Below are positions 1 through 64,000 of a stretch of DNA of 64,000 nucleotides, in pieces. The stretch lies in the IMG/VR virus record IMGVR_UViG_3300035698_008252, positions 1 to 64,000 of that record; one strand, 5' to 3'. This DNA is from a virus. The first letter of the stretch is position 1, and the number at the start of each line of letters is the position of its first letter. Under the pieces are notes generated by a model that worked only from the letters and a program-made list of their open reading frames with translations, searched no databases and had not been told where the DNA came from. The translations under genes were made by a program, and so were the position numbers.

Positions 1-2
1 AA

Positions 3-86
3 ATAGTTGCAAAAAATTTAGGGCTGACTATTGAGAGCTTAGGAATAAAAAGAGGCTGGAAGTATAGAGCTGTAATTAGTAATTAG
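3..86 (+). CDS. C-terminal end of a protein cut by the window start
   Basis: An open frame enters from the left edge and ends at TAG (84-86), giving 27 residues that finish in KRGWKYRAVISN. The AKNLGL...GWKYR pattern loosely resembles the DNA-binding tails of phage HNH homing endonucleases, such as the tail of the gene at 17241. The fragment is too short to assign, so only the existence of a coding end is claimed. Confidence 0.4.
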   Translation: MVAKNLGLTIESLGIKRGWKYRAVISN

Positions 87-127
87 CTCAGTATAAACTA
101 AGATAAAAAATTATCAGGGAGGGGTAT

Positions 128-508
128 ATGTTATCAGTACTAACAAAAAATAATATTAATGAGGCTCAGGAATCCTCAGACAAGCACGAACATTTTAATT
201 GTTATAGTGCTTTACTATTTGCTCTAGGTGAAGTTAATGGTTTATGTTGGGAATGTTGTACGGCTATTACAGACTATATTCAGGAGCATACTAAAAAAAT
301 TACTCATGCTGAGCTGGTAGAGGGTGATATATTAGTACTTTATGGCTACAGAGATAAGATAGAACATGTAGCTTTATATGTGGGGCATGATACTTTTTGG
401 CATAAGAGAGGGCAATTATCTGCTAGATATGATTTATTATATAGGGTACTTAAGACATACCGAAATGATTATAAGTATACAGGCTATAGAAGAGTAATTA
501 AAAAATAG
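128..508 (+). CDS. NlpC/P60-like small protein
   Basis: This 126-residue protein has the spacing of a papain-like NlpC/P60 fold. Cys25 lies in an FNCYSALLF helix start, His80 in an EHVALYVG strand preceded by EGDILVLY, and a third polar residue, His92, in FWHKRG. NlpC/P60 enzymes cleave peptidoglycan peptides or act as amidases or transferases on small substrates. No signal peptide is visible, so a cytoplasmic role is as likely as a lysis role. A ribosome site (GGGAGGGG) precedes the ATG. It heads the early cluster, just upstream of the first class A promoter. The family call is inferred from the Cys/His/His pattern. Confidence 0.55.
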   Translation: MLSVLTKNNINEAQESSDKHEHFNCYSALLFALGEVNGLCWECCTAITDYIQEHTKKITHAELVEGDILVLYGYRDKIEHVALYVGHDTFWHKRGQLSARYDLLYRVLKTYRNDYKYTGYRRVIKK

Positions 509-516
509 GTAAGGGC

Positions 517-545
517 TTGACAAACAGGAAAACATGTGTTATACT
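517..545 (+). promoter_or_regulatory. Class A early promoter 1
   Basis: TTGACA at 517-522 and TATACT at 540-545 are separated by 17 bp, with a TG two bases before the -10 (extended -10). The downstream leader to about 580 is nearly repeated after promoters 2 and 4. It drives the gene at 585. Confidence 0.9.
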
Positions 546-584
546 TGAGTACTTTTGAAAAACAAAAACATGGAGGGTATAAAA

Positions 585-965
585 ATGCAGATATTAAATA
601 GAATCATAAGCACCGAAAAAAATTGTATGGGTACATTAAGTATCGAGGCTAAATTTACAGGTATGAGAAAATCTCAAGAGTTTTGTACATATCCGATAGG
701 TATAGGAGACAGTAAAGAAAGAATAAAAATACAGTCAGATACAAGAATAGGCTATATAAATTTAACAGATGGCATAGTATCTTTATGTAAGCCAGTATCA
801 GGGGGAGCTTATTTTCACCATTTAGCTCTAGCAAAGGGTATTGATAGATTATCTCATGAAGAGCTGGAAAATTTAAAGAGTAAATTAATATTGACAGCAG
901 GAAAATCTGTAGGAGATAATGCCCTACATATAACTACAGATAATTCAGGGGCAGATAAAATTTAG
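585..965 (+). CDS. Hypothetical early protein
   Basis: A 126-residue soluble protein of unknown function. I chose the ATG at 585 because GGAGGG sits 7 bases upstream; an in-frame ATG ten codons earlier would overlap that ribosome site. It contains a GIGDSKERIKIQSDTRIGYINL stretch that may form beta strands, but no recognisable motif. It is the first gene after class A promoter 1, consistent with immediate-early expression. Confidence 0.8.
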   Translation: MQILNRIISTEKNCMGTLSIEAKFTGMRKSQEFCTYPIGIGDSKERIKIQSDTRIGYINLTDGIVSLCKPVSGGAYFHHLALAKGIDRLSHEELENLKSKLILTAGKSVGDNALHITTDNSGADKI

Positions 966-1012
966 CATACAGTAATAGATAAACAGGTAGCTATCGAGAA
1001 GAGGGGTATAAG

Positions 1013-1138
1013 ATGCCGAAACATAACTGTAAAACAAGAAATGAAACATCACTATGGGATGAAAATAAAAAACAATGGTATATAGTTTGTAACGTATGTT
1101 TTAATTTTATTAGATGGGAGGTTATAAATGTCAAGTAA
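1013..1138 (+). CDS. Small Cys-rich protein (41 aa)
   Basis: A short gene with a GAGGGG ribosome site just before the ATG. The product starts MPKHNCK and has a CNVC pair near residues 26-29, so His4/Cys6/Cys26/Cys29 could bind zinc. Its end overlaps the start of the next gene by 11 bp in another frame, typical of translational coupling. Function unknown. Confidence 0.6.
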   Translation: MPKHNCKTRNETSLWDENKKQWYIVCNVCFNFIRWEVINVK

Positions 1139-1364
1139 AGAGATACAAAGTAAGCTGGATAATTTTACAGGAATATTTTGGGCTTTTAATGCCAAACAAT
1201 TTAATGAGGGTATGGAAAAAATAAAAGCTGAGGATAACAAGAGTATATATACTATAGGGGCTGGAGGATATATCCTGAAGAGTAGATTTGCTGAATATAA
1301 AGCTCTACTAAAAGAATTAAAAAAGGAATTAAAAAGAGAGCGGTTAGAATCTAAGAGGGCTTGA
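1128..1364 (+). CDS. Conserved small phage protein (DUF7659-like)
   Basis: This 78-residue protein has a TGIFWAFNAKQFNEG segment followed by IYTIGAGGYILKS. That matches from memory a small phage family of about 70-90 residues annotated as DUF7659 (pattern FAFS..QF.EG...Y.s.GAGgy.pk). The C-terminus is a highly charged Lys/Glu helix. A GGGAGG site precedes the start. The family has no known function, and the assignment is tentative. The next class A promoter begins inside its last codons. Confidence 0.7.
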   Translation: MSSKEIQSKLDNFTGIFWAFNAKQFNEGMEKIKAEDNKSIYTIGAGGYILKSRFAEYKALLKELKKELKRERLESKRA

Positions 1365-1389
1365 CAAATAGGAAATCATGTGTTATACT
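1361..1389 (+). promoter_or_regulatory. Class A early promoter 2
   Basis: TTGACA 1361-1366 and TATACT 1384-1389, 17-bp spacer, extended TG. The leader after it is almost identical to that of promoter 1 through the GGAGGG site. Confidence 0.9.
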
Positions 1390-1428
1390 TCAGTACTTTT
1401 GAAAAACAAAAACATGGAGGGTACAGGA

Positions 1429-1458
1429 ATGGCTACAGGAAAGCATTGGTATAATTAA
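1429..1458 (+). CDS. Possible 9-codon minigene or leader peptide
   Basis: The duplicated leader places a strong GGAGGG site 6 bases before an ATG that opens a 9-residue frame, MATGKHWYN, ending in TAA. A second ribosome site follows for the gene at 1487. It could be a leader peptide, a remnant of a deleted gene, or untranslated. Confidence 0.3.
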   Translation: MATGKHWYN

Positions 1459-1486
1459 AGTTAACTAGTATCAGGGAGGGTAAGTA

Positions 1487-1780
1487 ATGCTAAATAAAAT
1501 TAAACAGTTGGCAGAAAAAATTGAGTTGCAGAAGATTACTAGATTAAGATTGCAAGGGCTAGGCTGTGAGGCTAATATAATAAATGTAAAAACTACAGTA
1601 AAGGAAGGTAAAAAATATATCAAGATTAATGTAGGGCATTCAGGATTTCTAATGATTGATAAGGAGGGAAATATTTTTGGTATCAAAGGGTATGGAGTTA
1701 TACATAGAGGGCATCACTATGGTAACTTAGATACTATAAGTGAATATAATTGGGGAGATTATACACCTAGAAAAATATAG
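1487..1780 (+). CDS. Hypothetical early protein
   Basis: A 97-residue protein with a helical N-terminus (about 1-20) and a likely beta-rich part containing KKYIKINVGHSGFLMIDKEG and a Gly/His-rich GVIHRGHHYGN turn. No known family was recognised. The ribosome site is GGGAGGG, 7 bases before the ATG. It is expressed from class A promoter 2. Confidence 0.8.
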   Translation: MLNKIKQLAEKIELQKITRLRLQGLGCEANIINVKTTVKEGKKYIKINVGHSGFLMIDKEGNIFGIKGYGVIHRGHHYGNLDTISEYNWGDYTPRKI

Positions 1781-1839
1781 GTGAGCATAAGGATAGGTTA
1801 GTATAATAACTATTTTAAAATGTCGGGGAGGGCAGAAAA

Positions 1840-2280
1840 ATGTCAAAGATAAGCTATGTTTGTAACTGCTGTGGTAAGGAAAGGATTGATATTATGTTAA
1901 TGGATAATATCATAGTAGGTAATAGAACATTACACCAATGTTTTTCTTGCAGGAAATTAAGCGAGAAAAAATTCATACCAATTTCAGAATTCAAAGCAAT
2001 TAATAAATATGATATAACTATTGAGGAGGGGATGATTAATATGTATATAATAAATCCTACAGTAGGGCATGATTGTACATTAGCAGAATTGAAAAGAGGA
2101 TTAATTAAAGTTAATGTAATTGAAGAGGGAATTAAAACTATTGAATTTCTTAAGGAATCTTTTAACTGCTGTACTATAAGTATGAATGGCTATAAAAGAT
2201 ATTATCCAAAGTCTAGGCTAACAAAAGATATACACAGAGCTAATATAAACAGGAAACAAATACTACAAAGATATGTATAG
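1840..2280 (+). CDS. Zinc-finger hypothetical protein
   Basis: A 146-residue protein whose N-terminus has a four-cysteine zinc knuckle: CNCC around residue 8-11 and CFSC around 34-37. The rest is mixed helix and strand with a second cysteine pair (NCC) near residue 110. Zinc ribbons of this type usually mediate nucleic-acid or protein contacts. GGGGAGGG precedes the ATG. Function unknown. Confidence 0.75.
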   Translation: MSKISYVCNCCGKERIDIMLMDNIIVGNRTLHQCFSCRKLSEKKFIPISEFKAINKYDITIEEGMINMYIINPTVGHDCTLAELKRGLIKVNVIEEGIKTIEFLKESFNCCTISMNGYKRYYPKSRLTKDIHRANINRKQILQRYV

Positions 2281-2283
2281 GGC

Positions 2284-2312
2284 TTGACAAGTAAGGAATG
2301 ATATGTTATACT
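2284..2312 (+). promoter_or_regulatory. Class A early promoter 3
   Basis: TTGACA 2284-2289 and TATACT 2307-2312 with a 17-bp spacer ending ATATGT. It begins right after the stop of the gene ending at 2280 and drives the gene at 2342. Confidence 0.9.
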
Positions 2313-2341
2313 TGACGAAACAAAACAAAGGAAGGTAAAAA

Positions 2342-2767
2342 ATGTACAGCATAAAAATAGCAGAGGTAGATAAAGTATTTAGTATAGATGCAAACAATAG
2401 AAAGCAAGCTCTACAATTCTTTATAGAAAATAATGTAAGTATTACATTAGATACAGTTAGTCAAGATATAAAGAAGAGATTAGACTATTTAAGAGAGCAG
2501 GTAATCAAGGAGTGTATCAGTCAGGGTGAGATTTTAGAGTTATCATCTTTAGCAGAACATATAGAGAAGGGGGATGTTCTACTAGAGGAATGGGCTGGTA
2601 TTCCTGAGACTACTAAGAAGTTTGAAGGATTAGTAATGAATTATAAGGGAGCTATTCAGGATAATGGTATAAGGATACAAGTAATTAAAGATTATGGAAA
2701 TACTTGTGGTATTATATTCCTACGGACTAAAATGCAGACAGAGGTATTGCGAAAAAATTTATATTAG
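2342..2767 (+). CDS. Hypothetical early protein
   Basis: A 141-residue protein. The N-terminal 30 residues (YSIKIAEVDKVFSIDANNRKQ) look like a small alpha/beta unit, followed by helices and a C-terminal strand pair ending in FLRTKMQTEVLRK. No family was recognised. AAGGAAGG serves as ribosome site. It is the only gene between class A promoters 3 and 4. Confidence 0.8.
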   Translation: MYSIKIAEVDKVFSIDANNRKQALQFFIENNVSITLDTVSQDIKKRLDYLREQVIKECISQGEILELSSLAEHIEKGDVLLEEWAGIPETTKKFEGLVMNYKGAIQDNGIRIQVIKDYGNTCGIIFLRTKMQTEVLRKNLY

Positions 2768-2771
2768 AGCC

Positions 2772-2800
2772 TTGACAAATCAGGAAAGATGTGTTATACT
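2772..2800 (+). promoter_or_regulatory. Class A early promoter 4
   Basis: TTGACA 2772-2777, TATACT 2795-2800, 17-bp spacer, extended TG. Its leader is a third copy of the leader after promoters 1 and 2, with a few changes. Confidence 0.9.
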
Positions 2801-2837
2801 TGAGTACATTTAGAAAACAAAAACATGGAGGAGTGAT

Positions 2838-3022
2838 ATGCAAGTAAAGGATTTAAAAAACTAATTAAGAATATGCCCGACGATAGAGAGATTTTAATAT
2901 CAGACTATAAGAGAGTATCAGGAAAGACAGTTATTAAATATACTAACCAGTGCTGTAATACTGAACATCAAGAAGAGAATAATGAATTATGGCTATCCAA
3001 TGAAGGATTAGTTAAGGTGTAA
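2838..3022 (+). CDS. Small early protein requiring a -1 frameshift (or a broken gene)
   Basis: From the ATG at 2838, preceded by GGAGGAG, the zero frame stops after 8 codons (MQVKDLKN). At codons 5-8 the sequence reads T TTA AAA AAC, which contains two overlapping -1 slippery heptamers. A -1 shift there enters an open frame from CTA at 2861 to TAA at 3020-3022, giving an about 62-residue protein MQVKDLKKLIKNMPDDREIL... The LK.LI.NMPDD.EI start is typical of a common small phage and plasmid protein type. The alternatives are a true one-base loss in the six-A run or a sequencing indel. No ATG, GTG or TTG gives the downstream frame the same N-terminus. Confidence 0.55.
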
Positions 3023-3035
3023 CAGCGAGGAGGAC

Positions 3036-3064
3036 TTGACAAAATTTGAATCATGTGTTATACT
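3036..3064 (+). promoter_or_regulatory. Class A early promoter 5
   Basis: TTGACA 3036-3041 and TATACT 3059-3064, 17-bp spacer with extended TG. It drives the gene at 3086, whose ribosome site lies about 10 bases after the expected transcript start. Confidence 0.9.
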
Positions 3065-3085
3065 TGTGAGAACAAGGAGGGGTAA

Positions 3086-3316
3086 ATGGAAAACAAAATT
3101 ATTAAAGCAATACTAACTAACTTAAGTAACTACAAAGAATCAGAGGTAAGACTAGAGAGGGTAGATAATAAGTATAGCGACTTGCCTACCTATTCTATCA
3201 AAGGTAGAAAAACTGTTTGGGGTACAAGAAAATTATTGTTTATGAAAACTCGCACCACTGGTAGAACAATGTCAGCACAGAATAGGTCTACCAATTACTC
3301 AGTCGAATTAATATAA
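3086..3316 (+). CDS. Hypothetical basic early protein
   Basis: A 76-residue basic protein with a C-terminal half rich in Arg, Lys, Thr and Ser (GRKTVWGTRKLLFMKTRTTG). No motif was recognised. AAGGAGGGG gives a strong ribosome site. The first dispersed 16-19-bp repeat follows its stop within 5 bases. Confidence 0.75.
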   Translation: MENKIIKAILTNLSNYKESEVRLERVDNKYSDLPTYSIKGRKTVWGTRKLLFMKTRTTGRTMSAQNRSTNYSVELI

Positions 3317-3320
3317 TAAC

Positions 3321-3336
3321 ACCGAGACATAATGAG
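3321..3336 (+). repeat. Dispersed repeat copy 1 (partial)
   Basis: ACCGAGACATAATGAG, sharing 16 bases with three longer copies at 9845, 23662 and 49471. It lies between two genes and overlaps the ribosome site of the gene at 3349. Confidence 0.75.
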
Positions 3337-3348
3337 GAGGATTTTATC

Positions 3349-3837
3349 ATGGGTAGAAGCGTGAATTACTTAAATAATTCTGAGACTGTAATATATTTTA
3401 CTGCTGATTGGATTAATGAGGATGAAGATTTCTATACTGAGAATTTTAATGATTTCCGAAGTAATTTAGAAGAAGTAATTATGTCAAAATTGAAATCATA
3501 TACTAGGGAGGATAAATTTGAAGGGAATGAGGTAGCTATTATATTAGATAATGAATTATGTAATATAGGGTTATCTGAATACTGTGGATTATATTCTCTA
3601 TCAGTTGCTCCTAAGGATACAGATTACCCAGAGAATAATTTTGCAGAGAGGCATGCTGAGGTAATAGAAACGACCTTAAGAAAATGTTTACATGGATTAG
3701 GTGCTAAGCTACTACAGCGACTAGGAACATTCTCTACAGGTTGTGGAGTATTCCAGGAAGCTAAAGGAGACATACTAGAGAACGGTGAGGTCGTTCTACC
3801 TAAGGCTTGCCAAATCGAAAAAATATGTTATACTTGA
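3349..3837 (+). CDS. Conserved hypothetical phage protein
   Basis: A 162-residue acidic protein beginning MGRSVNYLNNSETVIYFTADW. It has mixed alpha/beta character: FTADWINEDEDFYTENFNDF, then EVAIILDNELCNIGLSEYCGLYSLSVAP, and a C-terminal FSTGCGVFQEAKG. I recall similar proteins as unannotated phage products but know no function. GAGGAGG precedes the ATG. Its last codons contain class A promoter 6, so gene end and promoter share sequence. Confidence 0.8.
   Translation: MGRSVNYLNNSETVIYFTADWINEDEDFYTENFNDFRSNLEEVIMSKLKSYTREDKFEGNEVAIILDNELCNIGLSEYCGLYSLSVAPKDTDYPENNFAERHAEVIETTLRKCLHGLGAKLLQRLGTFSTGCGVFQEAKGDILENGEVVLPKACQIEKICYT
3807..3834 (+). promoter_or_regulatory. Class A early promoter 6 (variant)
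   Basis: TTGCCA 3807-3812 and TATACT 3829-3834 with a 16-bp spacer ending ATATGT. It departs from the class in both -35 and spacer, so it is probably weaker. It is wholly inside the 3' end of the upstream gene. Confidence 0.75.
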
Positions 3838-3861
3838 TGAAACGCTACAGGAAAGGTTGAT

Positions 3862-4146
3862 ATGAATCAGGAAGAAAAAGGATATAAACAATATAATAAT
3901 GTAGTACTAACTGGAGGTAAGGCAGTAGATAAAAGTTACCTTATAGATAACTCTAAATATCAAAGAAGATTCCAGTATACTAGAAAGAATTATTTTGGCA
4001 GTATACAAAAATATCAGGGAGATATAGTTTATTATTTTAATGCAGCTTGGGAAGAGATAGGACACTTTTGTGGTACTACTGACTATGGGGTGTTAAATAC
4101 TGAACCTATACAGTGGGGTGATATAGCCCTAGCAAAATTAGGCTAG
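3862..4146 (+). CDS. Hypothetical early protein
   Basis: A 94-residue protein rich in Tyr, with YYFNAAWEEIGHFCGTTDYG in its second half. No known fold was recognised. The ribosome site is GGAAAGG. It is the only gene of the promoter 6 transcript before promoter 7. Confidence 0.75.
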   Translation: MNQEEKGYKQYNNVVLTGGKAVDKSYLIDNSKYQRRFQYTRKNYFGSIQKYQGDIVYYFNAAWEEIGHFCGTTDYGVLNTEPIQWGDIALAKLG

Positions 4147-4148
4147 AC

Positions 4149-4177
4149 TTGACAAAGTGAAAAAAATATGTTATACT
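4149..4177 (+). promoter_or_regulatory. Class A early promoter 7
   Basis: TTGACA 4149-4154 and TATACT 4172-4177, 17-bp spacer of mostly A ending ATATGT. It drives the genes from 4208 on, including the structured element at 4411. Confidence 0.9.
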
Positions 4178-4207
4178 TGACAAAACGAAACAGGGAGGGT
4201 TAAAATC

Positions 4208-4399
4208 ATGGCTCAGAAAAAGAAAGCAAAGAAAAAAATCACTAAAGATAAAGGTAGGGATTCACTAACTGAAAAAAGTACTTACGCTAAGAAGGTAGAT
4301 GTCAGAAGAAAGCTATCAGGAAAAAAGGGTTATCATTCAATCAACAAAGGAGATATAAAAAAATTACCTATTCCTTTGTGTCTGTTTCAAGATGCTTAA
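4208..4399 (+). CDS. Lys-rich small protein
   Basis: A 63-residue, very basic protein (MAQKKKAKKKITKDKGR...) with a second basic stretch VDVRRKLSGKKGYHS. The charge suggests binding to nucleic acid or to an acidic host partner. No defined family was recognised. GGGAGGG site upstream. It is followed by a structured noncoding stretch. Confidence 0.7.
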   Translation: MAQKKKAKKKITKDKGRDSLTEKSTYAKKVDVRRKLSGKKGYHSINKGDIKKLPIPLCLFQDA

Positions 4400-4410
4400 T
4401 ATAATATTAC

Positions 4411-4505
4411 CCTAGAAGGTAGGTATCCTTTCGCCTACCCTCGCCCTTAACTATGCGGAGGCTAACTTAGAGGCTCAAAATCTAGGGGTCGTGTCCTAGA
4501 CCTCC
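4411..4505 (+). ncRNA. Candidate structured RNA or leader element
   Basis: This noncoding stretch holds several complementary blocks. GGTAGG 4418-4423 pairs with CCTACC 4434-4439. GGAGG 4457-4461 pairs with CCTCC 4501-4505 and encloses a second hairpin, CTAGG 4482-4486 with CCTAG 4495-4499. An alternative pairing of CTTAGA with TCTAGG is possible. There is no U-tract, so it is not an intrinsic terminator, and it does not fit a tRNA. It may be a structured leader for the membrane peptide at 4521. Confidence 0.4.
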
Positions 4506-4520
4506 TACTAAAAGGATACT

Positions 4521-4631
4521 ATGATAAAATTTATATTTAAATTAATAGGAATTATTCTAGGAGCTATAATAACATTTATATGTTTTCTCTGTAGCTCATT
4601 AGCTATTATTCTAGGAGTACTAATATTTTAA
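4521..4631 (+). CDS. Single-helix membrane peptide (36 aa)
   Basis: A 36-residue peptide, MIKFIFKLIGIILGAIITF..., that is almost entirely one hydrophobic helix with two cysteines. It has an AAAGGAT ribosome site. It is one of several tiny membrane proteins in this phage; such peptides can modulate host membrane complexes or act as holins, but nothing specific supports either. Confidence 0.55.
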   Translation: MIKFIFKLIGIILGAIITFICFLCSSLAIILGVLIF

Positions 4632-4643
4632 AGGTAATATAAT

Positions 4644-4892
4644 ATGACAGATATTGAAGTAATTAATTATCTAGGCTGTATCATGGTTATACTGCAAGTA
4701 ATTGCTGGAGTATTAATTTCTAGTAAAGACTATAAATTAAGAGCTTATGGAGTATCATTTTTCTTCTCATGTAATATTACAGCCTTAAATCTTTATTATT
4801 TAACAGGTTTATTTTCAGCTCTATTAGGTGTATTAGTTTTTGTACCTATAAATATAATAAATTTCTACCGAACAATAAACAATTTAAAATAG
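4644..4892 (+). CDS. Small membrane protein, three helices
   Basis: An 82-residue integral membrane protein with hydrophobic segments at about 8-25, 33-50 and 54-73. The pattern LYYLTGLFSALLGVLVFVPINIINFYR recalls half-transporters of the SWEET/PnuC-like type, but the match is weak. It probably sits in the cytoplasmic membrane. It follows the membrane peptide at 4521 and shares its transcript. Confidence 0.6.
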   Translation: MTDIEVINYLGCIMVILQVIAGVLISSKDYKLRAYGVSFFFSCNITALNLYYLTGLFSALLGVLVFVPINIINFYRTINNLK

Positions 4893-4900
4893 GATATATT

Positions 4901-5482
4901 ATGGATGTATATATATTAAGAAATACTATAACAAAGAGCATTATTATATCTACAGTAGCTGAGATACTAGAAGAGATAAACAGAGATAGAAGCGAGGATT
5001 GGGAAGATTATAATGAAAAAGATTTCATGGTAGGTTTAAGGGAATTTACAGAATATAAAATAATAGGAAAACTGAGGGAGGATACTGTGTCAGATAAAAT
5101 TAATTATAAAGCCCTAACTATTCCAGGCTGTAAAGCACAAGCCATACTGGATAAAAGTATTAAGACTATATTTAAGGAGCTGCAAGAGAGTGGTTTAGAT
5201 ATATCAACTATTAAACAGGTACATGATGATATAATTATTGAAGTTAGAGAGGAGCATATACCTAAAGTTTCAGCTATATTGAATAAGAACCGACGAGAAG
5301 AAGAAGTCAGAAATTATAAAAAAGATATAGAAGCTGTTAAAGGTAAGCTAGTAGCTGAAGGTGTAGACTTTCAGAACTTTAAAAAATGTATATCTATTTT
5401 AGAGAGCTGTGTATGTAATAGATACTGCATAGAAATATATAGAGATTTTATATATACCTATAATACAAACAGCACCCCTTGA
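4901..5482 (+). CDS. Detached family-A DNA polymerase C-terminal (motif C) protein
   Basis: A 193-residue protein whose middle resembles the end of the PolA palm domain. An IPGCKAQAILDKSIKTIF helix corresponds to the usual QGTAADIIK helix. It is followed by IKQVHDDIIIEVREEHI, matching motif C (QVHDE...EV) with the invariant His-Asp pair and Asp in place of Glu. Motifs A and B are absent, so it cannot polymerise alone. The C-terminal 60 residues are a charged helical region with several cysteines. The full polymerase of this phage is at 14703. This could be a recombination remnant or a factor that retains DNA binding. The TGA stop lies inside class A promoter 8. Confidence 0.65.
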   Translation: MDVYILRNTITKSIIISTVAEILEEINRDRSEDWEDYNEKDFMVGLREFTEYKIIGKLREDTVSDKINYKALTIPGCKAQAILDKSIKTIFKELQESGLDISTIKQVHDDIIIEVREEHIPKVSAILNKNRREEEVRNYKKDIEAVKGKLVAEGVDFQNFKKCISILESCVCNRYCIEIYRDFIYTYNTNSTP

Positions 5483-5507
5483 CAGATTGAAAAAAATATG
5501 TTATACT
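5479..5507 (+). promoter_or_regulatory. Class A early promoter 8
   Basis: TTGACA 5479-5484 and TATACT 5502-5507, 17-bp spacer ending ATATGT. Its -35 includes the stop codon of the preceding gene. Confidence 0.9.
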
Positions 5508-5529
5508 TGCAAAGTGTTAGGAGGCTTCA

Positions 5530-5748
5530 ATGACAGTGCTAGACAAATTAAAAATCTGGAAAATATATAATAGGAGACTTAGAACATTCGAGGATATAAC
5601 CTCAGAAGAATTAGCCTTTAAGATTCAGTATGACTTAGTAAACTTAACAGGAGAATTTATCAAGGTGTCTAAACATGGAAAAATTTGGGTTGATGCGGAG
5701 GTAATCTATGCCAGCAAACAAAGAGACTTTACGAGCACAGCTAGATAG
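5530..5748 (+). CDS. Hypothetical early protein
   Basis: A 72-residue basic protein. The middle (EDITSEELAFKIQYDLVNLTGEF) is helical and the end (HGKIWVDAEVIYASK) likely strand. No family recognised. TTAGGAGG site upstream. Its end overlaps the next gene by 41 bases in another frame. Confidence 0.7.
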   Translation: MTVLDKLKIWKIYNRRLRTFEDITSEELAFKIQYDLVNLTGEFIKVSKHGKIWVDAEVIYASKQRDFTSTAR

Positions 5749-5845
5749 GATTGAGACAGAATTAGAAAAAGAGTTTAGTAATTATTCTAGAGACTATCTA
5801 GTAAGCAGAAGAAATTATTTACAATCATTATTAGGGGATAAATAA
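5708..5845 (+). CDS. Small helical protein (45 aa)
   Basis: A 45-residue helical, charged protein (MPANKETLRAQLDRIETELE...) preceded by GCGGAGG. It begins inside the previous gene and its TAA overlaps the next ATG (TAATG), so translation of the three genes is probably coupled. It looks like a short coiled coil. Confidence 0.6.
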   Translation: MPANKETLRAQLDRIETELEKEFSNYSRDYLVSRRNYLQSLLGDK

Positions 5846-6219
5846 TGTCAGATATTATATTCAGATATACAAGAGCGGAAGCTATTGATGATGGAGTACT
5901 AGTAGATTTATCAGAGATAGCGACTGAGGCAGGATTTAAATATCCTGTAGCTATTACTCAAGGAGTTAATACAGTACTAAACAATTTAGAAGTTGTCGGG
6001 CAGGATTTTCAGGGTAGGGCTTGGGATATGTTTACTATTTTTAAGCTGGAGATTAAAAAACAAACTGGAGATACAACTTATTTTGCTCCTCTATTTGCTA
6101 GGGCTAACAAGAAAGATAAGAATAAATTTATAGTCGAGCCAGTAGAGATGTATGCTAAGGTACACGCTGGAGACAATCCAAAACCAGTAATAACTATAAT
6201 GATTCTAGGCGAGGATTAA
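5845..6219 (+). CDS. DUF6573-like conserved protein
   Basis: A 124-residue protein that matches from memory the phage and plasmid family DUF6573: YTRAEAIDDGVLVDLSEIA...AGFKYPVAITQGV near the N-terminus, and a C-terminal VEPVEMYAKVHAGDNPKPVITIM. The family is widespread in mobile elements and has no established function. It is translationally coupled to the 45-residue gene upstream. Confidence 0.8.
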   Translation: MSDIIFRYTRAEAIDDGVLVDLSEIATEAGFKYPVAITQGVNTVLNNLEVVGQDFQGRAWDMFTIFKLEIKKQTGDTTYFAPLFARANKKDKNKFIVEPVEMYAKVHAGDNPKPVITIMILGED

Positions 6220-6254
6220 TTATGAAAACTATGCAGAGGTGAAATAAGAGACTA

Positions 6255-6536
6255 ATGAATATATATAAAATAATAGAGAGTGTTGATGAGATAACAGAAA
6301 AAGATATTGAGATGGAGACTAGGTTTATATCTAAGTATTCTAAGAGATGGTTTCAGATAGATAAAGATGAAGAGGGTTACTGTATTTATGGTAGAGTTTG
6401 TGGAGATATGCCTGATTCAGTAACAGTAGGAGTTATGGTAAAGTATTGGAAAACACTTGCAGGTATTAAGAGAGCTATTAAAGGTTATGTAAAAACACGA
6501 GGCTGGGGATTTAATATTATTTTTCCTAGACCTTGA
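6255..6536 (+). CDS. Hypothetical early protein
   Basis: A 93-residue protein with a charged helical N-terminus and a C-terminal YWKTLAGIKRAIKGYVKTRGW stretch that reads as one basic helix. No family recognised. Its final codons form the -35 of class A promoter 9. Confidence 0.7.
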   Translation: MNIYKIIESVDEITEKDIEMETRFISKYSKRWFQIDKDEEGYCIYGRVCGDMPDSVTVGVMVKYWKTLAGIKRAIKGYVKTRGWGFNIIFPRP

Positions 6537-6561
6537 CAAACCAAAAAAAATATGTTATACT
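6533..6561 (+). promoter_or_regulatory. Class A early promoter 9
   Basis: TTGACA 6533-6538 and TATACT 6556-6561, 17-bp A-rich spacer ending ATATGT. It drives the gene at 6584 and the run behind it. Confidence 0.9.
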
Positions 6562-6583
6562 TGACAAAACGAGGAGGTAGGAT

Positions 6584-6763
6584 ATGTATCGAGTAGTTAA
6601 ACTATCAGGACAGCTTTACGCTAAAAAAATTCATAGTATAGGTTCAGATAGTGAGAATTTAAATGCTCATGTATCTATGAATGAACCAGTAATAATCTGT
6701 GAGGATTTAGCAGACTTAGAAGTATTTGATATAGATACGGAAGATATAGAGATTGTTGATTAA
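6584..6763 (+). CDS. Small acidic protein (59 aa)
   Basis: A 59-residue protein that starts basic (MYRVVKLSGQLYAKKIHSIG) and ends strongly acidic (LEVFDIDTEDIEIVD). GAGGAGG lies before the ATG. It is first in the promoter 9 transcript. Function unknown. Confidence 0.7.
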   Translation: MYRVVKLSGQLYAKKIHSIGSDSENLNAHVSMNEPVIICEDLADLEVFDIDTEDIEIVD

Positions 6764-6776
6764 GGGAGGTATAATA

Positions 6777-7067
6777 ATGGCAGACAAAAGTATATATGGC
6801 GGTATCATGGGATTCAAGCAAGCCTTAAGATATGTTCTTGATGTTCTATGCTATGCTTATTATGTCAAGGATGATAACTTAGTAGGAGATATAGGATTCG
6901 ACCATCTAGAGAAGTTATATTGTAAAATGTTTGCTGTTGATACTTGCCCTGGCAGGTCGCAGGGTCGAGAGGAATACTATTCTAATGGTGTTAGGGTTAC
7001 ATATGCTTATATAGTGAGCCTTAGAAAAAAGAAAGTAGAGGGAGAGGCAAGTGATACTGAAGCTTAA
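6777..7067 (+). CDS. Conserved hypothetical protein
   Basis: A 96-residue protein. I start it at the ATG 6777 because AAGGGAGG lies 7 bases upstream; an in-frame ATG eight codons earlier lacks a site. The N-terminal half is a helical FKQALRYVLDVLCYAYYV segment, and a conserved-looking CPGRSQGREEYYSNGVRVTY loop follows. No family recognised. Confidence 0.7.
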   Translation: MADKSIYGGIMGFKQALRYVLDVLCYAYYVKDDNLVGDIGFDHLEKLYCKMFAVDTCPGRSQGREEYYSNGVRVTYAYIVSLRKKKVEGEASDTEA

Positions 7068-7245
7068 AGATACAATGATAGATGTTACTAAGCAGGACTT
7101 TAAACAATACCTAAGTGTATTGCTATCAGGAGATTACAACTTAGATGCTATGGAAGCTTTGTATGCCTCTAAGCTTAGTATAAACACTTATCTAGCTTGT
7201 CGCTTACATTATGATGCTCTCTATTTAGAATTTTGTCATAAATAA
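7051..7245 (+). CDS. Hypothetical small protein, GTG start
   Basis: A 64-residue protein starting at GTG 7051 inside the end of the previous gene, with GGGAGAGG upstream. It is helical (MEALYASKLSINTYLACRLH). Function unknown. Confidence 0.55.
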   Translation: MILKLKDTMIDVTKQDFKQYLSVLLSGDYNLDAMEALYASKLSINTYLACRLHYDALYLEFCHK

Positions 7246-7259
7246 TTTGGAGGCTTAAA

Positions 7260-7472
7260 ATGTTTTGGATAATAACTACAGTTGCATTGTTCCTAGTAAA
7301 TATAAAACAATTATGTATCATGGTCAATCTATCAAGAGAATATATACGCCATGTACAGACAGTTAAAGACCTACTTAAAAAAATAAATTCTTTGGATAGA
7401 GAGATAAGTAAAAAGGATTCTAATATTAATAGACTAGATGCAGAACTGTGGGCTTTAGCAAATGACAAATAA
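7260..7472 (+). CDS. Membrane-anchored coiled-coil protein
   Basis: A 70-residue protein with one N-terminal transmembrane helix (about 2-22) and a Lys/Glu/Asp heptad-like coiled coil (about 25-66: VKDLLKKINSLDREISKKDS). The layout resembles short spanin-type or FtsB-like proteins, but no lysis genes adjoin it. TTGGAGG site upstream; the stop overlaps the next start. Confidence 0.65.
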   Translation: MFWIITTVALFLVNIKQLCIMVNLSREYIRHVQTVKDLLKKINSLDREISKKDSNINRLDAELWALANDK

Positions 7473-7704
7473 ATCAGATACAAAAATTATAGCTGACATT
7501 CTAAATCCTACACCTAAGATTAAAGGGTATACTATACGCTATAGAAAAGCTGGACAGTATATCTATTTCTCTGCATGGTATCAGGATAAAGAAACTAATG
7601 GAAAAGAATATAGGGTACATAGAAGTCAAGTACTCCACGATAAAACATTCTATAAACGAGAAGAATATATTCAGAATCTAGGTTGGTTAACTAAGGAGGA
7701 TTAA
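7462..7704 (+). CDS. Hypothetical protein
   Basis: An 80-residue basic protein, beta-rich in the middle (GYTIRYRKAGQYIYFSAWYQD) and ending in a Lys/Arg helix. It starts 11 bases inside the previous gene. No family recognised. Confidence 0.65.
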   Translation: MTNKSDTKIIADILNPTPKIKGYTIRYRKAGQYIYFSAWYQDKETNGKEYRVHRSQVLHDKTFYKREEYIQNLGWLTKED

Positions 7705-7706
7705 TT

Positions 7707-8006
7707 ATGTGGGAAATAGTATTAGATAAACCTAAACCGCAGGTATTTGAATTAAATGAAACTAATTATCCTTATTCGACCATCTATGTATGCCAATGGG
7801 GTAAGAATAACCTGTATCAAAATATTTTAGTTGAGCGTAGAAATAAGTTTTTGTGGGAAAGTTTTTATATAGGGGATAAAAAGAGAACAGAGTATAGTAG
7901 TATAAAGTGTGCTATTAAGAGCAGACTAGAGAGAGGTTATCAGGTATACATGCTTAATAATAAAAAAGAATTCAAAGAGTTTATAAACTTTAAAGAAAAA
8001 GAATAA
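7707..8006 (+). CDS. Hypothetical protein
   Basis: A 99-residue protein with alternating aromatic strands (TIYVCQWGKNNLYQNILVERR) and a Lys-rich C-terminal helix. No motif. AAGGAGG precedes the ATG. Confidence 0.7.
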   Translation: MWEIVLDKPKPQVFELNETNYPYSTIYVCQWGKNNLYQNILVERRNKFLWESFYIGDKKRTEYSSIKCAIKSRLERGYQVYMLNNKKEFKEFINFKEKE

Positions 8007-8018
8007 GGGGTTATACCT

Positions 8019-8318
8019 ATGGGATTACCAAATAAACAGAATAGAGAGAATGCTCTAACAGGTAGCTTACTATTTAGGGATTCAGGAAAGAGAACAGAGG
8101 ATAAGAGGAAGCTTATGTTTGTATGTGGATTCGTAGCTGTACCTGATAGGTTATTAATAAAGTCTGACTATATATATCCTATAGCAGGTATGCTTAATAC
8201 AATTAATTCAGCTCCTATATTTAATATCTTTGTTAATCTTAAGGCTGTAGTTAATCAAGTTAAACATAGTGCTAAAAGTTTTTCAGCTTTATTAAAAGAA
8301 AAAATTTGGGAGGTTTAA
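8019..8318 (+). CDS. Hypothetical protein
   Basis: A 99-residue basic protein. The start MGLPNKQNRENALTG and a mildly hydrophobic centre (PIFNIFVNLKAVVNQV) are its only features. No family recognised. AAGGGG serves as ribosome site. Confidence 0.65.
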   Translation: MGLPNKQNRENALTGSLLFRDSGKRTEDKRKLMFVCGFVAVPDRLLIKSDYIYPIAGMLNTINSAPIFNIFVNLKAVVNQVKHSAKSFSALLKEKIWEV

Positions 8319-8321
8319 ATA

Positions 8322-8504
8322 ATGTATATTACAACTAGAGTAGTTACATTTAATAACTATACAGGAGTAGTACCTGATATTATTATCTTAGGTAAATCAG
8401 AGACTTGCTCTCATATGGAAATGCACCTAGCTAATATAATACTTAAACAAACATCTAAAGATACTTTTACAATGATAAAAAATAACTCAGATAATTTTTC
8501 CTGA
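8322..8504 (+). CDS. Hypothetical small protein
   Basis: A 60-residue protein; the first 30 residues are beta-rich and a Cys/His/Met-containing CSHMEMHLANI helix follows. GGGAGG site upstream. Last gene of the promoter 9 run. Confidence 0.65.
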   Translation: MYITTRVVTFNNYTGVVPDIIILGKSETCSHMEMHLANIILKQTSKDTFTMIKNNSDNFS

Positions 8505-8507
8505 GAC

Positions 8508-8536
8508 TTGACAAACTAGAAAAAATATGTTATACT
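8508..8536 (+). promoter_or_regulatory. Class A early promoter 10
   Basis: TTGACA 8508-8513 and TATACT 8531-8536, 17-bp spacer ending ATATGT. It is the last class A copy I find; no class A promoter occurs later in the window. Confidence 0.9.
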
Positions 8537-8555
8537 TGCAAAGTGAGGTGAAGAG

Positions 8556-8783
8556 ATGCAAATTAAAGATTCAGATTTAAAAAATATTTTAGGAAAAAGA
8601 ATTAAGATAACAAAGATACATGATGTAATGGACGAACATCTAGGAGGCTTAACAGGAAAAACTACTAATCCTTTTAGTTGCTTAGGAGAGGGTTGTATCA
8701 TTGGAGTCTTCTTAGACCCTACGGAGGGGGTAGATAGAGATATTTGTAACCTATCACTAGAGGATGAAATAGAATTTATTTAA
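8556..8783 (+). CDS. Hypothetical protein, possible SH3-like barrel
   Basis: A 75-residue protein with KRIKITKIHDVMDEHLGGLTGK and a later GCIIGVFLDP strand, ending in LEDEIEFI. The arrangement looks like a small KOW/SH3-type barrel, which is an inference from strand pattern only. Confidence 0.65.
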   Translation: MQIKDSDLKNILGKRIKITKIHDVMDEHLGGLTGKTTNPFSCLGEGCIIGVFLDPTEGVDRDICNLSLEDEIEFI

Positions 8784-8796
8784 ACAGGAGGTAAGT

Positions 8797-9066
8797 ATGG
8801 AATCAATTATAATTAATGTTGACCCTATGCTATCGGAAGTACAGACAAGAGGTATTAGGACTAGACCTATTAAATCTCTGATAGTATATGAATCAGTAGT
8901 AACTAAAGGTCAAGTAATATTCAAAGGTGTAGGTGTCAGGAATGGTAGAAATTTATGCCTAAGGATTCCTAAAAAAGTATTAGGTGAATTAGCTAAAAAA
9001 ATATTAGCAGATAAAGATTTAGTTGACCTTCATAAGGAAGTATTAAACCAGAGGTCAGGTGTATGA
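8797..9066 (+). CDS. Hypothetical protein
   Basis: An 89-residue basic protein with predicted strands (SIIINVDP, SLIVYESV, GQVIFKGVGV) and a helical end. No family recognised. AGGAGG site upstream; the stop overlaps the next ATG by 4 bases. Confidence 0.7.
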   Translation: MESIIINVDPMLSEVQTRGIRTRPIKSLIVYESVVTKGQVIFKGVGVRNGRNLCLRIPKKVLGELAKKILADKDLVDLHKEVLNQRSGV

Positions 9067-9248
9067 AATTAAAAGATAAATATACTAAGACTGATATAGC
9101 AAAGTTTGACAGGTTAGTAACTGGCAGCGAGGCTAAAGGTTTTAATAACCCTAGTAGGAATATAGCTAGAGTACAACTAAATAGCTGGCTAGCGGGATTC
9201 ACAGAAAAAACTAAGGATGCTATGTGGCAGATAGTAAAGGATATGTAA
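9063..9248 (+). CDS. Hypothetical small helical protein
   Basis: A 61-residue protein (KLKDKYTKTDIAKFDRLVTG...), helical and basic, overlapping the previous gene by 4 bases (ATGA), so translation is probably coupled. Function unknown. Confidence 0.65.
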   Translation: MKLKDKYTKTDIAKFDRLVTGSEAKGFNNPSRNIARVQLNSWLAGFTEKTKDAMWQIVKDM

Positions 9249-9252
9249 TACT

Positions 9253-9387
9253 GTGAATAAAAATAAACCCTTAAATTTTAAATCTTTTTGTATAGAACAT
9301 CTAGGATTCACACCCTCAAAGAAGCAAATAGAGATAGCTAAGATACTAGTACCTTATATAAGAAGCCTAGGTAAAGGCTGTAAATAG
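9253..9387 (+). CDS. Small protein, GTG start (44 aa)
   Basis: A 44-residue frame starting at GTG with AAGGAT about 13 bases upstream. The product FKSFCIEHLGFTPSKKQIEIAK reads like the N-terminal segment that precedes the ATPase motor in some terminases, but is too short to call. It fills an otherwise empty gap. Confidence 0.45.
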   Translation: MNKNKPLNFKSFCIEHLGFTPSKKQIEIAKILVPYIRSLGKGCK

Positions 9388-9401
9388 TAAAGGCTATGTA
9401 A

Positions 9402-9857
9402 ATGAAAGAAATAGATAAGTGTAGATGTAGACCCTGTACTCTAGAAAGGATAGCTAAAAGAGCTAGACTAAAATATTTTAGAGAGCAGTATGGAACAAAA
9501 GTAAGTCGCTTAAGAGCTATGGCTACAGGTTCAAGAGTTACTAAACCTATTACCTATATAGGTAAAATTAAACGGGTAGTACCTGGATATGGCTATATAA
9601 GAGGAATTTCGTCTGGTAGGTTATCAGGGAAAATAAGCCATAAATCTAATATTCCTAGAACAATAAAGGTTGATATGTCAAATACAGCAGAATATAGATT
9701 AGCAATACAGGTAGTTAATATAAAGACAGGACACTCAGAGATTATCTATCATGAAGATATAGTTACAGAGGAACATGCTACTAAGTTTGCTCATGCTGTT
9801 AAACATCTATTCCATTTTATTAATAGTCATTGGTTAGGTAAGACTACCGAGACATAA
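9402..9857 (+). CDS. Basic Cys-containing hypothetical protein
   Basis: A 151-residue basic protein. The N-terminus CRCRPCTLERIAKRARLKYF carries three close cysteines, then comes a Gly-rich basic linker. The C-terminal half (EYRLAIQVVNIKTGHSEIIY, then a His-rich helix) looks like a compact alpha/beta domain. The last codons and stop (KTTET) are formed by dispersed repeat copy 2. Function unknown; nucleic-acid binding is plausible from charge. Confidence 0.7.
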   Translation: MKEIDKCRCRPCTLERIAKRARLKYFREQYGTKVSRLRAMATGSRVTKPITYIGKIKRVVPGYGYIRGISSGRLSGKISHKSNIPRTIKVDMSNTAEYRLAIQVVNIKTGHSEIIYHEDIVTEEHATKFAHAVKHLFHFINSHWLGKTTET

Positions 9858-9863
9858 TGAGCT
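9845..9863 (+). repeat. Dispersed 19-bp repeat copy 2
   Basis: TACCGAGACATAATGAGCT, identical to copies at 23662 and 49471. It supplies the final codons Thr-Glu-Thr and the stop of the gene ending at 9857. Confidence 0.85.
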
Positions 9864-9905
9864 AAGTGGTTTCATAAATGAAAGTGTAAATTATGAGGAT
9901 GACAC

Positions 9906-10157
9906 ATGAAGAGAAAAAATAAAGCAAGAAAAAAGTATTTAGAGAAACAGCCTATAAACTTTGGTTACTGGTTGCTGGTTCTAGATAATACAGAATTAAC
10001 TAATAGCTTTATAGATAAAGGCGATTCAAGACAGCATAAATGCCTGTATGATACTCTTCAGTATCTCCAACAAATTGATAGCTCTAAGTATGACAGATTA
10101 GAAGGTTCTGTAATTATAGATAAACTAATTAAACTAGGGAGGTTAGACAGTGTATAA
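9906..10157 (+). CDS. Hypothetical protein
   Basis: An 83-residue protein with a basic N-terminus (MKRKNKARKKYLEKQ) and a helical remainder. Weak GAGGATG ribosome site. It overlaps the next gene by 8 bases. Function unknown. Confidence 0.65.
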   Translation: MKRKNKARKKYLEKQPINFGYWLLVLDNTELTNSFIDKGDSRQHKCLYDTLQYLQQIDSSKYDRLEGSVIIDKLIKLGRLDSV

Positions 10158-10386
10158 TTATATAAAGATGCAAGCAGAAAAACAAAGAGTAACTGAGGAA
10201 GAGGGAGCTATAGCTGATAAGGCTAGGAAAGCTAGGAAAGTAATTTTAAGAAAACAAGGTAAAGTTGTACCTACTTATGAAACTCTTAAGGTTATCCCTA
10301 GAAGTAAACGCTCAAAAGTTACTTGCAATAGTCATGGGGTAGCTCTTATAAATGAATGCAAAGTGATAGTGGTAGATAATGCTTAA
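10150..10386 (+). CDS. Hypothetical basic protein, GTG start
   Basis: A 78-residue protein starting at GTG inside the previous gene, with AGGGAGG 10 bases upstream. Its centre is a run of Lys/Arg-rich helices (KARKARKVILRKQGK). No family recognised. Confidence 0.6.
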   Translation: MYNYIKMQAEKQRVTEEEGAIADKARKARKVILRKQGKVVPTYETLKVIPRSKRSKVTCNSHGVALINECKVIVVDNA

Positions 10387-10531
10387 GAATAAAAAAAGAT
10401 TAGCTAACATATTTATTGTTACGGTTATCTGGATTACCTGTGCATTAATAGCTATTACTATAGTAACTACTTATACGAGAGCTATCATAACTGTTTTAGA
10501 TAATACAAGAATAATAATACTTGAGAGGTGA
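10379..10531 (+). CDS. Small membrane protein (50 aa)
   Basis: A 50-residue protein with a basic start (MLKNKKRLAN) and one strong transmembrane helix (about 11-31), so the N-terminus is probably cytoplasmic. It overlaps the previous gene by 8 bases. Function unknown. Confidence 0.6.
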   Translation: MLKNKKRLANIFIVTVIWITCALIAITIVTTYTRAIITVLDNTRIIILER

Positions 10532-10535
10532 AATA

Positions 10536-10913
10536 ATGTTTAAATATATGTTGAAAGAATTCGTACTAGCCTTGGTAATATCTATAGTAACAGTTTGTTT
10601 TATAGTTATAGCTTATGCTGAGGTAGACTTAAATCAATGTTCAGTAAATAATAATAATCCTGTATGCTCACAGACTATAGAAAAAATTGTTGAGCTAGAG
10701 GCTGTTACTGCGGTGCAAGAGGTAAAGGTTAAAGAGATAACACTTCGGGAGGTTGTAGCTGTATTAGTATCTCTCGTCGAGGATAAGCGAGATAGTGAGG
10801 CTTTAGAGATTATAACTTACTTTACAGATGAATCCTCGTCGGTAATAGTTAGTAATCAGAATAAACTTAAATGTGTCAATGGGCTATGTGCCCCAGAAAA
10901 AGAATGGAGATAA
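10536..10913 (+). CDS. Exported or membrane-anchored small protein
   Basis: A 125-residue protein with a hydrophobic N-terminal segment (about 8-27, ending IVIAYAEV) that is either a signal peptide or anchor. The extracytoplasmic part has two cysteine pairs (near 36/45 and 113/118) that could form disulfides, and an acidic middle. I start at ATG 10536 because GAGAGGTGA lies just upstream. It probably acts in the envelope. No family recognised. Confidence 0.65.
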   Translation: MFKYMLKEFVLALVISIVTVCFIVIAYAEVDLNQCSVNNNNPVCSQTIEKIVELEAVTAVQEVKVKEITLREVVAVLVSLVEDKRDSEALEIITYFTDESSSVIVSNQNKLKCVNGLCAPEKEWR

Positions 10914-10919
10914 GCTATA

Positions 10920-11225
10920 ATGTATACCCCTAGATTTTCTGTAGGTGATTGGGTAGAGATAAATAGTTCTGCTTGCGAGCATGATGGTCGTATTGGTAAA
11001 GTTATATCTGTAGCTATTAGAAGTAAGATGGGGTCGGATAGTGTTAGTAGAGTTATTGAGTATGCTGTGGTAGTTAATCATAGGCAGTATTGGTTCTATG
11101 GTAAATACTTAGAGAAGAGTCCTTACACATATAAGCGATTTAAATTAGGCTATCTATCAGCAGTTTACTGTAAGCTTAGAGGTAAGATTACTATAAGAAT
11201 TCAGTTTACAAAAGGCTGGGATTAA
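10920..11225 (+). CDS. Hypothetical protein with SH3/KOW-like start
   Basis: A 101-residue basic protein; its first 35 residues (FSVGDWVEINSSACEHDGRI then GKVISV) match the usual beginning of a KOW/SH3-like barrel. The rest is basic and aromatic. The stop overlaps the next ATG (TAATG). Confidence 0.65.
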   Translation: MYTPRFSVGDWVEINSSACEHDGRIGKVISVAIRSKMGSDSVSRVIEYAVVVNHRQYWFYGKYLEKSPYTYKRFKLGYLSAVYCKLRGKITIRIQFTKGWD

Positions 11226-11407
11226 TGCTTAAAGATATTAAAGATAACTATGTTAAGATAAGACCAGTACATGATAAGTGGTATGCTGTGCACCTATTTA
11301 CGGATAAGGTATTATATAATCCTTACACAGGGTATACGCATAAGCTATTAAGTAAATACTCTTTAGCGAGGGTTAAAGAAGCCTTAAAGAAACTAATAGG
11401 AGAATAA
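11225..11407 (+). CDS. Hypothetical small protein
   Basis: A 60-residue protein (VKIRPVHDKWYAVHLFTDKV...) followed by a C-terminal helix. Coupled to the previous gene by a one-base overlap. Function unknown. Confidence 0.6.
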   Translation: MLKDIKDNYVKIRPVHDKWYAVHLFTDKVLYNPYTGYTHKLLSKYSLARVKEALKKLIGE

Positions 11408-11409
11408 TA

Positions 11410-11730
11410 ATGCTACAGTACCTATGGATACCTTTTGCTATCGTAATGTATTCAGTCTATGCTTGGCTGACGAAACAGAATAATTTATATCAAACACCTA
11501 CATGGTTTATTTGGATGTGGATTGCTGGGTCTGTTCCATTATGGAACATAGTGAGCAGAAATTCAACTCATCTATTGACAGATGGATTCTTATATGATAT
11601 AATTATATTATTATCCTATGTTACTACAATGATTATTTTAGGTGAAGCTAAGTCATTTGTATTATGTCAATGGTTAGGTTTAGTATTATGTATTCTAGGA
11701 ATTATCATGATGAAATTAAGATTATTTTAG
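11410..11730 (+). CDS. Four-helix membrane protein, SMR/DMT-like
   Basis: A 106-residue integral membrane protein with four hydrophobic segments (about 3-20, 31-48, 60-78, 84-102). The last, FVLCQWLGLVLCILGIIMMKL, closely follows the final helix of small multidrug resistance and related DMT half-transporters (QWLGi.li..Gi...kl), and the length equals that family. The conserved membrane Glu of EmrE in helix 1 is not evident, so drug efflux is not claimed. Assigned from length and the helix 4 pattern. Confidence 0.6.
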   Translation: MLQYLWIPFAIVMYSVYAWLTKQNNLYQTPTWFIWMWIAGSVPLWNIVSRNSTHLLTDGFLYDIIILLSYVTTMIILGEAKSFVLCQWLGLVLCILGIIMMKLRLF

Positions 11731-11739
11731 GAGGAAACT

Positions 11740-11931
11740 ATGGATATTAAATTTATGTCTGAGGTTAGAGTTACAGAAGGTTTTTATATAGGAGGTGTAG
11801 GTTCTGTTACTGAGTTTAGGGAGATATTAAATCACGAGGTAGAATATTATGTTGTAGGTACGGTATTGCAGGGAAGAGTCCATGTAGGTTTTAGTGCTTA
11901 TATAAATAGGAATTACCTAGAGATAGCTTAA
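11740..11931 (+). CDS. Hypothetical small protein
   Basis: A 63-residue beta-rich protein (SEVRVTEGFYIGGVGSVTEF...). AGGAGG site upstream; the stop overlaps the next ATG by one base. Function unknown. Confidence 0.65.
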   Translation: MDIKFMSEVRVTEGFYIGGVGSVTEFREILNHEVEYYVVGTVLQGRVHVGFSAYINRNYLEIA

Positions 11932-12287
11932 TGCAATATTTAAAAAGAAAAATTACTAAGAATATTTATTTAGTATATGGGTTTACAAATAATAAACCTA
12001 GGTATAGTTTAATAGCTACGCTGAATACAAAAGTAAGAAGTACTTATATATATGGTTTACTTAGCAGGGAAGCACTAACACTAAAGGATTTTATTAAACT
12101 ATGGAAATTTTTACAGGGAATAGTTAAAACTAAATACATTATATTTGAGGCTATAAATTCAGATGCAAAAGTATACTCAGTGTTTCTAAAACCTGTAAAA
12201 TGTATTAGTATTAAAACATTTAATGGGCATCAAGCTAAAGAATTAAAGTGCCTAACGAATAGTGTAATAAGTATAGGTAATAAATAA
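11931..12287 (+). CDS. Hypothetical protein
   Basis: A 118-residue basic alpha/beta protein. A helix LKDFIKLWKFLQGIVKTKYI is followed by strands (IFEAINSDAKVYSVFL). The order faintly recalls a degenerate acetyltransferase-like fold, but no acetyl-CoA motif is visible. Coupled to its neighbour by the TAATG overlap. Confidence 0.6.
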   Translation: MQYLKRKITKNIYLVYGFTNNKPRYSLIATLNTKVRSTYIYGLLSREALTLKDFIKLWKFLQGIVKTKYIIFEAINSDAKVYSVFLKPVKCISIKTFNGHQAKELKCLTNSVISIGNK

Positions 12288-12288
12288 T

Positions 12289-12477
12289 ATGAAAATAACT
12301 ATAGTAATACAGGAAGATGAGTCTAAAATAAAACAGGCTATAGCTGATGGCTGGAATAGACTCGGAGGTGATGTTAAACCTGAGGATATAAAAGATATTA
12401 ATAGGGATGATATTATAGGAGCTGTAAGCTACCTTGATAGCTCTTGTATAGCTATTATTATTGATAAAAGAAAATGA
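12289..12477 (+). CDS. Hypothetical small acidic protein
   Basis: A 62-residue acidic protein (ITIVIQEDESKIKQAIADGW...) with an alternating strand-helix pattern. Directly follows the previous stop. Function unknown. Confidence 0.6.
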   Translation: MKITIVIQEDESKIKQAIADGWNRLGGDVKPEDIKDINRDDIIGAVSYLDSSCIAIIIDKRK

Positions 12478-12499
12478 GAGTAAACTATTGGAGGAACGC

Positions 12500-12886
12500 A
12501 TGAGTGATAGAGTAAAAAAAGAATCTAAAGCCGACCAGCTTAAACGCTGGAAGCATGAAGACTATTTAAATAATAAAAAGAAGCGAGCAGAGAAGCATAA
12601 GGAGTATAGAAAAAATAATCCTTGGGTAGCTACTTTTGTAAACGCAAAACAGAGATGTACAAATCCTAAGCTAAAAAATTATAGGTACTATGGAGCTAAA
12701 GGTATTCTATTTGAATTAACACTAGAGGAAATTAAAGAATTATGGTTTAGGGATAAGGCTTATAAAATGAATAGACCCTCCTTAGATAGGTTAAATGCAA
12801 AATTAAATTACAACTTTGATAACTGTAGATATTTAGAGTTCAATCTTAATGCTAAGAGACATAAATATCTTGAAGGTAGAAACTAA
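12500..12886 (+). CDS. HNH-type homing endonuclease-like protein
   Basis: A 128-residue protein. I start at ATG 12500, 6 bases after TTGGAGG. After a Lys-rich N-terminus it has the core of a common phage endonuclease family: RCTNPKLKNYRYYGAKGI, then LWFRDKAYKMNRPSLDR, then NYNFDNCRYLEF. The usual family reads YGGRGI...W.RDKAY.M..P.IDRIDNDGNYe.eNCR. Here the Asp-Arg and Asn-Cys-Arg core is kept, but YGGRG has become YGAKG. It shares this core with the gene at 17241. It probably nicks or cuts DNA to spread itself. Confidence 0.75.
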   Translation: MSDRVKKESKADQLKRWKHEDYLNNKKKRAEKHKEYRKNNPWVATFVNAKQRCTNPKLKNYRYYGAKGILFELTLEEIKELWFRDKAYKMNRPSLDRLNAKLNYNFDNCRYLEFNLNAKRHKYLEGRN

Positions 12887-12902
12887 ACCTAAGGAGAAGT
12901 AA

Positions 12903-13295
12903 ATGAATTTAAAAATAAAAAAGATGCAGAATGAATATAGTATCGTAGAGATTAGAGAATTTATAAAAGCTAACTCTAAGAATCTTACTGATGAAAACTT
13001 AACTGACCTATATAAAATTATTTGTACTCAGAAAAAATCTAATGAGAAGTTTCTATTTGACTTACTAAACTCAAACATATTTCAATTAGCATACAAGGCT
13101 CTTAGGACTGAGAATAGATGTATTCAGGATATGAGTCTAGAGGATTTTTTGAGTGATGGTAAGTTAGTAAAAAGATTCGCTACTAAGATTCTAAATAATA
13201 TGATAGTAATAAAGGAGTTTATAGGTAGGCGAGAAAACTCCAGTAAGATAGCTAAAATTAAGTATCGTAATAAAAATTTGACACAGCAGAAATAA
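12903..13295 (+). CDS. Hypothetical helical protein
   Basis: A 130-residue, strongly helical and charged protein (VEIREFIKANSKNLTDENLT...), ending in a basic tail. No family recognised. Class B promoter 1 starts inside its last codons. Confidence 0.65.
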   Translation: MNLKIKKMQNEYSIVEIREFIKANSKNLTDENLTDLYKIICTQKKSNEKFLFDLLNSNIFQLAYKALRTENRCIQDMSLEDFLSDGKLVKRFATKILNNMIVIKEFIGRRENSSKIAKIKYRNKNLTQQK

Positions 13296-13307
13296 ATATG
13301 GTATACT
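13278..13307 (+). promoter_or_regulatory. Class B promoter 1
   Basis: TTGACA 13278-13283 within TTGACACAGCA, TATACT 13302-13307, 18-bp spacer ending ATATGG. First copy of a second promoter family; it drives the gene at 13329 and the cluster leading to the polymerase. Confidence 0.85.
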
Positions 13308-13328
13308 TAGAGAAACTAAGGGAGTACT

Positions 13329-13493
13329 ATGGAACAGAATGATAAAATTAATATAACAGAGCTAGGAGTAACATCTAAAGAGGTTATAGGTTTAGTAAAG
13401 CTTTTCCTAACTAAGATAGAGGTTATGAAACCTAGAGAGCGTAAAGCTATGACAGCTTACATTGAGAAACTTACAGAAACTAAGTCTGACTAG
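13329..13493 (+). CDS. Small helical protein (54 aa)
   Basis: A 54-residue helical protein (ITELGVTSKEVIGLVKLFLT...) with AAGGGAG before the ATG. First gene after class B promoter 1. Function unknown. Confidence 0.65.
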   Translation: MEQNDKINITELGVTSKEVIGLVKLFLTKIEVMKPRERKAMTAYIEKLTETKSD

Positions 13494-13501
13494 GGGGCTA
13501 T

Positions 13502-13825
13502 ATGAATTTAGTATTTTCGCCTCAGGTTAGAGGTGTTTGTTCTAAGTGCGGTAGTAAATTAAAGCTCGGGGGTTACATGATTATAGATGATGATAATCAA
13601 GCCTCAGGTATTCTATGTCATGAGTGTAAAGATATTGAGAATGAATTAAAGGTACAGAAAGCTCGGGTATCAGTTAAACAAATCCCAGGTATAGTTTTCT
13701 GGGTAAAACATTATCTAGTTACATCCTCTAAGAATATATTATTTATATCTCCTGTACTATCTGATAAGCAGGTACAGAGACTAGTTCTATGTAAAGATAT
13801 TGATGTTTCTATTAAATATACATAA
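13502..13825 (+). CDS. Zinc-ribbon hypothetical protein
   Basis: A 107-residue protein with an N-terminal four-Cys zinc ribbon (CSKC around 13-16 and CHEC around 40-43). A globular alpha/beta part follows (IPGIVFWVKHYLVTSSKNIL). Likely binds nucleic acid or protein; no closer family. Confidence 0.65.
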   Translation: MNLVFSPQVRGVCSKCGSKLKLGGYMIIDDDNQASGILCHECKDIENELKVQKARVSVKQIPGIVFWVKHYLVTSSKNILFISPVLSDKQVQRLVLCKDIDVSIKYT

Positions 13826-13840
13826 ATTAAGGAAGGTAAC

Positions 13841-14140
13841 ATGGATACTGCATATTTTAAAATGATTGGACAGAAAACTTGTGGTAAATTAGTTTTAATA
13901 GCGGTTGTTGATGCGGAGTCTTTAGGTAAAGTACCCGATATTTTTGAGGTACAATGTATTAAGTTACCATCTACAGTTTATACAGGAACATATCCAACTC
14001 TTAAGATAAATACCGAAACAATAAAAGATATAACAGAAGAGAAGAAGGGATTAGGTGTTGATGGACTAATAACAGCAAGTCAATGGTATTATAAAGAGAA
14101 AAAAACAAAGGATGTGTTTGGTATTGGGTTAGCTAAATAA
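13841..14140 (+). CDS. Hypothetical protein
   Basis: A 99-residue beta-rich protein (GKLVLIAVVDAESLGKVPDI...). No motif. AAGGAAGG site upstream. It sits just before the HNH gene and polymerase. Confidence 0.65.
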   Translation: MDTAYFKMIGQKTCGKLVLIAVVDAESLGKVPDIFEVQCIKLPSTVYTGTYPTLKINTETIKDITEEKKGLGVDGLITASQWYYKEKKTKDVFGIGLAK

Positions 14141-14158
14141 CTATAAGGATATATATTA

Positions 14159-14716
14159 ATGCTGTGTAACGAATTATTAATCAAAGAAATTAACTATAAA
14201 TCAGCTAGACAAATAGCTATAGAAAATAATGTAACTCATTCTTGTATAAATTATAGGCTTAAGAAATTAGGTATAAGTAATAGTTCATTTAAATACAAGT
14301 CTATATTAACAAGAGATTTTTTTAATCTTCATTATGTTAAACATAAGAAATCACTAAGGTTAATAAGTAAAGAGGTAAATATAGTTAACACTATTGTATC
14401 TAAATATATACACAAATATGGAATAACATTACGACCTAAAGGAAAAGAAATACAAAGACAGACAGAATTAGAAGCCATTATAAATGGCGAAATATGTATG
14501 TGGATAAAGTGGAAAAAATTCAGGCTTGAAATTCTTGCTAGAGATAATAATAAGTGTGTTTACTGTAGTAAGATAGCTAAGATAATTCATCATAAAAAAC
14601 CTAGGAAAATTAGACCAGATTTATGCTGGACTAAATCAAATGTTGTTTCTGTTTGTGAGAAATGTCATATGCATCAGGAAGCTAAAGCTCGGAGGGATAG
14701 AAATGCCTACAATTAA
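14159..14716 (+). CDS. HNH endonuclease with helix-turn-helix repeats
   Basis: A 185-residue endonuclease. The N-terminal 100 residues hold two helix-turn-helix-like units (SARQIAIENNVTHSCINYRL and a second LRLISKEVNIVNTIVSKYI). The C-terminus is a classic HNH: FRLEILARDNNKCVYC, then IIHHKKPRKIRPDLCW, then NVVSVCEKCHMHQ, with two CxxC zinc pairs and the catalytic HH. Such free-standing HNH enzymes cut a target near their own site and spread by homing. Its end overlaps the polymerase start by 14 bases, so it probably inserted next to the polymerase gene. Confidence 0.88.
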   Translation: MLCNELLIKEINYKSARQIAIENNVTHSCINYRLKKLGISNSSFKYKSILTRDFFNLHYVKHKKSLRLISKEVNIVNTIVSKYIHKYGITLRPKGKEIQRQTELEAIINGEICMWIKWKKFRLEILARDNNKCVYCSKIAKIIHHKKPRKIRPDLCWTKSNVVSVCEKCHMHQEAKARRDRNAYN

Positions 14717-17018
14717 CTGTAAGGAGTGCTCGCAATGGAAAAAATCCCAATCTCAGATGCAGTTTGGGAATTTTACGGAAGGTTCTGGAAATAAAAACTC
14801 AGATATTATGGTAATATTTGATAGTATATTTGAGTGTGATATTCAATCAGAGGAGATAGTATCACATAAAGTTTACAGGGATATGCTTAAAGACTTTCTT
14901 AAGTCCGCTAATAAAAGTATAGAGGATGTTTATATAACTACATTAGTTAAATGTTATAATCCCGATAAGAAAAAGAAACCTTCTAAGACCACAGTTAGAA
15001 AATGTTTCGAGTGTAACCTATCAAAAGAATTAGAAGAGGTAAAACCTAAAGTAATTATACTATTCGGAACTCCCGCAACTAAATATTTTATACCTTCTAT
15101 GATTAATATGAAGCAGATAGTAGGAGAAGCTTTTTATTCTAATACTTACAAGGCTCATCTAATACCTATATATGACCCTTATTATCTATCTAATTTTTCG
15201 TCATCAGCCGCACAAAAAAGAAAAACTTATGAAGCTTTCGGGAAGATTAAAATATCCCTAGAAACAGGTGAGAAGAAGCATATACCTACTAAGTACTCCT
15301 CTAAAATAGCTGATATGGATATACTAGAAGATATTGTAGGAGTAGATTTAGAGACTACAGGACTAGACTATATGACAGAAAAGATTCTGACTATAGGTAT
15401 CAGTGATAGGAAACATAATTTTGCATTTGATATAGGTGATAAAGGCGGTATACCCTGGGATAAGATTTTAAAGCTACTTAAAAAACGGAAGTTAGTATAT
15501 CATGGTGCTATATTTGACATGCAGATGCATAAAGCTAGTGGTCATAGTTTAGAACATAATTTAGTAGGTGATACTAGATTACTACAATTTTTAATAAATC
15601 CTCTAGGAGGTACTAGTTTAGATTTTCTATCTCAGTTATTATTAGGTATTAGTTATAAGGATGAGGTAGATAGAGCTAAGTTATCTGAACAGACACCTGA
15701 GTATAGAAAAGAATATTGTGCTACTGATACAACTAATACGCTACAAATATTTTACATATTATACCCCAGAGTTAAAGCACAAGGTAGTATATTAGCCTAT
15801 AAAGTTTTTATAAATATTCTAAAAGTATTATGTAATTTACAATTTAAAGGGGTACTAGTATCAAGAAAAAAGATTAGCGAGGTTGTTATATACTATCAGG
15901 ATTTAAAAGATAAGGCAGAAGCAAATTTTAAAAAACGTCTTAAATTATCTGAGGATTTTAATCTCAACTCAACCAAACAATTACAGTCAGTAATATTTGG
16001 AGAAGATAGTAAATTAAAAATGAAGGCTAAAGTTAAAACAAAAACTGGAGCATCCACTAAGGCTGAGGTTATAAAAGCATTAGCAGAAAAAAAACCTGTA
16101 CTAGGGAAACTTGTAGAGTACAGAACTATGAAGGGTCATATAGAGAAAGCGTTAATGTATCTCAAGAGTATCAGCGTAGATGGTAGGATACATAGTGATT
16201 TCAATATGTTCTCTAGAGATAGTTCTAGGGTGATGTGTAGGAAACCTAACATTCAAAATGTACCTAGAGATAGTAGGCTTAAAGAAATATTTGTAGCTCC
16301 TGAAGGTTACACTTGGGTGTACTATGATATGTCTCAGATTGAGTTTAGAGTATGGGTACATCTATCTAAAGACCCTAAAGGTATAGAGTTTATTAATAAT
16401 GATAAGGATATTCATAGATACATTGCATCTAATTTCTGGAAAATAGAGGAGTCTGCTGTAACAGGTAAGCAGAGAGATATTATTAAGAGTGTTGTATATG
16501 GTTCTATGTATGCTAGGACACCCGAGAGTATAGCGGCTGAACATAAGATACCATTAGCGGATGCTAAACATATACAGAGAATATTCTTTAACCTATGTCG
16601 TAAAGGATACTTCTGGTTAAAACAAGTTGAACAGACAGTACAAAAAGAAAAACGATTAAAAACTCCTTTCGGTACTTATAAGTTTTTTCCTGATTTGGAT
16701 TTAGCTATTGGTTATCGTAAAGAGGAGATGATGAGGTCAGCTAAGAATTATATTATTCAGAGCTGGGCTGTAGAGTTAGTCTTTATTGGTATGCATAAAA
16801 TTTGGCTGGAGGTAAATAAAAGAGGTTTAGATGCAGGATTCATTCACCAGATACATGATGCTGGCATATTAGAGGTAAGAGATGACCAGGTAGATGAAGT
16901 AGTTGAGATAATTAAAGACAATGCTAATAATCCTATAAAGCTATTAGTTCCACTTACTTGCGAAATAAAATTAGGTAAGAGTTGGGATAAGCTAAAAACA
17001 TTAGAGGAGAAAAAATAA
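14703..17018 (+). CDS. DNA polymerase, family A, with N-terminal UDG-like domain
   Basis: A 771-residue replicative polymerase in three parts. Residues 1-190 resemble a family 4/5 uracil-DNA glycosylase with Fe-S ligands Cys6, Cys9, Cys84 and Cys101/104. The usual glycosylase motifs (GEAPG and HP..) are degenerate (MVIFDSIFEC, IPIYDPYYL), so it may only bind DNA. Residues 208-355 are a 3'-5' exonuclease (Asp215, Glu217, Asp272 or Asp290, Asp342). The palm and fingers follow: motif A YDMSQIEFRV (Asp542), motif B with Arg591, Lys595, Tyr599 and Tyr603, and motif C QIHDAGILEV (His718, Asp719). Tyr599 replaces the Phe that disfavours dideoxynucleotides in PolA, and Ala720 replaces the usual Glu. 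The start at 14703 follows CGGAGGG. HNH genes lie on both sides. Confidence 0.93.
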   Translation: MPTINCKECSQWKKSQSQMQFGNFTEGSGNKNSDIMVIFDSIFECDIQSEEIVSHKVYRDMLKDFLKSANKSIEDVYITTLVKCYNPDKKKKPSKTTVRKCFECNLSKELEEVKPKVIILFGTPATKYFIPSMINMKQIVGEAFYSNTYKAHLIPIYDPYYLSNFSSSAAQKRKTYEAFGKIKISLETGEKKHIPTKYSSKIADMDILEDIVGVDLETTGLDYMTEKILTIGISDRKHNFAFDIGDKGGIPWDKILKLLKKRKLVYHGAIFDMQMHKASGHSLEHNLVGDTRLLQFLINPLGGTSLDFLSQLLLGISYKDEVDRAKLSEQTPEYRKEYCATDTTNTLQIFYILYPRVKAQGSILAYKVFINILKVLCNLQFKGVLVSRKKISEVVIYYQDLKDKAEANFKKRLKLSEDFNLNSTKQLQSVIFGEDSKLKMKAKVKTKTGASTKAEVIKALAEKKPVLGKLVEYRTMKGHIEKALMYLKSISVDGRIHSDFNMFSRDSSRVMCRKPNIQNVPRDSRLKEIFVAPEGYTWVYYDMSQIEFRVWVHLSKDPKGIEFINNDKDIHRYIASNFWKIEESAVTGKQRDIIKSVVYGSMYARTPESIAAEHKIPLADAKHIQRIFFNLCRKGYFWLKQVEQTVQKEKRLKTPFGTYKFFPDLDLAIGYRKEEMMRSAKNYIIQSWAVELVFIGMHKIWLEVNKRGLDAGFIHQIHDAGILEVRDDQVDEVVEIIKDNANNPIKLLVPLTCEIKLGKSWDKLKTLEEKK

Positions 17019-17019
17019 C

Positions 17020-17202
17020 ATGCCTAATAAAAACTATGACAAAGAAACCATTGTAGCTAAGTTAATTAAGAATGGTTTAAAACCTAAGCCTAGCAGATAT
17101 GATTTAAGATATTGGGAAGTCAAGAAAGATAAACCTATAGGAATAAAGCTCTGGGGTTATATTGATTTCTTAGGTCTAGCTGTTTGCAGAACTTTGAAAT
17201 AA
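17020..17202 (+). CDS. Hypothetical small basic protein
   Basis: A 60-residue basic protein (NYDKETIVAKLIKNGLKPKP...) starting one base after the polymerase stop. It ends with a hydrophobic GYIDFLGLAVC stretch. Function unknown; it probably shares the polymerase transcript. Confidence 0.65.
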   Translation: MPNKNYDKETIVAKLIKNGLKPKPSRYDLRYWEVKKDKPIGIKLWGYIDFLGLAVCRTLK

Positions 17203-17204
17203 AT

Positions 17205-17234
17205 TTGACACAGCATACACAGATATGTTATACT
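17205..17234 (+). promoter_or_regulatory. Class B promoter 2
   Basis: TTGACACAGCA with TTGACA 17205-17210 and TATACT 17229-17234, 18-bp spacer. The next ATG is at 17241, only 6 bases after the -10, so its transcript may be leaderless. Confidence 0.85.
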
Positions 17235-17240
17235 TGAGGT

Positions 17241-17861
17241 ATGGAATTGAAATCAAATAGCGATACACTTATAAATACCGAATATACTAGTATAGAGGAT
17301 AATACTAATCACAGTATATTACTTACAAATAAGAATTTATATATAGATAATATATTAGTAGGTAAATTTAAAAACTTAACTCTTACTAAAAAACAAATAC
17401 AGCGTAAAAAATACTACCGATTATATAGACTAAAATATCCCTGGGATAACGCTAGAAGAGCTGCTTATGATAGATGTACTAGACCCGAAAATCTTACATA
17501 TAAAAACTATGGCGGTAGAGGTATAAAATTATTACTAACTAAAAGAGATGTTAAAAAACTCTGGTTTAGAGATAAAGCTTATGAAATGAGTAAGCCCGCA
17601 ATAGATAGAAAAAATAAGGATAAAAATTATATTTATGCTAACTGTAGATTTATAGAATTAGTAGAGAATATTATATTAGGTAATAACCGAGCAGTAAAAC
17701 AATATACGAAAGATGGTAAATATATAAAGACATGGAAATCTCAGTTGGAGGCTGAAAGAGTCCTAGGACTTTGGAGAGGTGCTATTTCAGCTTGTTTAAG
17801 AGGCTACCAGAAAACCTGTAAGAATTATACCTGGAGGAGAACAAATGCCAAAAAAATCTAA
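17241..17861 (+). CDS. HNH-type homing endonuclease with NUMOD-like tail
   Basis: A 206-residue endonuclease-like protein. The core (residues about 65-140) reads RAAYDRCTRPENLTYKNYGG, then LWFRDKAYEMSKPAIDRKNK, then NYIYANCRFIEL, the same family as the gene at 12500 but with the standard YGGRG. The C-terminal 55 residues (VKQYTKDGKYIKTWKSQLEA...) match a NUMOD1-type DNA-binding repeat with the ACLRG turn. The ATG has only GAGG one base upstream and sits where the class B promoter transcript should start, so it may be translated from a leaderless mRNA. It follows the polymerase and is probably mobile. Confidence 0.8.
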   Translation: MELKSNSDTLINTEYTSIEDNTNHSILLTNKNLYIDNILVGKFKNLTLTKKQIQRKKYYRLYRLKYPWDNARRAAYDRCTRPENLTYKNYGGRGIKLLLTKRDVKKLWFRDKAYEMSKPAIDRKNKDKNYIYANCRFIELVENIILGNNRAVKQYTKDGKYIKTWKSQLEAERVLGLWRGAISACLRGYQKTCKNYTWRRTNAKKI

Positions 17862-18426
17862 AGATAGAAAATGTCCTGACTGTGGTGGAGAAATGTGGGA
17901 TAATACAGTAGGTAAAAAGCCCTCAAAAAACTACCCATGCTTTAAGTGTATAGACTGTGGGAAGGGTGTTTGGCTTACTAAAAAAGAAAAAGAAGATGCA
18001 AAGAATAATCCTCAACCTCAAGAACAAGAACCTGAACAGGTACAAACAGGAGGAAAAAAAGTGGGAAATTATAATAGCTTTGGTAACTCAGTACCGCCAT
18101 CTATGTATGGTGCTTGGTGTATGAATTTAGTAGTTGCTTTTGTAGGTCAGGGAAAATACAAAGATTCTACTGAAGCACTTAAAGATTTAAAAAAGATATT
18201 TAAGGGAGCTGGAGAAATCTATAATGTAAATGCTGAAGAGACAGTAATAGATAGTCCAGAAACTAATACACAGATACCTAGTGATGCTGACTTATTAGGA
18301 GAACCTGCTGACGTAGTGGGAGAATCCGATAACGTAGCAGAAGCAGATACTAGTAAACCTGTTAAATCAGATGATGATATTGATATAAGCGAGCTAGATA
18401 CAGAATTTGATGACCTAGATATATAA
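17845..18426 (+). CDS. Zinc-ribbon protein with acidic tail
   Basis: A 193-residue protein that begins with a four-Cys zinc ribbon (CPDC about 10-13, CFKC/CIDC about 32-38, then GKGVWL). Then comes a Pro/Gln/Glu linker, a small helical domain (YGAWCMNLVVAFVGQGKY) and a very acidic C-terminus ending DIDISELDTEFDDLDI. The acidic tail resembles those of single-strand-binding proteins that recruit partners. It sits directly upstream of RecA, so a role as DNA-binding mediator is plausible but inferred. CTGGAGG site; the start lies inside the HNH gene. Confidence 0.65.
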   Translation: MPKKSKDRKCPDCGGEMWDNTVGKKPSKNYPCFKCIDCGKGVWLTKKEKEDAKNNPQPQEQEPEQVQTGGKKVGNYNSFGNSVPPSMYGAWCMNLVVAFVGQGKYKDSTEALKDLKKIFKGAGEIYNVNAEETVIDSPETNTQIPSDADLLGEPADVVGESDNVAEADTSKPVKSDDDIDISELDTEFDDLDI

Positions 18427-18443
18427 TTTATAAGGAGGTTATT

Positions 18444-19565
18444 TTGGGTAGAAAAAAGAAAGATGTTGTAGAGGCACTTACAGATGAAGCTATTAAAAGA
18501 GATAATTCTAAAGTAGAAACTAAAGAGGATACTAAAGTAGCTAAGGTTGTTTTAGGTAAAAAGAAACCCGTTAAACCAGACTCAGAATTAAGGTCTATTT
18601 TAAACTCACTTGAAAAAACATATGGTGAGGGAGTTATTGCTAGAGCTGATGAAATTCTAGATGCCGAAAAAGTACCTACAAAAGTATTACTACTAGATTT
18701 CCTACTTAAAGGAGGTATTCCACTATCTTCTATTAATGTATTCTATGGAGATGAGAGTTCAGGTAAAACTTTAATAGCCTTATTATTAGCGGCTGTATTT
18801 ACCCAGCAAGGTAAACTAGTAGCTATAATAGACCAAGAACATAGCTACACAAATTCCTGGACTAAAAAACTAGGGGTTGATACGGATTACTTATATGTAT
18901 CCGCACCAGATGATTTTGAGAAGGGTATAGATATTACAGACACCTTAGTTAGAAGCGGTAAATTTGCTTTAGTAATATATGATAGTCTAACATCTGCATT
19001 ACCTAAAGCAGTTGTAGATAGTTCTTCCTATGATAAACATATGGGTCTACAATCTAAATTAAATACTGAGTTAATGCAGAAATTAACAGCAGCCTTACAA
19101 CCTGAAAATTTAAAAAATCCTGATACCTATAATAATACAATCATAATTGCTATAGGGCATCTAAGGGAGAAGATAGGTATGGTACGAGGTAATCCTGAGA
19201 TTTTACCTGGAGGACACGCTGTTAGGCATCATGCACATAATATTATTAAGTTCAAAAGAAGAGAAATTATTAAAGTAAAAGAGAAACCTGTAGGTAGAGC
19301 TATTAATCTAAAGGTAGAGAAAGCTAAATTTTCAGCACCCCTAGTTTCTGGTATTACTGAATTTCAATTTGAACCACCTAAGTTTAATAACAGTAAAATA
19401 CTTATGTTATATGGAACACAGTTAGGATTAATTATAGCTACAGGTGCTTGGTATAGATACGGAGATATTTATGAGAATGGTAAAAAAGCTTTACTAGCGA
19501 AATTAAAAGAGCAACCTAAGTTACTAGCGAAATTAAAAGCTGATATTATAGCTAATATAAAATAG
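18444..19565 (+). CDS. recA-like: RecA-like recombinase
   Basis: A 373-residue strand-exchange ATPase. After a 50-residue Lys-rich extension it has Walker A YGDESSGKTL (102-109; RecA has GPESSGKT), the catalytic Glu132 in IDQEHS, and Walker B ALVIYDSLTS (Asp180). A long loop (residues 190-240) contains the DNA-binding part ending ILPGGHAVRHHA, matching RecA NPETTPGGRALKF. It starts at TTG 18444, 8 bases after AAGGAGG. It is shorter at the C-terminus than cellular RecA. Together with SSB, SbcC/D, resolvases and RecB-like nuclease it forms the phage recombination set. Confidence 0.9.
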   Translation: MGRKKKDVVEALTDEAIKRDNSKVETKEDTKVAKVVLGKKKPVKPDSELRSILNSLEKTYGEGVIARADEILDAEKVPTKVLLLDFLLKGGIPLSSINVFYGDESSGKTLIALLLAAVFTQQGKLVAIIDQEHSYTNSWTKKLGVDTDYLYVSAPDDFEKGIDITDTLVRSGKFALVIYDSLTSALPKAVVDSSSYDKHMGLQSKLNTELMQKLTAALQPENLKNPDTYNNTIIIAIGHLREKIGMVRGNPEILPGGHAVRHHAHNIIKFKRREIIKVKEKPVGRAINLKVEKAKFSAPLVSGITEFQFEPPKFNNSKILMLYGTQLGLIIATGAWYRYGDIYENGKKALLAKLKEQPKLLAKLKADIIANIK

Positions 19566-19575
19566 AGAGCCTACT

Positions 19576-20013
19576 ATGAAACCTAGTAACAAAGAAAGAT
19601 TATTCAACTACTACGCAGGTTACTGGATTATTAAATTAGGCTTGCATAAAAAATACGCTATTGATATTAGAAAAGATAACAGATTAGAGGTTAAGGCTGT
19701 AACTATTCAAGAGTCTTATAGACACTACACCATAGCGTTTAATACTAAGAATATGAATTATGAAAATGAGATTATACATGTTGTACTACACGAGATAGGA
19801 CATCTATGCCACTATTGGAATTCTAAAAATAGGGCATACGAAGAATATTTTGCTGAGAGTTTTGCACTAACTACAGCTAAAGAGTTCTATCCTAAGTTAT
19901 TTAAGTATATGGTTAAACGAACCATAGCTTTTGTAAAAGAAGATACAGCTAATTTAATGCATGTAGATGGCTATAAACGAGCACTGAAAACATTAGGTAT
20001 AGATTGGAGATGA
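19576..20013 (+). CDS. HExxH zinc metallopeptidase-like protein 1
   Basis: A 145-residue protein with VVLHEIGHLCHYW (His72, Glu73, His76), then a conserved-looking YEEYFAESFAL helix that could give the third ligand (Glu94). The size and HEIGH...E layout fit minigluzincin-type peptidases. No signal peptide, so it should act in the cytoplasm. A related layout (HELGH, then EYRANRFSF, then a YPK motif) occurs in the gene at 29227. Substrate unknown. Confidence 0.72.
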   Translation: MKPSNKERLFNYYAGYWIIKLGLHKKYAIDIRKDNRLEVKAVTIQESYRHYTIAFNTKNMNYENEIIHVVLHEIGHLCHYWNSKNRAYEEYFAESFALTTAKEFYPKLFKYMVKRTIAFVKEDTANLMHVDGYKRALKTLGIDWR

Positions 20014-20015
20014 GT

Positions 20016-20684
20016 ATGAAATTTAAATTCTTAATATTCCCAACCATTATAGCAGTTGCTATCTATGGTGTCATTAATATCTGCTATAGCTTTGGTAGAC
20101 AAACATCAGTAACAGATGTTCCTTATCAAAATGTTATGGAGTCAGTAGCATCCTCGGTACACTATCGTATAGAACAGGCTAAAGGTTTTTCAACCTGTAC
20201 TGGAGTAGTTATTAAAAATAAAAGAGATATAGCGGTAATAGCTACAGCTAAGCATTGCGTTAGTCCTGACTCAAAAATATATGTAGAGAACATATTAGTA
20301 TCTAAGATTATTAAGCATCCTACTAGGGATTTAGCCTTAGTATTTCTATCTAAAGGGTTACTAAATAAAACACCTGCTAAAATACCTACACGCAAGCATC
20401 AAATATTCGATAGAATATACCATGTAGGTTTTCCTAATAGTATAATGTATTCTCAAGGAACAACTTTAAGACAGTCATATTATCAAGATATTGGATTAAT
20501 TAAAGTTATTAAAGGCTGTTCAGGTGGCGGTGTATACAATATTAAAGGAGAGCTAGTAGGTATTGCAGTAGCAAAATTAGGAGACTTTGGATTGTATGAA
20601 TCTACAAGAGCTCTAATGACTTTTGTAGCCGAACAAGATTTAGAGAAAATTATAAAAGAATTAAAAACTAATACTAAAAAATAG
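20016..20684 (+). CDS. Exported trypsin-like serine protease
   Basis: A 222-residue protein with an N-terminal signal peptide or anchor (hydrophobic 4-22) and a complete chymotrypsin-fold triad: His80 in IATAKHC, Asp105 in TRDLAL, Ser169 in KGCSGGGVYN. Cys61 and Cys81 bracket the His as in the standard Cys42-Cys58 disulfide, which fits an extracytoplasmic protein. I start at ATG 20016, six bases after TTGGAG that lies in the end of the previous gene. Its likely place is the periplasm or cell surface, where it could trim host envelope proteins or phage products. A lipoprotein follows two genes later. Confidence 0.82.
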   Translation: MKFKFLIFPTIIAVAIYGVINICYSFGRQTSVTDVPYQNVMESVASSVHYRIEQAKGFSTCTGVVIKNKRDIAVIATAKHCVSPDSKIYVENILVSKIIKHPTRDLALVFLSKGLLNKTPAKIPTRKHQIFDRIYHVGFPNSIMYSQGTTLRQSYYQDIGLIKVIKGCSGGGVYNIKGELVGIAVAKLGDFGLYESTRALMTFVAEQDLEKIIKELKTNTKK

Positions 20685-20701
20685 TTACCTAGGAGTAAAC
20701 A

Positions 20702-20938
20702 ATGGAGAAGCAAGAAAACAAACCTGAAGAAGTAGTACCAGTGCTAACACTAGCACAAAAGATAGCTAAACTAGCAGTGTTAAAATGCTCAGTTTTTGAT
20801 AGCATGACTGAAGAAGCAGATTTAACTAGAACTTTAAATGCTCTACAGAAAACTAAAATGGAAAATATTAATACTATTAATAAACTTAATGCTGAGGTAA
20901 AAGCAGAATCAGAAGTAGTGGATATTAATGGTGCATAG
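20702..20938 (+). CDS. Small coiled-coil protein
   Basis: A 78-residue helical protein with alternating charge (TRTLNALQKTKMENINTINK...), likely a short coiled coil. Its stop lies at the start of class B promoter 3. Function unknown. Confidence 0.65.
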   Translation: MEKQENKPEEVVPVLTLAQKIAKLAVLKCSVFDSMTEEADLTRTLNALQKTKMENINTINKLNAEVKAESEVVDINGA

Positions 20939-20968
20939 TTGACACAGCAGGTGTTTATGTGTTATATT
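20939..20968 (+). promoter_or_regulatory. Class B promoter 3
   Basis: TTGACACAGCA with TTGACA 20939-20944 and a weaker -10 TATATT 20963-20968, 18-bp spacer with extended TG. Drives the lipoprotein and the nucleotide genes. Confidence 0.8.
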
Positions 20969-20986
20969 TAAAATAGAGAGGTACTG

Positions 20987-21481
20987 ATGAAACGTATAAT
21001 TATACTAACAGTTTCTTGCATACTTTTATGCGGCTGTACAGCACTTAATCCTTTAAATATATTCTCAGGGGTTAGGAAGTCAACACCTACTAAAGTACGA
21101 GAAACTAAAAAGAGTTCTGAGTACATTGATTACTCTAATAGAGTCTCTGGTGAGAAGTTAAAGATTAAGAGAACTAACTTAGAAAAATCAAATCAGAATA
21201 CTAAACTCCAGGAGAGAGTAGGTTCTTGGATAGCTAAAAGAAGTATTGGATTTCTAGCTATACTATTCTTGATTAATTGGTTTATTCCTGGGTTTGCTGG
21301 TTGGGTTATCGGATTCTTTTTAAATGTAACTCGAAAAGGTTTACGGGAAACGGTTAATGCTTTAAAGAAATATAGAAGTACAGTTAGCACAGATAAGAAA
21401 GAAGAACTAGATAATTTTTTAAAAGCAGAACAGAGTAAAGAGACTAAAATAGAAATCGCAAGTATGCGATTAAAGGATTAG
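20987..21481 (+). CDS. Lipoprotein with an internal membrane segment
   Basis: A 164-residue protein with a lipoprotein signal (MKRIIILTVSCILLCGC; lipobox LCGC, Cys17). After a polar linker there is a strong hydrophobic region (IGFLAILFLINWFIPGFAGW plus VIGFFL, about 87-113) and a charged C-terminal helix. The combination suggests an envelope protein spanning or bridging membranes. It could be a lysis accessory or a superinfection-exclusion factor, neither demonstrated. It follows class B promoter 3. Confidence 0.72.
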   Translation: MKRIIILTVSCILLCGCTALNPLNIFSGVRKSTPTKVRETKKSSEYIDYSNRVSGEKLKIKRTNLEKSNQNTKLQERVGSWIAKRSIGFLAILFLINWFIPGFAGWVIGFFLNVTRKGLRETVNALKKYRSTVSTDKKEELDNFLKAEQSKETKIEIASMRLKD

Positions 21482-21488
21482 GAAAATC

Positions 21489-22127
21489 ATGGGATTAAAT
21501 CCAAATAAACAAATAGCTTATAGTGGTGGTGTAGATTTACCTATACTGTATGTATACCTAGCAGGGAGAATTGCAGGTAATTGTATTTATAAATGCTTAG
21601 CTTGGAGACAAACCATTATTAAGTATTATGCGGATTATAAAGGTACAGGGGCATACCCTATAGCATTTTTAGATGCCCTAAACTCTAAAGAATCAGATAG
21701 TATTGATGCTCAGGGTTTAACAAGCAGTATTCCTCCAAATTTAATATACCAAAAAGATTTACTTAGTGTAAGACGAGCAGATGTTTTAGTATGTTATATG
21801 GAAGATTTTATGGAAGAGGGTATTGAAGGATTGCTTGAAGAAAACATTGCTTTTGCTGAGACTGAAGAATTAGAAGACGCATATAATAAATTAGTCAAAG
21901 CTATTAAAAATCGTAGACCTAACTATGGAACAAACTCTGAGATGGCTTGGGGTTTAATTCTAGATAAACCTGTAATTCTAATTGCAGGAACTGAGAAGAG
22001 AAAAAAAATGTTGCAGCTTCATCCGTTTACCAAACAAGCTTCTGTTATAGTTGCTAATGTAGAAGAGCTTTTAGAAGGTAAATATTTAAATTTGTTATAT
22101 AAATCTATTGCGAGTTCGGTATATTAG
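21489..22127 (+). CDS. Nucleoside 2-deoxyribosyltransferase-like protein 1
   Basis: A 212-residue Rossmann-like protein. ILYVYLAGRIAGN opens the fold, a WRQTII segment follows, then YQKDLLSVRRADVLVCYM, and finally NYGTNSEMAWGLILDKPVIL with the family-type GTxxEm.wG motif carrying the probable catalytic Glu. Enzymes of this superfamily move a deoxyribose between bases or hydrolyse nucleotides. An acidic insert lies at about 105-135. It pairs with the gene at 22148 and sits near a dNTP pyrophosphohydrolase-like gene. Confidence 0.72.
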   Translation: MGLNPNKQIAYSGGVDLPILYVYLAGRIAGNCIYKCLAWRQTIIKYYADYKGTGAYPIAFLDALNSKESDSIDAQGLTSSIPPNLIYQKDLLSVRRADVLVCYMEDFMEEGIEGLLEENIAFAETEELEDAYNKLVKAIKNRRPNYGTNSEMAWGLILDKPVILIAGTEKRKKMLQLHPFTKQASVIVANVEELLEGKYLNLLYKSIASSVY

Positions 22128-22147
22128 TAGATTTGTGAGGAGGACAT

Positions 22148-22750
22148 ATGGACTTTGATAAACCTATAACTATTGAGAACTGCTTATATAAAAGCTATGA
22201 GATAGGTAGTATGGAAGACCCAGCAAAGAAGGATAATGGTACAGGTTGGAGACAGACATTAACACCCGAGCTAGACAAGAGGGGTATATATGTATTCGAC
22301 CCTACCAGAGAAGAGATTAAAAAGGTAGGTATGCCTACAGCAGAATTCATGGAGAAACTTGTAGGCTGGCAGAAGAGCGGTCATTGGACTCATTTCGTTG
22401 ATGCTATGCGTAAGATATGGCGAGGAGTAGACTATACAGAAACTAACGAAGATACAGGAACTACACAGGCAGTACATATTTACGGAGATGTTAGCTATGT
22501 AGAGAATAGTGATTTTCTAATCTGGAATTTAGATGATGGAGATAAGCCTGGAGGAACTCTAATCGAGCTAGCAATAGCTTGGTACAGAGGTATTCCTGTA
22601 TATCTAATTACACAAGTTCCTAAGACTCAAATAAATAAGAGTATTCTATACTTTGTTCTAGATAGTGGTAATGGTAAGGGTGAGATTTTCCCTACTCAAT
22701 CTAAGCTTTTAGAATTTTTAGATGTTACATATAAATTAGAGGTTAAATAA
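22148..22750 (+). CDS. Nucleoside 2-deoxyribosyltransferase-like protein 2
   Basis: A 200-residue relative of the same superfamily. YEIGSMEDPAKKDNGTGWRQ followed by LDKRGIYVFDPTREE is the substrate-loop and second-strand pattern. DVSYVENSDFLIWNLDD and GGTLIELAIAWYRGIPVYLI give the acidic strand and the Glu motif. It diverges clearly from its neighbour, so the two may act on different substrates or as a heteromer. GAGGAGG before the ATG. Confidence 0.72.
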   Translation: MDFDKPITIENCLYKSYEIGSMEDPAKKDNGTGWRQTLTPELDKRGIYVFDPTREEIKKVGMPTAEFMEKLVGWQKSGHWTHFVDAMRKIWRGVDYTETNEDTGTTQAVHIYGDVSYVENSDFLIWNLDDGDKPGGTLIELAIAWYRGIPVYLITQVPKTQINKSILYFVLDSGNGKGEIFPTQSKLLEFLDVTYKLEVK

Positions 22751-22752
22751 TT

Positions 22753-22923
22753 ATGGATAAAAATATAGAAAATAAAAAACAAAAACCTTTAGAAGGTATT
22801 ACAGGTAGTACAGGTAAAAGATGTACAACCATAGATGAAGTAGTATATGGTCAGTATGTATTAGTAGCAAAAGATTCTACAGGACAGAAAATATCTTTTG
22901 GCGTAGACAACCCAGGTAAATAA
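22753..22923 (+). CDS. Small hypothetical protein (56 aa)
   Basis: A 56-residue protein with a beta-rich C-terminal half (EVVYGQYVLVAKDSTGQKIS). It starts 2 bases after the preceding stop. Function unknown. Confidence 0.6.
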   Translation: MDKNIENKKQKPLEGITGSTGKRCTTIDEVVYGQYVLVAKDSTGQKISFGVDNPGK

Positions 22924-22933
22924 AGGATAACTA

Positions 22934-23212
22934 ATGGCTAAGAAAAGCGAACACCATGACTGTGATTTTTGCGGTTCTCCTATACACAAGCAAAGACATA
23001 TACTCCTAATACTTACTGAGAAGGATTTAGAGCAAGTAAAATATGGAAGAGCTGTTAGTAGTGCCGAGAAAGAGATTTGTGATTCTTGTAAGAATATTAT
23101 CGAGGAATTATTTATACTTAGAAAAGAACATTTAAAAGATATACTAGCAATGATTAAAGATACATATGACTTATCATCAAAAAAATCTAAGAATAAAAAG
23201 AAGAAGAAATAA
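22934..23212 (+). CDS. Zinc-finger small protein
   Basis: A 92-residue protein with a four-Cys zinc site (CDFC about 10-13 and CDSC about 49-52) and a poly-Lys C-terminus. Likely nucleic-acid binding. Function unknown. Confidence 0.65.
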   Translation: MAKKSEHHDCDFCGSPIHKQRHILLILTEKDLEQVKYGRAVSSAEKEICDSCKNIIEELFILRKEHLKDILAMIKDTYDLSSKKSKNKKKKK

Positions 23213-23224
23213 CTGGAGGTAGTA

Positions 23225-23674
23225 ATGGGTAATACTAGTAAGAATACTAACCCTAAGGATGCTGTAGGAACAGCTAAAGTACCTATATCGGTTCTACCTA
23301 TGCCAGTACTAGGCGAGGTAGGCTTAGCTTTATTAGAAGGTGCAAGGAAATATGGTAGACATAATTGGAGAGTTGCAGGGGTTAGAGCTAGCGTTTATAT
23401 GGATGCGGTTATGATACGTCATTTAGCTCCTTGGTGGGAAGGTGAAGATTTAGATGTAGATTCTGGTTTAAGTCATATTACAAAAGCTATAGCGGGTTTA
23501 ATGGTTATTAGAGATAGTATGATACAAGGTAATTGGGTTGATGATAGACCGCCTAAATCACCTGCTGGATGGAAAGACGCAATGAATAAAAAAGCTGCGG
23601 CTATAGTTGCAAAATATCCTGATGCATTAGCTCCTTATACGGAGTTAGATTCTAAGGATAATACCGAGACATAA
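23225..23674 (+). CDS. dATP/dGTP pyrophosphohydrolase-like protein (DUF5664)
   Basis: A 149-residue protein matching from memory the phage family DUF5664 (dATP/dGTP diphosphohydrolase). NPKDAVGTAKVPISVLP opens it; VLGEVGLALLEGARKYGRHN carries the E..K.YG motif; DAVMIRHLAPWWEGEDLD and SGLSHITKAIAGL follow. Relatives clear dATP or dGTP pools, including MazZ in phages with 2-aminoadenine. No PurZ or DatZ is seen here, so base Z is not implied. GGAGG upstream. Its C-terminus (NTET, stop) is formed by dispersed repeat copy 3. Confidence 0.82.
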   Translation: MGNTSKNTNPKDAVGTAKVPISVLPMPVLGEVGLALLEGARKYGRHNWRVAGVRASVYMDAVMIRHLAPWWEGEDLDVDSGLSHITKAIAGLMVIRDSMIQGNWVDDRPPKSPAGWKDAMNKKAAAIVAKYPDALAPYTELDSKDNTET

Positions 23675-23680
23675 TGAGCT
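23662..23680 (+). repeat. Dispersed 19-bp repeat copy 3
   Basis: TACCGAGACATAATGAGCT, identical to copies 2 and 4. It supplies the final codons and stop of the preceding gene. Confidence 0.85.
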
Positions 23681-23697
23681 AGTTAAGGAGTTTCAGT

Positions 23698-23991
23698 ATG
23701 AAGGAATTACCAAAATACTTAGGTTCAAAGTCAACAAAAAAGATTGCTAACGAGAGAGAAGATACAGTTTATAAACATCTTGTTAGTGGTGCTCTTGATT
23801 GGAAAGGTGATTTCAGCGAAGCTAATACTCTGTTCGAGCATAAAGGCACTGAGAAGAAATCTTTATCTATCACAAAAAAAATGTGTGATAAATTAATAGA
23901 GCAATCTTTAGAGATGGGTAAAATAAATTCAGTTATAATAGTTGACCTACCAGATTATTATATTATCGGTAGAGTAATAAAGAAAGGATAA
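23698..23991 (+). CDS. PD-(D/E)XK nuclease, Hjc-like resolvase candidate
   Basis: A 97-residue protein with the order of a small PD-(D/E)XK nuclease. Glu19 or Glu21 lies in a first helix (KKIANEREDTVYKHL), Asp38 in KGDFSEAN, and the ExK pair Glu47-His-Lys49 in TLFEHKG. An SLSITKKMCDKLIEQSLEMG helix and a hydrophobic strand follow. The pattern fits Holliday junction resolvase-like phage proteins. It precedes SbcD/SbcC and a RuvC-like gene. Nuclease fold likely, substrate uncertain. Confidence 0.68.
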   Translation: MKELPKYLGSKSTKKIANEREDTVYKHLVSGALDWKGDFSEANTLFEHKGTEKKSLSITKKMCDKLIEQSLEMGKINSVIIVDLPDYYIIGRVIKKG

Positions 23992-23994
23992 ATA

Positions 23995-24225
23995 ATGAAC
24001 TTTGGTATTCCAGCACCTAATAGACAAAAGAATTCAGGGGATTTCAGATTAGAGTATACTGTAGATAGAGGTAATTATACGCAGTACAAAGATACGTTAG
24101 AGGATATAACAGAGTATGCATTTAAATTACTAGAGACTAATCAAGGAATACCTGTAGAGATATATAATCAAAGTGAATCTGTGTTAAATCAAGATGAAAT
24201 TCTAACCCTATACTATGCGAGATAA
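23995..24225 (+). CDS. Hypothetical small protein
   Basis: A 76-residue acidic protein (DFRLEYTVDRGNYTQYKDTL...). Three bases separate it from the previous stop and 2 from the next start, so it belongs to the recombination operon. Function unknown. Confidence 0.65.
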   Translation: MNFGIPAPNRQKNSGDFRLEYTVDRGNYTQYKDTLEDITEYAFKLLETNQGIPVEIYNQSESVLNQDEILTLYYAR

Positions 24226-24227
24226 TA

Positions 24228-25181
24228 ATGGATAAGCTTAAACCAATACATGATTTAGTTATAGGAGACCCGCACTATAATCAGAATAGAAAGAAAGCTA
24301 TCAAGACAGCCGAGTTAAGCTTATTTAAATTCATAAAAGATTATAAGGCAGAACATAAGGTAGGTTTCAAATCTATAACTATCACTGGAGATTTATTTGA
24401 TAAGACCCCTACTGTAGAGGAGCGTGTTATGTTCGCTAGATTTGTAGCTAATCTAAGACATGCGAGTAAAAGTATTATTTTTATTAAGGGTACAGATTCT
24501 CATGAGTTCACAAAATCAATTTACAATTATGAGGATATGTTACTACTTACTGATATTAAGGCTTACCAAGAAAATGAATTCACTAAGAGAAAAATTAGAT
24601 TCGGTCATTATGAGCATAAGGGAAAAAAGAAATTCTCTAATGGTTACACATCTGAGGAAGGTGTAGAGCTTGAACCTGGCTGGACTTATGCACTAGGGCA
24701 TATACATTTACCACAAGAAATAAAAACAAAACAAAATAAAATTATATACATAGGTTCTTTATATAGGACTAGTTTTGCTGAGAGAGAAGAGAATAAGAGA
24801 GTAGCTACTATAAGTACTAAGGGTAGTTTTACTTTCTATCCTCTAGAGTCTAGACCTATGTACGAGATAGAATTAAGAGGTAAAGAAGGTAAGTTAGGAT
24901 GTAAACAAAAAGAATTACTTGCAAGTTTAGAGGAAGGTTCTGAAATAGATTTAAAAATTGTAGCTTCTTCTGATAGTCAGACAATAACAAAACTTCACAA
25001 AGCTATTCATAAAATAAAATCTAAGTTTAAAATTGAGTATTATAAACAAGAGATTTCTACAGAAGATATTAAAGTAGATATACCAGATAATCTAGACCAA
25101 GAAGCTTTAGGTAAGCATTACTGTGAAAAGAAAAAAATAAAGTATAACCTAGTGGATGTGGAGTTAAAAAATAATGGGTAA
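24228..25181 (+). CDS. sbcD-like: SbcD/Mre11-like nuclease subunit
   Basis: A 317-residue metallophosphoesterase like SbcD and T4 gp47. Motifs in order are GDPHYNQNR (about 13), TGDLFDK (about 52), a variant KGTDSHE (about 85; usually GNHD), and ALGHIHLPQ (about 158), followed by a C-terminal capping region. The changed GNHD motif could alter metal use. Partner of the SbcC-like ATPase at 25790; the stop overlaps the RuvC-like start. Together they process DNA ends and cruciforms during recombination-dependent replication. Confidence 0.87.
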   Translation: MDKLKPIHDLVIGDPHYNQNRKKAIKTAELSLFKFIKDYKAEHKVGFKSITITGDLFDKTPTVEERVMFARFVANLRHASKSIIFIKGTDSHEFTKSIYNYEDMLLLTDIKAYQENEFTKRKIRFGHYEHKGKKKFSNGYTSEEGVELEPGWTYALGHIHLPQEIKTKQNKIIYIGSLYRTSFAEREENKRVATISTKGSFTFYPLESRPMYEIELRGKEGKLGCKQKELLASLEEGSEIDLKIVASSDSQTITKLHKAIHKIKSKFKIEYYKQEISTEDIKVDIPDNLDQEALGKHYCEKKKIKYNLVDVELKNNG

Positions 25182-25788
25182 GAAAAAAATACTACAAGAT
25201 GTTACTGAACTATACAGGAGTTACGATATAGAGCAGGTTGAGATAGCTACAGGTAAAACTGTTAAGCTTAAGAATACTACAGTTATAGGTATAGATGTTG
25301 CTAAGGCTATTACTGGTATATGTATATTAAAGACAACCGATACTAAACTTAATATAGTATATTTAGATACAATTAAAGTAGCTCATAAAGGTAAGGCTGT
25401 ACATGCTTGTCTCGACGAGTTTGTAGTAGCATTTAAAGATTTTAAAAAGAGGTTACCTGTAGAATATAAAAAGCTAGACTTAATGATTATAGAAGACTGT
25501 CATATGAGGGCGGGAAAACAGGCTAATGTCTGGGTAGTTAAAATACTATCAAAGTATGAAGTACTGTTCTATATAGGTTTTAGGAAATATGTAAAAGATA
25601 TACCAGACCCTATACAGGCTAGAAGTGCTAGGTCTAGGGTAGGTTTTAAAAAAGATACTCAGTCTAAAGTACCTGTTAAGAAACAGGTAAACTCATGGAT
25701 ATATAATACTTTCGACATAGATATACAGGACTTAGACCATTCAGACGCTTTTATATTAGCGTTATCTGGATTAATGGAAGTGAAATAA
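25174..25788 (+). CDS. RuvC-like Holliday junction resolvase
   Basis: A 204-residue RNase H-fold nuclease. The acidic tetrad is visible: Asp41 in TVIGIDVAKAITG, Glu107 in DLMIIEDC, and Asp188 plus Asp191 in DLDHSDAFILAL. An N-terminal 35-residue extension precedes the fold. It lies between the SbcD and SbcC genes with overlaps, so it is probably made with them to resolve recombination or replication branches. Confidence 0.83.
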   Translation: MGKKKILQDVTELYRSYDIEQVEIATGKTVKLKNTTVIGIDVAKAITGICILKTTDTKLNIVYLDTIKVAHKGKAVHACLDEFVVAFKDFKKRLPVEYKKLDLMIIEDCHMRAGKQANVWVVKILSKYEVLFYIGFRKYVKDIPDPIQARSARSRVGFKKDTQSKVPVKKQVNSWIYNTFDIDIQDLDHSDAFILALSGLMEVK

Positions 25789-25789
25789 T

Positions 25790-27235
25790 ATGAAAAAAAT
25801 AATTCTTAAAATGTTTGGTATCCATAAAAACCTAGAAGTAAATCTAGAGCCTGGAATAAATATAATTAAGGGCGAGAATAGGACAGGTAAAACATGGATT
25901 CTAGAATCTCCCTGCTTTGCTTACTTCGGGAAGACTAAGAGTTCTAAAATATCTAAGATAGTTAACTATGACGCTGAAAAAGCCTCTGTAGAAATTATAG
26001 ATGATGATATGACTGTTAAGAGAAGTCGTTCAAGAGACTTAGCTAAGTTAGAGAAACCTACAAAGACAATACTAGAAGATAAATTAAATTTATCCTATCA
26101 GGAATTCTTACGATTATTTTATATATCAGCCCAAGAATCTTTTGCATTATTTGAACCCGCTTATTTTCGTACATTCCTAATAAAACTTTTTGATTTAGAA
26201 AAATATTCTAAGATATATAAAAAATTACAAATGCAGAAACAAGGGCTAGAAGCTCAGGTAGCTGAAGGTAAGAAAGTTAATACAAAGTTATACGAGAAGA
26301 GAGCTCAGAGAGTTATAGGTATACAGAAACACTGGAAAGATATTCTTATAAAGATGGATGCTGCATTAGATAAATATGATAAAGCATTAAAAGAACTTAA
26401 TAATAGTAAATGGAAAGCTACATCTGGTGTATCTCAATTAAAATCTAGAGCAGGTTTAATAGCTAAAGATAAATGCCCTACATGCGAGAGACCTTTTAAA
26501 CAGGCAGATAGTCAAAAAGAATTAGCGGAAATTAAAAAGCAATACGCTGAGATACAAACTAAAGTAGATGCTATAACTGTTAAGGAGTTAGAGTTCAATA
26601 AAGGCAAGACTAAACTAAAAAGCAAGCAGGATAAAGTAAGGACTAAGATATATAAATGTAACTCTGTATATGCTACTATAAAGGAGAGGGGTAAGGAGAT
26701 ACCAGCTACAGGTAATCTAAAGAGAATAGCCGAATTAGACCATGTATTACCTTTCTTTAACCCTAATGGCTTCCCTGCTCATCTATTGCAGATATATCTA
26801 CCCGTTATCCAGGAAACAGCAAACAGTCTACTTAGACGCATGTTCCCAGATATGGAACTTGAGATAAGAGCAACTAAACCCGATAGTAATAAGCCTGACT
26901 TTAAAATATTTATTATTAGATATGGTGAAGAGGTTGAAGAGCTGGCTGACTGTAGTGGTGCTGAGACTATAATTATTAATCTATGCTTACGCTTGGGTAT
27001 TATGGTTATATTTAAACAGCTCAACAATACATCTATAGATTTCTTAATGATAGATGAAGGACTTGATAAGCTTGACGAGAAAAATGTTTTAAGGATTATT
27101 GATTTATTAAATAAGTTTATGGATATGGGTTATATAAAGCAGGTAATACTTGTATCGCATATGCCTATTTTAAAAGAATTAGAAGGTGTAAACTACATAG
27201 AAATTTTACCTGAAGGAGGCACTGATGAAAGCTAA
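25790..27235 (+). CDS. sbcC-like: SbcC/Rad50-like ATPase
   Basis: A 481-residue SMC-like ATPase. Walker A IKGENRTGKTW (28-35), a Q-loop in YISAQESF, a short coiled coil with a zinc hook CPTC (229-232), the signature ELADCSGAE (about 385-391), and Walker B FLMIDEGLDKLDE (about 418-430). It is about half the length of cellular SbcC because the coiled coils are short, as in T4 gp46. Works with the SbcD-like nuclease. The stop overlaps the M16 peptidase start by 11 bases. Confidence 0.9.
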   Translation: MKKIILKMFGIHKNLEVNLEPGINIIKGENRTGKTWILESPCFAYFGKTKSSKISKIVNYDAEKASVEIIDDDMTVKRSRSRDLAKLEKPTKTILEDKLNLSYQEFLRLFYISAQESFALFEPAYFRTFLIKLFDLEKYSKIYKKLQMQKQGLEAQVAEGKKVNTKLYEKRAQRVIGIQKHWKDILIKMDAALDKYDKALKELNNSKWKATSGVSQLKSRAGLIAKDKCPTCERPFKQADSQKELAEIKKQYAEIQTKVDAITVKELEFNKGKTKLKSKQDKVRTKIYKCNSVYATIKERGKEIPATGNLKRIAELDHVLPFFNPNGFPAHLLQIYLPVIQETANSLLRRMFPDMELEIRATKPDSNKPDFKIFIIRYGEEVEELADCSGAETIIINLCLRLGIMVIFKQLNNTSIDFLMIDEGLDKLDEKNVLRIIDLLNKFMDMGYIKQVILVSHMPILKELEGVNYIEILPEGGTDES

Positions 27236-28376
27236 TATGAATAGAGGAGGAAAATCTGTATGGGTAGGTTATCTTGCACCTGTAGGTTCGAGAGATGAGA
27301 GCGATTCTGTTAAAGGTGTATCGCATTTCTTAGAGCACATGATGTTTAAAGGCACGAAGAATAGAGATAATAATGAACTTAAAAGAGAACTAGAGCAATA
27401 TGGTGCTAGGCTCAATGCATATACATCTGAGGAGCAGACAGTTTACTATGCCGAGATTTCAAGTAAGTATGTAGATAAAGCTAAAGATGTCTTACAAGAC
27501 ATGGTACATAATTCTATAATACCTGAAGAGGAAGTAGATAGAGAACGTAAGGTTATTATCCAGGAATATAAAATGTACGAAGATAATCCTTCAAGTCTTA
27601 TTTATGACTTAGCTCACAAGGCTATCTTTAAGGAAGACTCAGGATTGTATCTACCCATTGTAGGAACGGAAGAAACCATTAAAAGTATATCTAGGGAAGA
27701 TTTGCTAACTCACTATAAAAAGAATTATAGCGTAACCCCTGAGATTATTGTAGGTGATACAGAGACTATCTGCGATAACAATAAACTATCCTGTAGATTT
27801 ACAAGAGAAAGTTTTCAAACAGATAAATCAGATGTAGTTAAAAAGAAAGCTGGAATATCTCAAGCTACAATGATTCTTACAGGAGGTTTTTACTTAGGTA
27901 ACAGTGTTGTAGATGGATTTGCAATTAAACTATTATCAGGTGTTATGAATGGATTCTCAGGTAGACTATTTCAGACTATTAGAGAGAAACATAATTTAGT
28001 GTATACAACTTATTTCTATGTTGAGAGATTTAGTTGTGGTACTTGTCAATGGCATATATTTGCTAAGTTAGATGCAGATAAAATAGACTTAGCAAAGAAA
28101 TTAATGTTAGAGGAATTGAATAAACCAATTACTCAAGAGGAACTATCATTCGCTAAGAATAAGGTTTTAGGCAGCATGGAGTTATCCTTAGATGATAGAG
28201 ACTATATAGGTAATATTATTGCAGGTTCTATAGTAACAGGACAAAATAATTATAATGAGTATATTAATAATTATGCGGCTAATCTAGATAGAGCTGAACA
28301 TAATTTCTCTAAGGTACTAGCAAAAATTAATGTAAATAAAAATAGATTAGTATCTATTATACCAGAAACAAATTAA
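27225..28376 (+). CDS. M16-family zinc peptidase
   Basis: A 383-residue protein closely following bacterial M16B peptidases. The inverted zinc motif HFLEH is at 34-38 (ligands His34 and His38, base Glu37) in SHFLEHMMFKGT; NAYTSEEQTVYY follows; the distal ligand Glu114, exactly 76 residues after His38, lies in KVIIQEYKMYEDNP. The second half has the usual GGFYLGNS and GFSGRLFQTIREK region. These enzymes cleave peptides, usually in host processing. The AAGGAGG site lies in the end of the SbcC gene. It is unusual for a phage, and there is no signal peptide, so it acts in the cytoplasm. Substrate unknown. Confidence 0.87.
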   Translation: MKANMNRGGKSVWVGYLAPVGSRDESDSVKGVSHFLEHMMFKGTKNRDNNELKRELEQYGARLNAYTSEEQTVYYAEISSKYVDKAKDVLQDMVHNSIIPEEEVDRERKVIIQEYKMYEDNPSSLIYDLAHKAIFKEDSGLYLPIVGTEETIKSISREDLLTHYKKNYSVTPEIIVGDTETICDNNKLSCRFTRESFQTDKSDVVKKKAGISQATMILTGGFYLGNSVVDGFAIKLLSGVMNGFSGRLFQTIREKHNLVYTTYFYVERFSCGTCQWHIFAKLDADKIDLAKKLMLEELNKPITQEELSFAKNKVLGSMELSLDDRDYIGNIIAGSIVTGQNNYNEYINNYAANLDRAEHNFSKVLAKINVNKNRLVSIIPETN

Positions 28377-28393
28377 ATAGGAGGTTACTACGA

Positions 28394-28816
28394 ATGGGTA
28401 TTCAAATTAACTCAGTTACTATAGGCGGTAACTTAACAAAAGATATTGAACTAAGAGCTACACCAGGCGGTACATCTGTATGTGAGTTTGCAGTAGCAAA
28501 TAACAATACCTATGTATCTAACGGTGAAAAGAAGTCAGAAGTATCTTTTATTAATGTAGTTGTATGGGGTAAGATTGCTGAGAATTGTGCTAAGTTTCTA
28601 AGCAAAGGTAAAGGTGTTATAGTTGAAGGTAGAATAAAACAGCAAACATGGAAAACAGATGATGATAAGAATAGAAGTGCGATTAAAATAATTGCTACTA
28701 AAGTCCACTTCACATCACCTCAAGACAAAGACAATATATCTAATGATAATAAAAATGATATGAAGGATTCCTCAGGTACGACATTGAATCCAGAGGATAT
28801 AGCTTGGGATGATTAA
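28394..28816 (+). CDS. ssb: Single-stranded DNA-binding protein
   Basis: A 140-residue bacterial-type SSB with an OB fold. INSVTIGGNLTKDIELRATP and SVCEFAVANN open it; FINVVVWGKIAENCAKFL and GKGVIVEGRIKQQTW follow. A disordered linker ends in an acidic tip EDIAWDD that would recruit partners, as in cellular SSB. AGGAGG upstream; the stop overlaps the deformylase start. It protects single strands in replication and recombination. Confidence 0.93.
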   Translation: MGIQINSVTIGGNLTKDIELRATPGGTSVCEFAVANNNTYVSNGEKKSEVSFINVVVWGKIAENCAKFLSKGKGVIVEGRIKQQTWKTDDDKNRSAIKIIATKVHFTSPQDKDNISNDNKNDMKDSSGTTLNPEDIAWDD

Positions 28817-29234
28817 TATAATAACAGATATTAAGAAACTAAAAAAAGTTAGTAAGCCTGTTAAGTCTGAAGCAGAAGCTCAAGATATTGCTAATAGATT
28901 AAACTTAGCTTTATTTGAAGCCAAGCAGGGTTTAGGTTTATCAGGTGTTCAGATAGGAATAAACAAACGAGTATCTGTAATACATTATAAGGATACTCAT
29001 CTAGTTTTATTCAACCCTAGAATTGTAGGTACTTGGGGCGAGTTTATTATGTTATCCGAGGGTTGTTTATCTATACCTAACCTGTATCTAAAAACTAGAA
29101 GGTACGAAAAAATAAGTATTATAAATGGTGATGGTAAACCCTATGTTTTTAATGGTATACTTGCTGTAGTAGTTCAGCACGAGATAGACCATATGGAAGG
29201 TAAGCTATTTCTAGATAAGGCTATAAATGACTAG
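28809..29234 (+). CDS. def-like: Peptide deformylase
   Basis: A 141-residue enzyme with all three deformylase motifs: GLGLSGVQIG (41-50), EGCLS with Cys86, and QHEIDHMEG with His124, Glu125 and His128. It removes the formyl group from new proteins. Phages carry such genes to keep N-terminal processing going, possibly for particular proteins. It overlaps SSB and the next metalloprotein, so it is cotranslated with them. Confidence 0.9.
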   Translation: MINIITDIKKLKKVSKPVKSEAEAQDIANRLNLALFEAKQGLGLSGVQIGINKRVSVIHYKDTHLVLFNPRIVGTWGEFIMLSEGCLSIPNLYLKTRRYEKISIINGDGKPYVFNGILAVVVQHEIDHMEGKLFLDKAIND

Positions 29235-29607
29235 AGAATTTAAAATAAAATTCATACAGACTCAGCTAACTACTTTAAGACTCTGTTTTAATTTAGACCC
29301 TATTGAATTAGTTATTTGGAATTCAATGCCAGCACCAGCATGCTTCAGTCCTATAGCACCTACTATATTTATAAATCCCGATAGAGTTGAAGATAGTAAA
29401 TCTTACATGACTTTTATAGTGCTACATGAGTTAGGTCATGCTATCTATGGTATATCAGAATACAGAGCTAATAGATTTTCTTTCTGGTTTCTAAGAAAAC
29501 ATTACCCTAAATATTATGCACTAATTGAGAATAGAAAAGATAAGTTATTAAAAGAAGGTAGAAATATAATAGACAACCTAAAGTTAGGAGTAAACAATGG
29601 TAGATAA
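29227..29607 (+). CDS. HExxH zinc metallopeptidase-like protein 2
   Basis: A 126-residue protein with IVLHELGHAIYG (His67, Glu68, His71), then SEYRANRFSFWFLRKHYPKYY with Glu78 as possible third ligand. The layout parallels the gene at 19576, suggesting a duplicated or related pair. Cytoplasmic by lack of signal. Substrate unknown. Confidence 0.72.
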   Translation: MTREFKIKFIQTQLTTLRLCFNLDPIELVIWNSMPAPACFSPIAPTIFINPDRVEDSKSYMTFIVLHELGHAIYGISEYRANRFSFWFLRKHYPKYYALIENRKDKLLKEGRNIIDNLKLGVNNGR

Positions 29608-29833
29608 TATCGTATTAAATAGAGCTAGACAAGGCATATGCCCTATATGTGCTCAACCGCTTGATAGAAAAAACGTCAATGGTAAGGTAGTATATCATGG
29701 TAACTTAGTAGATTACAAAGGTACTCCAGTTCTTACTTGCTTCTCTCATATATGCCCTTCTGAGAAATTAATATCTTCAGGTGAGTATATAGCAGTTGAT
29801 AGCCAGCTAGGAACATACACAAAAATAGACTAA
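29597..29833 (+). CDS. Zinc-binding small protein
   Basis: A 78-residue protein with CPIC (about 15-18) and later Cys/His residues (TCFSHICPSEK) that could complete a zinc site. TTAGGAG site upstream. Function unknown. Confidence 0.65.
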   Translation: MVDNIVLNRARQGICPICAQPLDRKNVNGKVVYHGNLVDYKGTPVLTCFSHICPSEKLISSGEYIAVDSQLGTYTKID

Positions 29834-29865
29834 TATAGGCAAAAGATGATAAATATGTACACCTA

Positions 29866-29889
29866 AGTGCACAAATGTGCATCTTTTTT
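29866..29889 (+). terminator. Weak intrinsic terminator-like hairpin
   Basis: TGCAC (29868-29872) pairs with GTGCA (29877-29881) across an AAAT loop, followed by TCTTTTTT. The stem is only 5 bp plus a wobble pair. The motif GTGC(A/G)TCTTT occurs twice here and again, on the other strand, near 62440. Confidence 0.4.
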
Positions 29890-29929
29890 ACCTAGTTGTG
29901 CGTCTTTATATACAAGAGGTTACATTACT

Positions 29930-30604
29930 ATGTCCATAGAAGTAAGTAAAAAAAGAGGTGTTAGGTACTACAAAGATGAGGATAAGGCTACAGGAGACCT
30001 ACCATCCGTAACTAGTATACTTAATTTAATACCTAAGCCTAGGTTACAGAAGTGGGCTCTCAAACAAACTATAGACTTTCTGGTAAGACATAAAATATTA
30101 AATCCTCAGATAATAGCCAAGGCTTATGGCTACCATTCTAAGCTTCTAGATAGCCTAGCTACTAAAGGTACTAATAGACATAAACAACTCTGTGATTATT
30201 TAGAAGGTAAAGAAGTTACACATGACAAATGGTTAAAGAGATTTATAGTTTGGGAAGAGGAGAATGATTTTAAAGTAGTATCTATGGAGGTTTCCATACT
30301 AGATAAATATTTAGGCTTTGCAGGTACTATGGATTTAATAGGAACGGTACATGGTGAGCCTATAATAATAGATTTAAAAACTTCCTCTGCTATTAGATTT
30401 TCTCATAAAGTACAGCTTTGTGCTTACAAATTACTGTTAGGGTGCATAGGATATAAATTAGGTGTTCTAGATATTCCTAGAGATGCAAGTAAGCCTAAAT
30501 GGTACATACTTACAGAACCTGAAGAAGAGGAATACACTAAACTGTTTTTAAGCTGCTATGATTTATTTAAACAATTAAATGCTGTAGGGGAATTAGAGTT
30601 GTAA
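29930..30604 (+). CDS. RecB-family (PD-(D/E)XK) exonuclease
   Basis: A 224-residue nuclease of the RecB/Cas4-like type. LPSVTSILNL opens it, KGTNRHKQL gives the early His, and the core is Glu120 (SMEVSI), Asp135 (AGTMDLIG), Asp148-Leu-Lys150 (IIIDLKT) and Gln162...Tyr (VQLCAYKLL). I start at ATG 29930 after AAGAGG; an earlier in-frame ATG lies in the terminator-like hairpin. It probably resects DNA ends with the SbcCD/RecA set. Confidence 0.83.
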   Translation: MSIEVSKKRGVRYYKDEDKATGDLPSVTSILNLIPKPRLQKWALKQTIDFLVRHKILNPQIIAKAYGYHSKLLDSLATKGTNRHKQLCDYLEGKEVTHDKWLKRFIVWEEENDFKVVSMEVSILDKYLGFAGTMDLIGTVHGEPIIIDLKTSSAIRFSHKVQLCAYKLLLGCIGYKLGVLDIPRDASKPKWYILTEPEEEEYTKLFLSCYDLFKQLNAVGELEL

Positions 30605-30607
30605 AAC

Positions 30608-30637
30608 TTGACACAGCAGAGAATTATATGGTATACT
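30608..30637 (+). promoter_or_regulatory. Class B promoter 4
   Basis: TTGACACAGCA with TTGACA 30608-30613 and TATACT 30632-30637, 18-bp spacer ending ATATGG. Drives the phosphoesterase-DeoC-terminase-portal run. Confidence 0.87.
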
Positions 30638-30666
30638 TGGAGAGTAAGATAAAGGAGAGGACTATT

Positions 30667-31707
30667 ATGATTAAAAGTTTCTGGTCAGAAGATAAAATTG
30701 AGATACTTATCACATACCTTAAAAATGGTTTAAATGTTAGGACTATTTCTAAGAAAATGAATACAACGGTAGATGCTGTTTATGCTGCTATGTCTAGGTA
30801 TGAGTTAAAGAAATATGCTATGCCTAAAAAAGCCTCTACACCTAAATTTTTAAAGACTACTAACTTCGAAGAGCTAGATGATGAGCAGTTTGATTTAGCG
30901 AAAAAGCAAGCAAAATTAGATTGGAAAATAGCTAAGCCTAGAGGAGCAAAAAAATCTAGAAAGGGTTTAGAAATCGCATTGTTTGTACCTGATACACATA
31001 TTCCACATCATAATGTTGCTGCCTGTAAATCAATCATAAAGCTTATGGATGATATTAATTTTAATACAGTTGCTATTGTTGGGGATTTTATGGACTTAGG
31101 TTGTATAGGTCATTGGAATAGGAATAAACATAGAACACTCGAACTGAAACGATTAAAGAAAGATTACATAATAGGTAATGCCTTATTAGACGAAATTGAT
31201 TCTAGAGTAGATAAGACTTGTGATAAACATTATTTAATGGGTAATCATGAAGAGTGGGCTGACCAGCTTCTTGAAGAAATGCCAGCTCTTGAAGGATTAG
31301 TAGAACCAAGGAGTATGTTAAAGCTAGACGAGAGAAATTATAAAGTACATAATTATAATGAGTTAGTTAAATTTGGGAGACTCCATGTAACTCATGGAAT
31401 ATATGCGGGAGCAAACCCGATTAAAAAACATCTTGATGAACTTAAGGTTAATATTCTGTTTGGTCATACTCATACCTTAGGTATGAGACTAGCATCATCA
31501 CCCGCTAGGGATATTGCCTTTGCGGGTTATAATATTGGTTGTGTTTGCGACCTATCACCTGATTTTATGAAAAATAGACCTAACGCCTGGACACATGGTT
31601 TTGCAGTAGGCTATTTCTATCCTAATGGCTATTTTGATATTCAGACTATTAGAATTGTTAAAGGAAAATTTATTTTTAATAACAAGATATATGATGGTAA
31701 TATTTAG
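30667..31707 (+). CDS. HTH-metallophosphoesterase
   Basis: A 346-residue protein. Residues 1-45 form a helix-turn-helix (ILITYLKNGLNVRTISKKMN). The rest is a calcineurin-like phosphoesterase: DTHIPHH (Asp109, His111), VGDFMDL (Asp140), MGNHEEW (Asn193, His194), VTHG (His243), FGHTHT (His267, His269). All metal ligands are kept. Start at 30667 after AAGGAGAGG; an upstream in-frame ATG lies inside the promoter. Phages often carry such enzymes as DNA or nucleotide phosphatases; the HTH suggests DNA. First gene of the class B promoter 4 transcript. Confidence 0.83.
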   Translation: MIKSFWSEDKIEILITYLKNGLNVRTISKKMNTTVDAVYAAMSRYELKKYAMPKKASTPKFLKTTNFEELDDEQFDLAKKQAKLDWKIAKPRGAKKSRKGLEIALFVPDTHIPHHNVAACKSIIKLMDDINFNTVAIVGDFMDLGCIGHWNRNKHRTLELKRLKKDYIIGNALLDEIDSRVDKTCDKHYLMGNHEEWADQLLEEMPALEGLVEPRSMLKLDERNYKVHNYNELVKFGRLHVTHGIYAGANPIKKHLDELKVNILFGHTHTLGMRLASSPARDIAFAGYNIGCVCDLSPDFMKNRPNAWTHGFAVGYFYPNGYFDIQTIRIVKGKFIFNNKIYDGNI

Positions 31708-31719
31708 GAGGCAACAATT

Positions 31720-32412
31720 ATGACAGATAAGATAGAATTGACTAATCTTAAAAATCCAGCATCTAAAGTTATTAAGAGACTTACAGATGAAGCAATTAAA
31801 GAAAAATATTGGGGTGTATGCGTTTTGAATAGTAACACCCTTATAGTTGATGCTCGTCGGAAGTATCTCAAATCAGATATTAAAATTATAACGGTTGCAG
31901 GGTTTCCCCCTGTAAGGTTATATAATTTAGTAAATAATAATCCTATGTATCAGTTCTCTCTAGGCTTTTATAATAGAAAAGCTTTTTCGGAGATTAGGAA
32001 AATATGTAATAATCCTGTAGTAGACGAGTTAGATGTTGTGTTTCCTATGGCTATGTATTATGGTGGTAAAAAGAAAAGAGTAGTTTGGTTGCTTAGAGGA
32101 ATCAAACAAAAATTTAAAAAGACAGTTAAAGTTATTATAGAACTAGGAACTATATTTAAGCAAGAAGAGAATATTAAAGAAATATGTTTCCTATTAGAAG
32201 AAGCGGGTGTAGACTTTGTAAAAACAAATACAGGTCTAATAACTCAGAAGTATGAAGATTTAGCTGACCATATTCAGACACTACAGCAGTGTACAAATCT
32301 ACCAATTAAAGCCAGTGGAGGTATTAGAACCATAAAGCAAGCTGAAACATTAAGCTTACTAGGAGTAGCTAGGATTGGTACAAGTGCATTATCAGAGGAA
32401 GAGGTATCATAA
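31720..32412 (+). CDS. deoC-like: Deoxyribose-phosphate aldolase (DeoC)-like
   Basis: A 230-residue TIM-barrel aldolase. VDELDVVFPM (Asp105), KTVKVIIELG (Lys137), GVDFVKTNTG with the Schiff-base Lys168, and LPIKASGGIRT (Lys197) are the DeoC signature strands with all key residues present. DeoC splits deoxyribose 5-phosphate to glyceraldehyde 3-phosphate and acetaldehyde. With the deoxyribosyltransferase-like genes it suggests active deoxyribose handling. Between a phosphoesterase and the sigma-like gene. Confidence 0.87.
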   Translation: MTDKIELTNLKNPASKVIKRLTDEAIKEKYWGVCVLNSNTLIVDARRKYLKSDIKIITVAGFPPVRLYNLVNNNPMYQFSLGFYNRKAFSEIRKICNNPVVDELDVVFPMAMYYGGKKKRVVWLLRGIKQKFKKTVKVIIELGTIFKQEENIKEICFLLEEAGVDFVKTNTGLITQKYEDLADHIQTLQQCTNLPIKASGGIRTIKQAETLSLLGVARIGTSALSEEEVS

Positions 32413-32729
32413 TGGACTATGGACTTACACCTGAGTTAAATCAAATAATAGATTATCTTTCTAATGTATTTTCTAAGTCTATAAATTCACCTGTACATCA
32501 GAAAGCTGACCTAGCACAAGACCTTATAGTGCTCTATCTAGAAAGACAACAGGGTAAGGATTTAATAGAAATTAGAGAATCTAAAGATTATTGGTTCAGG
32601 ATTTTCAAGAACTATTTAATCAGTAAATATAGGAGTATTATAAGTGAGAAAAAATTACTGGCGAAGATTGAAAAAGAAGAAATATTCAATCGAAATTCCA
32701 AAACAGATACAAAAATATTTGACCTCTAA
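32412..32729 (+). CDS. Sigma-factor region 2-like protein
   Basis: A 105-residue helical protein. HQKADLAQDLIVLYLERQ followed by DYWFRIFKNYLISKYRSIIS resembles sigma-70 region 2 (core RNA polymerase and -10 binding). It lacks region 4 in its own frame; the next gene, overlapping by 86 bases in another frame, carries a region 4-like HTH. It could be half of a two-subunit sigma factor or the result of a frameshift. It sits just before terminase, where a late transcription factor would fit. Confidence 0.62.
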   Translation: MDYGLTPELNQIIDYLSNVFSKSINSPVHQKADLAQDLIVLYLERQQGKDLIEIRESKDYWFRIFKNYLISKYRSIISEKKLLAKIEKEEIFNRNSKTDTKIFDL

Positions 32730-32988
32730 GCAGCGAGTTTTACTAAATATATTTGCAGATAATAAAAGTATAAATGACCTCGCTAAAGAAACTAAATTAT
32801 CTAGAGAAGAGATTCTATTCCAGATAATGCTTATAGGCAGAGGTTTAGCTTATTATGAATTACTAGAGACTAAAGTAATTCCTGATATAGAAGCTGATAA
32901 ATCTGAGGAGTATATGCTAGGATGGAACTCACTTAAACAAAAAATAACTGAGGGTATACAAGATGTCAAAATCAAAAGAGATAAATAA
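32644..32988 (+). CDS. Sigma-factor region 4-like HTH protein, GTG start
   Basis: A 114-residue protein starting at GTG 32644, 8 bases after AGGAG (32631-32635), so it has its own ribosome site. The segment YLTSKQRVLLNIFADNKSIN followed by DLAKETKLSREEI resembles sigma region 4, which binds the -35 element. The in-frame part before LTSKQR is Lys-rich. Its frame is +1 relative to the region 2-like gene, which it overlaps. Either the two proteins assemble, or the gene was split. Confidence 0.6.
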   Translation: MRKNYWRRLKKKKYSIEIPKQIQKYLTSKQRVLLNIFADNKSINDLAKETKLSREEILFQIMLIGRGLAYYELLETKVIPDIEADKSEEYMLGWNSLKQKITEGIQDVKIKRDK

Positions 32989-33856
32989 AAGACAGTCGAG
33001 AGAACAGTCCATAAGACGAGAAAAAGTAAAAGAACTTTACCTTAAAGGTGTTCCAGGCTCTAAGATAGCTACTACATTAAACGCACATTACAATACTATA
33101 GTATCTGATTTAGATTATATAAAAACAAACTATCTAGAGATGGCTATAAAAAATCCTGCGTTAATACAAAAGCAATTCGCTAAGGTCGAGGAATTACTAG
33201 ATGAAGTAACTATGGTTAAGAATCAGTACTGGAAAATTTTAAATGAGATAGGCGAAGAGAGGGAAGAAAAACAAGAAGCACTAAAGGAAAAGTATGAACT
33301 AGATATGATTGCTTCAGATGCAGATAAATCTAAAGATAAAATTATTCCTAAACTTAAAGTAGCCCCTAGAAATTTCTCTACCAGATTAGAAACCTTAAGA
33401 GCTATAATGACTAGAGTTGACCATGAGGCTAGATTACTTAATTTATTTAACACTGGTACGATTATAGAGAAGAATTATGTATCTATGGATACTCTGAAAC
33501 AAATCATGAGTATTTTTAAAGGTATTATAATGGACTTAATACCTAAAGATAAACAGAGTTTTGCTATACGCAGAATGAAGACAATAGAAATTAAAGGTAT
33601 TAGCCCTGATGATATTCAGAAATCCCAGAAAGCTGAAGAAGCTGCCGAGCCTGATACAGTAGAAGAGCTTAAGGTTGAAGAACCTCTAGAAGCTACGGGA
33701 GAATTTACACCTATAGAGGAAACTACTGAGTCTGTTATAATAGATGAGCCTGGAGTTGTTCAACTAGAAGAACCTGAAGAACCTGAAGTAAGGAAGATTA
33801 CCGAAGGAACTAAAACTGAAGAAACTTTTGAAGACTTAGATTTTGATACTCTTTAA
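32963..33856 (+). CDS. Terminase small subunit-like protein
   Basis: A 297-residue protein with an N-terminal HTH (REKVKELYLKGVPGSKIATT then LNAHYNTIVSDL), a long helical middle and a very acidic Pro/Glu-rich tail (EEPLEATGEF... to DFDTL). The HTH, helical core and position directly before the large terminase fit a small terminase that recognises the packaging site. No sequence signature proves it. The start overlaps the sigma-like gene by 26 bases. Confidence 0.6.
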   Translation: MSKSKEINKRQSREQSIRREKVKELYLKGVPGSKIATTLNAHYNTIVSDLDYIKTNYLEMAIKNPALIQKQFAKVEELLDEVTMVKNQYWKILNEIGEEREEKQEALKEKYELDMIASDADKSKDKIIPKLKVAPRNFSTRLETLRAIMTRVDHEARLLNLFNTGTIIEKNYVSMDTLKQIMSIFKGIIMDLIPKDKQSFAIRRMKTIEIKGISPDDIQKSQKAEEAAEPDTVEELKVEEPLEATGEFTPIEETTESVIIDEPGVVQLEEPEEPEVRKITEGTKTEETFEDLDFDTL

Positions 33857-33864
33857 GGAATACA

Positions 33865-35649
33865 ATGGATAAAAATATATTAAAAAAAGAGTGGGATGAT
33901 TTTTGGGGTACTACGGAGGAGTTAGCTGTAAAGCGTAACTCTAAATTCTGGATAACACCTGTACCTGCTAGGGTATTTTTTGAGGGTTGGTTAGGCTTTA
34001 AACTATTCCCGAGACAATATAAATTAATTGAGAAAGTATTTGCTAAAGATTTTAAGAATATAGATAATGTATTACATGAGTTTGTTATAGCTTGGGGTAA
34101 GCGTTCAGGTAAGGATATTGTTATAGCTCATTTGCTATGCTATCTTATCTATTGGTTACTTTGTTTGAATGACCCTCAGGATTATCTAGGTATACAGGCA
34201 GGAGAGCCTATAGATATTGTTAATGTATCCTTTGATAAAGACCAAGCTCTATCTGTTTTCTTTGAGAAATTTACAAGAGCTATAAAAGGAGCTATTGACC
34301 CCGCTACAGGAAAGAACTTCTTCAAGTCAGTAGGTATGGATTTAGATAAGGATATTCTAAAAACATCTGTTCTGTTCCCTAAGAATATACGAGCATTCTC
34401 ACTAAACTCTAAGGAGTTTAAGGCTGAGGGTAAGAATATAGTTTTTGCTGTTTTTGATGAGATAGGTTCTTTTAGATTCGATAAAGCCGCAAAGATTCGC
34501 AGACATATTAAATCAACAGCTAAGCCAACATGCCCTAAATTTTTTAAGCTATTTTATATTTCGTTTTTAACTTCAGGTAATGATTATATGGCTTACCTCT
34601 TAAGTATAGCTAAAGATTTAAAAAGTATATTTATGGATAGAGCAGCTACTTGGGATGTTAGGAGCGGTAGAAATTGTCCCCAAGAACTAACAAAATATGT
34701 AGTACATAGAGAAGACTATCAGGATGAATTTGATGAGGATGCAGCTAACGCTATGTTGATGTATGAATGTAAAGTGCCTAAGTTCAGGTCTAATGCATTT
34801 ATAAAACGACCTGAAAGAATTATGGACTGTGCTAACATGGATAGACCTATGCCTTTCATAGGGTTAGATAGAACTATTGAGGAAGCTACAGACAATCCTT
34901 TTGATGATTTCTGGACAACAGATTTAATGTCAGAAGAACTTGAACCTTGGTTCAAAAGAAACTATACTTGGGAAATATATAACTTTGAAAAACAATATGA
35001 GAAAAATCCTACTGATGAATTAGCAAACAGAATTAGAATAGAGAAGGAACGCCATGCTGATGCTGAATACTTCGTGCATATTGACCTTTCCAGAGGTGTA
35101 GTCGATTGTGCTGGATTAGTACTAGCACATAGATATAAGGTATTAGATTCTACAAAAATATATACAGATTTAGCTATACAAATACGAGCACCTAAAACAG
35201 AAGATGAGGTAAACCATGAGATAGACTTAGAACTAATCCTAGATTTTGTTATTAAAATACTTAAGCAGAAAATGAGATTTAACATTGTTAAACTAACTGC
35301 GGATGGTTGGAATTCTGCTCTATTCCTAAACATCTGTAATAACAATGGTATACCAGCATCAATACTATCCTTAGAAAAGAATTCAGCACCTTATGAAACA
35401 CTAAAGGATTTTATATATAGAACAGATATAACATACTATTTTTATCCTACAATAATTAGAGAACTAACTGAGTTACTAGTTAAGGATAATAAAAAGATTG
35501 ACCATCCAGCTAATAGTCAGTGGAGAATGCGTGAAGAGAGACTACCTAGAGGAAGTAAGGATGTAGTTGACTGTTTAGCAGGGGTAGCTTATAGTATAAT
35601 GGAAGATGATGATGGTGATAATGAGCCGCTAGCAGGGGCAGCAGCATAA
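33865..35649 (+). CDS. terL: Terminase large subunit
   Basis: A 594-residue packaging motor and nuclease. Walker A variant AWGKRSGKD (Lys83), Walker B VFAVFDE (Asp199, Glu200), coupling region FLTSGN (about 235-240), and the RNase H-like nuclease acids Asp408 (VHIDLSRG), Asp481 (LTADGWN) and Asp567/Asp570 (GSKDVVDC). It cuts concatemers and drives DNA into the prohead. Upstream small terminase-like gene, downstream portal. Confidence 0.92.
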   Translation: MDKNILKKEWDDFWGTTEELAVKRNSKFWITPVPARVFFEGWLGFKLFPRQYKLIEKVFAKDFKNIDNVLHEFVIAWGKRSGKDIVIAHLLCYLIYWLLCLNDPQDYLGIQAGEPIDIVNVSFDKDQALSVFFEKFTRAIKGAIDPATGKNFFKSVGMDLDKDILKTSVLFPKNIRAFSLNSKEFKAEGKNIVFAVFDEIGSFRFDKAAKIRRHIKSTAKPTCPKFFKLFYISFLTSGNDYMAYLLSIAKDLKSIFMDRAATWDVRSGRNCPQELTKYVVHREDYQDEFDEDAANAMLMYECKVPKFRSNAFIKRPERIMDCANMDRPMPFIGLDRTIEEATDNPFDDFWTTDLMSEELEPWFKRNYTWEIYNFEKQYEKNPTDELANRIRIEKERHADAEYFVHIDLSRGVVDCAGLVLAHRYKVLDSTKIYTDLAIQIRAPKTEDEVNHEIDLELILDFVIKILKQKMRFNIVKLTADGWNSALFLNICNNNGIPASILSLEKNSAPYETLKDFIYRTDITYYFYPTIIRELTELLVKDNKKIDHPANSQWRMREERLPRGSKDVVDCLAGVAYSIMEDDDGDNEPLAGAAA

Positions 35650-35690
35650 TAAGAAAATAATAATTTAACAGATATATTTAGGAGGATTAA

Positions 35691-36908
35691 ATGGGAAAGA
35701 CAGTTAGAATAAAAGCTAAAAAAAAGATTGTTAAAACTAAGACAGATAGCAAGGTAATAAAAAAAGGTTCTAAGAGATTGTATCCAGTGGAACAGGTTAC
35801 TGATAGAAAAACAGCTTCAGGCTTCGGTTCGGGTGCTTCTATCTATAAACCCTTAAAGAAATTATCTGCAACCCAGATTAGGAATTTAATCCTAGAATCA
35901 TTTTGGATTGATACCTGTATCAATGTAATAGTTGATGAGGTTATAAAATATGACCTTAAAACACAACCTACTAATAAGGCTATTGATGCTTTTTTAAAAT
36001 ACCCTAATAATAAAGACCCTCTCATGATTATTAGAAAAAAATATCTTAAAGATATGCTAAGATATGGTAATGGTTGTTGTACTATAAAATATAAAAGACG
36101 CAAACCAGCCGAGTTAGTAGTAGCTCCAGGATATTTATTAGAGATGGATTCTGATAATAATTATGTATTTCAAAGCCAAGCAGGTTCAGGTTATCTATCA
36201 GATAAAGATGGTAAGACTCTTGTATTTAAACCTAAAGAGATTATGCATTTCCAACTAGATGCTGATAGTGATTCTACTATGGCTCGAAGCCCTATAGATA
36301 AAATATATAATATGGTACGAGCAGATGTATCTATAGCTAGAGAATTAGCTAAATTTGTTGATAGAGGATTTTTTCTACCTAGTTTTCTGTCGCTACCCAA
36401 AACTAACAAAAAGGATGTTGAAGAATTTGTTGAGTTTGTAAATAATATGGTATCTGAAGGTTCTAAGATGTTTGGAATTAATAAGGATGCTAAAGTACAG
36501 GAGATTAAATTCTGGTCTGCTAAAGATATTATAGGTGCTCATAATTGGACAGGTATAAGCATTGCCAGTGTATATAAGATACCGCCATTCATGGTTAACT
36601 TAGTAGCAGATACAGGCTCATTAAATGCTAGAGAACAGGTAGCTAGATTTAAAGAAAATACTATCTTACCTATACTTAAACTAGAGGCTTATATCTATAC
36701 AATGCAGCTAGCTAAAAAAGGTTTCAAGGAAATGAAATCAGAAATTGTAGCACCCGAAGCGTTAACACTTATGAATTATAATAGAGCTAGAATAGCTAAT
36801 ATGCTATCAGGTACAAAGCAAACTGTAACAGTAGATGAGGTTAGAGATTTATTCTTTGGTTTAGACCCTTTAACTGATGACCAGAAAAAAGAAATGTCAG
36901 AAGAATAA
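35691..36908 (+). CDS. Portal protein
   Basis: A 405-residue protein of the HK97-type portal family. After a Lys-rich N-terminus, LILESFWIDTCINVIVDEVI and DMLRYGNGCCTIKYKR form the wing. YLLEMDSDNNYVFQSQAGSG and KPKEIMHFQLDADSDSTMAR carry the family pattern. SVYKIPPFMVNLVADTGSLN matches the typical (I.a.gVPP..l) clip and crown region. It forms the dodecamer at the packaging vertex. AGGAGG upstream. Confidence 0.88.
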   Translation: MGKTVRIKAKKKIVKTKTDSKVIKKGSKRLYPVEQVTDRKTASGFGSGASIYKPLKKLSATQIRNLILESFWIDTCINVIVDEVIKYDLKTQPTNKAIDAFLKYPNNKDPLMIIRKKYLKDMLRYGNGCCTIKYKRRKPAELVVAPGYLLEMDSDNNYVFQSQAGSGYLSDKDGKTLVFKPKEIMHFQLDADSDSTMARSPIDKIYNMVRADVSIARELAKFVDRGFFLPSFLSLPKTNKKDVEEFVEFVNNMVSEGSKMFGINKDAKVQEIKFWSAKDIIGAHNWTGISIASVYKIPPFMVNLVADTGSLNAREQVARFKENTILPILKLEAYIYTMQLAKKGFKEMKSEIVAPEALTLMNYNRARIANMLSGTKQTVTVDEVRDLFFGLDPLTDDQKKEMSEE

Positions 36909-36935
36909 TTATAACGAAAAAAAGAGAGGTATACT

Positions 36936-37376
36936 ATGAGTAATATAAGTGCATATGTAGAAAAGTATAACAAGGATAATTCTGTAGCTCTCAATAAGAT
37001 ATTAGAGAAATTGAAACCTACATTTAAATTAGTTAGTACACATAAAACTCAGTTTGTTACTATTGATGCTAATCATATGTCTACAATTAAAGATTACCTA
37101 ACTAAGCTAACAGGGGCTTATATGGAACTTGTAGATATTCACAGTAAAATATGCCATCTAAAAAAGAATAAAGAACTAGCATATTATTATGGCAGGAAAT
37201 TAGAGATAGAGGCTGAAGGTGATAAATTCGTTTCAGCTCCTGTAGACAAGGAATCTAGTTTAGCTACAGCAGATGAAAGAAGAGTTAGGGATATAATTAA
37301 AGGTAAGCTAGATGGTTGCCTTGAAGGTATGCGAACATGCAGAACTCTTATTAATGAAAAACAAATTGAGGTTTAA
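36936..37376 (+). CDS. Hypothetical protein after portal
   Basis: A 146-residue helical protein (YVEKYNKDNSVALNKILEKL...). Its place after the portal could make it a scaffold or packaging accessory, but no signature is visible. AGAGAGG site. Confidence 0.65.
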   Translation: MSNISAYVEKYNKDNSVALNKILEKLKPTFKLVSTHKTQFVTIDANHMSTIKDYLTKLTGAYMELVDIHSKICHLKKNKELAYYYGRKLEIEAEGDKFVSAPVDKESSLATADERRVRDIIKGKLDGCLEGMRTCRTLINEKQIEV

Positions 37377-37397
37377 TTACTTAGATAGGAGAATACA

Positions 37398-37649
37398 GTG
37401 GCTGATAAACCTGTAATGACTTTTAAAATAGTGCCCTATGATGCTAAGACTATTGAGATTCAAAATCTAAAGGTAGATACTTTCCGTAAGGATGATGTAA
37501 TTATAGTTAGGATTCCTAAGGATGTAGCTCCTGAAGCTATACCTGATTTTGTAAAGCAGATAAAACCTGTATTCATGGATGCTAGTATAGTTGTAGTCGG
37601 TAATGAAGTAGAGTTTGCTAGATTAGTTGAAATAGAGAAAAAGGATTAA
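37398..37649 (+). CDS. Hypothetical protein, GTG start
   Basis: An 83-residue beta-rich protein (MTFKIVPYDAKTIEIQNLKV, then VIIVRIPKDVAPEAIPDFVK). Starts at GTG with AGGAGA 9 bases upstream. Ends one base before the next ATG. Function unknown. Confidence 0.65.
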   Translation: MADKPVMTFKIVPYDAKTIEIQNLKVDTFRKDDVIIVRIPKDVAPEAIPDFVKQIKPVFMDASIVVVGNEVEFARLVEIEKKD

Positions 37650-37650
37650 T

Positions 37651-37845
37651 ATGCCAAATTATGAATACTGTTGTTCTAAGTGTAAAAATACAGCTACTAA
37701 ATTATTAGTTGTATCTAAAAGGAACGACCCTCAACCCTGTGATGAATGCGGAGCAGCTATGGTTAGACAATTAGGAGGTAGTGGAGGTTTCATCCTTAAA
37801 GGCGAGGGCTTCTATCAGAATGATTATTCTAAAGATAAAAAATAA
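37651..37845 (+). CDS. FmdB-type zinc ribbon protein
   Basis: A 64-residue protein with MPNYEYCCSKCKN at the start and PCDECGAAMVRQLGGSGGF later, the four-Cys FmdB regulatory ribbon. Widespread in bacteria and phages; the exact role is not settled. Confidence 0.85.
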   Translation: MPNYEYCCSKCKNTATKLLVVSKRNDPQPCDECGAAMVRQLGGSGGFILKGEGFYQNDYSKDKK

Positions 37846-37858
37846 AGGAAAATAGATA

Positions 37859-38305
37859 ATGAAAAAATCTGAACTAACACCTATGACAAAGGCTATACTA
37901 AAAGAATTAGTAGAGGGTAACAAAGACTACCAAGGCAGAACTTATAGTTTATATGAATCTGTAAGAGGTAGTAAATGTGAACATCTCGTATTTATATTAG
38001 ATGAGACCACTGGCTTCGGTTCTCCTGTGAGTTTACCAGCTATGGAATTAGCACTTATAGATAAGCCTGTAGTTATTCGCATTATGCAAGGAGTCTTAGA
38101 TTTACTTATTAAAAGTATAAAAAAGAATGAAGCTCATATACCAAAAAATCCTAAAGGATACTTCAAAGAGAATCCTATAAAGGCAGGGAAAAAAGAAGGT
38201 GTATTTTCCTATGAAGAAAAACTAAAAGGCAAAACAATAATAAATCACTATTCATGGAAACATATAATTCTTAACAATAGTCTTATTGTGCCTGGAAGAG
38301 GCTAA
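37859..38305 (+). CDS. Hypothetical protein
   Basis: A 148-residue mixed protein with a central CEHLVFILDETTGFGSPVSL segment and a basic C-terminus (KAGKKEGVFSYEEKLKGKT). No family recognised. Confidence 0.65.
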   Translation: MKKSELTPMTKAILKELVEGNKDYQGRTYSLYESVRGSKCEHLVFILDETTGFGSPVSLPAMELALIDKPVVIRIMQGVLDLLIKSIKKNEAHIPKNPKGYFKENPIKAGKKEGVFSYEEKLKGKTIINHYSWKHIILNNSLIVPGRG

Positions 38306-38307
38306 TT

Positions 38308-38511
38308 ATGTTTGAAAAAATAAAACGATTATTCTGTAAGCATGATGTTATTCAGAGTTATACGTTTACAGATAAGGTATCTTTTAATCTACCTAAAGAT
38401 GCTAGATTATTTACGGTAGTAGGTAAATTTTTAATGGTTATATATAAATGCTCTAAGTGTAACAAGGTTATCACGAAAGAAATACTATATGAAAATCAAA
38501 CAGCTAAGTAA
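38308..38511 (+). CDS. Zinc-binding small protein
   Basis: A 67-residue protein with FCKH near residue 9 and YKCSKCNK near 48, making a probable Cys/His-Cys-Cys zinc site. Overlaps the primase-helicase start by 23 bases. Function unknown. Confidence 0.65.
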   Translation: MFEKIKRLFCKHDVIQSYTFTDKVSFNLPKDARLFTVVGKFLMVIYKCSKCNKVITKEILYENQTAK

Positions 38512-40660
38512 AGTCAAAGAGTTAATAAAATCTAAATTGCCTGAATACTTAGATTCCCTTGGATTAATAATCGAAGGTAATAAAGTACAGTGCCCTAATT
38601 CTAAGGCACATATTAATAAAGATACTGGTAAACTCTCCGCAGCTTTCCTCCCAAAAACTAATAAGTCTTTAATATGGTGCTTTGTTGAAGATAGGAAATT
38701 TGATATATTTGATGTATACAGCATACATACAGGTAAGGATATATTAGGTAGAAATTTCTATCCTGCAATTAAAGAATTAGCTAAGATGTTTGGTATACCT
38801 ATAAGTGTAGAAGAAACCTATTCAGTTAAAGAGACAGCTAAGGATAAAAAGAGAGAGGCTTTAGAGGAGCTACATAAGCTAAGTCTTAAGAATATAAAAT
38901 CAGGTATAGCACTCTACAAAGAGAGAAAACTTAATACAGGTAAGATTAAACAGTGGAAGATTGGATTCATATCTCCTGACTTAATAACTAAAGAACTAAA
39001 TACTAAGTTCAAAAATATTTTTGATTATAGTCTTAAAGCTGTTCTTAATTATCCTACATTAGTTATACCTACATTCAATGAGGATAATCAATATGTAAGT
39101 CTGATACTAAGACAATTCGGTTGCGGTAAGAATGATAGATATTTAAATCTAAGTATGGCAGGAACTAATTTATTTAATATTAATAATCTTAGAGGTAATG
39201 ATTATTTATATATTGTTGAGGGTGTGTTTGATGCTATTGCTTTGTATCCAGAAACTAATGTTGTAGCTGTATTAACTAATTCATTGCAAGACGAGTCATT
39301 AGAATATCTTGCTAAAACGGATTACAAGAAAATCACAATAGCTCTAGATGCCGATAACTGGAAACAAGGAAAAGACAGAGATGGTATATTAAAGACAATT
39401 ATAAAATTAAGGAATGTTAGGGCAGATGTAGATGTAATTAAATTACCTGAAGGATTAGACCCTGATGATTATATTAAGGTTAATGGTTTAGATAAATTTA
39501 AAGCTTTAGAAACTCTTACAGCTATAGATTATTTAATAGAAAATTTCCAAGAGAAGCTAATACCTATAGAGGAAATATATAAATATGTATCTGGGTGTCC
39601 TGATATTGTTAAGCGAGAAGAATTAACAAATGTAATATGTAAGAAATTAAGTCTAAGTAAAAGACAAATAGTTAAAGCTATTGATAATGTTGAAGTTAAT
39701 AATGATACTATAAATCTTGTAAGCTATGTAGAAGAGAAAGAACACTACACAAATATGCTTGAGGATTTCACAGAGTCTGCTTGGTCTAAAGAATTTCAAG
39801 GACTAACAACTAACTACCCGTTATTTGATAGCAGGGTAGGGGGTTTTGAAAATACATTTTATTTATATGTAGGCTTTCCTGAAATGGGTAAAACAGCTTT
39901 TCTATTAAACTTTGCATTCATGCTAGCAACCAGACCCGCCACATATGTAGCTTTCTATTCCTTAGATGATGGGGCTCAAAGAGCTATCATCCCTAGGCTA
40001 ATGAGTATGGTATCAGGTCTATCTACTCAGGTTATTAGAGACCCTTCACCAGACATACAGGAGAGATGGAATAAAGGTATTAAGAATATGCACATGCTTA
40101 AAGATAGTCTAGCTATTAAGGATGGTGGTGATATTCAATCTGTAGCCGACTTAGATAAATATATAAAACTACATTACAATATAGCTAAGGAAAAAGATAA
40201 AAAGTTTATAGTTATAATTGATAATGTCCATGCTCTATGCTCCTCCTCTAAATTCGAGGCTAATGAGAATACTCAGAGAGTAGCTAAGTATCTGAAGCAT
40301 ATACCTCAGATTATGAATTGCCCTATTATAGCCACTGCTGAAGTTCCTAAGTCAGCAAACAAATTACCTGAAGGTAAGGATATTAAAGAATCCATTGACC
40401 TATGGTATGCAGCTAGATTTGTAGGAGGTGTTGTATCTGCGGGTCATGGTAAAGGTGAGTCAAATCTATTATGGAGACCTGATGCTGATGAGTCAAGTGG
40501 TAGGATGATGCCTATAATACAGTTACATGTATCTAAGAATCAGACAGGTCATTTATGGCATGGTGATTTATATTATAAATTAAATTGGGATAATAATAAA
40601 TTGATAGAGTGCACTGATGAAGAATCTAAGATATTAGATGAAGGTCAGTATCTATATTAG
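38489..40660 (+). CDS. DNA primase-helicase (Toprim plus DnaB-like)
   Basis: A 723-residue fused replisome protein like T7 gp4. Residues 30-65 keep only parts of a zinc finger (Cys35, Cys64). The Toprim domain has IVEGVFDAI (Glu244) and IALDADN (Asp287, Asp289). A linker and helicase hairpin follow. The DnaB-type motor has Walker A VGFPEMGKTAF (Lys468), a SLDDG segment where most relatives have SLEM, and Walker B FIVIIDNVH (Asp578). It unwinds the fork and lays primers. It lies 20 kb from the polymerase in a separate transcript. Confidence 0.9.
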   Translation: MKIKQLSKVKELIKSKLPEYLDSLGLIIEGNKVQCPNSKAHINKDTGKLSAAFLPKTNKSLIWCFVEDRKFDIFDVYSIHTGKDILGRNFYPAIKELAKMFGIPISVEETYSVKETAKDKKREALEELHKLSLKNIKSGIALYKERKLNTGKIKQWKIGFISPDLITKELNTKFKNIFDYSLKAVLNYPTLVIPTFNEDNQYVSLILRQFGCGKNDRYLNLSMAGTNLFNINNLRGNDYLYIVEGVFDAIALYPETNVVAVLTNSLQDESLEYLAKTDYKKITIALDADNWKQGKDRDGILKTIIKLRNVRADVDVIKLPEGLDPDDYIKVNGLDKFKALETLTAIDYLIENFQEKLIPIEEIYKYVSGCPDIVKREELTNVICKKLSLSKRQIVKAIDNVEVNNDTINLVSYVEEKEHYTNMLEDFTESAWSKEFQGLTTNYPLFDSRVGGFENTFYLYVGFPEMGKTAFLLNFAFMLATRPATYVAFYSLDDGAQRAIIPRLMSMVSGLSTQVIRDPSPDIQERWNKGIKNMHMLKDSLAIKDGGDIQSVADLDKYIKLHYNIAKEKDKKFIVIIDNVHALCSSSKFEANENTQRVAKYLKHIPQIMNCPIIATAEVPKSANKLPEGKDIKESIDLWYAARFVGGVVSAGHGKGESNLLWRPDADESSGRMMPIIQLHVSKNQTGHLWHGDLYYKLNWDNNKLIECTDEESKILDEGQYLY

Positions 40661-40669
40661 GGAGTTGTT

Positions 40670-41326
40670 ATGGAATCTATAAAAGTAAAAGAATTACATC
40701 CAGGTATATTCCATCTAAAGTTCCAGACACAATATTGTGAGACAGATACTTTTATGCGGTTACAGGAATTCTATGAAAGCCCTTTCACAACTATTCGAGG
40801 AAAGTATTTTTCAAAAGAAAAGTATATGGATAGATATGTTAAGGAGTATGGTAAATTCGACTACCTAACTAAATGGTCAGGTTTCAATGTTCCTGGGAAT
40901 ATTGTATTTAAATTCTTTACTCTATTTAACGACTATAATGATTTCACAAAGAAGGAAGTTAAGCTAAGAAAGATAGTAGGTAAAATATCTTCTCAGAGAG
41001 TTAAGTATTATATAATAGCTACACATATAGATTCTGATTTAAATCACGAACTAGCTCATGGGTTTTACTACCTATATCAGGGCTATAAACTCCACATGGC
41101 TAAGCTAATAAAAGAATATAATAATACTCAGTTATTCAAAGAGCTTAGACTTAAACTAAAAACTATGGGATACTGTAAGGCTGTTATAGATGACGAGCTA
41201 CAAGCATACCTAGCAACTAATACAGAGACATGTTTATTATCTATCAGTAGATTTAAAAAGCATACTAAGATGTTAAACGAATTTAGCAATATTTTTAAAG
41301 CCTATACAAATAAACAGGGAGTGTAG
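40670..41326 (+). CDS. HExxH metallopeptidase-like protein 3
   Basis: A 218-residue protein with DLNHELAHGFYYL (His126, Glu127, His130), preceded by a strand YYIIATHIDS and followed by a DDELQAYLATN stretch that may hold the third ligand. It is larger than the two other HExxH proteins and not clearly related. Peptidase activity is inferred from the motif. Confidence 0.66.
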   Translation: MESIKVKELHPGIFHLKFQTQYCETDTFMRLQEFYESPFTTIRGKYFSKEKYMDRYVKEYGKFDYLTKWSGFNVPGNIVFKFFTLFNDYNDFTKKEVKLRKIVGKISSQRVKYYIIATHIDSDLNHELAHGFYYLYQGYKLHMAKLIKEYNNTQLFKELRLKLKTMGYCKAVIDDELQAYLATNTETCLLSISRFKKHTKMLNEFSNIFKAYTNKQGV

Positions 41327-41327
41327 A

Positions 41328-41531
41328 ATGCAATACGATATTGGAGATATGGTTATAATTAAGAATAAGGATAACAAGTACTATCAGCTTAATGGTGTTA
41401 TTGTAGACTACTTTGACGAGACCTGTATATATGAAGTTAAATTTACTGAAGATACTTTTGGTAGGTTTACAGTCGAGGATTTAGCCCCTGACTCAGAGGA
41501 ACAAGAAACAACAGAATTGAGACAATCATGA
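41328..41531 (+). CDS. Small KOW/SH3-like protein
   Basis: A 67-residue acidic protein beginning YDIGDMVIIKNKDNKYYQLN followed by GVIVDYF, the usual start of a small SH3/KOW barrel. Overlaps the next start by 4 bases. Function unknown. Confidence 0.65.
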   Translation: MQYDIGDMVIIKNKDNKYYQLNGVIVDYFDETCIYEVKFTEDTFGRFTVEDLAPDSEEQETTELRQS

Positions 41532-41734
41532 CTTTAACACCTGTAAGATTAGCCTGGCTATTGAAGCAGGGATTTAAATATGATAATAACAATCACTATG
41601 TATTGTTTGATTTAAAGAGTAAACCTGTACTAAGAATAAAGGCACTAGTATTAGAAGTAGCAGAATCAGAATGGATTGTAGTGCAAGAACAGTTAGCGAT
41701 AGTTATCCAAGAGTTAGGCGGTACTATAAGATGA
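41528..41734 (+). CDS. Hypothetical small protein
   Basis: A 68-residue protein (LTPVRLAWLLKQGFKYDNNN...) with alternating strands and helices. ATGA overlaps at both ends show coupling with its neighbours. Function unknown. Confidence 0.6.
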   Translation: MTLTPVRLAWLLKQGFKYDNNNHYVLFDLKSKPVLRIKALVLEVAESEWIVVQEQLAIVIQELGGTIR

Positions 41735-41970
41735 TTATAATTACTATAGTTCAATGTGTTATAGTTGCGGCTATCTTATCATGCATATATACAGCAGGCT
41801 ATATAAATGGATTTTTTAGAAGAGACAATATTCTAAACAATGTGATATACGATAGAGCAGCTAAGGATAATTATCATACACCTGAATTAGTTAATGATGA
41901 GGCTTTCAATAACGATAATACTCTAAGACAGAGTGCGAAAATAAATAGCGAATTGATTGACACAGCATAG
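41731..41970 (+). CDS. Small membrane-anchored protein
   Basis: A 79-residue protein with one N-terminal transmembrane helix (about 2-21) and an acidic, Asn-rich tail. I start at ATG 41731, overlapping the preceding stop. Its last codons form the -35 of class B promoter 5. Function unknown. Confidence 0.62.
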   Translation: MIIITIVQCVIVAAILSCIYTAGYINGFFRRDNILNNVIYDRAAKDNYHTPELVNDEAFNNDNTLRQSAKINSELIDTA

Positions 41971-41986
41971 TTCGATATGGTATACT
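41957..41986 (+). promoter_or_regulatory. Class B promoter 5 (twin of the minus-strand copy at 49248)
   Basis: TTGACA 41957-41962 and TATACT 41981-41986, 18-bp spacer ending ATATGG. The 38 bp from 41957 to 41994 are identical to the reverse complement of 49211-49248. It is followed by an unusually long leader. Confidence 0.9.
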
Positions 41987-41994
41987 TGAAGTAT

Positions 41995-42185
41995 AACGAT
42001 TAAGATGTAGCACGAAACTAAACCACCTACGAACCGTTGGTAGGATAAGAGGGTTACTATAGGCTTGGGTAGATGTGAATTTGTTAATATCTCTGTATCT
42101 AGAGACAGAGGACAATAAAGGATTATCAGGTGTTTCCTTGTCTTAGGGTTAAACCATATCAGGGTCTATAGTAGACGGATATAAT
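41995..42185 (+). ncRNA. Long structured leader or small RNA candidate
   Basis: About 200 noncoding bases follow the promoter before the cupin gene. TACTATAG (42055-42062) is perfectly complementary to CTATAGTA (42166-42173) and would close a 100-nt domain. Inside it, CTCTGT 42091-42096 pairs with ACAGAG 42105-42110. Before it, CCTAC 42026-42030 pairs with GTAGG 42040-42044. No reading frame is convincing. It could be a regulatory leader or an independent RNA; there is no U-tract. Confidence 0.5.
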
Positions 42186-42201
42186 ATAAAGGAGAGGTAT
42201 A

Positions 42202-42672
42202 ATGATTAAATTAGTTGATAAACTTTGGGGTAAAGAAAATTGGTTAGTGAACAATGATAAATATTGTTCTAAGTATCTAACTGTTAATAGAGGTGCTGAG
42301 TGTAGTGTACATTACCATATCCGTAAGGATGAAACTTTCTATGTTATTGCAGGTGAAGTAGAATTATATGTAGTGAATCTCTTACAAGATTACCCTCTAA
42401 TGTATGATAGTAAAAGAATTAGAATACTCTGTGATTACCATGAGAATATTATATTTAATAAAGATGATATACTGAATTCCTTAGAAATAATTACTCTTAA
42501 AAAAGGAGACCAGTTTAGACTTAAGCCTTATATGGCACATAAATTTAGGTCAAAGACTTTTGCATCTGTAATCATGGAAGTAAGTACCACACATTATGAT
42601 TCCGATAGCTATAGGATTAAAAAATCTAGGTTGTTAGATGCTAATGAATTTGATAATAGGTACTTCGGGTAA
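42202..42672 (+). CDS. Cupin-domain protein, sugar isomerase-like
   Basis: A 156-residue single-domain cupin. WGKENWLVNNDKYCSKYLTV leads to CSVHYHIRKDETFYVIAGEVEL with ligands His-X-His and Glu, and the second motif is KPYMAHKF. The pattern matches mannose-6-phosphate isomerase-type and related sugar cupins found in polysaccharide loci. With the LicD and glycosyltransferase genes it hints at sugar metabolism, though these are 20 kb apart. AAGGAGAGG upstream. Confidence 0.77.
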   Translation: MIKLVDKLWGKENWLVNNDKYCSKYLTVNRGAECSVHYHIRKDETFYVIAGEVELYVVNLLQDYPLMYDSKRIRILCDYHENIIFNKDDILNSLEIITLKKGDQFRLKPYMAHKFRSKTFASVIMEVSTTHYDSDSYRIKKSRLLDANEFDNRYFG

Positions 42673-42680
42673 GGAATAAT

Positions 42681-43205
42681 ATGCGTGATATATTTACAAT
42701 AGCAGACCCGCATATAGGACATAAGGGTATTCTTAAATGGAGACCTCAGTTTAAAGATATTCAAGAGCATGATGAGACTTTTGTAGCTAACTGGAATAGT
42801 GTTATAAAAAAGAAGAAATATATTGTATGGGTTCTTGGTGATTTCTTAATTCACAATAAGCTGTATAATATGGAAGAGTTTTTAAGTAGACTAAATGGTA
42901 CTATAAGAGTAATACCTGGTAATCATGATTACATGCCTTACTATCCTAAGAACATGGTTTATAATGGTCTCTGGGCTAAGTATGGCTTTTGGTTATCTCA
43001 TGCACCTATTCATCCTCTATCATTAAGAGGTAAGAAAAATATTCATGGGCATGTACATAACAATTTAGTTAAACGCTATGGATTTGATGTTAGAGGTGAT
43101 GGTCTAGTTTCCAGAGTACCTGATGACAGATATATCTGTGTATGCTCTGAGCATGTAAACTTCACACCTATATCTATTGATGAGATTAGGAGTAGACAAT
43201 GTTAA
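42681..43205 (+). CDS. Calcineurin-like phosphoesterase
   Basis: A 174-residue minimal metallophosphoesterase: IADPHIGHK, VLGDFLI, IPGNHDYM, LSHAPIHP, IHGHVHNN, all metal-binding motifs intact. It is the third phosphoesterase in this window, distinct from the SbcD-like and HTH-fused ones. Many phages carry one; substrates include cyclic nucleotides and 2',3'-phosphates, unknown here. Confidence 0.85.
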   Translation: MRDIFTIADPHIGHKGILKWRPQFKDIQEHDETFVANWNSVIKKKKYIVWVLGDFLIHNKLYNMEEFLSRLNGTIRVIPGNHDYMPYYPKNMVYNGLWAKYGFWLSHAPIHPLSLRGKKNIHGHVHNNLVKRYGFDVRGDGLVSRVPDDRYICVCSEHVNFTPISIDEIRSRQC

Positions 43206-43369
43206 CTATAGCTCGAATGTTTTTAGGATTTCTATTTTCAGCAGGAATAGTTTTATGGGGCTTGTTAAACTTTATATTGTTTGGCGTAAAGTGTAAGCCC
43301 GTAGCTCTTATAATTTTTAGCATTGCTGTAATTATTTTTTTAGGTCAATTTATATCTATGTTAGGATAA
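43199..43369 (+). CDS. Two-helix membrane protein (56 aa)
   Basis: A 56-residue protein with two hydrophobic helices (about 5-28 and 36-54) joined by a KCKP turn. It overlaps the phosphoesterase end. It has the size and shape of a small holin, but there is no neighbouring lysin. Function unknown. Confidence 0.58.
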   Translation: MLTIARMFLGFLFSAGIVLWGLLNFILFGVKCKPVALIIFSIAVIIFLGQFISMLG

Positions 43370-43371
43370 CT

Positions 43372-43608
43372 ATGCCACTGATGAAGCGTTTAACAATATT
43401 AGATAGATACGGTAAATATGCTATTGCTGATATAGCTAAAGTAATTGCTATATATTTTCCTCTCGTAAGAGAGACTAGAATATACCAGTTAATTCTTCAA
43501 GTAGATTCAGTTGATATGGCTCTACATCTATTACAGTGTCATAGAGAAAGCGATTTAACAATAGATAATATTGTATTCCAATACCTACAGCACAAGGATA
43601 GCGTATAG
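43372..43608 (+). CDS. Hypothetical small protein
   Basis: A 78-residue helical protein (AIADIAKVIAIYFPLVRETR...). The stop TAG overlaps the next GTG. Function unknown. Confidence 0.6.
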   Translation: MPLMKRLTILDRYGKYAIADIAKVIAIYFPLVRETRIYQLILQVDSVDMALHLLQCHRESDLTIDNIVFQYLQHKDSV

Positions 43609-43709
43609 TGGAAATAACTTTAGAGTTAGTAATTTTAATATTATTAATATTACTTCTGATATATATGACTTGTATAGGTATCAAAGGTTTAATAGATACC
43701 AATAAATAA
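43608..43709 (+). CDS. Single-helix membrane peptide (33 aa), GTG start
   Basis: A 33-residue peptide that is one long leucine/isoleucine helix followed by GIKGLIDTNK. It starts at a GTG overlapping the previous stop. Function unknown. Confidence 0.5.
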   Translation: MEITLELVILILLILLLIYMTCIGIKGLIDTNK

Positions 43710-43722
43710 TAAAGGAGTAAGT

Positions 43723-44166
43723 GTGAGTACGAAGACTAAAAGAGATTACCTTAAAAAGTTTACAGCTAACATAGATTACAAGGATAGATTTTCAGTCTTC
43801 ATGGAAAGTACTCACTATGCTATTGTTAAATGTAAGGGAGGCTACTATAAAAAACCTAGGACATGCGTAAAATATCATCCAGCATCTTATACGCTAATCA
43901 AAAAAGGTATAAGTACTTTTGTAGGGTTTAGACAAGAGCTACTTACAGGTAGATTATCTTATGTAAACATTAGAGCCTTTAAGAGAGCCTTAGCTAGTAT
44001 GGATATGAAACTTAACAATAGAGTAAATAGTATTTTAGAGGAAGAGACTAAGATATTTAATATAATAAGAGATACTGTTAGATGGAATGCAGGAGGGGCT
44101 TTAGCAGAAGATACTCTGAAGTCTTACAGAATAGCAGCTAATAAAATTTTAAATAGGGAGCATTAA
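43723..44166 (+). CDS. Hypothetical basic protein, GTG start
   Basis: A 147-residue basic protein. GTG start with AAAGGAG 7 bases upstream. Middle KYHPASYTLIKKGISTFVGF and a long C-terminal helix. No family recognised. Overlaps the next ATG by one base. Confidence 0.65.
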   Translation: MSTKTKRDYLKKFTANIDYKDRFSVFMESTHYAIVKCKGGYYKKPRTCVKYHPASYTLIKKGISTFVGFRQELLTGRLSYVNIRAFKRALASMDMKLNNRVNSILEEETKIFNIIRDTVRWNAGGALAEDTLKSYRIAANKILNREH

Positions 44167-44462
44167 TGTATATACATGCCGAGATGACAACGCTAAGATT
44201 TTATGTTGAGGATGGATGGACACCTAAAAAGATAAAAGCTTATTTATCAAAAGAAAACTATGAAGTATCCGATAGGACTTTACTAGGATACTATGCTGTG
44301 TACACTAATGAAGGTCATCAAGCTTTTAAACCTGAGTTACTAGAAGAGCATGAGATAGTAAATCCTTTCAGAATGAATATTGATTTCTATATAGATAAAC
44401 CTAAATCTATATCTATATTTAAAAAATGCCTAGAAGATATAGGGAAAAAATTTGACTATTAA
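44166..44462 (+). CDS. Hypothetical protein
   Basis: A 98-residue protein, LRFYVEDGWTPKKIKAYLSK near the start (a possible HTH-like turn) and an acidic helix later. Overlaps both neighbours. Function unknown. Confidence 0.6.
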   Translation: MYIHAEMTTLRFYVEDGWTPKKIKAYLSKENYEVSDRTLLGYYAVYTNEGHQAFKPELLEEHEIVNPFRMNIDFYIDKPKSISIFKKCLEDIGKKFDY

Positions 44463-44655
44463 ACAAGCTCTTAAATTTATATTTAATAATGCTACTAAGA
44501 TAGGTGAACTCGCTGTAGATAATTATATGCCAGCAGCTAATCTTAGGTCTTATTACGTTCTTTATCTCCTGACAAAAGATAATGAGAAATATCGTAAGCC
44601 TTTAATTAAACTATGTAAAGAAGTTAAAAAATATATTAGTCGAGGTGATAAGTGA
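44452..44655 (+). CDS. Hypothetical small protein, TTG start
   Basis: A 67-residue helical basic protein (TIKQALKFIFNNATKIGELA...). TTG start 11 bases inside the previous gene with only a weak AGGGA site. Function unknown. Confidence 0.52.
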   Translation: MTIKQALKFIFNNATKIGELAVDNYMPAANLRSYYVLYLLTKDNEKYRKPLIKLCKEVKKYISRGDK

Positions 44656-44861
44656 TACCTATATTCTATAATGGTAAAATAATCGGTAAACTATACTGTA
44701 AGGATAATTTAGTTTGTGTTGAATTTATTGACTACACAAGTGCAAATACTATAAGAGACATATTTCCTACTTCAGCCTTTATATCTCTAAAGCATGAAAA
44801 TAGATGTGGGATATACTATCATAAAAGTATTAATATAGTGCAATTTATGGGCGGTGTATAA
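44652..44861 (+). CDS. Hypothetical small protein, GTG start
   Basis: A 69-residue beta-rich protein (IPIFYNGKIIGKLYCKDNLV...). GTGA overlap with the preceding stop and a GAGGTGA site upstream. Ends on the next ATG. Confidence 0.58.
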   Translation: MIPIFYNGKIIGKLYCKDNLVCVEFIDYTSANTIRDIFPTSAFISLKHENRCGIYYHKSINIVQFMGGV

Positions 44862-45289
44862 TGATACCTAAAGTATTTACAAGCTTAAATATTCCTAAGG
44901 AAGATTATTTCATGACAGGCTCAAGAGCTATGGATAGCGAGAAACTAAATTTTAAAGTAAGTACTTCTATATCTGATTATGATTATGTGGTATCTATTCA
45001 TCAGAGACACCATATACTAATTTGGTTAAGAGAAAATAATATGGTAGTTGATATGTCCAGCTATAATGGTGGTTTTAAATTCGCTGAAGGTGATAAGCAA
45101 TATAATATAATAACTGCTATTGATATTGAATTTAAAGCTTGGAAGTCTGCATTAGATATGATACGCAAATTAATCCTATCGGATGCACTCTATAGAAAAG
45201 CAATACAAGATAAGTATTTAAGATATTCTCTATACGAACAGTTTAGAGGTATATGTAAAGCAGCCCTAACTATGGGAGGTAGATTGTAA
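44861..45289 (+). CDS. Nucleotidyltransferase-like protein
   Basis: A 142-residue protein with the opening motif of a minimal nucleotidyltransferase: YFMTGSRAM (G-S) and, after a short insert, SDYDYVV (the D-x-D pair). IITAIDIEFKAWKSALDMIR gives the third acidic strand. Such enzymes transfer nucleotides to proteins, RNA or small molecules, and appear in toxin-antitoxin and resistance roles. Target unknown. Confidence 0.66.
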   Translation: MIPKVFTSLNIPKEDYFMTGSRAMDSEKLNFKVSTSISDYDYVVSIHQRHHILIWLRENNMVVDMSSYNGGFKFAEGDKQYNIITAIDIEFKAWKSALDMIRKLILSDALYRKAIQDKYLRYSLYEQFRGICKAALTMGGRL

Positions 45290-45645
45290 TGTGGTTAAAA
45301 GTAATTGGAAATAAACTTAAGTTAGTATCTGATTCAGGAAGTGCTTATAAAGATTCTTTGGAGATGCCACATAAGGATGAGTGGATACATATAAAAACAA
45401 TAGATAATTCAAGCTCTGTTGAGCTTGTATTTATTAATGGTAAAGAACTTGATGGCTGTGGTAGTATAGTAGTACCTACAGAAGAAGTAAAGAAACAACC
45501 AGTAACTCTAGCGGTATTTGCTGTCATGCATAAATTCTCATATGAAGTTATTGCTGTTAAGTCTTGTAAAGAGTGTGCTGAGAAAATTTGTAAAGAACAA
45601 GAAGAAGGTTCTTATATAGTACGCCAACTAACGGGGAGTATTTAA
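45289..45645 (+). CDS. Hypothetical protein
   Basis: A 118-residue protein, beta-rich (WIHIKTIDNSSSVELVFING...) with a late cysteine cluster (SCKECAEKIC). Coupled to the gene before it. Function unknown. Confidence 0.6.
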   Translation: MWLKVIGNKLKLVSDSGSAYKDSLEMPHKDEWIHIKTIDNSSSVELVFINGKELDGCGSIVVPTEEVKKQPVTLAVFAVMHKFSYEVIAVKSCKECAEKICKEQEEGSYIVRQLTGSI

Positions 45646-45646
45646 A

Positions 45647-45823
45647 ATGTGGGTAAAATTTAAAGGTACAATTAGTGTTCTTCCTGAGGGTTGCAATCCT
45701 CAAGATACGGAAAGTAAAACTAGAGTTCTAGATATAAATAACGTAGATAATTCATGGATGGATATTGAAGTTATTACTGAAGATAAACTAACGGTGAAAG
45801 TATATTTAGGAGATAAAGTATAA
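45647..45823 (+). CDS. Small beta-rich protein (58 aa)
   Basis: A 58-residue protein (MWVKFKGTISVLPEGCNPQD...) with ACGGGGAG upstream. Its start resembles that of the gene before it (MWLKVIG), hinting at a related pair. Stop overlaps the next ATG. Confidence 0.6.
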   Translation: MWVKFKGTISVLPEGCNPQDTESKTRVLDINNVDNSWMDIEVITEDKLTVKVYLGDKV

Positions 45824-45900
45824 TGCCTGAGTGGGCTATAATAACATTAATAGTTGTAGGATGCCTAATAGTAGCTTTTGGTATTGAGTGGCTATGGTGA
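45823..45900 (+). CDS. Membrane micropeptide (25 aa)
   Basis: A 25-residue single hydrophobic helix framed by Trp residues (MPEWAIITLIVVGCLIVAFG...), coupled to the previous gene by TAATG. Function unknown. Confidence 0.45.
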   Translation: MPEWAIITLIVVGCLIVAFGIEWLW

Positions 45901-45912
45901 GAGGAGTATATA

Positions 45913-46062
45913 ATGATACGAACTGATAAAGAGAATATTATTAAAATGATTAGGGATTTAAGAACACAGATAGGTGAACTAGTCCAGGATAATTCTGAAG
46001 ATAAAGTAGAGGAAGCTCAGAAGAGCTTAAATAAAATTCAAGATAAAGTATTTATTATATAG
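45913..46062 (+). CDS. Small coiled-coil protein (49 aa)
   Basis: A 49-residue charged helix (IIKMIRDLRTQIGELVQDNS...) with GAGGAG before the ATG. Likely a short coiled coil. Function unknown. Confidence 0.58.
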   Translation: MIRTDKENIIKMIRDLRTQIGELVQDNSEDKVEEAQKSLNKIQDKVFII

Positions 46063-46071
46063 GAGAGTGTA

Positions 46072-46170
46072 ATGATTAAGATAGTATTATTTTTATTTGT
46101 TTTGTTTTTACTTTTTTTATCTTTCTGGGATATTTTTTTTAATGGAGTTGATATGAAGGGCAAGAGATAA
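46072..46170 (+). CDS. Membrane micropeptide (32 aa)
   Basis: A 32-residue peptide, nearly all Leu/Phe/Val for the first 24 residues, then a short basic tail GVDMKGKR. Good AGGAGAG site. Stop overlaps the next ATG. Function unknown. Confidence 0.5.
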   Translation: MIKIVLFLFVLFLLFLSFWDIFFNGVDMKGKR

Positions 46171-46448
46171 TGGAAAAATTTAAATCATTCGCAGTAGTAC
46201 AAAATGTATATGGTAGTCTATGGGTAGGTACGTCAGAGAATGCACCTGATGGTAATAAGTACTTTAAGAAAAGAGAACAGGCTATTGATAAGGCTATGAA
46301 TATATTTATAGGTAAGAACCCTTATTTTGATGACTATCTTAGTGCTGGTGAAGAAGAACCTGAGACAGTAGAAGAATATGAAGCAATACAAAATGAAGGT
46401 ATAGAAGATTCTGATATGGAAAAAGTTATTGATAAATTTGTAATTTAA
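46170..46448 (+). CDS. Hypothetical acidic protein
   Basis: A 92-residue protein: a beta N-terminus (FAVVQNVYGSLWVGTSENAP), a helix, then a strongly acidic tail. No family recognised. Confidence 0.62.
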   Translation: MEKFKSFAVVQNVYGSLWVGTSENAPDGNKYFKKREQAIDKAMNIFIGKNPYFDDYLSAGEEEPETVEEYEAIQNEGIEDSDMEKVIDKFVI

Positions 46449-46461
46449 TTAGGGCGGTATT

Positions 46462-46716
46462 ATGAAAGAAAGATATTTACAAAACTTCTGCTATAACACT
46501 GCTTGTATTAATCATATACCTGTTTCTTACAAAGTATTTAATGCGGGTTTAGTTATACGCACCCGTAATAAGGTACAGAATATAATTTTAAATCATAAGT
46601 ATATTACTAGCCATAATAAGACTATTTTTTTCTGTGATGCCTGTACGGAGGCAATAAGGATAAATAATGATTGTATTTATACTATTAATAATATATGCAC
46701 TATGGCTATGCTATAG
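46462..46716 (+). CDS. Cys-rich hypothetical protein
   Basis: An 84-residue protein with CYNTAC near residue 10 and FFCDAC near 58, a probable four-Cys zinc site with a long insert. AGGGCGG site. Function unknown. Confidence 0.6.
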   Translation: MKERYLQNFCYNTACINHIPVSYKVFNAGLVIRTRNKVQNIILNHKYITSHNKTIFFCDACTEAIRINNDCIYTINNICTMAML

Positions 46717-46735
46717 TCAAACAAAAGGATAAATT

Positions 46736-47152
46736 ATGCAACCATTAATAAATGCAATAAATGAGTTAAAACAAAGAGACCCTGAAGTAAATCTTATTAT
46801 ACATATGTCTCCAGATTATTATGATTATATTAAAAGCCATATAACTTCGGTACATGTTCGAGGTGAGAATTTTATGGGTTTTAGTTTTAGAGTCGATAAT
46901 CGTGATTCACTTTTTAGTTTAGAGCTTCTTAAGTTAGATGATAAGAATAAAATAAAACCTAAGTATGCGATAGATAATATAGTTAGCTATAAAACTAATC
47001 TTATAGATAATTCTATAGGAATTACTAGAATAAAATCTATACTGATTACTAAAGATAATAATATAATTTATACGCTTAATAGTAATCCTGATATAGTTAT
47101 GACTATGCGTGAAGAAGATATTAGGCTATATACAGGAGAAATAGATGTTTAG
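46736..47152 (+). CDS. Hypothetical protein
   Basis: A 138-residue alpha/beta protein (NLIIHMSPDYYDYIKSHITS...). No motif. Overlaps the next start by 8 bases. Confidence 0.62.
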   Translation: MQPLINAINELKQRDPEVNLIIHMSPDYYDYIKSHITSVHVRGENFMGFSFRVDNRDSLFSLELLKLDDKNKIKPKYAIDNIVSYKTNLIDNSIGITRIKSILITKDNNIIYTLNSNPDIVMTMREEDIRLYTGEIDV

Positions 47153-47345
47153 AAATATACTTAGATATACTTTAGGATTAACACTATTGATACCCACATC
47201 AGCTCTATTAGTAGCTGCTGGTGGAATACTATCTTTATTTATAGCTTTCTGTGAATTAGTTTCTTATGTGGTAGGGTTAAGTAATGATTTCTCACTATCT
47301 ATAGGTATTCTAAAAGCCAAGAAAGTCCTCAATTATACCATATAA
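47145..47345 (+). CDS. Small membrane protein (66 aa)
   Basis: A 66-residue protein with a hydrophobic core (LTLLIPTSALLVAAGGILSL, then FIAFCELVSYVVG) forming one long or two short helices. Last plus-strand gene before the strand switch. Function unknown. Confidence 0.6.
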   Translation: MFRNILRYTLGLTLLIPTSALLVAAGGILSLFIAFCELVSYVVGLSNDFSLSIGILKAKKVLNYTI

Positions 47346-48067
47346 AGTCAGTATTAAGCCCTACTCAAAACGTCCTGCTTAGCCCCTGGCTGTACGTTCT
47401 CCCCTAAACCCTACACTTACCCTAATATACTATATTAAAGACTACCTATACCCCTGTTTCTTCAACCACAACCCTGTTGTCATAGCTATTCCTGTGCTAT
47501 ATCTAGCACAAGTTTAAGGTTTATCTATGCTGTTAATAGCATAGCCTGACTATGCCTTTTCCTCTTAGTCTAAACCAGTTGTCCTGGAATCCAGGACTAC
47601 TCAATTAATACTTCAGTTCTGATAGGTTAAACTAGTTTATTTTATGATTGAGTTGTCAAGGATTACTTTACATCTGCATCACAGGTTAAACTATCCTCTA
47701 CCGCTTCTTCCTATTTGATTATTATTACAAAAGGGGTTGGGGATATAACGCCTATACTCACATATTACCATAGCATATCCTAACCCCTACTATCGTAGAG
47801 CTTCGGACTGTTCTACAGTCTAGAGCGTATGGCTATAGCTATGGCTATAGTTATGGGGGGTCATGGCAATGGCTATGGTGAAGCGAATGGAGATGAGCTG
47901 ATTGCTATGGTAGGTTGCACCTAGTCAGGTGCGATAGCTATGGTGAGCCCAGGATGGGAGAGCAATGGCTAGCGGAACTGATTAGGTTCAACACTATGCT
48001 CTAGGGTATGAGTACACACGCCTCTTTCCCCAGCCCCTTTCCCGTAGTTGATGCGGATAGAGAATAA
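47346..48067. other. Gene-free hairpin-rich zone between converging operons
   Basis: About 720 bases without a credible gene. Perfect hairpins lie at 47493-47510 (7-bp stem), 47525-47544 (7-bp), 47581-47597 (7-bp), 47806-47820 (6-bp) and 47917-47932 (6-bp). A longer imperfect pairing joins 47732-47746 with 47775-47788. From 47827 to 47965 short units like GGCTATAG and GCTATGGT recur. None has a U-tract. Composition is visibly more GC-rich than the genes. It may hold transcription stops, an origin or a small RNA. Confidence 0.55.
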
Positions 48068-48274
48068 TTAAAGTTTATCTAATAGCCTCTTTCTTTTAGC
48101 TACCATAGAATTCCATTGGGATTTATAGGCTTCAAATTCTTGCCAAAGTCGTTCCCTTGTTCCTGTGGTATCTCCCTCATTGTCCTTATAGTCTTGATAG
48201 GCTAATTCCTTCTTATAATATAAATCAGTCATCTCCTTCTCAAGTTCTTTTATTTGTTTTTTAATAGTTGCCAT
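48068..48274 (-). CDS. Small coiled-coil protein
   Basis: A 68-residue charged helical protein (IKKQIKELEKEMTDLYYKKE...), probably a coiled coil, with AGGAGG before the ATG. Last gene of the short minus-strand operon. Function unknown. Confidence 0.7.
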   Translation of the reverse strand: MATIKKQIKELEKEMTDLYYKKELAYQDYKDNEGDTTGTRERLWQEFEAYKSQWNSMVAKRKRLLDKL

Positions 48275-48286
48275 TTACTATACCTC

Positions 48287-48466
48287 CTATTTATTAAAGC
48301 ATTCACATAACATAACAATGTCTTTTTTAGTACACTCACCAAAAGCTCCCTCTATGTTATTAAAAGAATTATGTATTTTATAATTCAACTCTCTAGTATA
48401 TTTTATTTCATTCCTAGAACCTTCGCAATACTCCTTAGCGAAATCAGCAGCCTCTAATACATCCAT
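48287..48466 (-). CDS. Small Cys-containing protein (59 aa)
   Basis: A 59-residue protein (MDVLEAADFAKEYCEGSRNE...) with cysteines at 14, 45, 54 and 56 and AGGGGG before the ATG. Function unknown. Confidence 0.62.
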   Translation of the reverse strand: MDVLEAADFAKEYCEGSRNEIKYTRELNYKIHNSFNNIEGAFGECTKKDIVMLCECFNK

Positions 48467-48480
48467 ATAATACCCCCTAG

Positions 48481-48987
48481 TTAATAAGCATAAACATTAC
48501 AGAGTCTTTTTAGTAAAGCTGTTTTTGCTAGCTCAAATTTCTGTAAGTTTGTTTTTCTTATTGAAGCTCTTTTTTCAACAAAATAATCTCCACCCTCATA
48601 ATAAGCTATTACTCCTATGTTCTTACCTAGAGACCTGAGATATTCTTTTTCTTTCTTATATAATGCTAAAGGTACAACAAAATAGAATTGATGAGGTTTT
48701 TGAGGTTCTTTACGAACTCCTAGACTTTTGTTGATATAGTTACCATTAGGCATAACATGACCATAACAACCACGAAAAGCCCTAAGCTGTATTTTGTATT
48801 TACTCTTCCTCTTCTCTGCTACTTTAATGTCGTGAGAGTTTCTTTTAAACTCATATTCTATAATTTTCTCACCTCTTAAATCAACAGCAAGAACATCAGC
48901 TATACAACCATAAAAACTAACCTCAGTACAAGCTATAAGATTTTTATTCCTACGCAAAAAACGAGCAAAATATTCCTCGTTTATCAT
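48481..48987 (-). CDS. PD-(D/E)XK nuclease-like protein (MmcB-like)
   Basis: A 168-residue protein. CIADVLAVD followed by KIIEYEFKRNSHD gives the Asp...Glu-x-Lys pair of a PD-(D/E)XK nuclease, and HQFYFVVP and NIGVIAYYEG are the later strands, as in MmcB and related repair-type proteins. I start at ATG 48987 because GGAGAG lies 4 bases upstream; another ATG four codons earlier has no site. It may process DNA; unproven. Confidence 0.67.
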   Translation of the reverse strand: MINEEYFARFLRRNKNLIACTEVSFYGCIADVLAVDLRGEKIIEYEFKRNSHDIKVAEKRKSKYKIQLRAFRGCYGHVMPNGNYINKSLGVRKEPQKPHQFYFVVPLALYKKEKEYLRSLGKNIGVIAYYEGGDYFVEKRASIRKTNLQKFELAKTALLKRLCNVYAY

Positions 48988-49000
48988 AGTTCTCTCCATA

Positions 49001-49183
49001 TTATTTATTGCAATAAGCTACCCATACACCACAAATAGGAAGATAGATAGATGTATCACCTTCCGTAAGATTCTTTAGTATTGTTGATTCACAGGTAGCC
49101 CATTCTACCCATTTAACTGTACTACTAACCCTTAACCTCAATTCCCTAGTAATATTGCATTCAAAGGTATTTCCATCTTTCAT
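49001..49183 (-). CDS. Hypothetical small protein, first of the minus operon
   Basis: A 60-residue protein (KDGNTFECNITRELRLRVSS...) with several cysteines. ATG at 49183 chosen for the TTGGAGG site; an in-frame ATG further upstream lies in the promoter. Function unknown. Confidence 0.65.
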   Translation of the reverse strand: MKDGNTFECNITRELRLRVSSTVKWVEWATCESTILKNLTEGDTSIYLPICGVWVAYCNK

Positions 49184-49218
49184 ATAGTCCTCCAAGTTAA
49201 ATTTTAATTCATACTTCA

Positions 49219-49248
49219 AGTATACCATATCGAACTATGCTGTGTCAA
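49219..49248 (-). promoter_or_regulatory. Class B promoter 6, minus strand
   Basis: TTGACA at 49248-49243 and TATACT at 49224-49219, 18-bp spacer. Identical over 38 bp to promoter 5 at 41957, in inverted orientation. Drives the operon 49183 to 48068. Confidence 0.9.
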
Positions 49249-49382
49249 GTTACCTAACACTAATAGCTATAGTGATGCTTGTATGGTAATGTCCTCTAAA
49301 ATTATATGTCCTCTGTTTAAGGGACAATGTTCACTAATGGACTAATGTTCACTCTAAGGTATACATTCAGGTATGAGTATAC

Positions 49383-49423
49383 ATTGTATGAATCCGTACA
49401 ACATATTGTATAAATCCGTACAA
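49383..49423. promoter_or_regulatory. Two tandem operator-like sites, 22-bp period
   Basis: The 19-base units at 49383-49401 and 49405-49423 differ by one base. Each has inverted ends ATTGTA...TACAA, the look of a dimeric repressor site. A shorter direct pair, AATGTTCACT, lies just before at 49326 and 49344. Confidence 0.6.
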
Positions 49424-49440
49424 TAAATTATACCTGCTCA

Positions 49441-49474
49441 GGTACGAATCAGGTACGAATCAGGTATTAATACC
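49441..49474. repeat. 11-bp tandem repeat and palindrome
   Basis: GGTACGAATCA occurs twice in tandem (49441-49451, 49452-49462), followed by the perfect palindrome GGTATTAATACC (49463-49474). The palindrome runs into dispersed repeat copy 4. Confidence 0.75.
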
Positions 49475-49489
49475 GAGACATAATGAGCT
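49471..49489 (+). repeat. Dispersed 19-bp repeat copy 4
   Basis: TACCGAGACATAATGAGCT, here outside any gene, in the repeat-rich region. All four copies point the same way. Confidence 0.85.
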
Positions 49490-49518
49490 TTTATACCTGC
49501 TAGGGTACAAAGAAATAT

Positions 49519-49550
49519 CGAACCAGAGTAAAGGTTCGGTAGGTTCGGTA
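49519..49550. repeat. 9-bp tandem repeat with inverted partner
   Basis: GGTTCGGTA is repeated in tandem (49533-49541, 49542-49550). CGAACC at 49519-49524 is the inverted complement of GGTTCG and could form a hairpin. Part of the repeat-rich region 49250-49655, which holds no convincing gene. Confidence 0.65.
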
Positions 49551-49658
49551 ATAAAGTCTCCCCCACCAAACATCCGTAGGGATTATTCAGTGAGAGAGCT
49601 CTAACAGTTATACACACTATTAGCGGGAGGACTAACATAGCATAACTGCGTACTACGA

Positions 49659-49745
49659 TTATATAATATTATACTGCTTCTGCAAGTAAACACCAGCCAT
49701 GCAGCTTATAAGTGAACACAAAGCTATTACGCCTAGTATATTCAT
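49659..49745 (-). CDS. Possible micropeptide (28 aa)
   Basis: A 28-residue frame (MNILGVIALCSLISCMAGVY...) with a GAAGGGCTGGG stretch upstream. The sequence is one hydrophobic helix with two cysteines. It lies 33 bases after the tail hub stop. Small enough to be chance. Confidence 0.35.
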   Translation of the reverse strand: MNILGVIALCSLISCMAGVYLQKQYNII

Positions 49746-49778
49746 TTTTACCCAGCCCTTCTTTATGGTTAATAATAA

Positions 49779-52379
49779 CTACCCTCTGTAGTATAATTCT
49801 GTTTCTTCTAGCATCCCTATCTTCGCAAGATATTCATTATTATCCCTAGACCGTTCTCGCATAATATCAAACGCAGGAGTATCTAGAAAGGTTTTATTAG
49901 AAAGACTTAAGGTTGTTTGTCTACCGATAACATCATAGTCAATCTCGTATATGGCTAGACTAGCAGCTTCAGTAGTAGGTAATGAAGTATTAGTTACAGA
50001 TACTTTATCTAATAATTCAATATCTAAATCTAAGCCATCTAATTGTAATTGACCACCGTAAGTAGGTTTATAAAATTCTCTCAATTGACTTAGGTAAGTA
50101 TTCATTAAAGGTATATCATTAATATTTCCTTTAAGACTAGTAGCCTTTTTAAACTCAGGTCTTCTCACAACCTCTGTACCACCAAAGTAATTAGTATCTA
50201 CCTTTGTTTGAATAGGTGAATCAGTTCTGACAGCATAGGTTATCTCAATCCTTCTAGCCTCTTTAAATTCATCACCCTCCACATATATCTCAGAATCACC
50301 AGGTTCGGATTTAAATACTCTAGGAGACATAACCTTATCTTCACCCTTAGTAGGATAATCTTTAATAACTATTCTACAAGAAGCATTTGGGTCTGTCAAT
50401 AGTTTAGCGTTTAAAGTTTCACCAGGCTTAAACATAAAGTAATAAAATTTATGTTCCTCACCATCCTCGTCATCATAAGGGTCATCATCTATAGTATCTT
50501 TAAACCAGAAAATTCCTGTTCTAGTATCATTATCATTAGGGTCTAATTCACCACCTCTATTAAAATAAGATGTAATAATTTTTTCAGTAATCTCAAAATC
50601 ACCTGTAAGTATAACTCTACTTCTTGCTCGGGATAAATCCACAATAGGTCTAAAAGAAAGTACATTATTATCATCAGTTATAGCCGCACCTTCTGTAGGT
50701 ATAGCATAAGATTTAACTAGAGAACCAGAATCAATAGCTCTAATTCTTAATCTACCGTATTTATCTATGTAATAAACATATTTACCAAACATCTTAGTAG
50801 CCCATTCTATAACACTTCTTAGAGGTTGGTAAATCCAAGACATAGGAGTAGCATTAGAATCAGGAACATCAATAACAGCGTCGGGTAATCCTGCTACATT
50901 TATAATTTCTTTAAGTACTCTATCATATGTTTTAGTTACTCCTGTACCTTCGTATGATGGAGGTCTATAAATATAATGTGAAGGAGTATAAAGCTGGTCA
51001 AGATAATGAGATAAATCTTTACACTCATATGTAATCTCTTGACGGTTATTTAAAAGTTGTCTATTCCTACCAGTTATAAAACCACAGAATACAGGCATCT
51101 CCTGATTAGTAGAATCAAATAAATATATATAAATTTTCTCGCCTATAGTTAATTCAGGGGTCTCATCAAACTTAACATCCTCTATTATAGTAGCAGAACT
51201 ACCTTCAAGACTTAATCTAACATTACTAACGAATAAAGAATCAGTAATAGGAAATACACCTGACTCAGTTATAATACCACCACCAGCAGATACAAAACTA
51301 TTATAATTAGAACCGCTTAAAAATATAGAATTGAAGGGTAATACTGAATTACCATAGTTACTAGAAAAGGTATTCATACCCTCACCACCTGAACCAGCAC
51401 CCGTACCACCAGAAGCACCTGAGATATTTATAGGGTCAGTAACAGTTTCATCAAAAGGAGGTAAAATGTTAGTTGACTCAGAACCTCCACCAGAACCATA
51501 AGCTCTATCTTTTACCCAAATCTTTAAATACATATATATTTCTCTAGAATTAGAGACACAAGAATTCTCAGGTACATCTCTAGCTGTCTGAGCAAAAGCA
51601 TCACCATCATCATCCTGGGAAATACCTAGATAATCGTAATCATTTAAACTCTCAAAGGTTATATCCGTACCATCAACTCCTAAAGGTCTTGTAACAGACC
51701 TCATAGAAAATGTAGAGGCTGCGTCGAAAGAAAATAAATCCTCTACTATCTCATCATCTTCATTCCTATAAAAAGCATCCAGTCTCTTTAAATCAAGTAA
51801 ACCAGAAGCAACTAAATTATCCCCCTCCATCTGTTCATCTTTATCAAAGTTCCAAAATTCAACCTTAGCTATTTGGTATAATGCAGGGTCGTATGTTTCT
51901 CTAAGTGTAGAAAAAGCAGCAGCAAAATCTATCTCAGCGTTATCATCTTCAAAATAAATAAATAGACTAGTTGAAGCTTGTCTATACTCCCAGAAAGGAT
52001 TACCGTTAATATTAGGAAACCCACCCCAACATCTTTTAAAAATTATAGGTAGTCTATTAGAGTATTTACATACAGTTCTTTTTAAAGTACAAGTACCACC
52101 CGAAAACCAAGAAGGTGCGGCAGGTGTAACTGTATTAGTGGTAGTAGGTAATCCAGTGTTACCCTCAGTTAAAAAATGTTGATAACCATCCTCCTCTACA
52201 CCACCTAAAAATTCCTGCCTTAGAGTTGATTTTCTCCAATCTAAAGTAACTAATACAGGAGTCTCAATATTCCAATCAGAACCTTCATCAGTTAATTCAG
52301 TAGCTACAGGATTAAATGAGTAATTAGTTGATGGTATTGTATATTGAACATTCCAAGGGTCTCCAGTATATTCAGCCAT
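49779..52379 (-). CDS. Tail hub or tail-tip-like protein
   Basis: An 866-residue virion protein. The part from about 400 on looks like a tail hub domain: LTIGEKIYIYLFDSTNQEMP, VFCGFITGRNRQLLNN, QEITYECKDLSHYLDQ, then SVIEWATKMFGKYVYYIDKYGRLRIR. This follows the gp27/gpD-type pattern of a trajectory function with local basis. The N-terminal 300 residues are beta-rich and probably link to the adhesin. ATG 52379 chosen because GGAGG lies in the end of the previous gene. Last large gene of the structural operon. Confidence 0.66.
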   Translation of the reverse strand: MAEYTGDPWNVQYTIPSTNYSFNPVATELTDEGSDWNIETPVLVTLDWRKSTLRQEFLGGVEEDGYQHFLTEGNTGLPTTTNTVTPAAPSWFSGGTCTLKRTVCKYSNRLPIIFKRCWGGFPNINGNPFWEYRQASTSLFIYFEDDNAEIDFAAAFSTLRETYDPALYQIAKVEFWNFDKDEQMEGDNLVASGLLDLKRLDAFYRNEDDEIVEDLFSFDAASTFSMRSVTRPLGVDGTDITFESLNDYDYLGISQDDDGDAFAQTARDVPENSCVSNSREIYMYLKIWVKDRAYGSGGGSESTNILPPFDETVTDPINISGASGGTGAGSGGEGMNTFSSNYGNSVLPFNSIFLSGSNYNSFVSAGGGIITESGVFPITDSLFVSNVRLSLEGSSATIIEDVKFDETPELTIGEKIYIYLFDSTNQEMPVFCGFITGRNRQLLNNRQEITYECKDLSHYLDQLYTPSHYIYRPPSYEGTGVTKTYDRVLKEIINVAGLPDAVIDVPDSNATPMSWIYQPLRSVIEWATKMFGKYVYYIDKYGRLRIRAIDSGSLVKSYAIPTEGAAITDDNNVLSFRPIVDLSRARSRVILTGDFEITEKIITSYFNRGGELDPNDNDTRTGIFWFKDTIDDDPYDDEDGEEHKFYYFMFKPGETLNAKLLTDPNASCRIVIKDYPTKGEDKVMSPRVFKSEPGDSEIYVEGDEFKEARRIEITYAVRTDSPIQTKVDTNYFGGTEVVRRPEFKKATSLKGNINDIPLMNTYLSQLREFYKPTYGGQLQLDGLDLDIELLDKVSVTNTSLPTTEAASLAIYEIDYDVIGRQTTLSLSNKTFLDTPAFDIMRERSRDNNEYLAKIGMLEETELYYRG

Positions 52380-52380
52380 A

Positions 52381-55300
52381 TTAAGAACCTCCATTCATGG
52401 AATCTAGAGTCCAATCGGCAGACTCTATATCAAAGTTTAATTCAGCACTATTATGTATTTGTCCAGGTAAAACCTCTAAAGCTGCATAGGAAGCAAAGTT
52501 AGAACCGCCAATAGATGTACGCAATTCTAAAGCCTGTATAGCTGCATAAGTACTACCCGAAGTTCCTGTAATATAAAGCCTATAAAAAGCGTATGCTATA
52601 GAATTAGTTATAGTGTATTCTTTAGTCTCTTGAGCCGACCAAGTTTCTCCAGTAACTGTATCTAAATCAGCCCATATAGTTCCATTAGCAGAACCTTGTA
52701 ATTTCCAATCAGTAGGTAAACTATCTAAATCAACATAGTTATTTGTAATAGCATATTCTAAAACTGTTTTCTTATTGCTACCATAACCACACTCATATCT
52801 AAGCCATTGAGGTAAACTAGAAGTAGTTAAAGAAGACCAAAAACTAGCTGTTCCGTCAAAGGCATTTGAACCTATATCAGTACCGTCAGAGCTACTTTGC
52901 TCGACATTACTTTTTGTTATATCCATAGTTCTCCATATATTATATTTAGGTTGTATATAAGCATATGAAAAATCTTTAGACCTATCAGATACATCTAAAA
53001 TTTTTACTTTTATAGTTTTATCTAAAGAAGTAGCAATAGGAATATAACTAGCATTAAAAACATCATAAGAAGGAGTACCTACTGTAATTATACTCCAAGA
53101 AGTCCAAGTACTATTAAGTATTGAAAATGATACTTTCTGAGTCCAGAGTTTTATGAAGTCAGAATATATATTGCTTGAAAATTCAGAAAATGGATTCGTA
53201 TCTATCTCTTCAATGAATGTGAATTCGTTTGTTGTTAAGTTAAAACCGAATGTATATTGCCAATAGGCATTATTATAGGTTACTAAATCAGGATTAACAG
53301 TGTAGACAGTAGCATCCCAATCATATTTCTTGTTATTCCAGTAAAGTGAACCCGCAGTTACGGTAATAGTATTAGCTACAATATCTAAAGTTATAGAATC
53401 CATACCAGTTTTTACAGGTATATCGAATGTATCATATAAAATATCGTCATAGTATAATTCTATCCTATCTAAAGGTATACCGTCGGTATAAGTAATAGTA
53501 GCAATATCTCCAGCAAATAGTACACCACAGCTAACATCACCAACAGAATAATAAATATTTACAGTCTCCTCTAAATCTTCTGTTCCATCTCTAAATTGAA
53601 CAACTATATCATTAGAACCCGCAGATGCAGTAGTAAAATCTAGAGTCATAGTATTAGATAAACTTACACTAGTCCAAGTACTCCAAGTAACTTTAGAATC
53701 AAAGCTGTATCTATAATAAGTAGCAGGTAAGAATATACTGAATTCAGACGAGGTACTAGATACATAAGATGGATAGTCAGCAAAGTTATTCTCAATAGTA
53801 GGTGTTAAATTAAATAAGTAGTTTCGCTTATTCTGGTCTTGTACTTTTAATGATACCTTACTAATAGAAGATGAAGTATAAGGCGTTAACTTTATTCTAC
53901 TATTATAGAAATCACCATTCTCAATAGTGTAAGCTATAGAAGTAGTATCCCCGTTTATATCGGTAACAGTTGCATTAGTAACATTATAGAGAGGTTGATT
54001 AAAATCTATAGTCCAATTATCTGAACTGTTAAATAAGTACTCTCTATTAATACCTACAAATTCTATTGAATCTTTTATGTTACCGAAAAAAGACATATCT
54101 AAATCAAAAGGAAAAGTCATCTCGAAAACACATACTTTTAAATCCTCAGAATCGGAAGCTACTTTAGTTACTTTAACCTCAAAATTATCATGAGGATAAA
54201 TTATTGTATCCATATCGAAGTATACTACATCTTGATAGGCAGAAGAATCAGCAGTAATAGTTTGAGTTGACTTTAAAATATCGTCTACATATAGCTCTAT
54301 TATAGTACTACTAGAAGTTCCAGAATTTTTCATATCTATAGACATAGAATGAAGTACACCAGAAACAGTAGCTAAGTTTTTACTAGAATAAATAATAGGA
54401 GATATAAAATCAAATTCATAGTTTATTAAATTAGGACAGAATTTATGAGCATATTTAGATTTCCATTGTAAGGAGGCATCCATAGCTGTAATATCGGCAG
54501 TATACCATTGTAAGGAAGCAGGTAACTGTGTAGTTGTAATTGCATTCACCTCCTCAGTACCATAAGTTAATAAGGAATCTGAATCAGAATCATAACTAGT
54601 AGATATATACTCATCCGTAAGTGCAACACCCTTTAATATACGAACCTCGTCAAGAATACCTGCATGCCATTTCCAAGACTCACCATCCTGTAATAAAGTT
54701 AAATAATTTGATGAATTATCTACCGTTATAGAACTAACAATAGTACCACCTGTCTGAACACCATTAACAAAAAATTTCCAATTATTAACATCTCGCACTA
54801 TAATACAATGATATTTAGTATCCGCAACAGGAGTCCAAGCCCATTGAATCCATGTGCCAGCAGAATGAAATGACATGTTATTTGAGGTGTTTATACCAAA
54901 GCCAAGTATCCATTTAGGTTGAGAACCACCACCATCATCATGACCCATAATACTACCAGTAGTAACACTAGTCGGATATTCGAGTTTAAATTCAAAAGAA
55001 AAATCACCAGTTAAATCCCAATCAGTGCTATCAGGAATTCTAATGTATTTAGGGCTTCCTCCTTGTTGTCCATAAGAAACAATACCGTCAACTCTAGCAG
55101 GTAAATTTTGACCTTGACCATCATGATTATTAGATGTTGAATCTAAAAATTCACCGACTACATCAGAAGATATTTCACTTAAATGCCATACACTTGTATA
55201 GTTAGTATTCCATGTATTTTCAGTATCAGAACCATCAGAATCACCAGCCTTACCATAATATAAATAAACATCAGTATCTACAGAACTACTAACAGAAGGT

Positions 55301-55977
55301 AATTTTAACCAATAGATTCCACTATTAGTTGAAGTAGCATACTCCATAAGTTCTACTCCATATAAACCTACCAGACCATGAGCTGTCCAGTTATCGGTAA
55401 TAAAAATCCTGTAGTATCTATAGGCTGTAGTATTTATAAATTCAAAGTCTTCCCAGCTATTAGTATTAGAATGTTCACCTGTATAGAGGTCATCCCAAGC
55501 AGAATCGTTATTAGAACCTTGAACTTTAAAATCTTTAACAGAATTACCCCAAGCATTATTATAAGGTTTCATTCTGAATTTAGTAGCTGTCTTAGTTACA
55601 CCAACACCTAAATCGTATTTCCACCAGTGGTCTCCTGCTGTATCAGTAGAATTGCCAAATGTAATATCGTTATCATCTACAGCATTATCAGGATTAGACC
55701 AAGCACCACCATTAGTATCGCCTGACGCTGTACCGCCAGTAAGAAAATCAGAATCGTAAGTATGTAACTGACCATGAAATTCCCTATCAAATTTTAATAG
55801 AGTCTCGCCATCATCAGATGTAAAGCGTAAATCATAGCCTGTGGAAAGTGCATGAGAGAAAGTAAAATTAAAGTCCGAGAGGGTAACTAACGCAGGGAAA
55901 TCAGTTAGTGTAGCATCTATATCAGAAGCTGATATAGTTAATTTTTTTCTATATGTATAGTCAGTTAACCAACCCAT
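52381..55977 (-). CDS. DUF2341/discoidin/LamG tail adhesin
   Basis: A 1198-residue modular protein. It opens with DUF2341 (DYTYRKKLTISASDIDATLT...LVTLSDF). Inside that domain a discoidin-type F5/8C module is inserted (about 70-215: GDHWWKYDLG, DFKVQGSNNDSAW, YRYYRIFITDNW); DUF2341 resumes with SGIYWLKLPSVSS. A LamG/concanavalin-like module follows (about 265-475: SVWHLSE, FSFEFKL, KFFVNGVQTGG, LDEVRILKGVAL). The middle is a series of beta domains. Near the end a second F5/8C module appears (about 1020-1160: YRLYITGTSGSTYAAIQALE). These modules bind sugars, so it is the probable receptor-binding protein. Confidence 0.83.
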   Translation of the reverse strand: MGWLTDYTYRKKLTISASDIDATLTDFPALVTLSDFNFTFSHALSTGYDLRFTSDDGETLLKFDREFHGQLHTYDSDFLTGGTASGDTNGGAWSNPDNAVDDNDITFGNSTDTAGDHWWKYDLGVGVTKTATKFRMKPYNNAWGNSVKDFKVQGSNNDSAWDDLYTGEHSNTNSWEDFEFINTTAYRYYRIFITDNWTAHGLVGLYGVELMEYATSTNSGIYWLKLPSVSSSVDTDVYLYYGKAGDSDGSDTENTWNTNYTSVWHLSEISSDVVGEFLDSTSNNHDGQGQNLPARVDGIVSYGQQGGSPKYIRIPDSTDWDLTGDFSFEFKLEYPTSVTTGSIMGHDDGGGSQPKWILGFGINTSNNMSFHSAGTWIQWAWTPVADTKYHCIIVRDVNNWKFFVNGVQTGGTIVSSITVDNSSNYLTLLQDGESWKWHAGILDEVRILKGVALTDEYISTSYDSDSDSLLTYGTEEVNAITTTQLPASLQWYTADITAMDASLQWKSKYAHKFCPNLINYEFDFISPIIYSSKNLATVSGVLHSMSIDMKNSGTSSSTIIELYVDDILKSTQTITADSSAYQDVVYFDMDTIIYPHDNFEVKVTKVASDSEDLKVCVFEMTFPFDLDMSFFGNIKDSIEFVGINREYLFNSSDNWTIDFNQPLYNVTNATVTDINGDTTSIAYTIENGDFYNSRIKLTPYTSSSISKVSLKVQDQNKRNYLFNLTPTIENNFADYPSYVSSTSSEFSIFLPATYYRYSFDSKVTWSTWTSVSLSNTMTLDFTTASAGSNDIVVQFRDGTEDLEETVNIYYSVGDVSCGVLFAGDIATITYTDGIPLDRIELYYDDILYDTFDIPVKTGMDSITLDIVANTITVTAGSLYWNNKKYDWDATVYTVNPDLVTYNNAYWQYTFGFNLTTNEFTFIEEIDTNPFSEFSSNIYSDFIKLWTQKVSFSILNSTWTSWSIITVGTPSYDVFNASYIPIATSLDKTIKVKILDVSDRSKDFSYAYIQPKYNIWRTMDITKSNVEQSSSDGTDIGSNAFDGTASFWSSLTTSSLPQWLRYECGYGSNKKTVLEYAITNNYVDLDSLPTDWKLQGSANGTIWADLDTVTGETWSAQETKEYTITNSIAYAFYRLYITGTSGSTYAAIQALELRTSIGGSNFASYAALEVLPGQIHNSAELNFDIESADWTLDSMNGGS

Positions 55978-56007
55978 TAATAAAACTCCTAAAGTATAAA
56001 CAATTAA

Positions 56008-56409
56008 TTAAAGAGATTTAACAAATTTTGCAGAAAAAGAATTAATTTTTAAATCATTCTCTTCTTGGTCAAAGCTTTGTAGGTAACAATCAGTAAGTAT
56101 ATAAGCAGTACTACCATCAATATTATAAATAGTTAAATCACCCTTCTCGTTAAGCTCAAAGTTTGTATCTAAATCCTGGAAATATTCTTCTAAGTCAGCT
56201 CTATCACTCTCTGCCTTTACACCACTAATGCTAATAGATAAATAACCACCACCTAATTCCTTAGTAGAACGTATACGAACACCTTTAGCTCTAGGGATAA
56301 CTCTAATATCTAGATTGCTATTATAACTGAAAGTAATAAAAGCATGGTCTCCTAGAAATTTAGTTTTCCATTTAACTCTGTTTGTAGGGCTCATATTTAA
56401 ACTGGACAT
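56008..56409 (-). CDS. Small tail protein, distal tail or tube candidate
   Basis: A 133-residue beta-rich protein between tape measure and adhesin, where siphoviruses keep their distal tail component. KTKFLGDHAFITFSYNSNLD and IVGVKAE-like strands (ISISGVKAESDRADLEEYF) support a virion fold, but no family pattern is decisive. AGGAGG site. Confidence 0.58.
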   Translation of the reverse strand: MSSLNMSPTNRVKWKTKFLGDHAFITFSYNSNLDIRVIPRAKGVRIRSTKELGGGYLSISISGVKAESDRADLEEYFQDLDTNFELNEKGDLTIYNIDGSTAYILTDCYLQSFDQEENDLKINSFSAKFVKSL

Positions 56410-56430
56410 GTAAATCCTCCTAAAATAAAA

Positions 56431-58803
56431 TTACTTTTGCTGATTCATACGTTTAAGAATAGAATTAATCTTTGACTTCGTAATAGAAGACTCAGCAGCA
56501 GCCTTAGAAGCAGCATTAGCTAGTTTAAGCATTGACTCAGTAGTATCAGTAGATGAGGATTTAATAGAATTTGCAGCATCACCACTACTCTTAGCCATAT
56601 CTTTTAAGTATAATTTCTCACCACCACCCATTTGAATCCAACTTTCATTATCAGGACTAACATCCCTCGCAGCAGTAGATTTAGAAGATTTGGTTGAAGT
56701 AGAACCTTGAAAAATAGAACTCCACATAGTTCCTTTAGCCCCTCCACCAATAGTCTGAGAACCACCAGCAGTTGAACCTATAGCATTAGGCTGTATTCGA
56801 GATTTACTACCAGCTTCTTTTAATAAACCTGCTGAAGCATTTAAACCTATTATTTTCTTAACAGCCATAATAGGATTTAAATCAGTCCAACTAGGTGTCA
56901 TCTGTGCCTTTAGCTTACCAGGGTTTACCTGAACATTACCTGCAACATCTTTATAAACTCCCCTATCTCTATTCTTCCACATATTAATAGCTACCTCAGC
57001 CGCATACTTCATTACACTACCAAATAGCTTTTTAAATACCTCTATCTTAGCTTGAAATTGAGTAATAATAACATCTACAAATATCTTAGATAAACCTTCT
57101 ATTACAGGTTTTAATGTTGATAGCCCTGCTTTCATATAAGCGATAAACATAGTACCCATAGATTTAGCTAGTAAATGTACCTTTTCACCTATCGCACCAG
57201 TTTCTGATTTAATCTCACTAGTATTAACTTTACCTGATTTATTATCATAGTTATACATGGTATAAGATTCGTCTACACCAGGAAAAAATGTCTTCCCTAC
57301 TTTCTGACCCATAGCAGTTAATCCGTCAGCAGCTTGAGCAAATACAGGCATAAGAGCATCACCAAGCATAGAAGCCCAGCGTTTGAAAATACCAGCATTA
57401 CCCTCTAGAGCTTTGTAAAAAGAATCAACACCCATTAAAAGGGTTTTAAATAATTCATTAGCTACTCGAATAAAAGGGTCGAACATAACTTGAAGACCTG
57501 CCATTATAGTATTTTGAAGTCTTTTCCATGTATTACCAAAAGTATTAATAACTTGGGTAAACATCTTATCTAATATACTACTACCTTGGTCAGAGGCATC
57601 CATAGAAGATTCTAAAATATCTCGTTTCTTTTTGTAAAGTTCAGGTCTACCAAGTAAAGCAGCAGCACCCATACCACCCCTAACTCCAAAGGTTCTAGAT
57701 ACAACCTCTGTAGGAATATCACTCATCATCTTTAAAACTTCAGCTAAAGGTTTCATCTTACCACCAGCTAAAGTAAATTGCTTAAATATTCTGTCAGTAC
57801 CTTTTTCTAAACTCTGCATTGTACCCATAAGAGAATTCATCTCACCCTCAACAGCAGTATAAGCAGAAGTTCCCTCTTTACCTGCTAAGGCTAACTCATA
57901 TTGTTTTTCCTTTAATTTATTTAATCTCTCGTAGTAATCTGCCAATACTTTTTGACCTGATTGAAGAGTAGTTAAAAATCTTTGATTCTTACCAGAAGCT
58001 TGATATATATTTAACCCATATTTAGCAAACATAGTAGCCGCTTTAGATGTACCACCACTAAGCTTATTTAAAGTACCTCGTAAATAAACACCCGCCTTAG
58101 AATAACTAAATCCTTGGTCGGTTAAACTCATCAAAGCTGCTGCTGTATCTTTAATAGCTTCCTCACTCTTACCGAAAACTGTAGCCGCTACAGGAGCTAC
58201 ATAACTCATAGCTGTAAAAAATCCTTGAAGAGACATCTTAGAATTTGTAAAAGAAGCTGTAATTGTATCCGCTAATTTAGGTATCTTAGACTGTTCAACA
58301 CTAAAAGCTCGGGATACACCTATTAACCCATCAATAGTAGAGTTAAAGTCAGCACCACCAAGAGATGCCATTTTCATAGCCTTGTCAGTTAGAGCATAAG
58401 ATTCTGTGATATTGTTACCAGCTAAAGCAGAAGTATATAAACCTGATTGTATTTCTTTGGCTGTTTTACCTACCTGAGTGGAGGCTTCTCTCGCAAGTTT
58501 ACTTACCTGCTCATAAACAGCACCAGTACCACTCTCACCTTTAGTAAGAATAGTAGCTGTTTTCATACCCTCTAAATTTAAATTTATTAACTCAGAGGTA
58601 ACATTACTTATAGATGTTTTTAATTGATTCATAGTAGAAATAATACTACGAATACCACCAAAAATTAAGGCAATAGAACCTGTACGAAAGAGAGCAACTA
58701 GAGTAGACTTTAAAAGATTAACAGAATTCTTTAAAAGTTTAACATTAGCTGCCGCCTTACGAGTATTTATAATAACCTGTACGAATAGTTGTCTAGCACC
58801 CAT
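56431..58803 (-). CDS. Tail tape measure protein
   Basis: A 790-residue protein with the TP901-type tape measure core: REASTQVGKTAKEIQSGLYT, SALAGNNITESYALTDKAMK, SMSLQG-like TNSKMSLQGFFTAMSYVAPV, then AALMSLTDQGFSYSKAGVYL and RGTLNKLSGG. Hydrophobic segments lie near 35-55 and a helical stretch follows. It sets tail length and helps DNA exit. At 790 residues it implies a long tail of over 100 nm, using the usual rule of about 0.15 nm per residue. Confidence 0.88.
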   Translation of the reverse strand: MGARQLFVQVIINTRKAAANVKLLKNSVNLLKSTLVALFRTGSIALIFGGIRSIISTMNQLKTSISNVTSELINLNLEGMKTATILTKGESGTGAVYEQVSKLAREASTQVGKTAKEIQSGLYTSALAGNNITESYALTDKAMKMASLGGADFNSTIDGLIGVSRAFSVEQSKIPKLADTITASFTNSKMSLQGFFTAMSYVAPVAATVFGKSEEAIKDTAAALMSLTDQGFSYSKAGVYLRGTLNKLSGGTSKAATMFAKYGLNIYQASGKNQRFLTTLQSGQKVLADYYERLNKLKEKQYELALAGKEGTSAYTAVEGEMNSLMGTMQSLEKGTDRIFKQFTLAGGKMKPLAEVLKMMSDIPTEVVSRTFGVRGGMGAAALLGRPELYKKKRDILESSMDASDQGSSILDKMFTQVINTFGNTWKRLQNTIMAGLQVMFDPFIRVANELFKTLLMGVDSFYKALEGNAGIFKRWASMLGDALMPVFAQAADGLTAMGQKVGKTFFPGVDESYTMYNYDNKSGKVNTSEIKSETGAIGEKVHLLAKSMGTMFIAYMKAGLSTLKPVIEGLSKIFVDVIITQFQAKIEVFKKLFGSVMKYAAEVAINMWKNRDRGVYKDVAGNVQVNPGKLKAQMTPSWTDLNPIMAVKKIIGLNASAGLLKEAGSKSRIQPNAIGSTAGGSQTIGGGAKGTMWSSIFQGSTSTKSSKSTAARDVSPDNESWIQMGGGEKLYLKDMAKSSGDAANSIKSSSTDTTESMLKLANAASKAAAESSITKSKINSILKRMNQQK

Positions 58804-59159
58804 TAGAATTGTACCTCACCTTTACCATATTGTTTGTCAAAATCTTCTTTACTTTTTCCCATCTTAGTCCAGATAGCTAACATCTGTTCTCTTTGTGCAT
58901 CATCACTCTGCTTCTGTGCCTCGGCAGAGGGAACATTATCAAATAATTTATCTATATTTTTAAATCCATTTTTATCGAAAGCAGCACTAATAGCTACAGT
59001 TTGAAATTTTATGTCTCGTCTAGCCTGTTCTCTTGTACGCTTATTAATAGCGTCAAATAAATCACGAATAATGGTTATAGGTAATTTCATTATATAATGA
59101 AGTTCCCAACCATATTCAGACATAATAACATCAAGTATCTCTAGTAGTTCTTTATCCAT
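58803..59159 (-). CDS. Tail assembly chaperone-like protein (second)
   Basis: A 118-residue helical protein directly before the tape measure, in the usual place of the second tail chaperone. YGWELHYIMKLPITIIRDLF resembles chaperone C-terminal parts seen in phages. TAATG overlap with the tape measure. No frameshift link to the preceding gene is evident. Confidence 0.6.
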   Translation of the reverse strand: MDKELLEILDVIMSEYGWELHYIMKLPITIIRDLFDAINKRTREQARRDIKFQTVAISAAFDKNGFKNIDKLFDNVPSAEAQKQSDDAQREQMLAIWTKMGKSKEDFDKQYGKGEVQF

Positions 59160-59175
59160 AATAACTTTCTATAAT

Positions 59176-59484
59176 TTAAACAGATACATTATTAAAAGGA
59201 TTCATACCACCCATAGCTTGCTGAAGAATCGTAATACAAGATTGAATTGATAAAGTCTTGAGTAAGGATTCTTTTTTGATAGTAGGATTATCTTCAGCGA
59301 TTAAATCAAAAACAATATCAACGAATAGAACAATCTGCTCGTCTAAGTTCATATTATCTTCTAATGCTGTAATCTTTTTAGTTACGTTTAAAATTGTTTC
59401 TAGAGGAGCTGGATAAACTTTCATAACTACCCCACCTCTTAATTCATACTCTTGACATTCTGCTAAATTAATTTTCTCACTCAT
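59176..59484 (-). CDS. Tail assembly chaperone-like protein (first)
   Basis: A 102-residue protein (YELRGGVVMKVYPAPLETIL...), followed by an acidic helical domain. Size, order and the gVvmk.yPaP start fit the first tail chaperone. It stops 16 bases before the next gene, so the two appear to be separate proteins here. Confidence 0.62.
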   Translation of the reverse strand: MSEKINLAECQEYELRGGVVMKVYPAPLETILNVTKKITALEDNMNLDEQIVLFVDIVFDLIAEDNPTIKKESLLKTLSIQSCITILQQAMGGMNPFNNVSV

Positions 59485-59512
59485 AATAACCTCCCGTTTA
59501 TAATCAGTTTAA

Positions 59513-59926
59513 TTAAGTACTTTCATCTAAGATAAAAGAATATTCTAATGGAAGCCAATACTCGTTATCCTTACCATCTATTTGAATACCAGGTGAAGAT
59601 TGTCTTATGAAACTTATAACTTTCCAAGAACCTGATGTTAATTCTACTTCAGATTTATTTAATAAATCATCTACTGCCTGAGCTATGTTAAGGCATACGT
59701 TAGGAGCACTTGCAATCTCTCTACTAACAACAATCTGAACCTCAACATCACCTGTTTGAGAAGGTATATTGTTACCATCAGAACCAATATCACCAGAAAT
59801 AACAATACGTTTAGGTTCTCGCTGGTCTAAACCCATAATGTGAATATTATTAGAGCTACCTAATAAAGCTACTAAAGCAGCGTTAGTCTTTAAATAAGCT
59901 ATTATTCTTTCAGCTATAATATTCAT
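59513..59926 (-). CDS. Tail completion or terminator-like protein
   Basis: A 137-residue protein (AERIIAYLKTNAALVALLGS... then DVEVQIVVSREIASAPNVCL). It resembles the DUF3168/tail terminator type: a helix, a disordered loop, long strands. Fits between the gp10-like gene and the tail chaperones. Confidence 0.64.
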   Translation of the reverse strand: MNIIAERIIAYLKTNAALVALLGSSNNIHIMGLDQREPKRIVISGDIGSDGNNIPSQTGDVEVQIVVSREIASAPNVCLNIAQAVDDLLNKSEVELTSGSWKVISFIRQSSPGIQIDGKDNEYWLPLEYSFILDEST

Positions 59927-59928
59927 TA

Positions 59929-60465
59929 TTATCCTGTCTTCCTGTTAAAAATTATTGTAGTTCCTATTTGATTAGCTATAATACTCTCTTTAGATTGATA
60001 GTGAGTCTGTAAATCGTTATATGACTTTTCAACATAAGCCCTACCTTTATATTTACCTACTCGTATTTTAGTAAAATTAAATCTACCGTTTACTGAAAAT
60101 CGAGATATACTAGGATTTCTAGAACCCTTTTTCCATGAGGATACAGGGAACGACATCTTACCTCTAATAAGCTGACCTCCACGCTTTCCATGCTCAGCAG
60201 CAAATCTATAAGGAAGTTTACCAGCAGGGTAAATAATACCATGAATACCTTTACCTTTAGATGAAACCCTATAGGTAACAGAATTAGATAGCTTACCAGT
60301 AGACCTAGGACTTCGAGATTTAGCGTAATATTTCATGCGTCTTTCAGTATATTTAGATAGTCTAGTAACCCAACGAATAGCTGTCAGTATAATTCTTTGA
60401 TTAGCACCGTTAAGGTCTTTTACAAAACTATCTAATTGTCTTGTATTTACTATTACTGAAGACAT
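59929..60465 (-). CDS. HK97 gp10-like head-tail joining protein
   Basis: A 178-residue basic protein. YTERRMKYYAKSRSPRSTGK then LSNSVTYRVSSKGKGIHGII followed by YRFAAEHGKRGG is the gp10-like pattern (tGrL.nSi......yA.fvE.G). It probably connects neck and tail. Order in the operon supports this. Confidence 0.76.
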   Translation of the reverse strand: MSSVIVNTRQLDSFVKDLNGANQRIILTAIRWVTRLSKYTERRMKYYAKSRSPRSTGKLSNSVTYRVSSKGKGIHGIIYPAGKLPYRFAAEHGKRGGQLIRGKMSFPVSSWKKGSRNPSISRFSVNGRFNFTKIRVGKYKGRAYVEKSYNDLQTHYQSKESIIANQIGTTIIFNRKTG

Positions 60466-60467
60466 AT

Positions 60468-60812
60468 TTAATCCTTATTTTCTAAACTTTTTAAAGGTAC
60501 TTCGTAATGATGACCTTGACCACCCGCATCTTCAACACCAATAACTACAAAATCTTTACCATTAAAAACAACAATATCATCTACTTCAATATCCTGAGTA
60601 ATCTCAAAGAAAGCTATCATAGTAGCTATCTGCTTCTGACCTCTAACATCAAATTCTAGCATCTCATAAGATGCCTGAATCATGCAAGGAACGCTGGTAG
60701 CTACATCTGTTAGTGTTTCAGCTTTAGCACCCCACTTATCAGTAACACCTTTTACTCGACGAGTAATAGTGCATGTATGAGTTAATAAATTAGTAAATTC
60801 TAAATCAGCCAT
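60468..60812 (-). CDS. Head-tail stopper-like protein
   Basis: A 114-residue beta-rich protein: THTCTITRRVKGVTDKWGAK, VPCMIQAS, MIAFFEITQDIEVDDIVVFN, GKDFVVIGVEDAGGQGHHYE. This is the usual pattern of head-closure (gp16/SPP1-type) proteins, a small barrel that plugs the connector. Confidence 0.76.
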   Translation of the reverse strand: MADLEFTNLLTHTCTITRRVKGVTDKWGAKAETLTDVATSVPCMIQASYEMLEFDVRGQKQIATMIAFFEITQDIEVDDIVVFNGKDFVVIGVEDAGGQGHHYEVPLKSLENKD

Positions 60813-60826
60813 TATATAACATCCTC

Positions 60827-60967
60827 CTAAACTTTCCAGGTATATGCACAGACTTTACAAGTGTAAGTAGAACCATCATCATCTGAGGATACATAGACTT
60901 TATGTTTGCCGCATTTAGGACACTTTAATTTATGTTGATAATTATCGTCTGAGTTTTTCTTAGCCAT
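60827..60967 (-). CDS. Zinc ribbon protein in the structural operon (46 aa)
   Basis: A 46-residue protein with CPKC (16-19) and CKVC (37-40) and an acidic loop between, a small zinc ribbon. It overlaps the connector stop (TAATG), so it is made with the head-tail proteins. Function unknown. Confidence 0.7.
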   Translation of the reverse strand: MAKKNSDDNYQHKLKCPKCGKHKVYVSSDDDGSTYTCKVCAYTWKV

Positions 60968-61545
60968 TATATAATATCTCCCATAGCTATACCATTATCA
61001 CCAGCAACTATTTGATTTACAAGAGCAGTAACCTCACAATTTAGATTCTGAAGATACATAGTAGAACTAGAATCAACAGCACCAAAATCTTTTTGGTATC
61101 TACCTATCTTAATACGCTTAACCTGATTTGTGTATTGAGGTGTAAATATCCCTAAACCTTTAAGTGTTAAAAGAGATATTAAATAATCATGAATATCTAA
61201 ATGAGTATAGGCGTTAATAGTATAAGTTATACTAACTTTCTGACCCGCACCAAAACCACCGCCATAAGAAAAGAAGCCAGTAGAAGGATTAAGTTTTATA
61301 GATGTAGAATCAAAATCCTGGTCGGTATCATCAAGAGAAATAGTATCTATACTTTTAATACCTATATCAGGAAGCTTTAAATAGGAAGAAGACCTACCGA
61401 TAATTTTAGTATAAGTTTTTTCAGTCTCAGCAAGTTTTAATTGAGTAAGAATAAAAAACTGTTTCTGAGCCCATAAAAAAACTGAATCAGATATATTAGT
61501 AACAGCTATACCTAAAATGTCTGCTATTTCTTGTTTAGTTACCAT
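60967..61545 (-). CDS. Head-tail connector (adaptor) protein
   Basis: A 192-residue protein. VTKQEIADILGIAVTNISDS followed by YLKLPDIGIKSIDTISLDDT and a C-terminal helical part fits the gp6/gp15-type adaptor that sits below the portal. Its place before the stopper and gp10-like genes agrees. Confidence 0.66.
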   Translation of the reverse strand: MVTKQEIADILGIAVTNISDSVFLWAQKQFFILTQLKLAETEKTYTKIIGRSSSYLKLPDIGIKSIDTISLDDTDQDFDSTSIKLNPSTGFFSYGGGFGAGQKVSITYTINAYTHLDIHDYLISLLTLKGLGIFTPQYTNQVKRIKIGRYQKDFGAVDSSSTMYLQNLNCEVTALVNQIVAGDNGIAMGDII

Positions 61546-61559
61546 GTAAAGCCTCCGTT

Positions 61560-62000
61560 TTATTTACCACTAACTATGAAAGTACGCCACTTATCAGTAG
61601 GGATTGTATTAAATATTTTAGATATTGTTGGTTTTTCTTTAGGGAAGAATTCTTTAGGAATGTATAGAAGACCCGCAAAAACATAAACCTTATTAGCGGT
61701 AATCTTATCCACCTCTAAATTAGGTTTAAAAAATAAAGCCCCAAATGTTCGTAATCTTCTTACGACAATAAGGGGTTTCTTAGTATCTTTGTTTATATAA
61801 CCTAGAACTTTGTCTAAGTCTATTTTAAATAAATGAGCATTAATAACCACGATAAGGTTATCATCACCCATAGGATTTTTGATTCTAGATAAATCAACTC
61901 TCTCACCTAAGTACTCACTATCAACTTTTAGAGTATCTTTAACAAGTCTTAAAATTATTTTATCCCCAACAGATTGTTTACCAAATATATAACTTTTCAT
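61560..62000 (-). CDS. Hypothetical structural-region protein
   Basis: A 146-residue basic, beta-rich protein (KSYIFGKQSVGDKIILRLVK...). ATG 62000 chosen for the AAGGGAG site; upstream ATG codons lie in the HNH gene. It may be a capsid accessory, but only its position suggests this. Confidence 0.62.
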   Translation of the reverse strand: MKSYIFGKQSVGDKIILRLVKDTLKVDSEYLGERVDLSRIKNPMGDDNLIVVINAHLFKIDLDKVLGYINKDTKKPLIVVRRLRTFGALFFKPNLEVDKITANKVYVFAGLLYIPKEFFPKEKPTISKIFNTIPTDKWRTFIVSGK

Positions 62001-62011
62001 ATTAGTCTCCC

Positions 62012-62374
62012 TTAAATCTGAGTTTTTCCACAATGTTTACAAATATATGTACATTTACCTAAGTGTTTAAAAATTATATGAGCTGCTTTATTAGGAAATA
62101 ACATAAGATTATCTAATCTGTTATCCTATCTAATACCGTTAATATGATGAACTATTTCAGTAGAAGTTAAATATCTACCTATATGTTTCTCCATTACTAA
62201 GTGGTGTTCAAGAACGTAGGATTTACGTCTTCCTGTAGCATGAGGGTGCTTTGGTGAGTAAACTTTGATATAGCCATCAGGTCTAACACATCTACCACCA
62301 GTCCACTGAGAATTACCAGCACCACTAACGCCTTGTTTAGACTTCTCTGACCAACCTTTGTTTTTCTTCCTCAC
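62012..62374 (-). pseudogene. HNH endonuclease interrupted by an amber codon
   Basis: From GTG 62374 (AAAGGGG upstream) the frame encodes a HNH endonuclease: YVLEHHLVMEKHIGRYLTST, then EIVHHINGIR, where TAG at 62126-62128 falls. After the TAG the same frame continues DNRLDNLMLF, then AAHIIFKHLGKCTYICKHCG to TAA at 62012. Intact relatives read HHING.r.DNRleNL, so the amber replaces one residue between two conserved halves. TAG is an ordinary stop elsewhere in this phage. It is therefore probably a recent pseudogene, unless suppressed. Confidence 0.82.
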
Positions 62375-62420
62375 AGTATTAACCCCTTTGTCAATGTTAG
62401 GTTCATATACTACGCACTAC

Positions 62421-62465
62421 CTATATATAAAGACGCATAGCCCCTATAAAAAGATGCGTTTTTTA
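62421..62465 (-). terminator. Terminator-like hairpin after the glycosyltransferase gene
   Basis: ACGCAT (62433-62438) and ATGCGT (62454-62459) form a 6-bp stem right after the glycosyltransferase stop. On the minus strand it is followed by CTTTATATA; on the plus strand by TTTTTATT. A related arrangement occurs at 29866-29910. Confidence 0.5.
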
Positions 62466-63332
62466 TTAAATAAATTCCAATTCTTTTGCTAATTTAGACC
62501 AAAATAATACATTTGCATGTAAAGTGTTTGTACGCATAGCTTTATAATCCCAGCCATAGGAAAAAGCACCAACACTATTATTAGTTATTATCTTACAACC
62601 ACTCAAATAAGCCTCGGCTACAGCCCTTCCAAAAGCCTCTTTGCAGGTAGGTGTATGCATGAAATATGTATACTCATTGTACTTATTAAATATTTCCTCT
62701 TTAGGAACGTAACCTAAAGGTCTACAATTTCTTTGAGATTTAAGTGCTCCGAGTATACCTGAGCTAGCCCTGTGATAATAAAAATCTATAACTGTTTCAG
62801 GATTCTTTTTTGCAAAATTAATAATATCCCATAAACCTTTACCCTCATGAATATTACCTGCATAAAGTATTCTACCGTTTCGTTTATTTCCTAAGTCATA
62901 GAAATAATTAGGTATGTAAGGAGGAACGCATATCATGTGCTCAACACCAGATAAATATTTTTTAAAACAGTCTCTATGTAAAGGAGATAAAAATATACTA
63001 ACAGCAGACTTTTGGAAAAAATCACGACGCTTCTCAAGTATGCTCATCCATCTACCAGAATCATGACTGTAAGCAACATAAGGTTTCTCACGCATTAATG
63101 TCTGTCTTACCTTAGATGGAAATTCAAAGTTATTACTAAAGATAACTAAATCACAGGCATCAACATCTTTTGAATTAATTATATTAGGTGTAATAACTTT
63201 TATATTATAACCCAGAGATTTACCAGCACTAATAATATAACTATCAGTAATCTCAGCACCACCCGCAGGTACATCAGATATAGTATGGTCTGTAAGCCAT
63301 AGTATGTTTGTCTCTTTTAAATTCATCCGCAT
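62466..63332 (-). CDS. GT4-type glycosyltransferase
   Basis: A 288-residue GT-B fold enzyme. The N-terminal part NILWLTDHTISDVPAGGAEI is the acceptor domain start. GRILYAGNIHEGKGLWDIIN opens the donor domain, and CKEAFGRAVAEAYLSGCKII carries the E.FG...aEA...G motif of family 4. It is short because the C-terminal helix is trimmed. Likely moves a sugar onto a phage or host surface molecule or a virion protein; the acceptor is unknown. Overlaps the small gene before it. Confidence 0.84.
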   Translation of the reverse strand: MRMNLKETNILWLTDHTISDVPAGGAEITDSYIISAGKSLGYNIKVITPNIINSKDVDACDLVIFSNNFEFPSKVRQTLMREKPYVAYSHDSGRWMSILEKRRDFFQKSAVSIFLSPLHRDCFKKYLSGVEHMICVPPYIPNYFYDLGNKRNGRILYAGNIHEGKGLWDIINFAKKNPETVIDFYYHRASSGILGALKSQRNCRPLGYVPKEEIFNKYNEYTYFMHTPTCKEAFGRAVAEAYLSGCKIITNNSVGAFSYGWDYKAMRTNTLHANVLFWSKLAKELEFI

Positions 63333-63514
63333 AACCCATTACCCTTCAAGAAGCCTAATCTAATTTCATAGTTACATATAATAATAATTATTGAATACTC
63401 TTTATAATAGTAACTAATATGCATAGCAGTATCTATATGAAACCATCTCTGTGTCTTATGAAACTCCAACCAATAATTTGTAAATTCAAAAGTAAAAGGA
63501 TTAAACATTAGCAT
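63323..63514 (-). CDS. Hypothetical small aromatic protein
   Basis: A 63-residue protein rich in Phe, Tyr and Trp (FNPFTFEFTNYWLEFHKTQR...) with an Ile-rich stretch. It overlaps the LicD-like and glycosyltransferase genes at both ends, so it is cotranslated with them. Function unknown. Confidence 0.55.
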   Translation of the reverse strand: MLMFNPFTFEFTNYWLEFHKTQRWFHIDTAMHISYYYKEYSIIIIICNYEIRLGFLKGNGLCG

Positions 63515-64000
63515 CTCCTATATTTAAGATTTCCTTTTTATATACGTCTATTAAGGGATTCCAATAAGTTTTACTATAATAAAATGATTTTCTATTTAAA
63601 GGAGTTTTCCATTCCTTAGTGTATAAATATTCTAAAAGTTTTTCTGATTTATTAGGTATAGGTAATGTCTCGTTAAGTATTTTACCACGAGACAGGGGAA
63701 GTAAAATAGAAGCATCTAAACCATGAATACCCATAGAATAAAAATAATACTTTCCATCTACACCAATCCAGGAAGTCCATACATCAAATACACATTTCTT
63801 ATCTTCAGAGAATATATGTGAATGACCACAATAGCGAGGTAAGTTTGAACCTTCACCATAACTTAGTATAAGACCTAAGTTAGCACAGATAGCATTAATC
63901 ATAAGCATCTCTTTGAAAACATCCTCGAAGTTATTATACTTACTTAGATAAGCTAAATCAATATCATTATCAGAATCTATAAAGTTCTTCTCTCTAACAG
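63501..64000 (-). CDS. LicD-like protein, cut by the window end
   Basis: The frame is open from 63501 to the right edge, so the N-terminus lies beyond 64000. Visible parts match the LicD family: DSDNDIDLAYL near the edge (LicD: wDDDIDi.m), then a long GIHGLDASILLPLSRGKILN followed by ETLPIPNKSEKLLEYLY. LicD enzymes move phosphocholine or other phospho-groups onto glycans. With the glycosyltransferase it suggests that the phage decorates a sugar. An internal ATG at 63908 is not the true start. Confidence 0.77.
   Translation of the reverse strand, partial: VREKNFIDSDNDIDLAYLSKYNNFEDVFKEMLMINAICANLGLILSYGEGSNLPRYCGHSHIFSEDKKCVFDVWTSWIGVDGKYYFYSMGIHGLDASILLPLSRGKILNETLPIPNKSEKLLEYLYTKEWKTPLNRKSFYYSKTYWNPLIDVYKKEILNIGDANV

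Follow-up and report, generated by a model that had tools for sequence, protein, structure and literature searches.

The stretch of DNA analysed here (the window) comprises 64 kb of the 71,911-bp IMG/VR record IMGVR_UViG_3300035698_008252, apparently derived from a lytic siphophage. Matches to PHROG and Pfam families were found for DNA polymerase, RecA, SbcCD-like genes and a primase-helicase, as well as for terminase, portal, tape measure, tail and major head protein; neither an integrase nor a phage repressor was recognised among the subset of phage proteins scanned, and a search for tRNAs yielded none. The replication module also contains an insulinase-family (M16) peptidase gene (27225-28376), kept in the four long relatives described below. 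Within the structural region, positions 62466-69503 of the record (window end and L005) hold what appears by eye to be a glycan/nucleotide-sugar gene cluster with LicD-like, cytidylyltransferase-like, SDR and glycosyltransferase-like genes, partly conserved in relatives, and a strong minus-strand RNA fold (z -5.8) was seen within the tape-measure gene (58501-58700).

Genes are oriented on the plus strand up to 47345 and on the minus strand from 48068 onward; the record is incomplete, and the divergent early/structural junction falls outside it. At the convergent junction lies a 2.4-kb stretch in which two noncoding blocks enclose a small leftward operon. At 47346-48067 there is a 722-bp noncoding gap without an Rfam match, which folds very strongly on both strands (47724-48067: z -5.8 plus, -4.8 minus; 14-bp closing helix 47730-47743/48027-48040). 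The leftward accessory operon (48068-49228, minus strand), which includes a gene for a 172-aa phrog_2776 protein, lies downstream of the block considered here (49250-49655). The sequence-only reading had placed this block between a class B promoter and the end of the structural operon, and both flanks were found as described: the promoter, TTGACA-18-TATACT, at 49248-49219 on the minus strand, and the 3' end of an 871-aa ORF of the leftward structural operon at 49779. This ORF is followed by a small hydrophobic one of 28 aa (49659-49745, minus strand); a similar 27-aa hydrophobic ORF, read by eye, follows the homologue of the 871-aa gene in the relative G001. The 38 nt at 49211-49248 are identical to 41957-41994 on the opposite strand, so that both places carry a copy of the class B promoter.

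No close relatives at the DNA level were found among annotated phages, and searches with portal, tail-protein and accessory genes returned zero or one relative. Alignment of the major head protein, by contrast, identified 12 loci, 11 of them new contigs. The same two-module architecture is present in four long relatives (G001, G006, G011 and G012), which also have a convergent junction where the structural genes end. In G001 the corresponding gap measures 192 bp and holds no counterpart of the 2.4-kb stretch, for which no DNA match to this relative was seen either. As side observations, a gene of G001 (L006, 9309-10196, minus strand) carries a 12-bp tandem repeat encoding NIRDNIRDNIR-type repeats, and two terminase frames (L022, 3487-5133, and L086, 2079-4508, both minus strand) look by eye as if interrupted by inteins near the P-loop.

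Repeats and folding of the intergenic block

All repeats that had been described from the letters alone are present. The two operator-like sites with a 22-bp period lie at 49383 and 49405 (palindromic units 49384-49401 and 49406-49423), and the repeat pair AATGTTCACT at 49326 and 49344. The 11-bp tandem CAGGTACGAAT (49439 and 49450) continues through a degenerate third copy at 49461 into the 12-bp palindrome GGTATTAATACC (49463-49474), the whole spanning 49439-49474. The dispersed 16-bp element ACCGAGACATAATGAG has its copy 4 at 49472-49487 and is repeated without a mismatch at 3321, 9846 and 23663, always on the plus strand; the latter three copies lie at gene junctions, where two of them supply a TAATGA double stop. 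The 9-bp tandem AGGTTCGGT (49532 and 49541; 49532-49549, plus strand) has its inverted partner CGAACC at 49519, forming the inverted repeat CGAACC-N8-GGTTCG (49519-49538). Four direct half-sites ATGTYCWCT at 49289, 49306, 49327 and 49345 (49289-49353, plus strand) had been missed. Exact direct repeats (at least 9 nt, offset at most 25) cover 126 of the 406 bases of the block, against a mean of 1.0 and a maximum of 36 in 1000 dinucleotide shuffles, and this coverage is reached by no other of 353 genome windows. The repeats are thus real and far from chance.

The sequence-only reading had made its proposal depend on the repeats not being absent in close relatives. The exact repeats are indeed absent, but the operator pair, the CGAACC hairpin and a 42-bp element do recur. 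The last (49344-49385, plus strand) is 83% identical to a sequence at the convergent junction of G011 (36792-36833). CGAACC-N8/9-GGTTCG occurs once per genome in the window phage, G006, G011, G002 and G003, in the four relatives at the divergent junction just upstream of the first structural gene, and the motif TTGTATGGTAA (49279-49289, plus strand) is also found at the divergent junction of G006, G002 and G003. The 16-bp element is absent from the four long relatives, and a pattern scan for it gave nine unrelated single matches, about as many as expected by chance.

Folding differs along the block. Between 49552 and 49658 a strong fold is formed only by the minus-strand RNA (z -5.1, against +0.1 for plus), as two adjacent hairpins (49649-49604 and 49603-49552) located between the last late gene and the operator array; this double hairpin (49552-49649) is probably the 3' end of the late structural-operon transcript. 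In the segment 49359-49550 the two strands fold with equal strength (z -4.5 and -4.2), as palindromic DNA sites would, and 49250-49358 has direct repeats and no structure. A single large RNA had been suggested by the first z-scan, but splitting the block confined the strand-specific part to 49552-49658. No Rfam covariance model matched the block at gathering score or with a credible E-value.

An operator pair shared with a bacterial operon

The core of the block is formed by two 18-bp palindromes, TTGTAY-N6-RTACAA, with a period of 22 bp: unit 1, the quasi-palindrome TTGTATGAATCCGTACAA (49384-49401), and unit 2, TTGTATAAATCCGTACAA (49406-49423). A degenerate third palindrome, TTATACCTGCTCAGGTAC (49428-49445), would continue the same 22-bp register. 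The expected count of the operator-pair pattern in the window is 0.00. On the minus strand, unit 2 lies 3 nt beyond a -10-like TATAAT (49432-49427), which is preceded at 17 nt by a poor -35, TACCTG, and is from its position a candidate operator-controlled promoter. A scan of the relatives with a leave-one-genome-out matrix (spacings 15-39, one best pair per genome) gave best pairs at spacing 22 of 39.3 bits in the window phage, 38.8 in G006, 32.6 in G012 and 26.5 in G011, where the second unit is a half-site. The pair was not found in G001 or in the divergent regions of G002 and G003. It lies at the divergent early/structural junction in G006 and G011 and at the convergent junction in the window phage and G012. 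The window phage, G011 and G006 have in common the order of operator pair, TACCTGC-like motif (recognised by eye) and CGAACC repeat. G011 offers a comparable layout in which TTGACA-18-TACAAT directly precedes the array and points to the structural genes; a TTGACA-type -35 pointing into the array is absent in the window phage, and none is rightly placed in G012. Nothing matching the operator motif was found in the literature.

In GTDB genomes the strict pair was detected at 38 loci, concentrated in Omnitrophota, Elusimicrobiota and Desulfuromonadales. There the array occupies the promoter-operator position of a conserved two-gene operon, with gene 1 at 22 and gene 2 at 23 of the 38 loci. Gene 1 encodes a DUF6036 nucleotidyltransferase (PF19502), a domain that no paper in the literature searched mentions. 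Gene 2 encodes a protein of ~223 aa whose conserved C-terminal block is rich in K, T, E and R; it has no match in Pfam, PADLOC, NCBIfam or PDB, and its structure model (pLDDT 79, pTM 0.58) no fold match in the PDB, so that DNA binding by this protein can only be surmised. Bacterial loci with the operon and the array are L133-L169 and L189-L217, and PADLOC has no model for the operon.

Among Omnitrophota, the half-extended array was found in 34 of 368 genomes (reversed control, 0), and the operon genes were present at 29 of the 30 array loci retrieved. In each of six host genomes examined, the array occupies one place only. At 9 of 21 loci it is preceded at 13-14 bp by TTGACA, and the units extend from just past this sequence to the start of gene 1, which is the layout expected of autorepression. 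By analogy the operon may be toxin-antitoxin-like, given its nucleotidyltransferase family and its likeness to AbiE (PMC7319586). No homologues of gene 1 or gene 2 were found in the related phages or in array-bearing phage contigs, even with filters off.

A matrix built from 87 host operators only, with a null of 200 shuffled genomes (maximum 21.9 bits), assigned 41.1 bits to the window phage pair at 49384, the next best pair in this phage scoring 5.8. It gave 37.9 bits to the pair of G006, 22.7 to that of G012 and 16.0 to that of G011, which by the host matrix alone is therefore not above the null. The claim of a repressor-controlled region is supported: four related phages have kept one operator pair each, and this pair agrees with the autoregulatory-type operator array in front of a bacterial operon.

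Omnitrophota as host of the phage are a weak lead and not proof, since the suggestion comes from one gene, open to horizontal transfer. The single-strand-binding gene (~28405-28660) has nucleotide matches in Omnitrophota, the best over 256 bp with 69% identity and 95 bits, and several further Omnitrophota genomes match; none was among the matches listed for 379 genomes of the G017 phylum and 341 of the G016 phylum. The phage head protein gave one weak match only against Omnitrophota genomes.

Exact-pattern scans of IMG/VR, which detect only good matches, placed the degenerate 22-bp pair in 41 contigs, some of them near-duplicates, with 34 distinct arrays, and the 23-bp spacing control in 12 contigs with 11. 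By mechanical, ORF-based calls, 24 of the 34 distinct arrays are intergenic, against 2 of the 11 controls. Fifteen of these 24 lie at most 250 bp upstream of an ORF start, which looks regulatory; the adjoining genes include terminase, portal, ParB-like, replication-initiator and CI-like genes. As a group, the phage arrays show no fixed -35 geometry (9 of 24, against a background of 20%).

Control region, decoy and other readings

We favour, at a probability of roughly 0.55, the reading of the block as a compound intergenic control region, with an array of host-operon design as its core and control of the minus strand as its likely role. The phage has one array of this design and neither operon gene, and the near-exact copy of the host switch suggests that a regulator of the host is recruited or sequestered by the phage. 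A dimeric DNA-binding protein would bind the units side by side on one helix face (2.1 turns); it could be the autorepressor of the host operon, or else another protein, from phage or host, that recognises the same sites. The most likely effect would be control of leftward transcription towards the operon at 49.2-48.1 kb, as a protein bound next to TATAAT would block transcription in that direction, with the class B promoter following downstream of the candidate -10. The array could simultaneously titrate the host repressor during replication of the phage genome, and the hairpins might end or protect the late transcript before the block. Counting against this explanation, the array lies at different junctions in different relatives, and G001 and the divergent regions of G002 and G003 do without the pair.

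A rather unlikely alternative is that the array serves only as a decoy or sensor, with no role at a phage promoter: replicating copies would titrate the autorepressor and derepress the host nucleotidyltransferase operon, from which either the phage gains or the host senses infection in an abortive-type response. There is one array per phage while the cognate genes are missing, and the want of a well-placed -35 in the window phage and G012, together with that of a fixed geometry in the phage arrays, weakens the promoter reading and favours a decoy or other use. Moreover, DUF6036 belongs among the nucleotidyltransferases, and paired inverted repeats mediate the autorepression of AbiE-type nucleotidyltransferase modules (PMC7319586). 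Against a pure decoy stand the 15 intergenic phage arrays close upstream of ORF starts, often of packaging genes, and the promoter directly before the array in G011; the status of the host operon as a toxin module would again be an argument from family and AbiE likeness. A more general proposal, which we put forward tentatively and hold to be possible and not probable, is that phages of Omnitrophota and of related bacteria imitate the operators of a nucleotidyltransferase operon widespread in their hosts, whose repressor is titrated or recruited by phage replication. The operon would then sense incoming operator copies, or the phage would hijack its repressor as a switch. No example of a phage decoy operator for a toxin-antitoxin module turned up in a literature search.

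The sequence-only reading had also offered the block as a candidate origin, to be checked by the GC-skew profile, and this claim is not supported. Its palindromes and tandem repeats, which would serve as initiator sites, are dense, and three of its motifs are common to the relatives' divergent junction, the site of iteron-like arrays. However, the cumulative skew has its maximum ~2 kb away (near 47 kb), at the convergent junction, as in 5 of 5 genomes (the window phage and four relatives), and no minimum at the block; the minimum lies at the divergent junction or in its direction (66.0 kb in G006, the only record to span this junction well). Since skew follows gene orientation, it is not independent evidence. 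Arrays of 10-11-bp iteron-like repeats were observed at the divergent junction, off the window record, in G006 (L065, 6185-6279), G011 (L057, 8454-8575) and G002 (L070, 1415-1543). These arrays are larger than the repeats of the block, which number only 2-4 copies each of several different kinds. Neither G001 nor the convergent junction of G006 has a comparable block, and no initiator gene was recognised among the phage proteins scanned. With the caveat on skew, its maximum and the arrays at the other junction make an origin in the block improbable; the divergent-junction arrays are better candidates for this phage group, and the search for its origin moves to the divergent early/structural junction.

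We regard as quite improbable a minus-strand noncoding RNA (~49650-49300) in which CUCAUUAUGUCUCGGU would pair with the 16-nt element at 3321, 9846 and 23663, next to start or stop sites of early genes. The exact complementarity of 16-22 nt to three plus-strand gene junctions and a minus-strand z of -5.5 over the whole region agree with it; the confinement of the strand-specific fold described above, an accessibility of the element in the predicted RNA of 0.28-0.39 that is not above the average of 0.35, the lack of an Rfam family and the absence of the element from the long relatives do not. A packaging (pac/cos) or recombination site is very improbable, for the array adjoins terminase or portal genes in several other phage contigs but is far from the terminase in the window phage (33.9 kb) and in relatives, and the same array precedes replication-initiator and CI-like genes in other contigs and the bacterial operon in hosts.

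These results tie an uncultured phage lineage to one particular regulatory sequence in the bacteria that are probably its hosts. They also make it testable whether operator titration allows a bacterial nucleotidyltransferase operon to sense phage DNA.

Comparison with known regulatory systems

The closest counterpart of the phage array is that of the host DUF6036 operon, which has the same 18-bp units, 4-bp spacers, 22-bp period, number of units (2-4) and, among the genomes examined, single occurrence per genome; TTGTAY-N6-RTACAA recurs in the phage at this very period. The host array differs in its position before gene 1, often with TTGACA 13-14 bp in front, whereas in the phage neither gene 1 nor gene 2 follows immediately, nor was a homologue found in any phage tested. 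The paired repressor operators of phages lambda and 434 likewise place palindromes side by side at a distance of some two helical turns, as suits dimers that bind cooperatively, but their sequence is unrelated and no CI-like repressor was recognised in the window phage genes scanned. Each array unit also fits the bare consensus of the NtcA box, TGTA-N8-TACA; such boxes are not known to form 22-bp tandem arrays, and we take this as a resemblance only.

The operator of the AbiE type IV toxin-antitoxin system likewise belongs to an autoregulated nucleotidyltransferase operon with paired promoter repeats (PMC7319586). The AbiEi sites are, however, two 23-bp repeats inverted to each other and 3 bp apart (PMC7319586), and gene 2 of the array operon was not matched to an AbiEi-type antitoxin in Pfam, PADLOC, NCBIfam or PDB or through its structure model. 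As a compact intergenic array of the kind that switches between modules, the block also recalls the early/late promoter region of phi29 with its p4 and p6 sites (PMC3100819); phi29 uses its own proteins.
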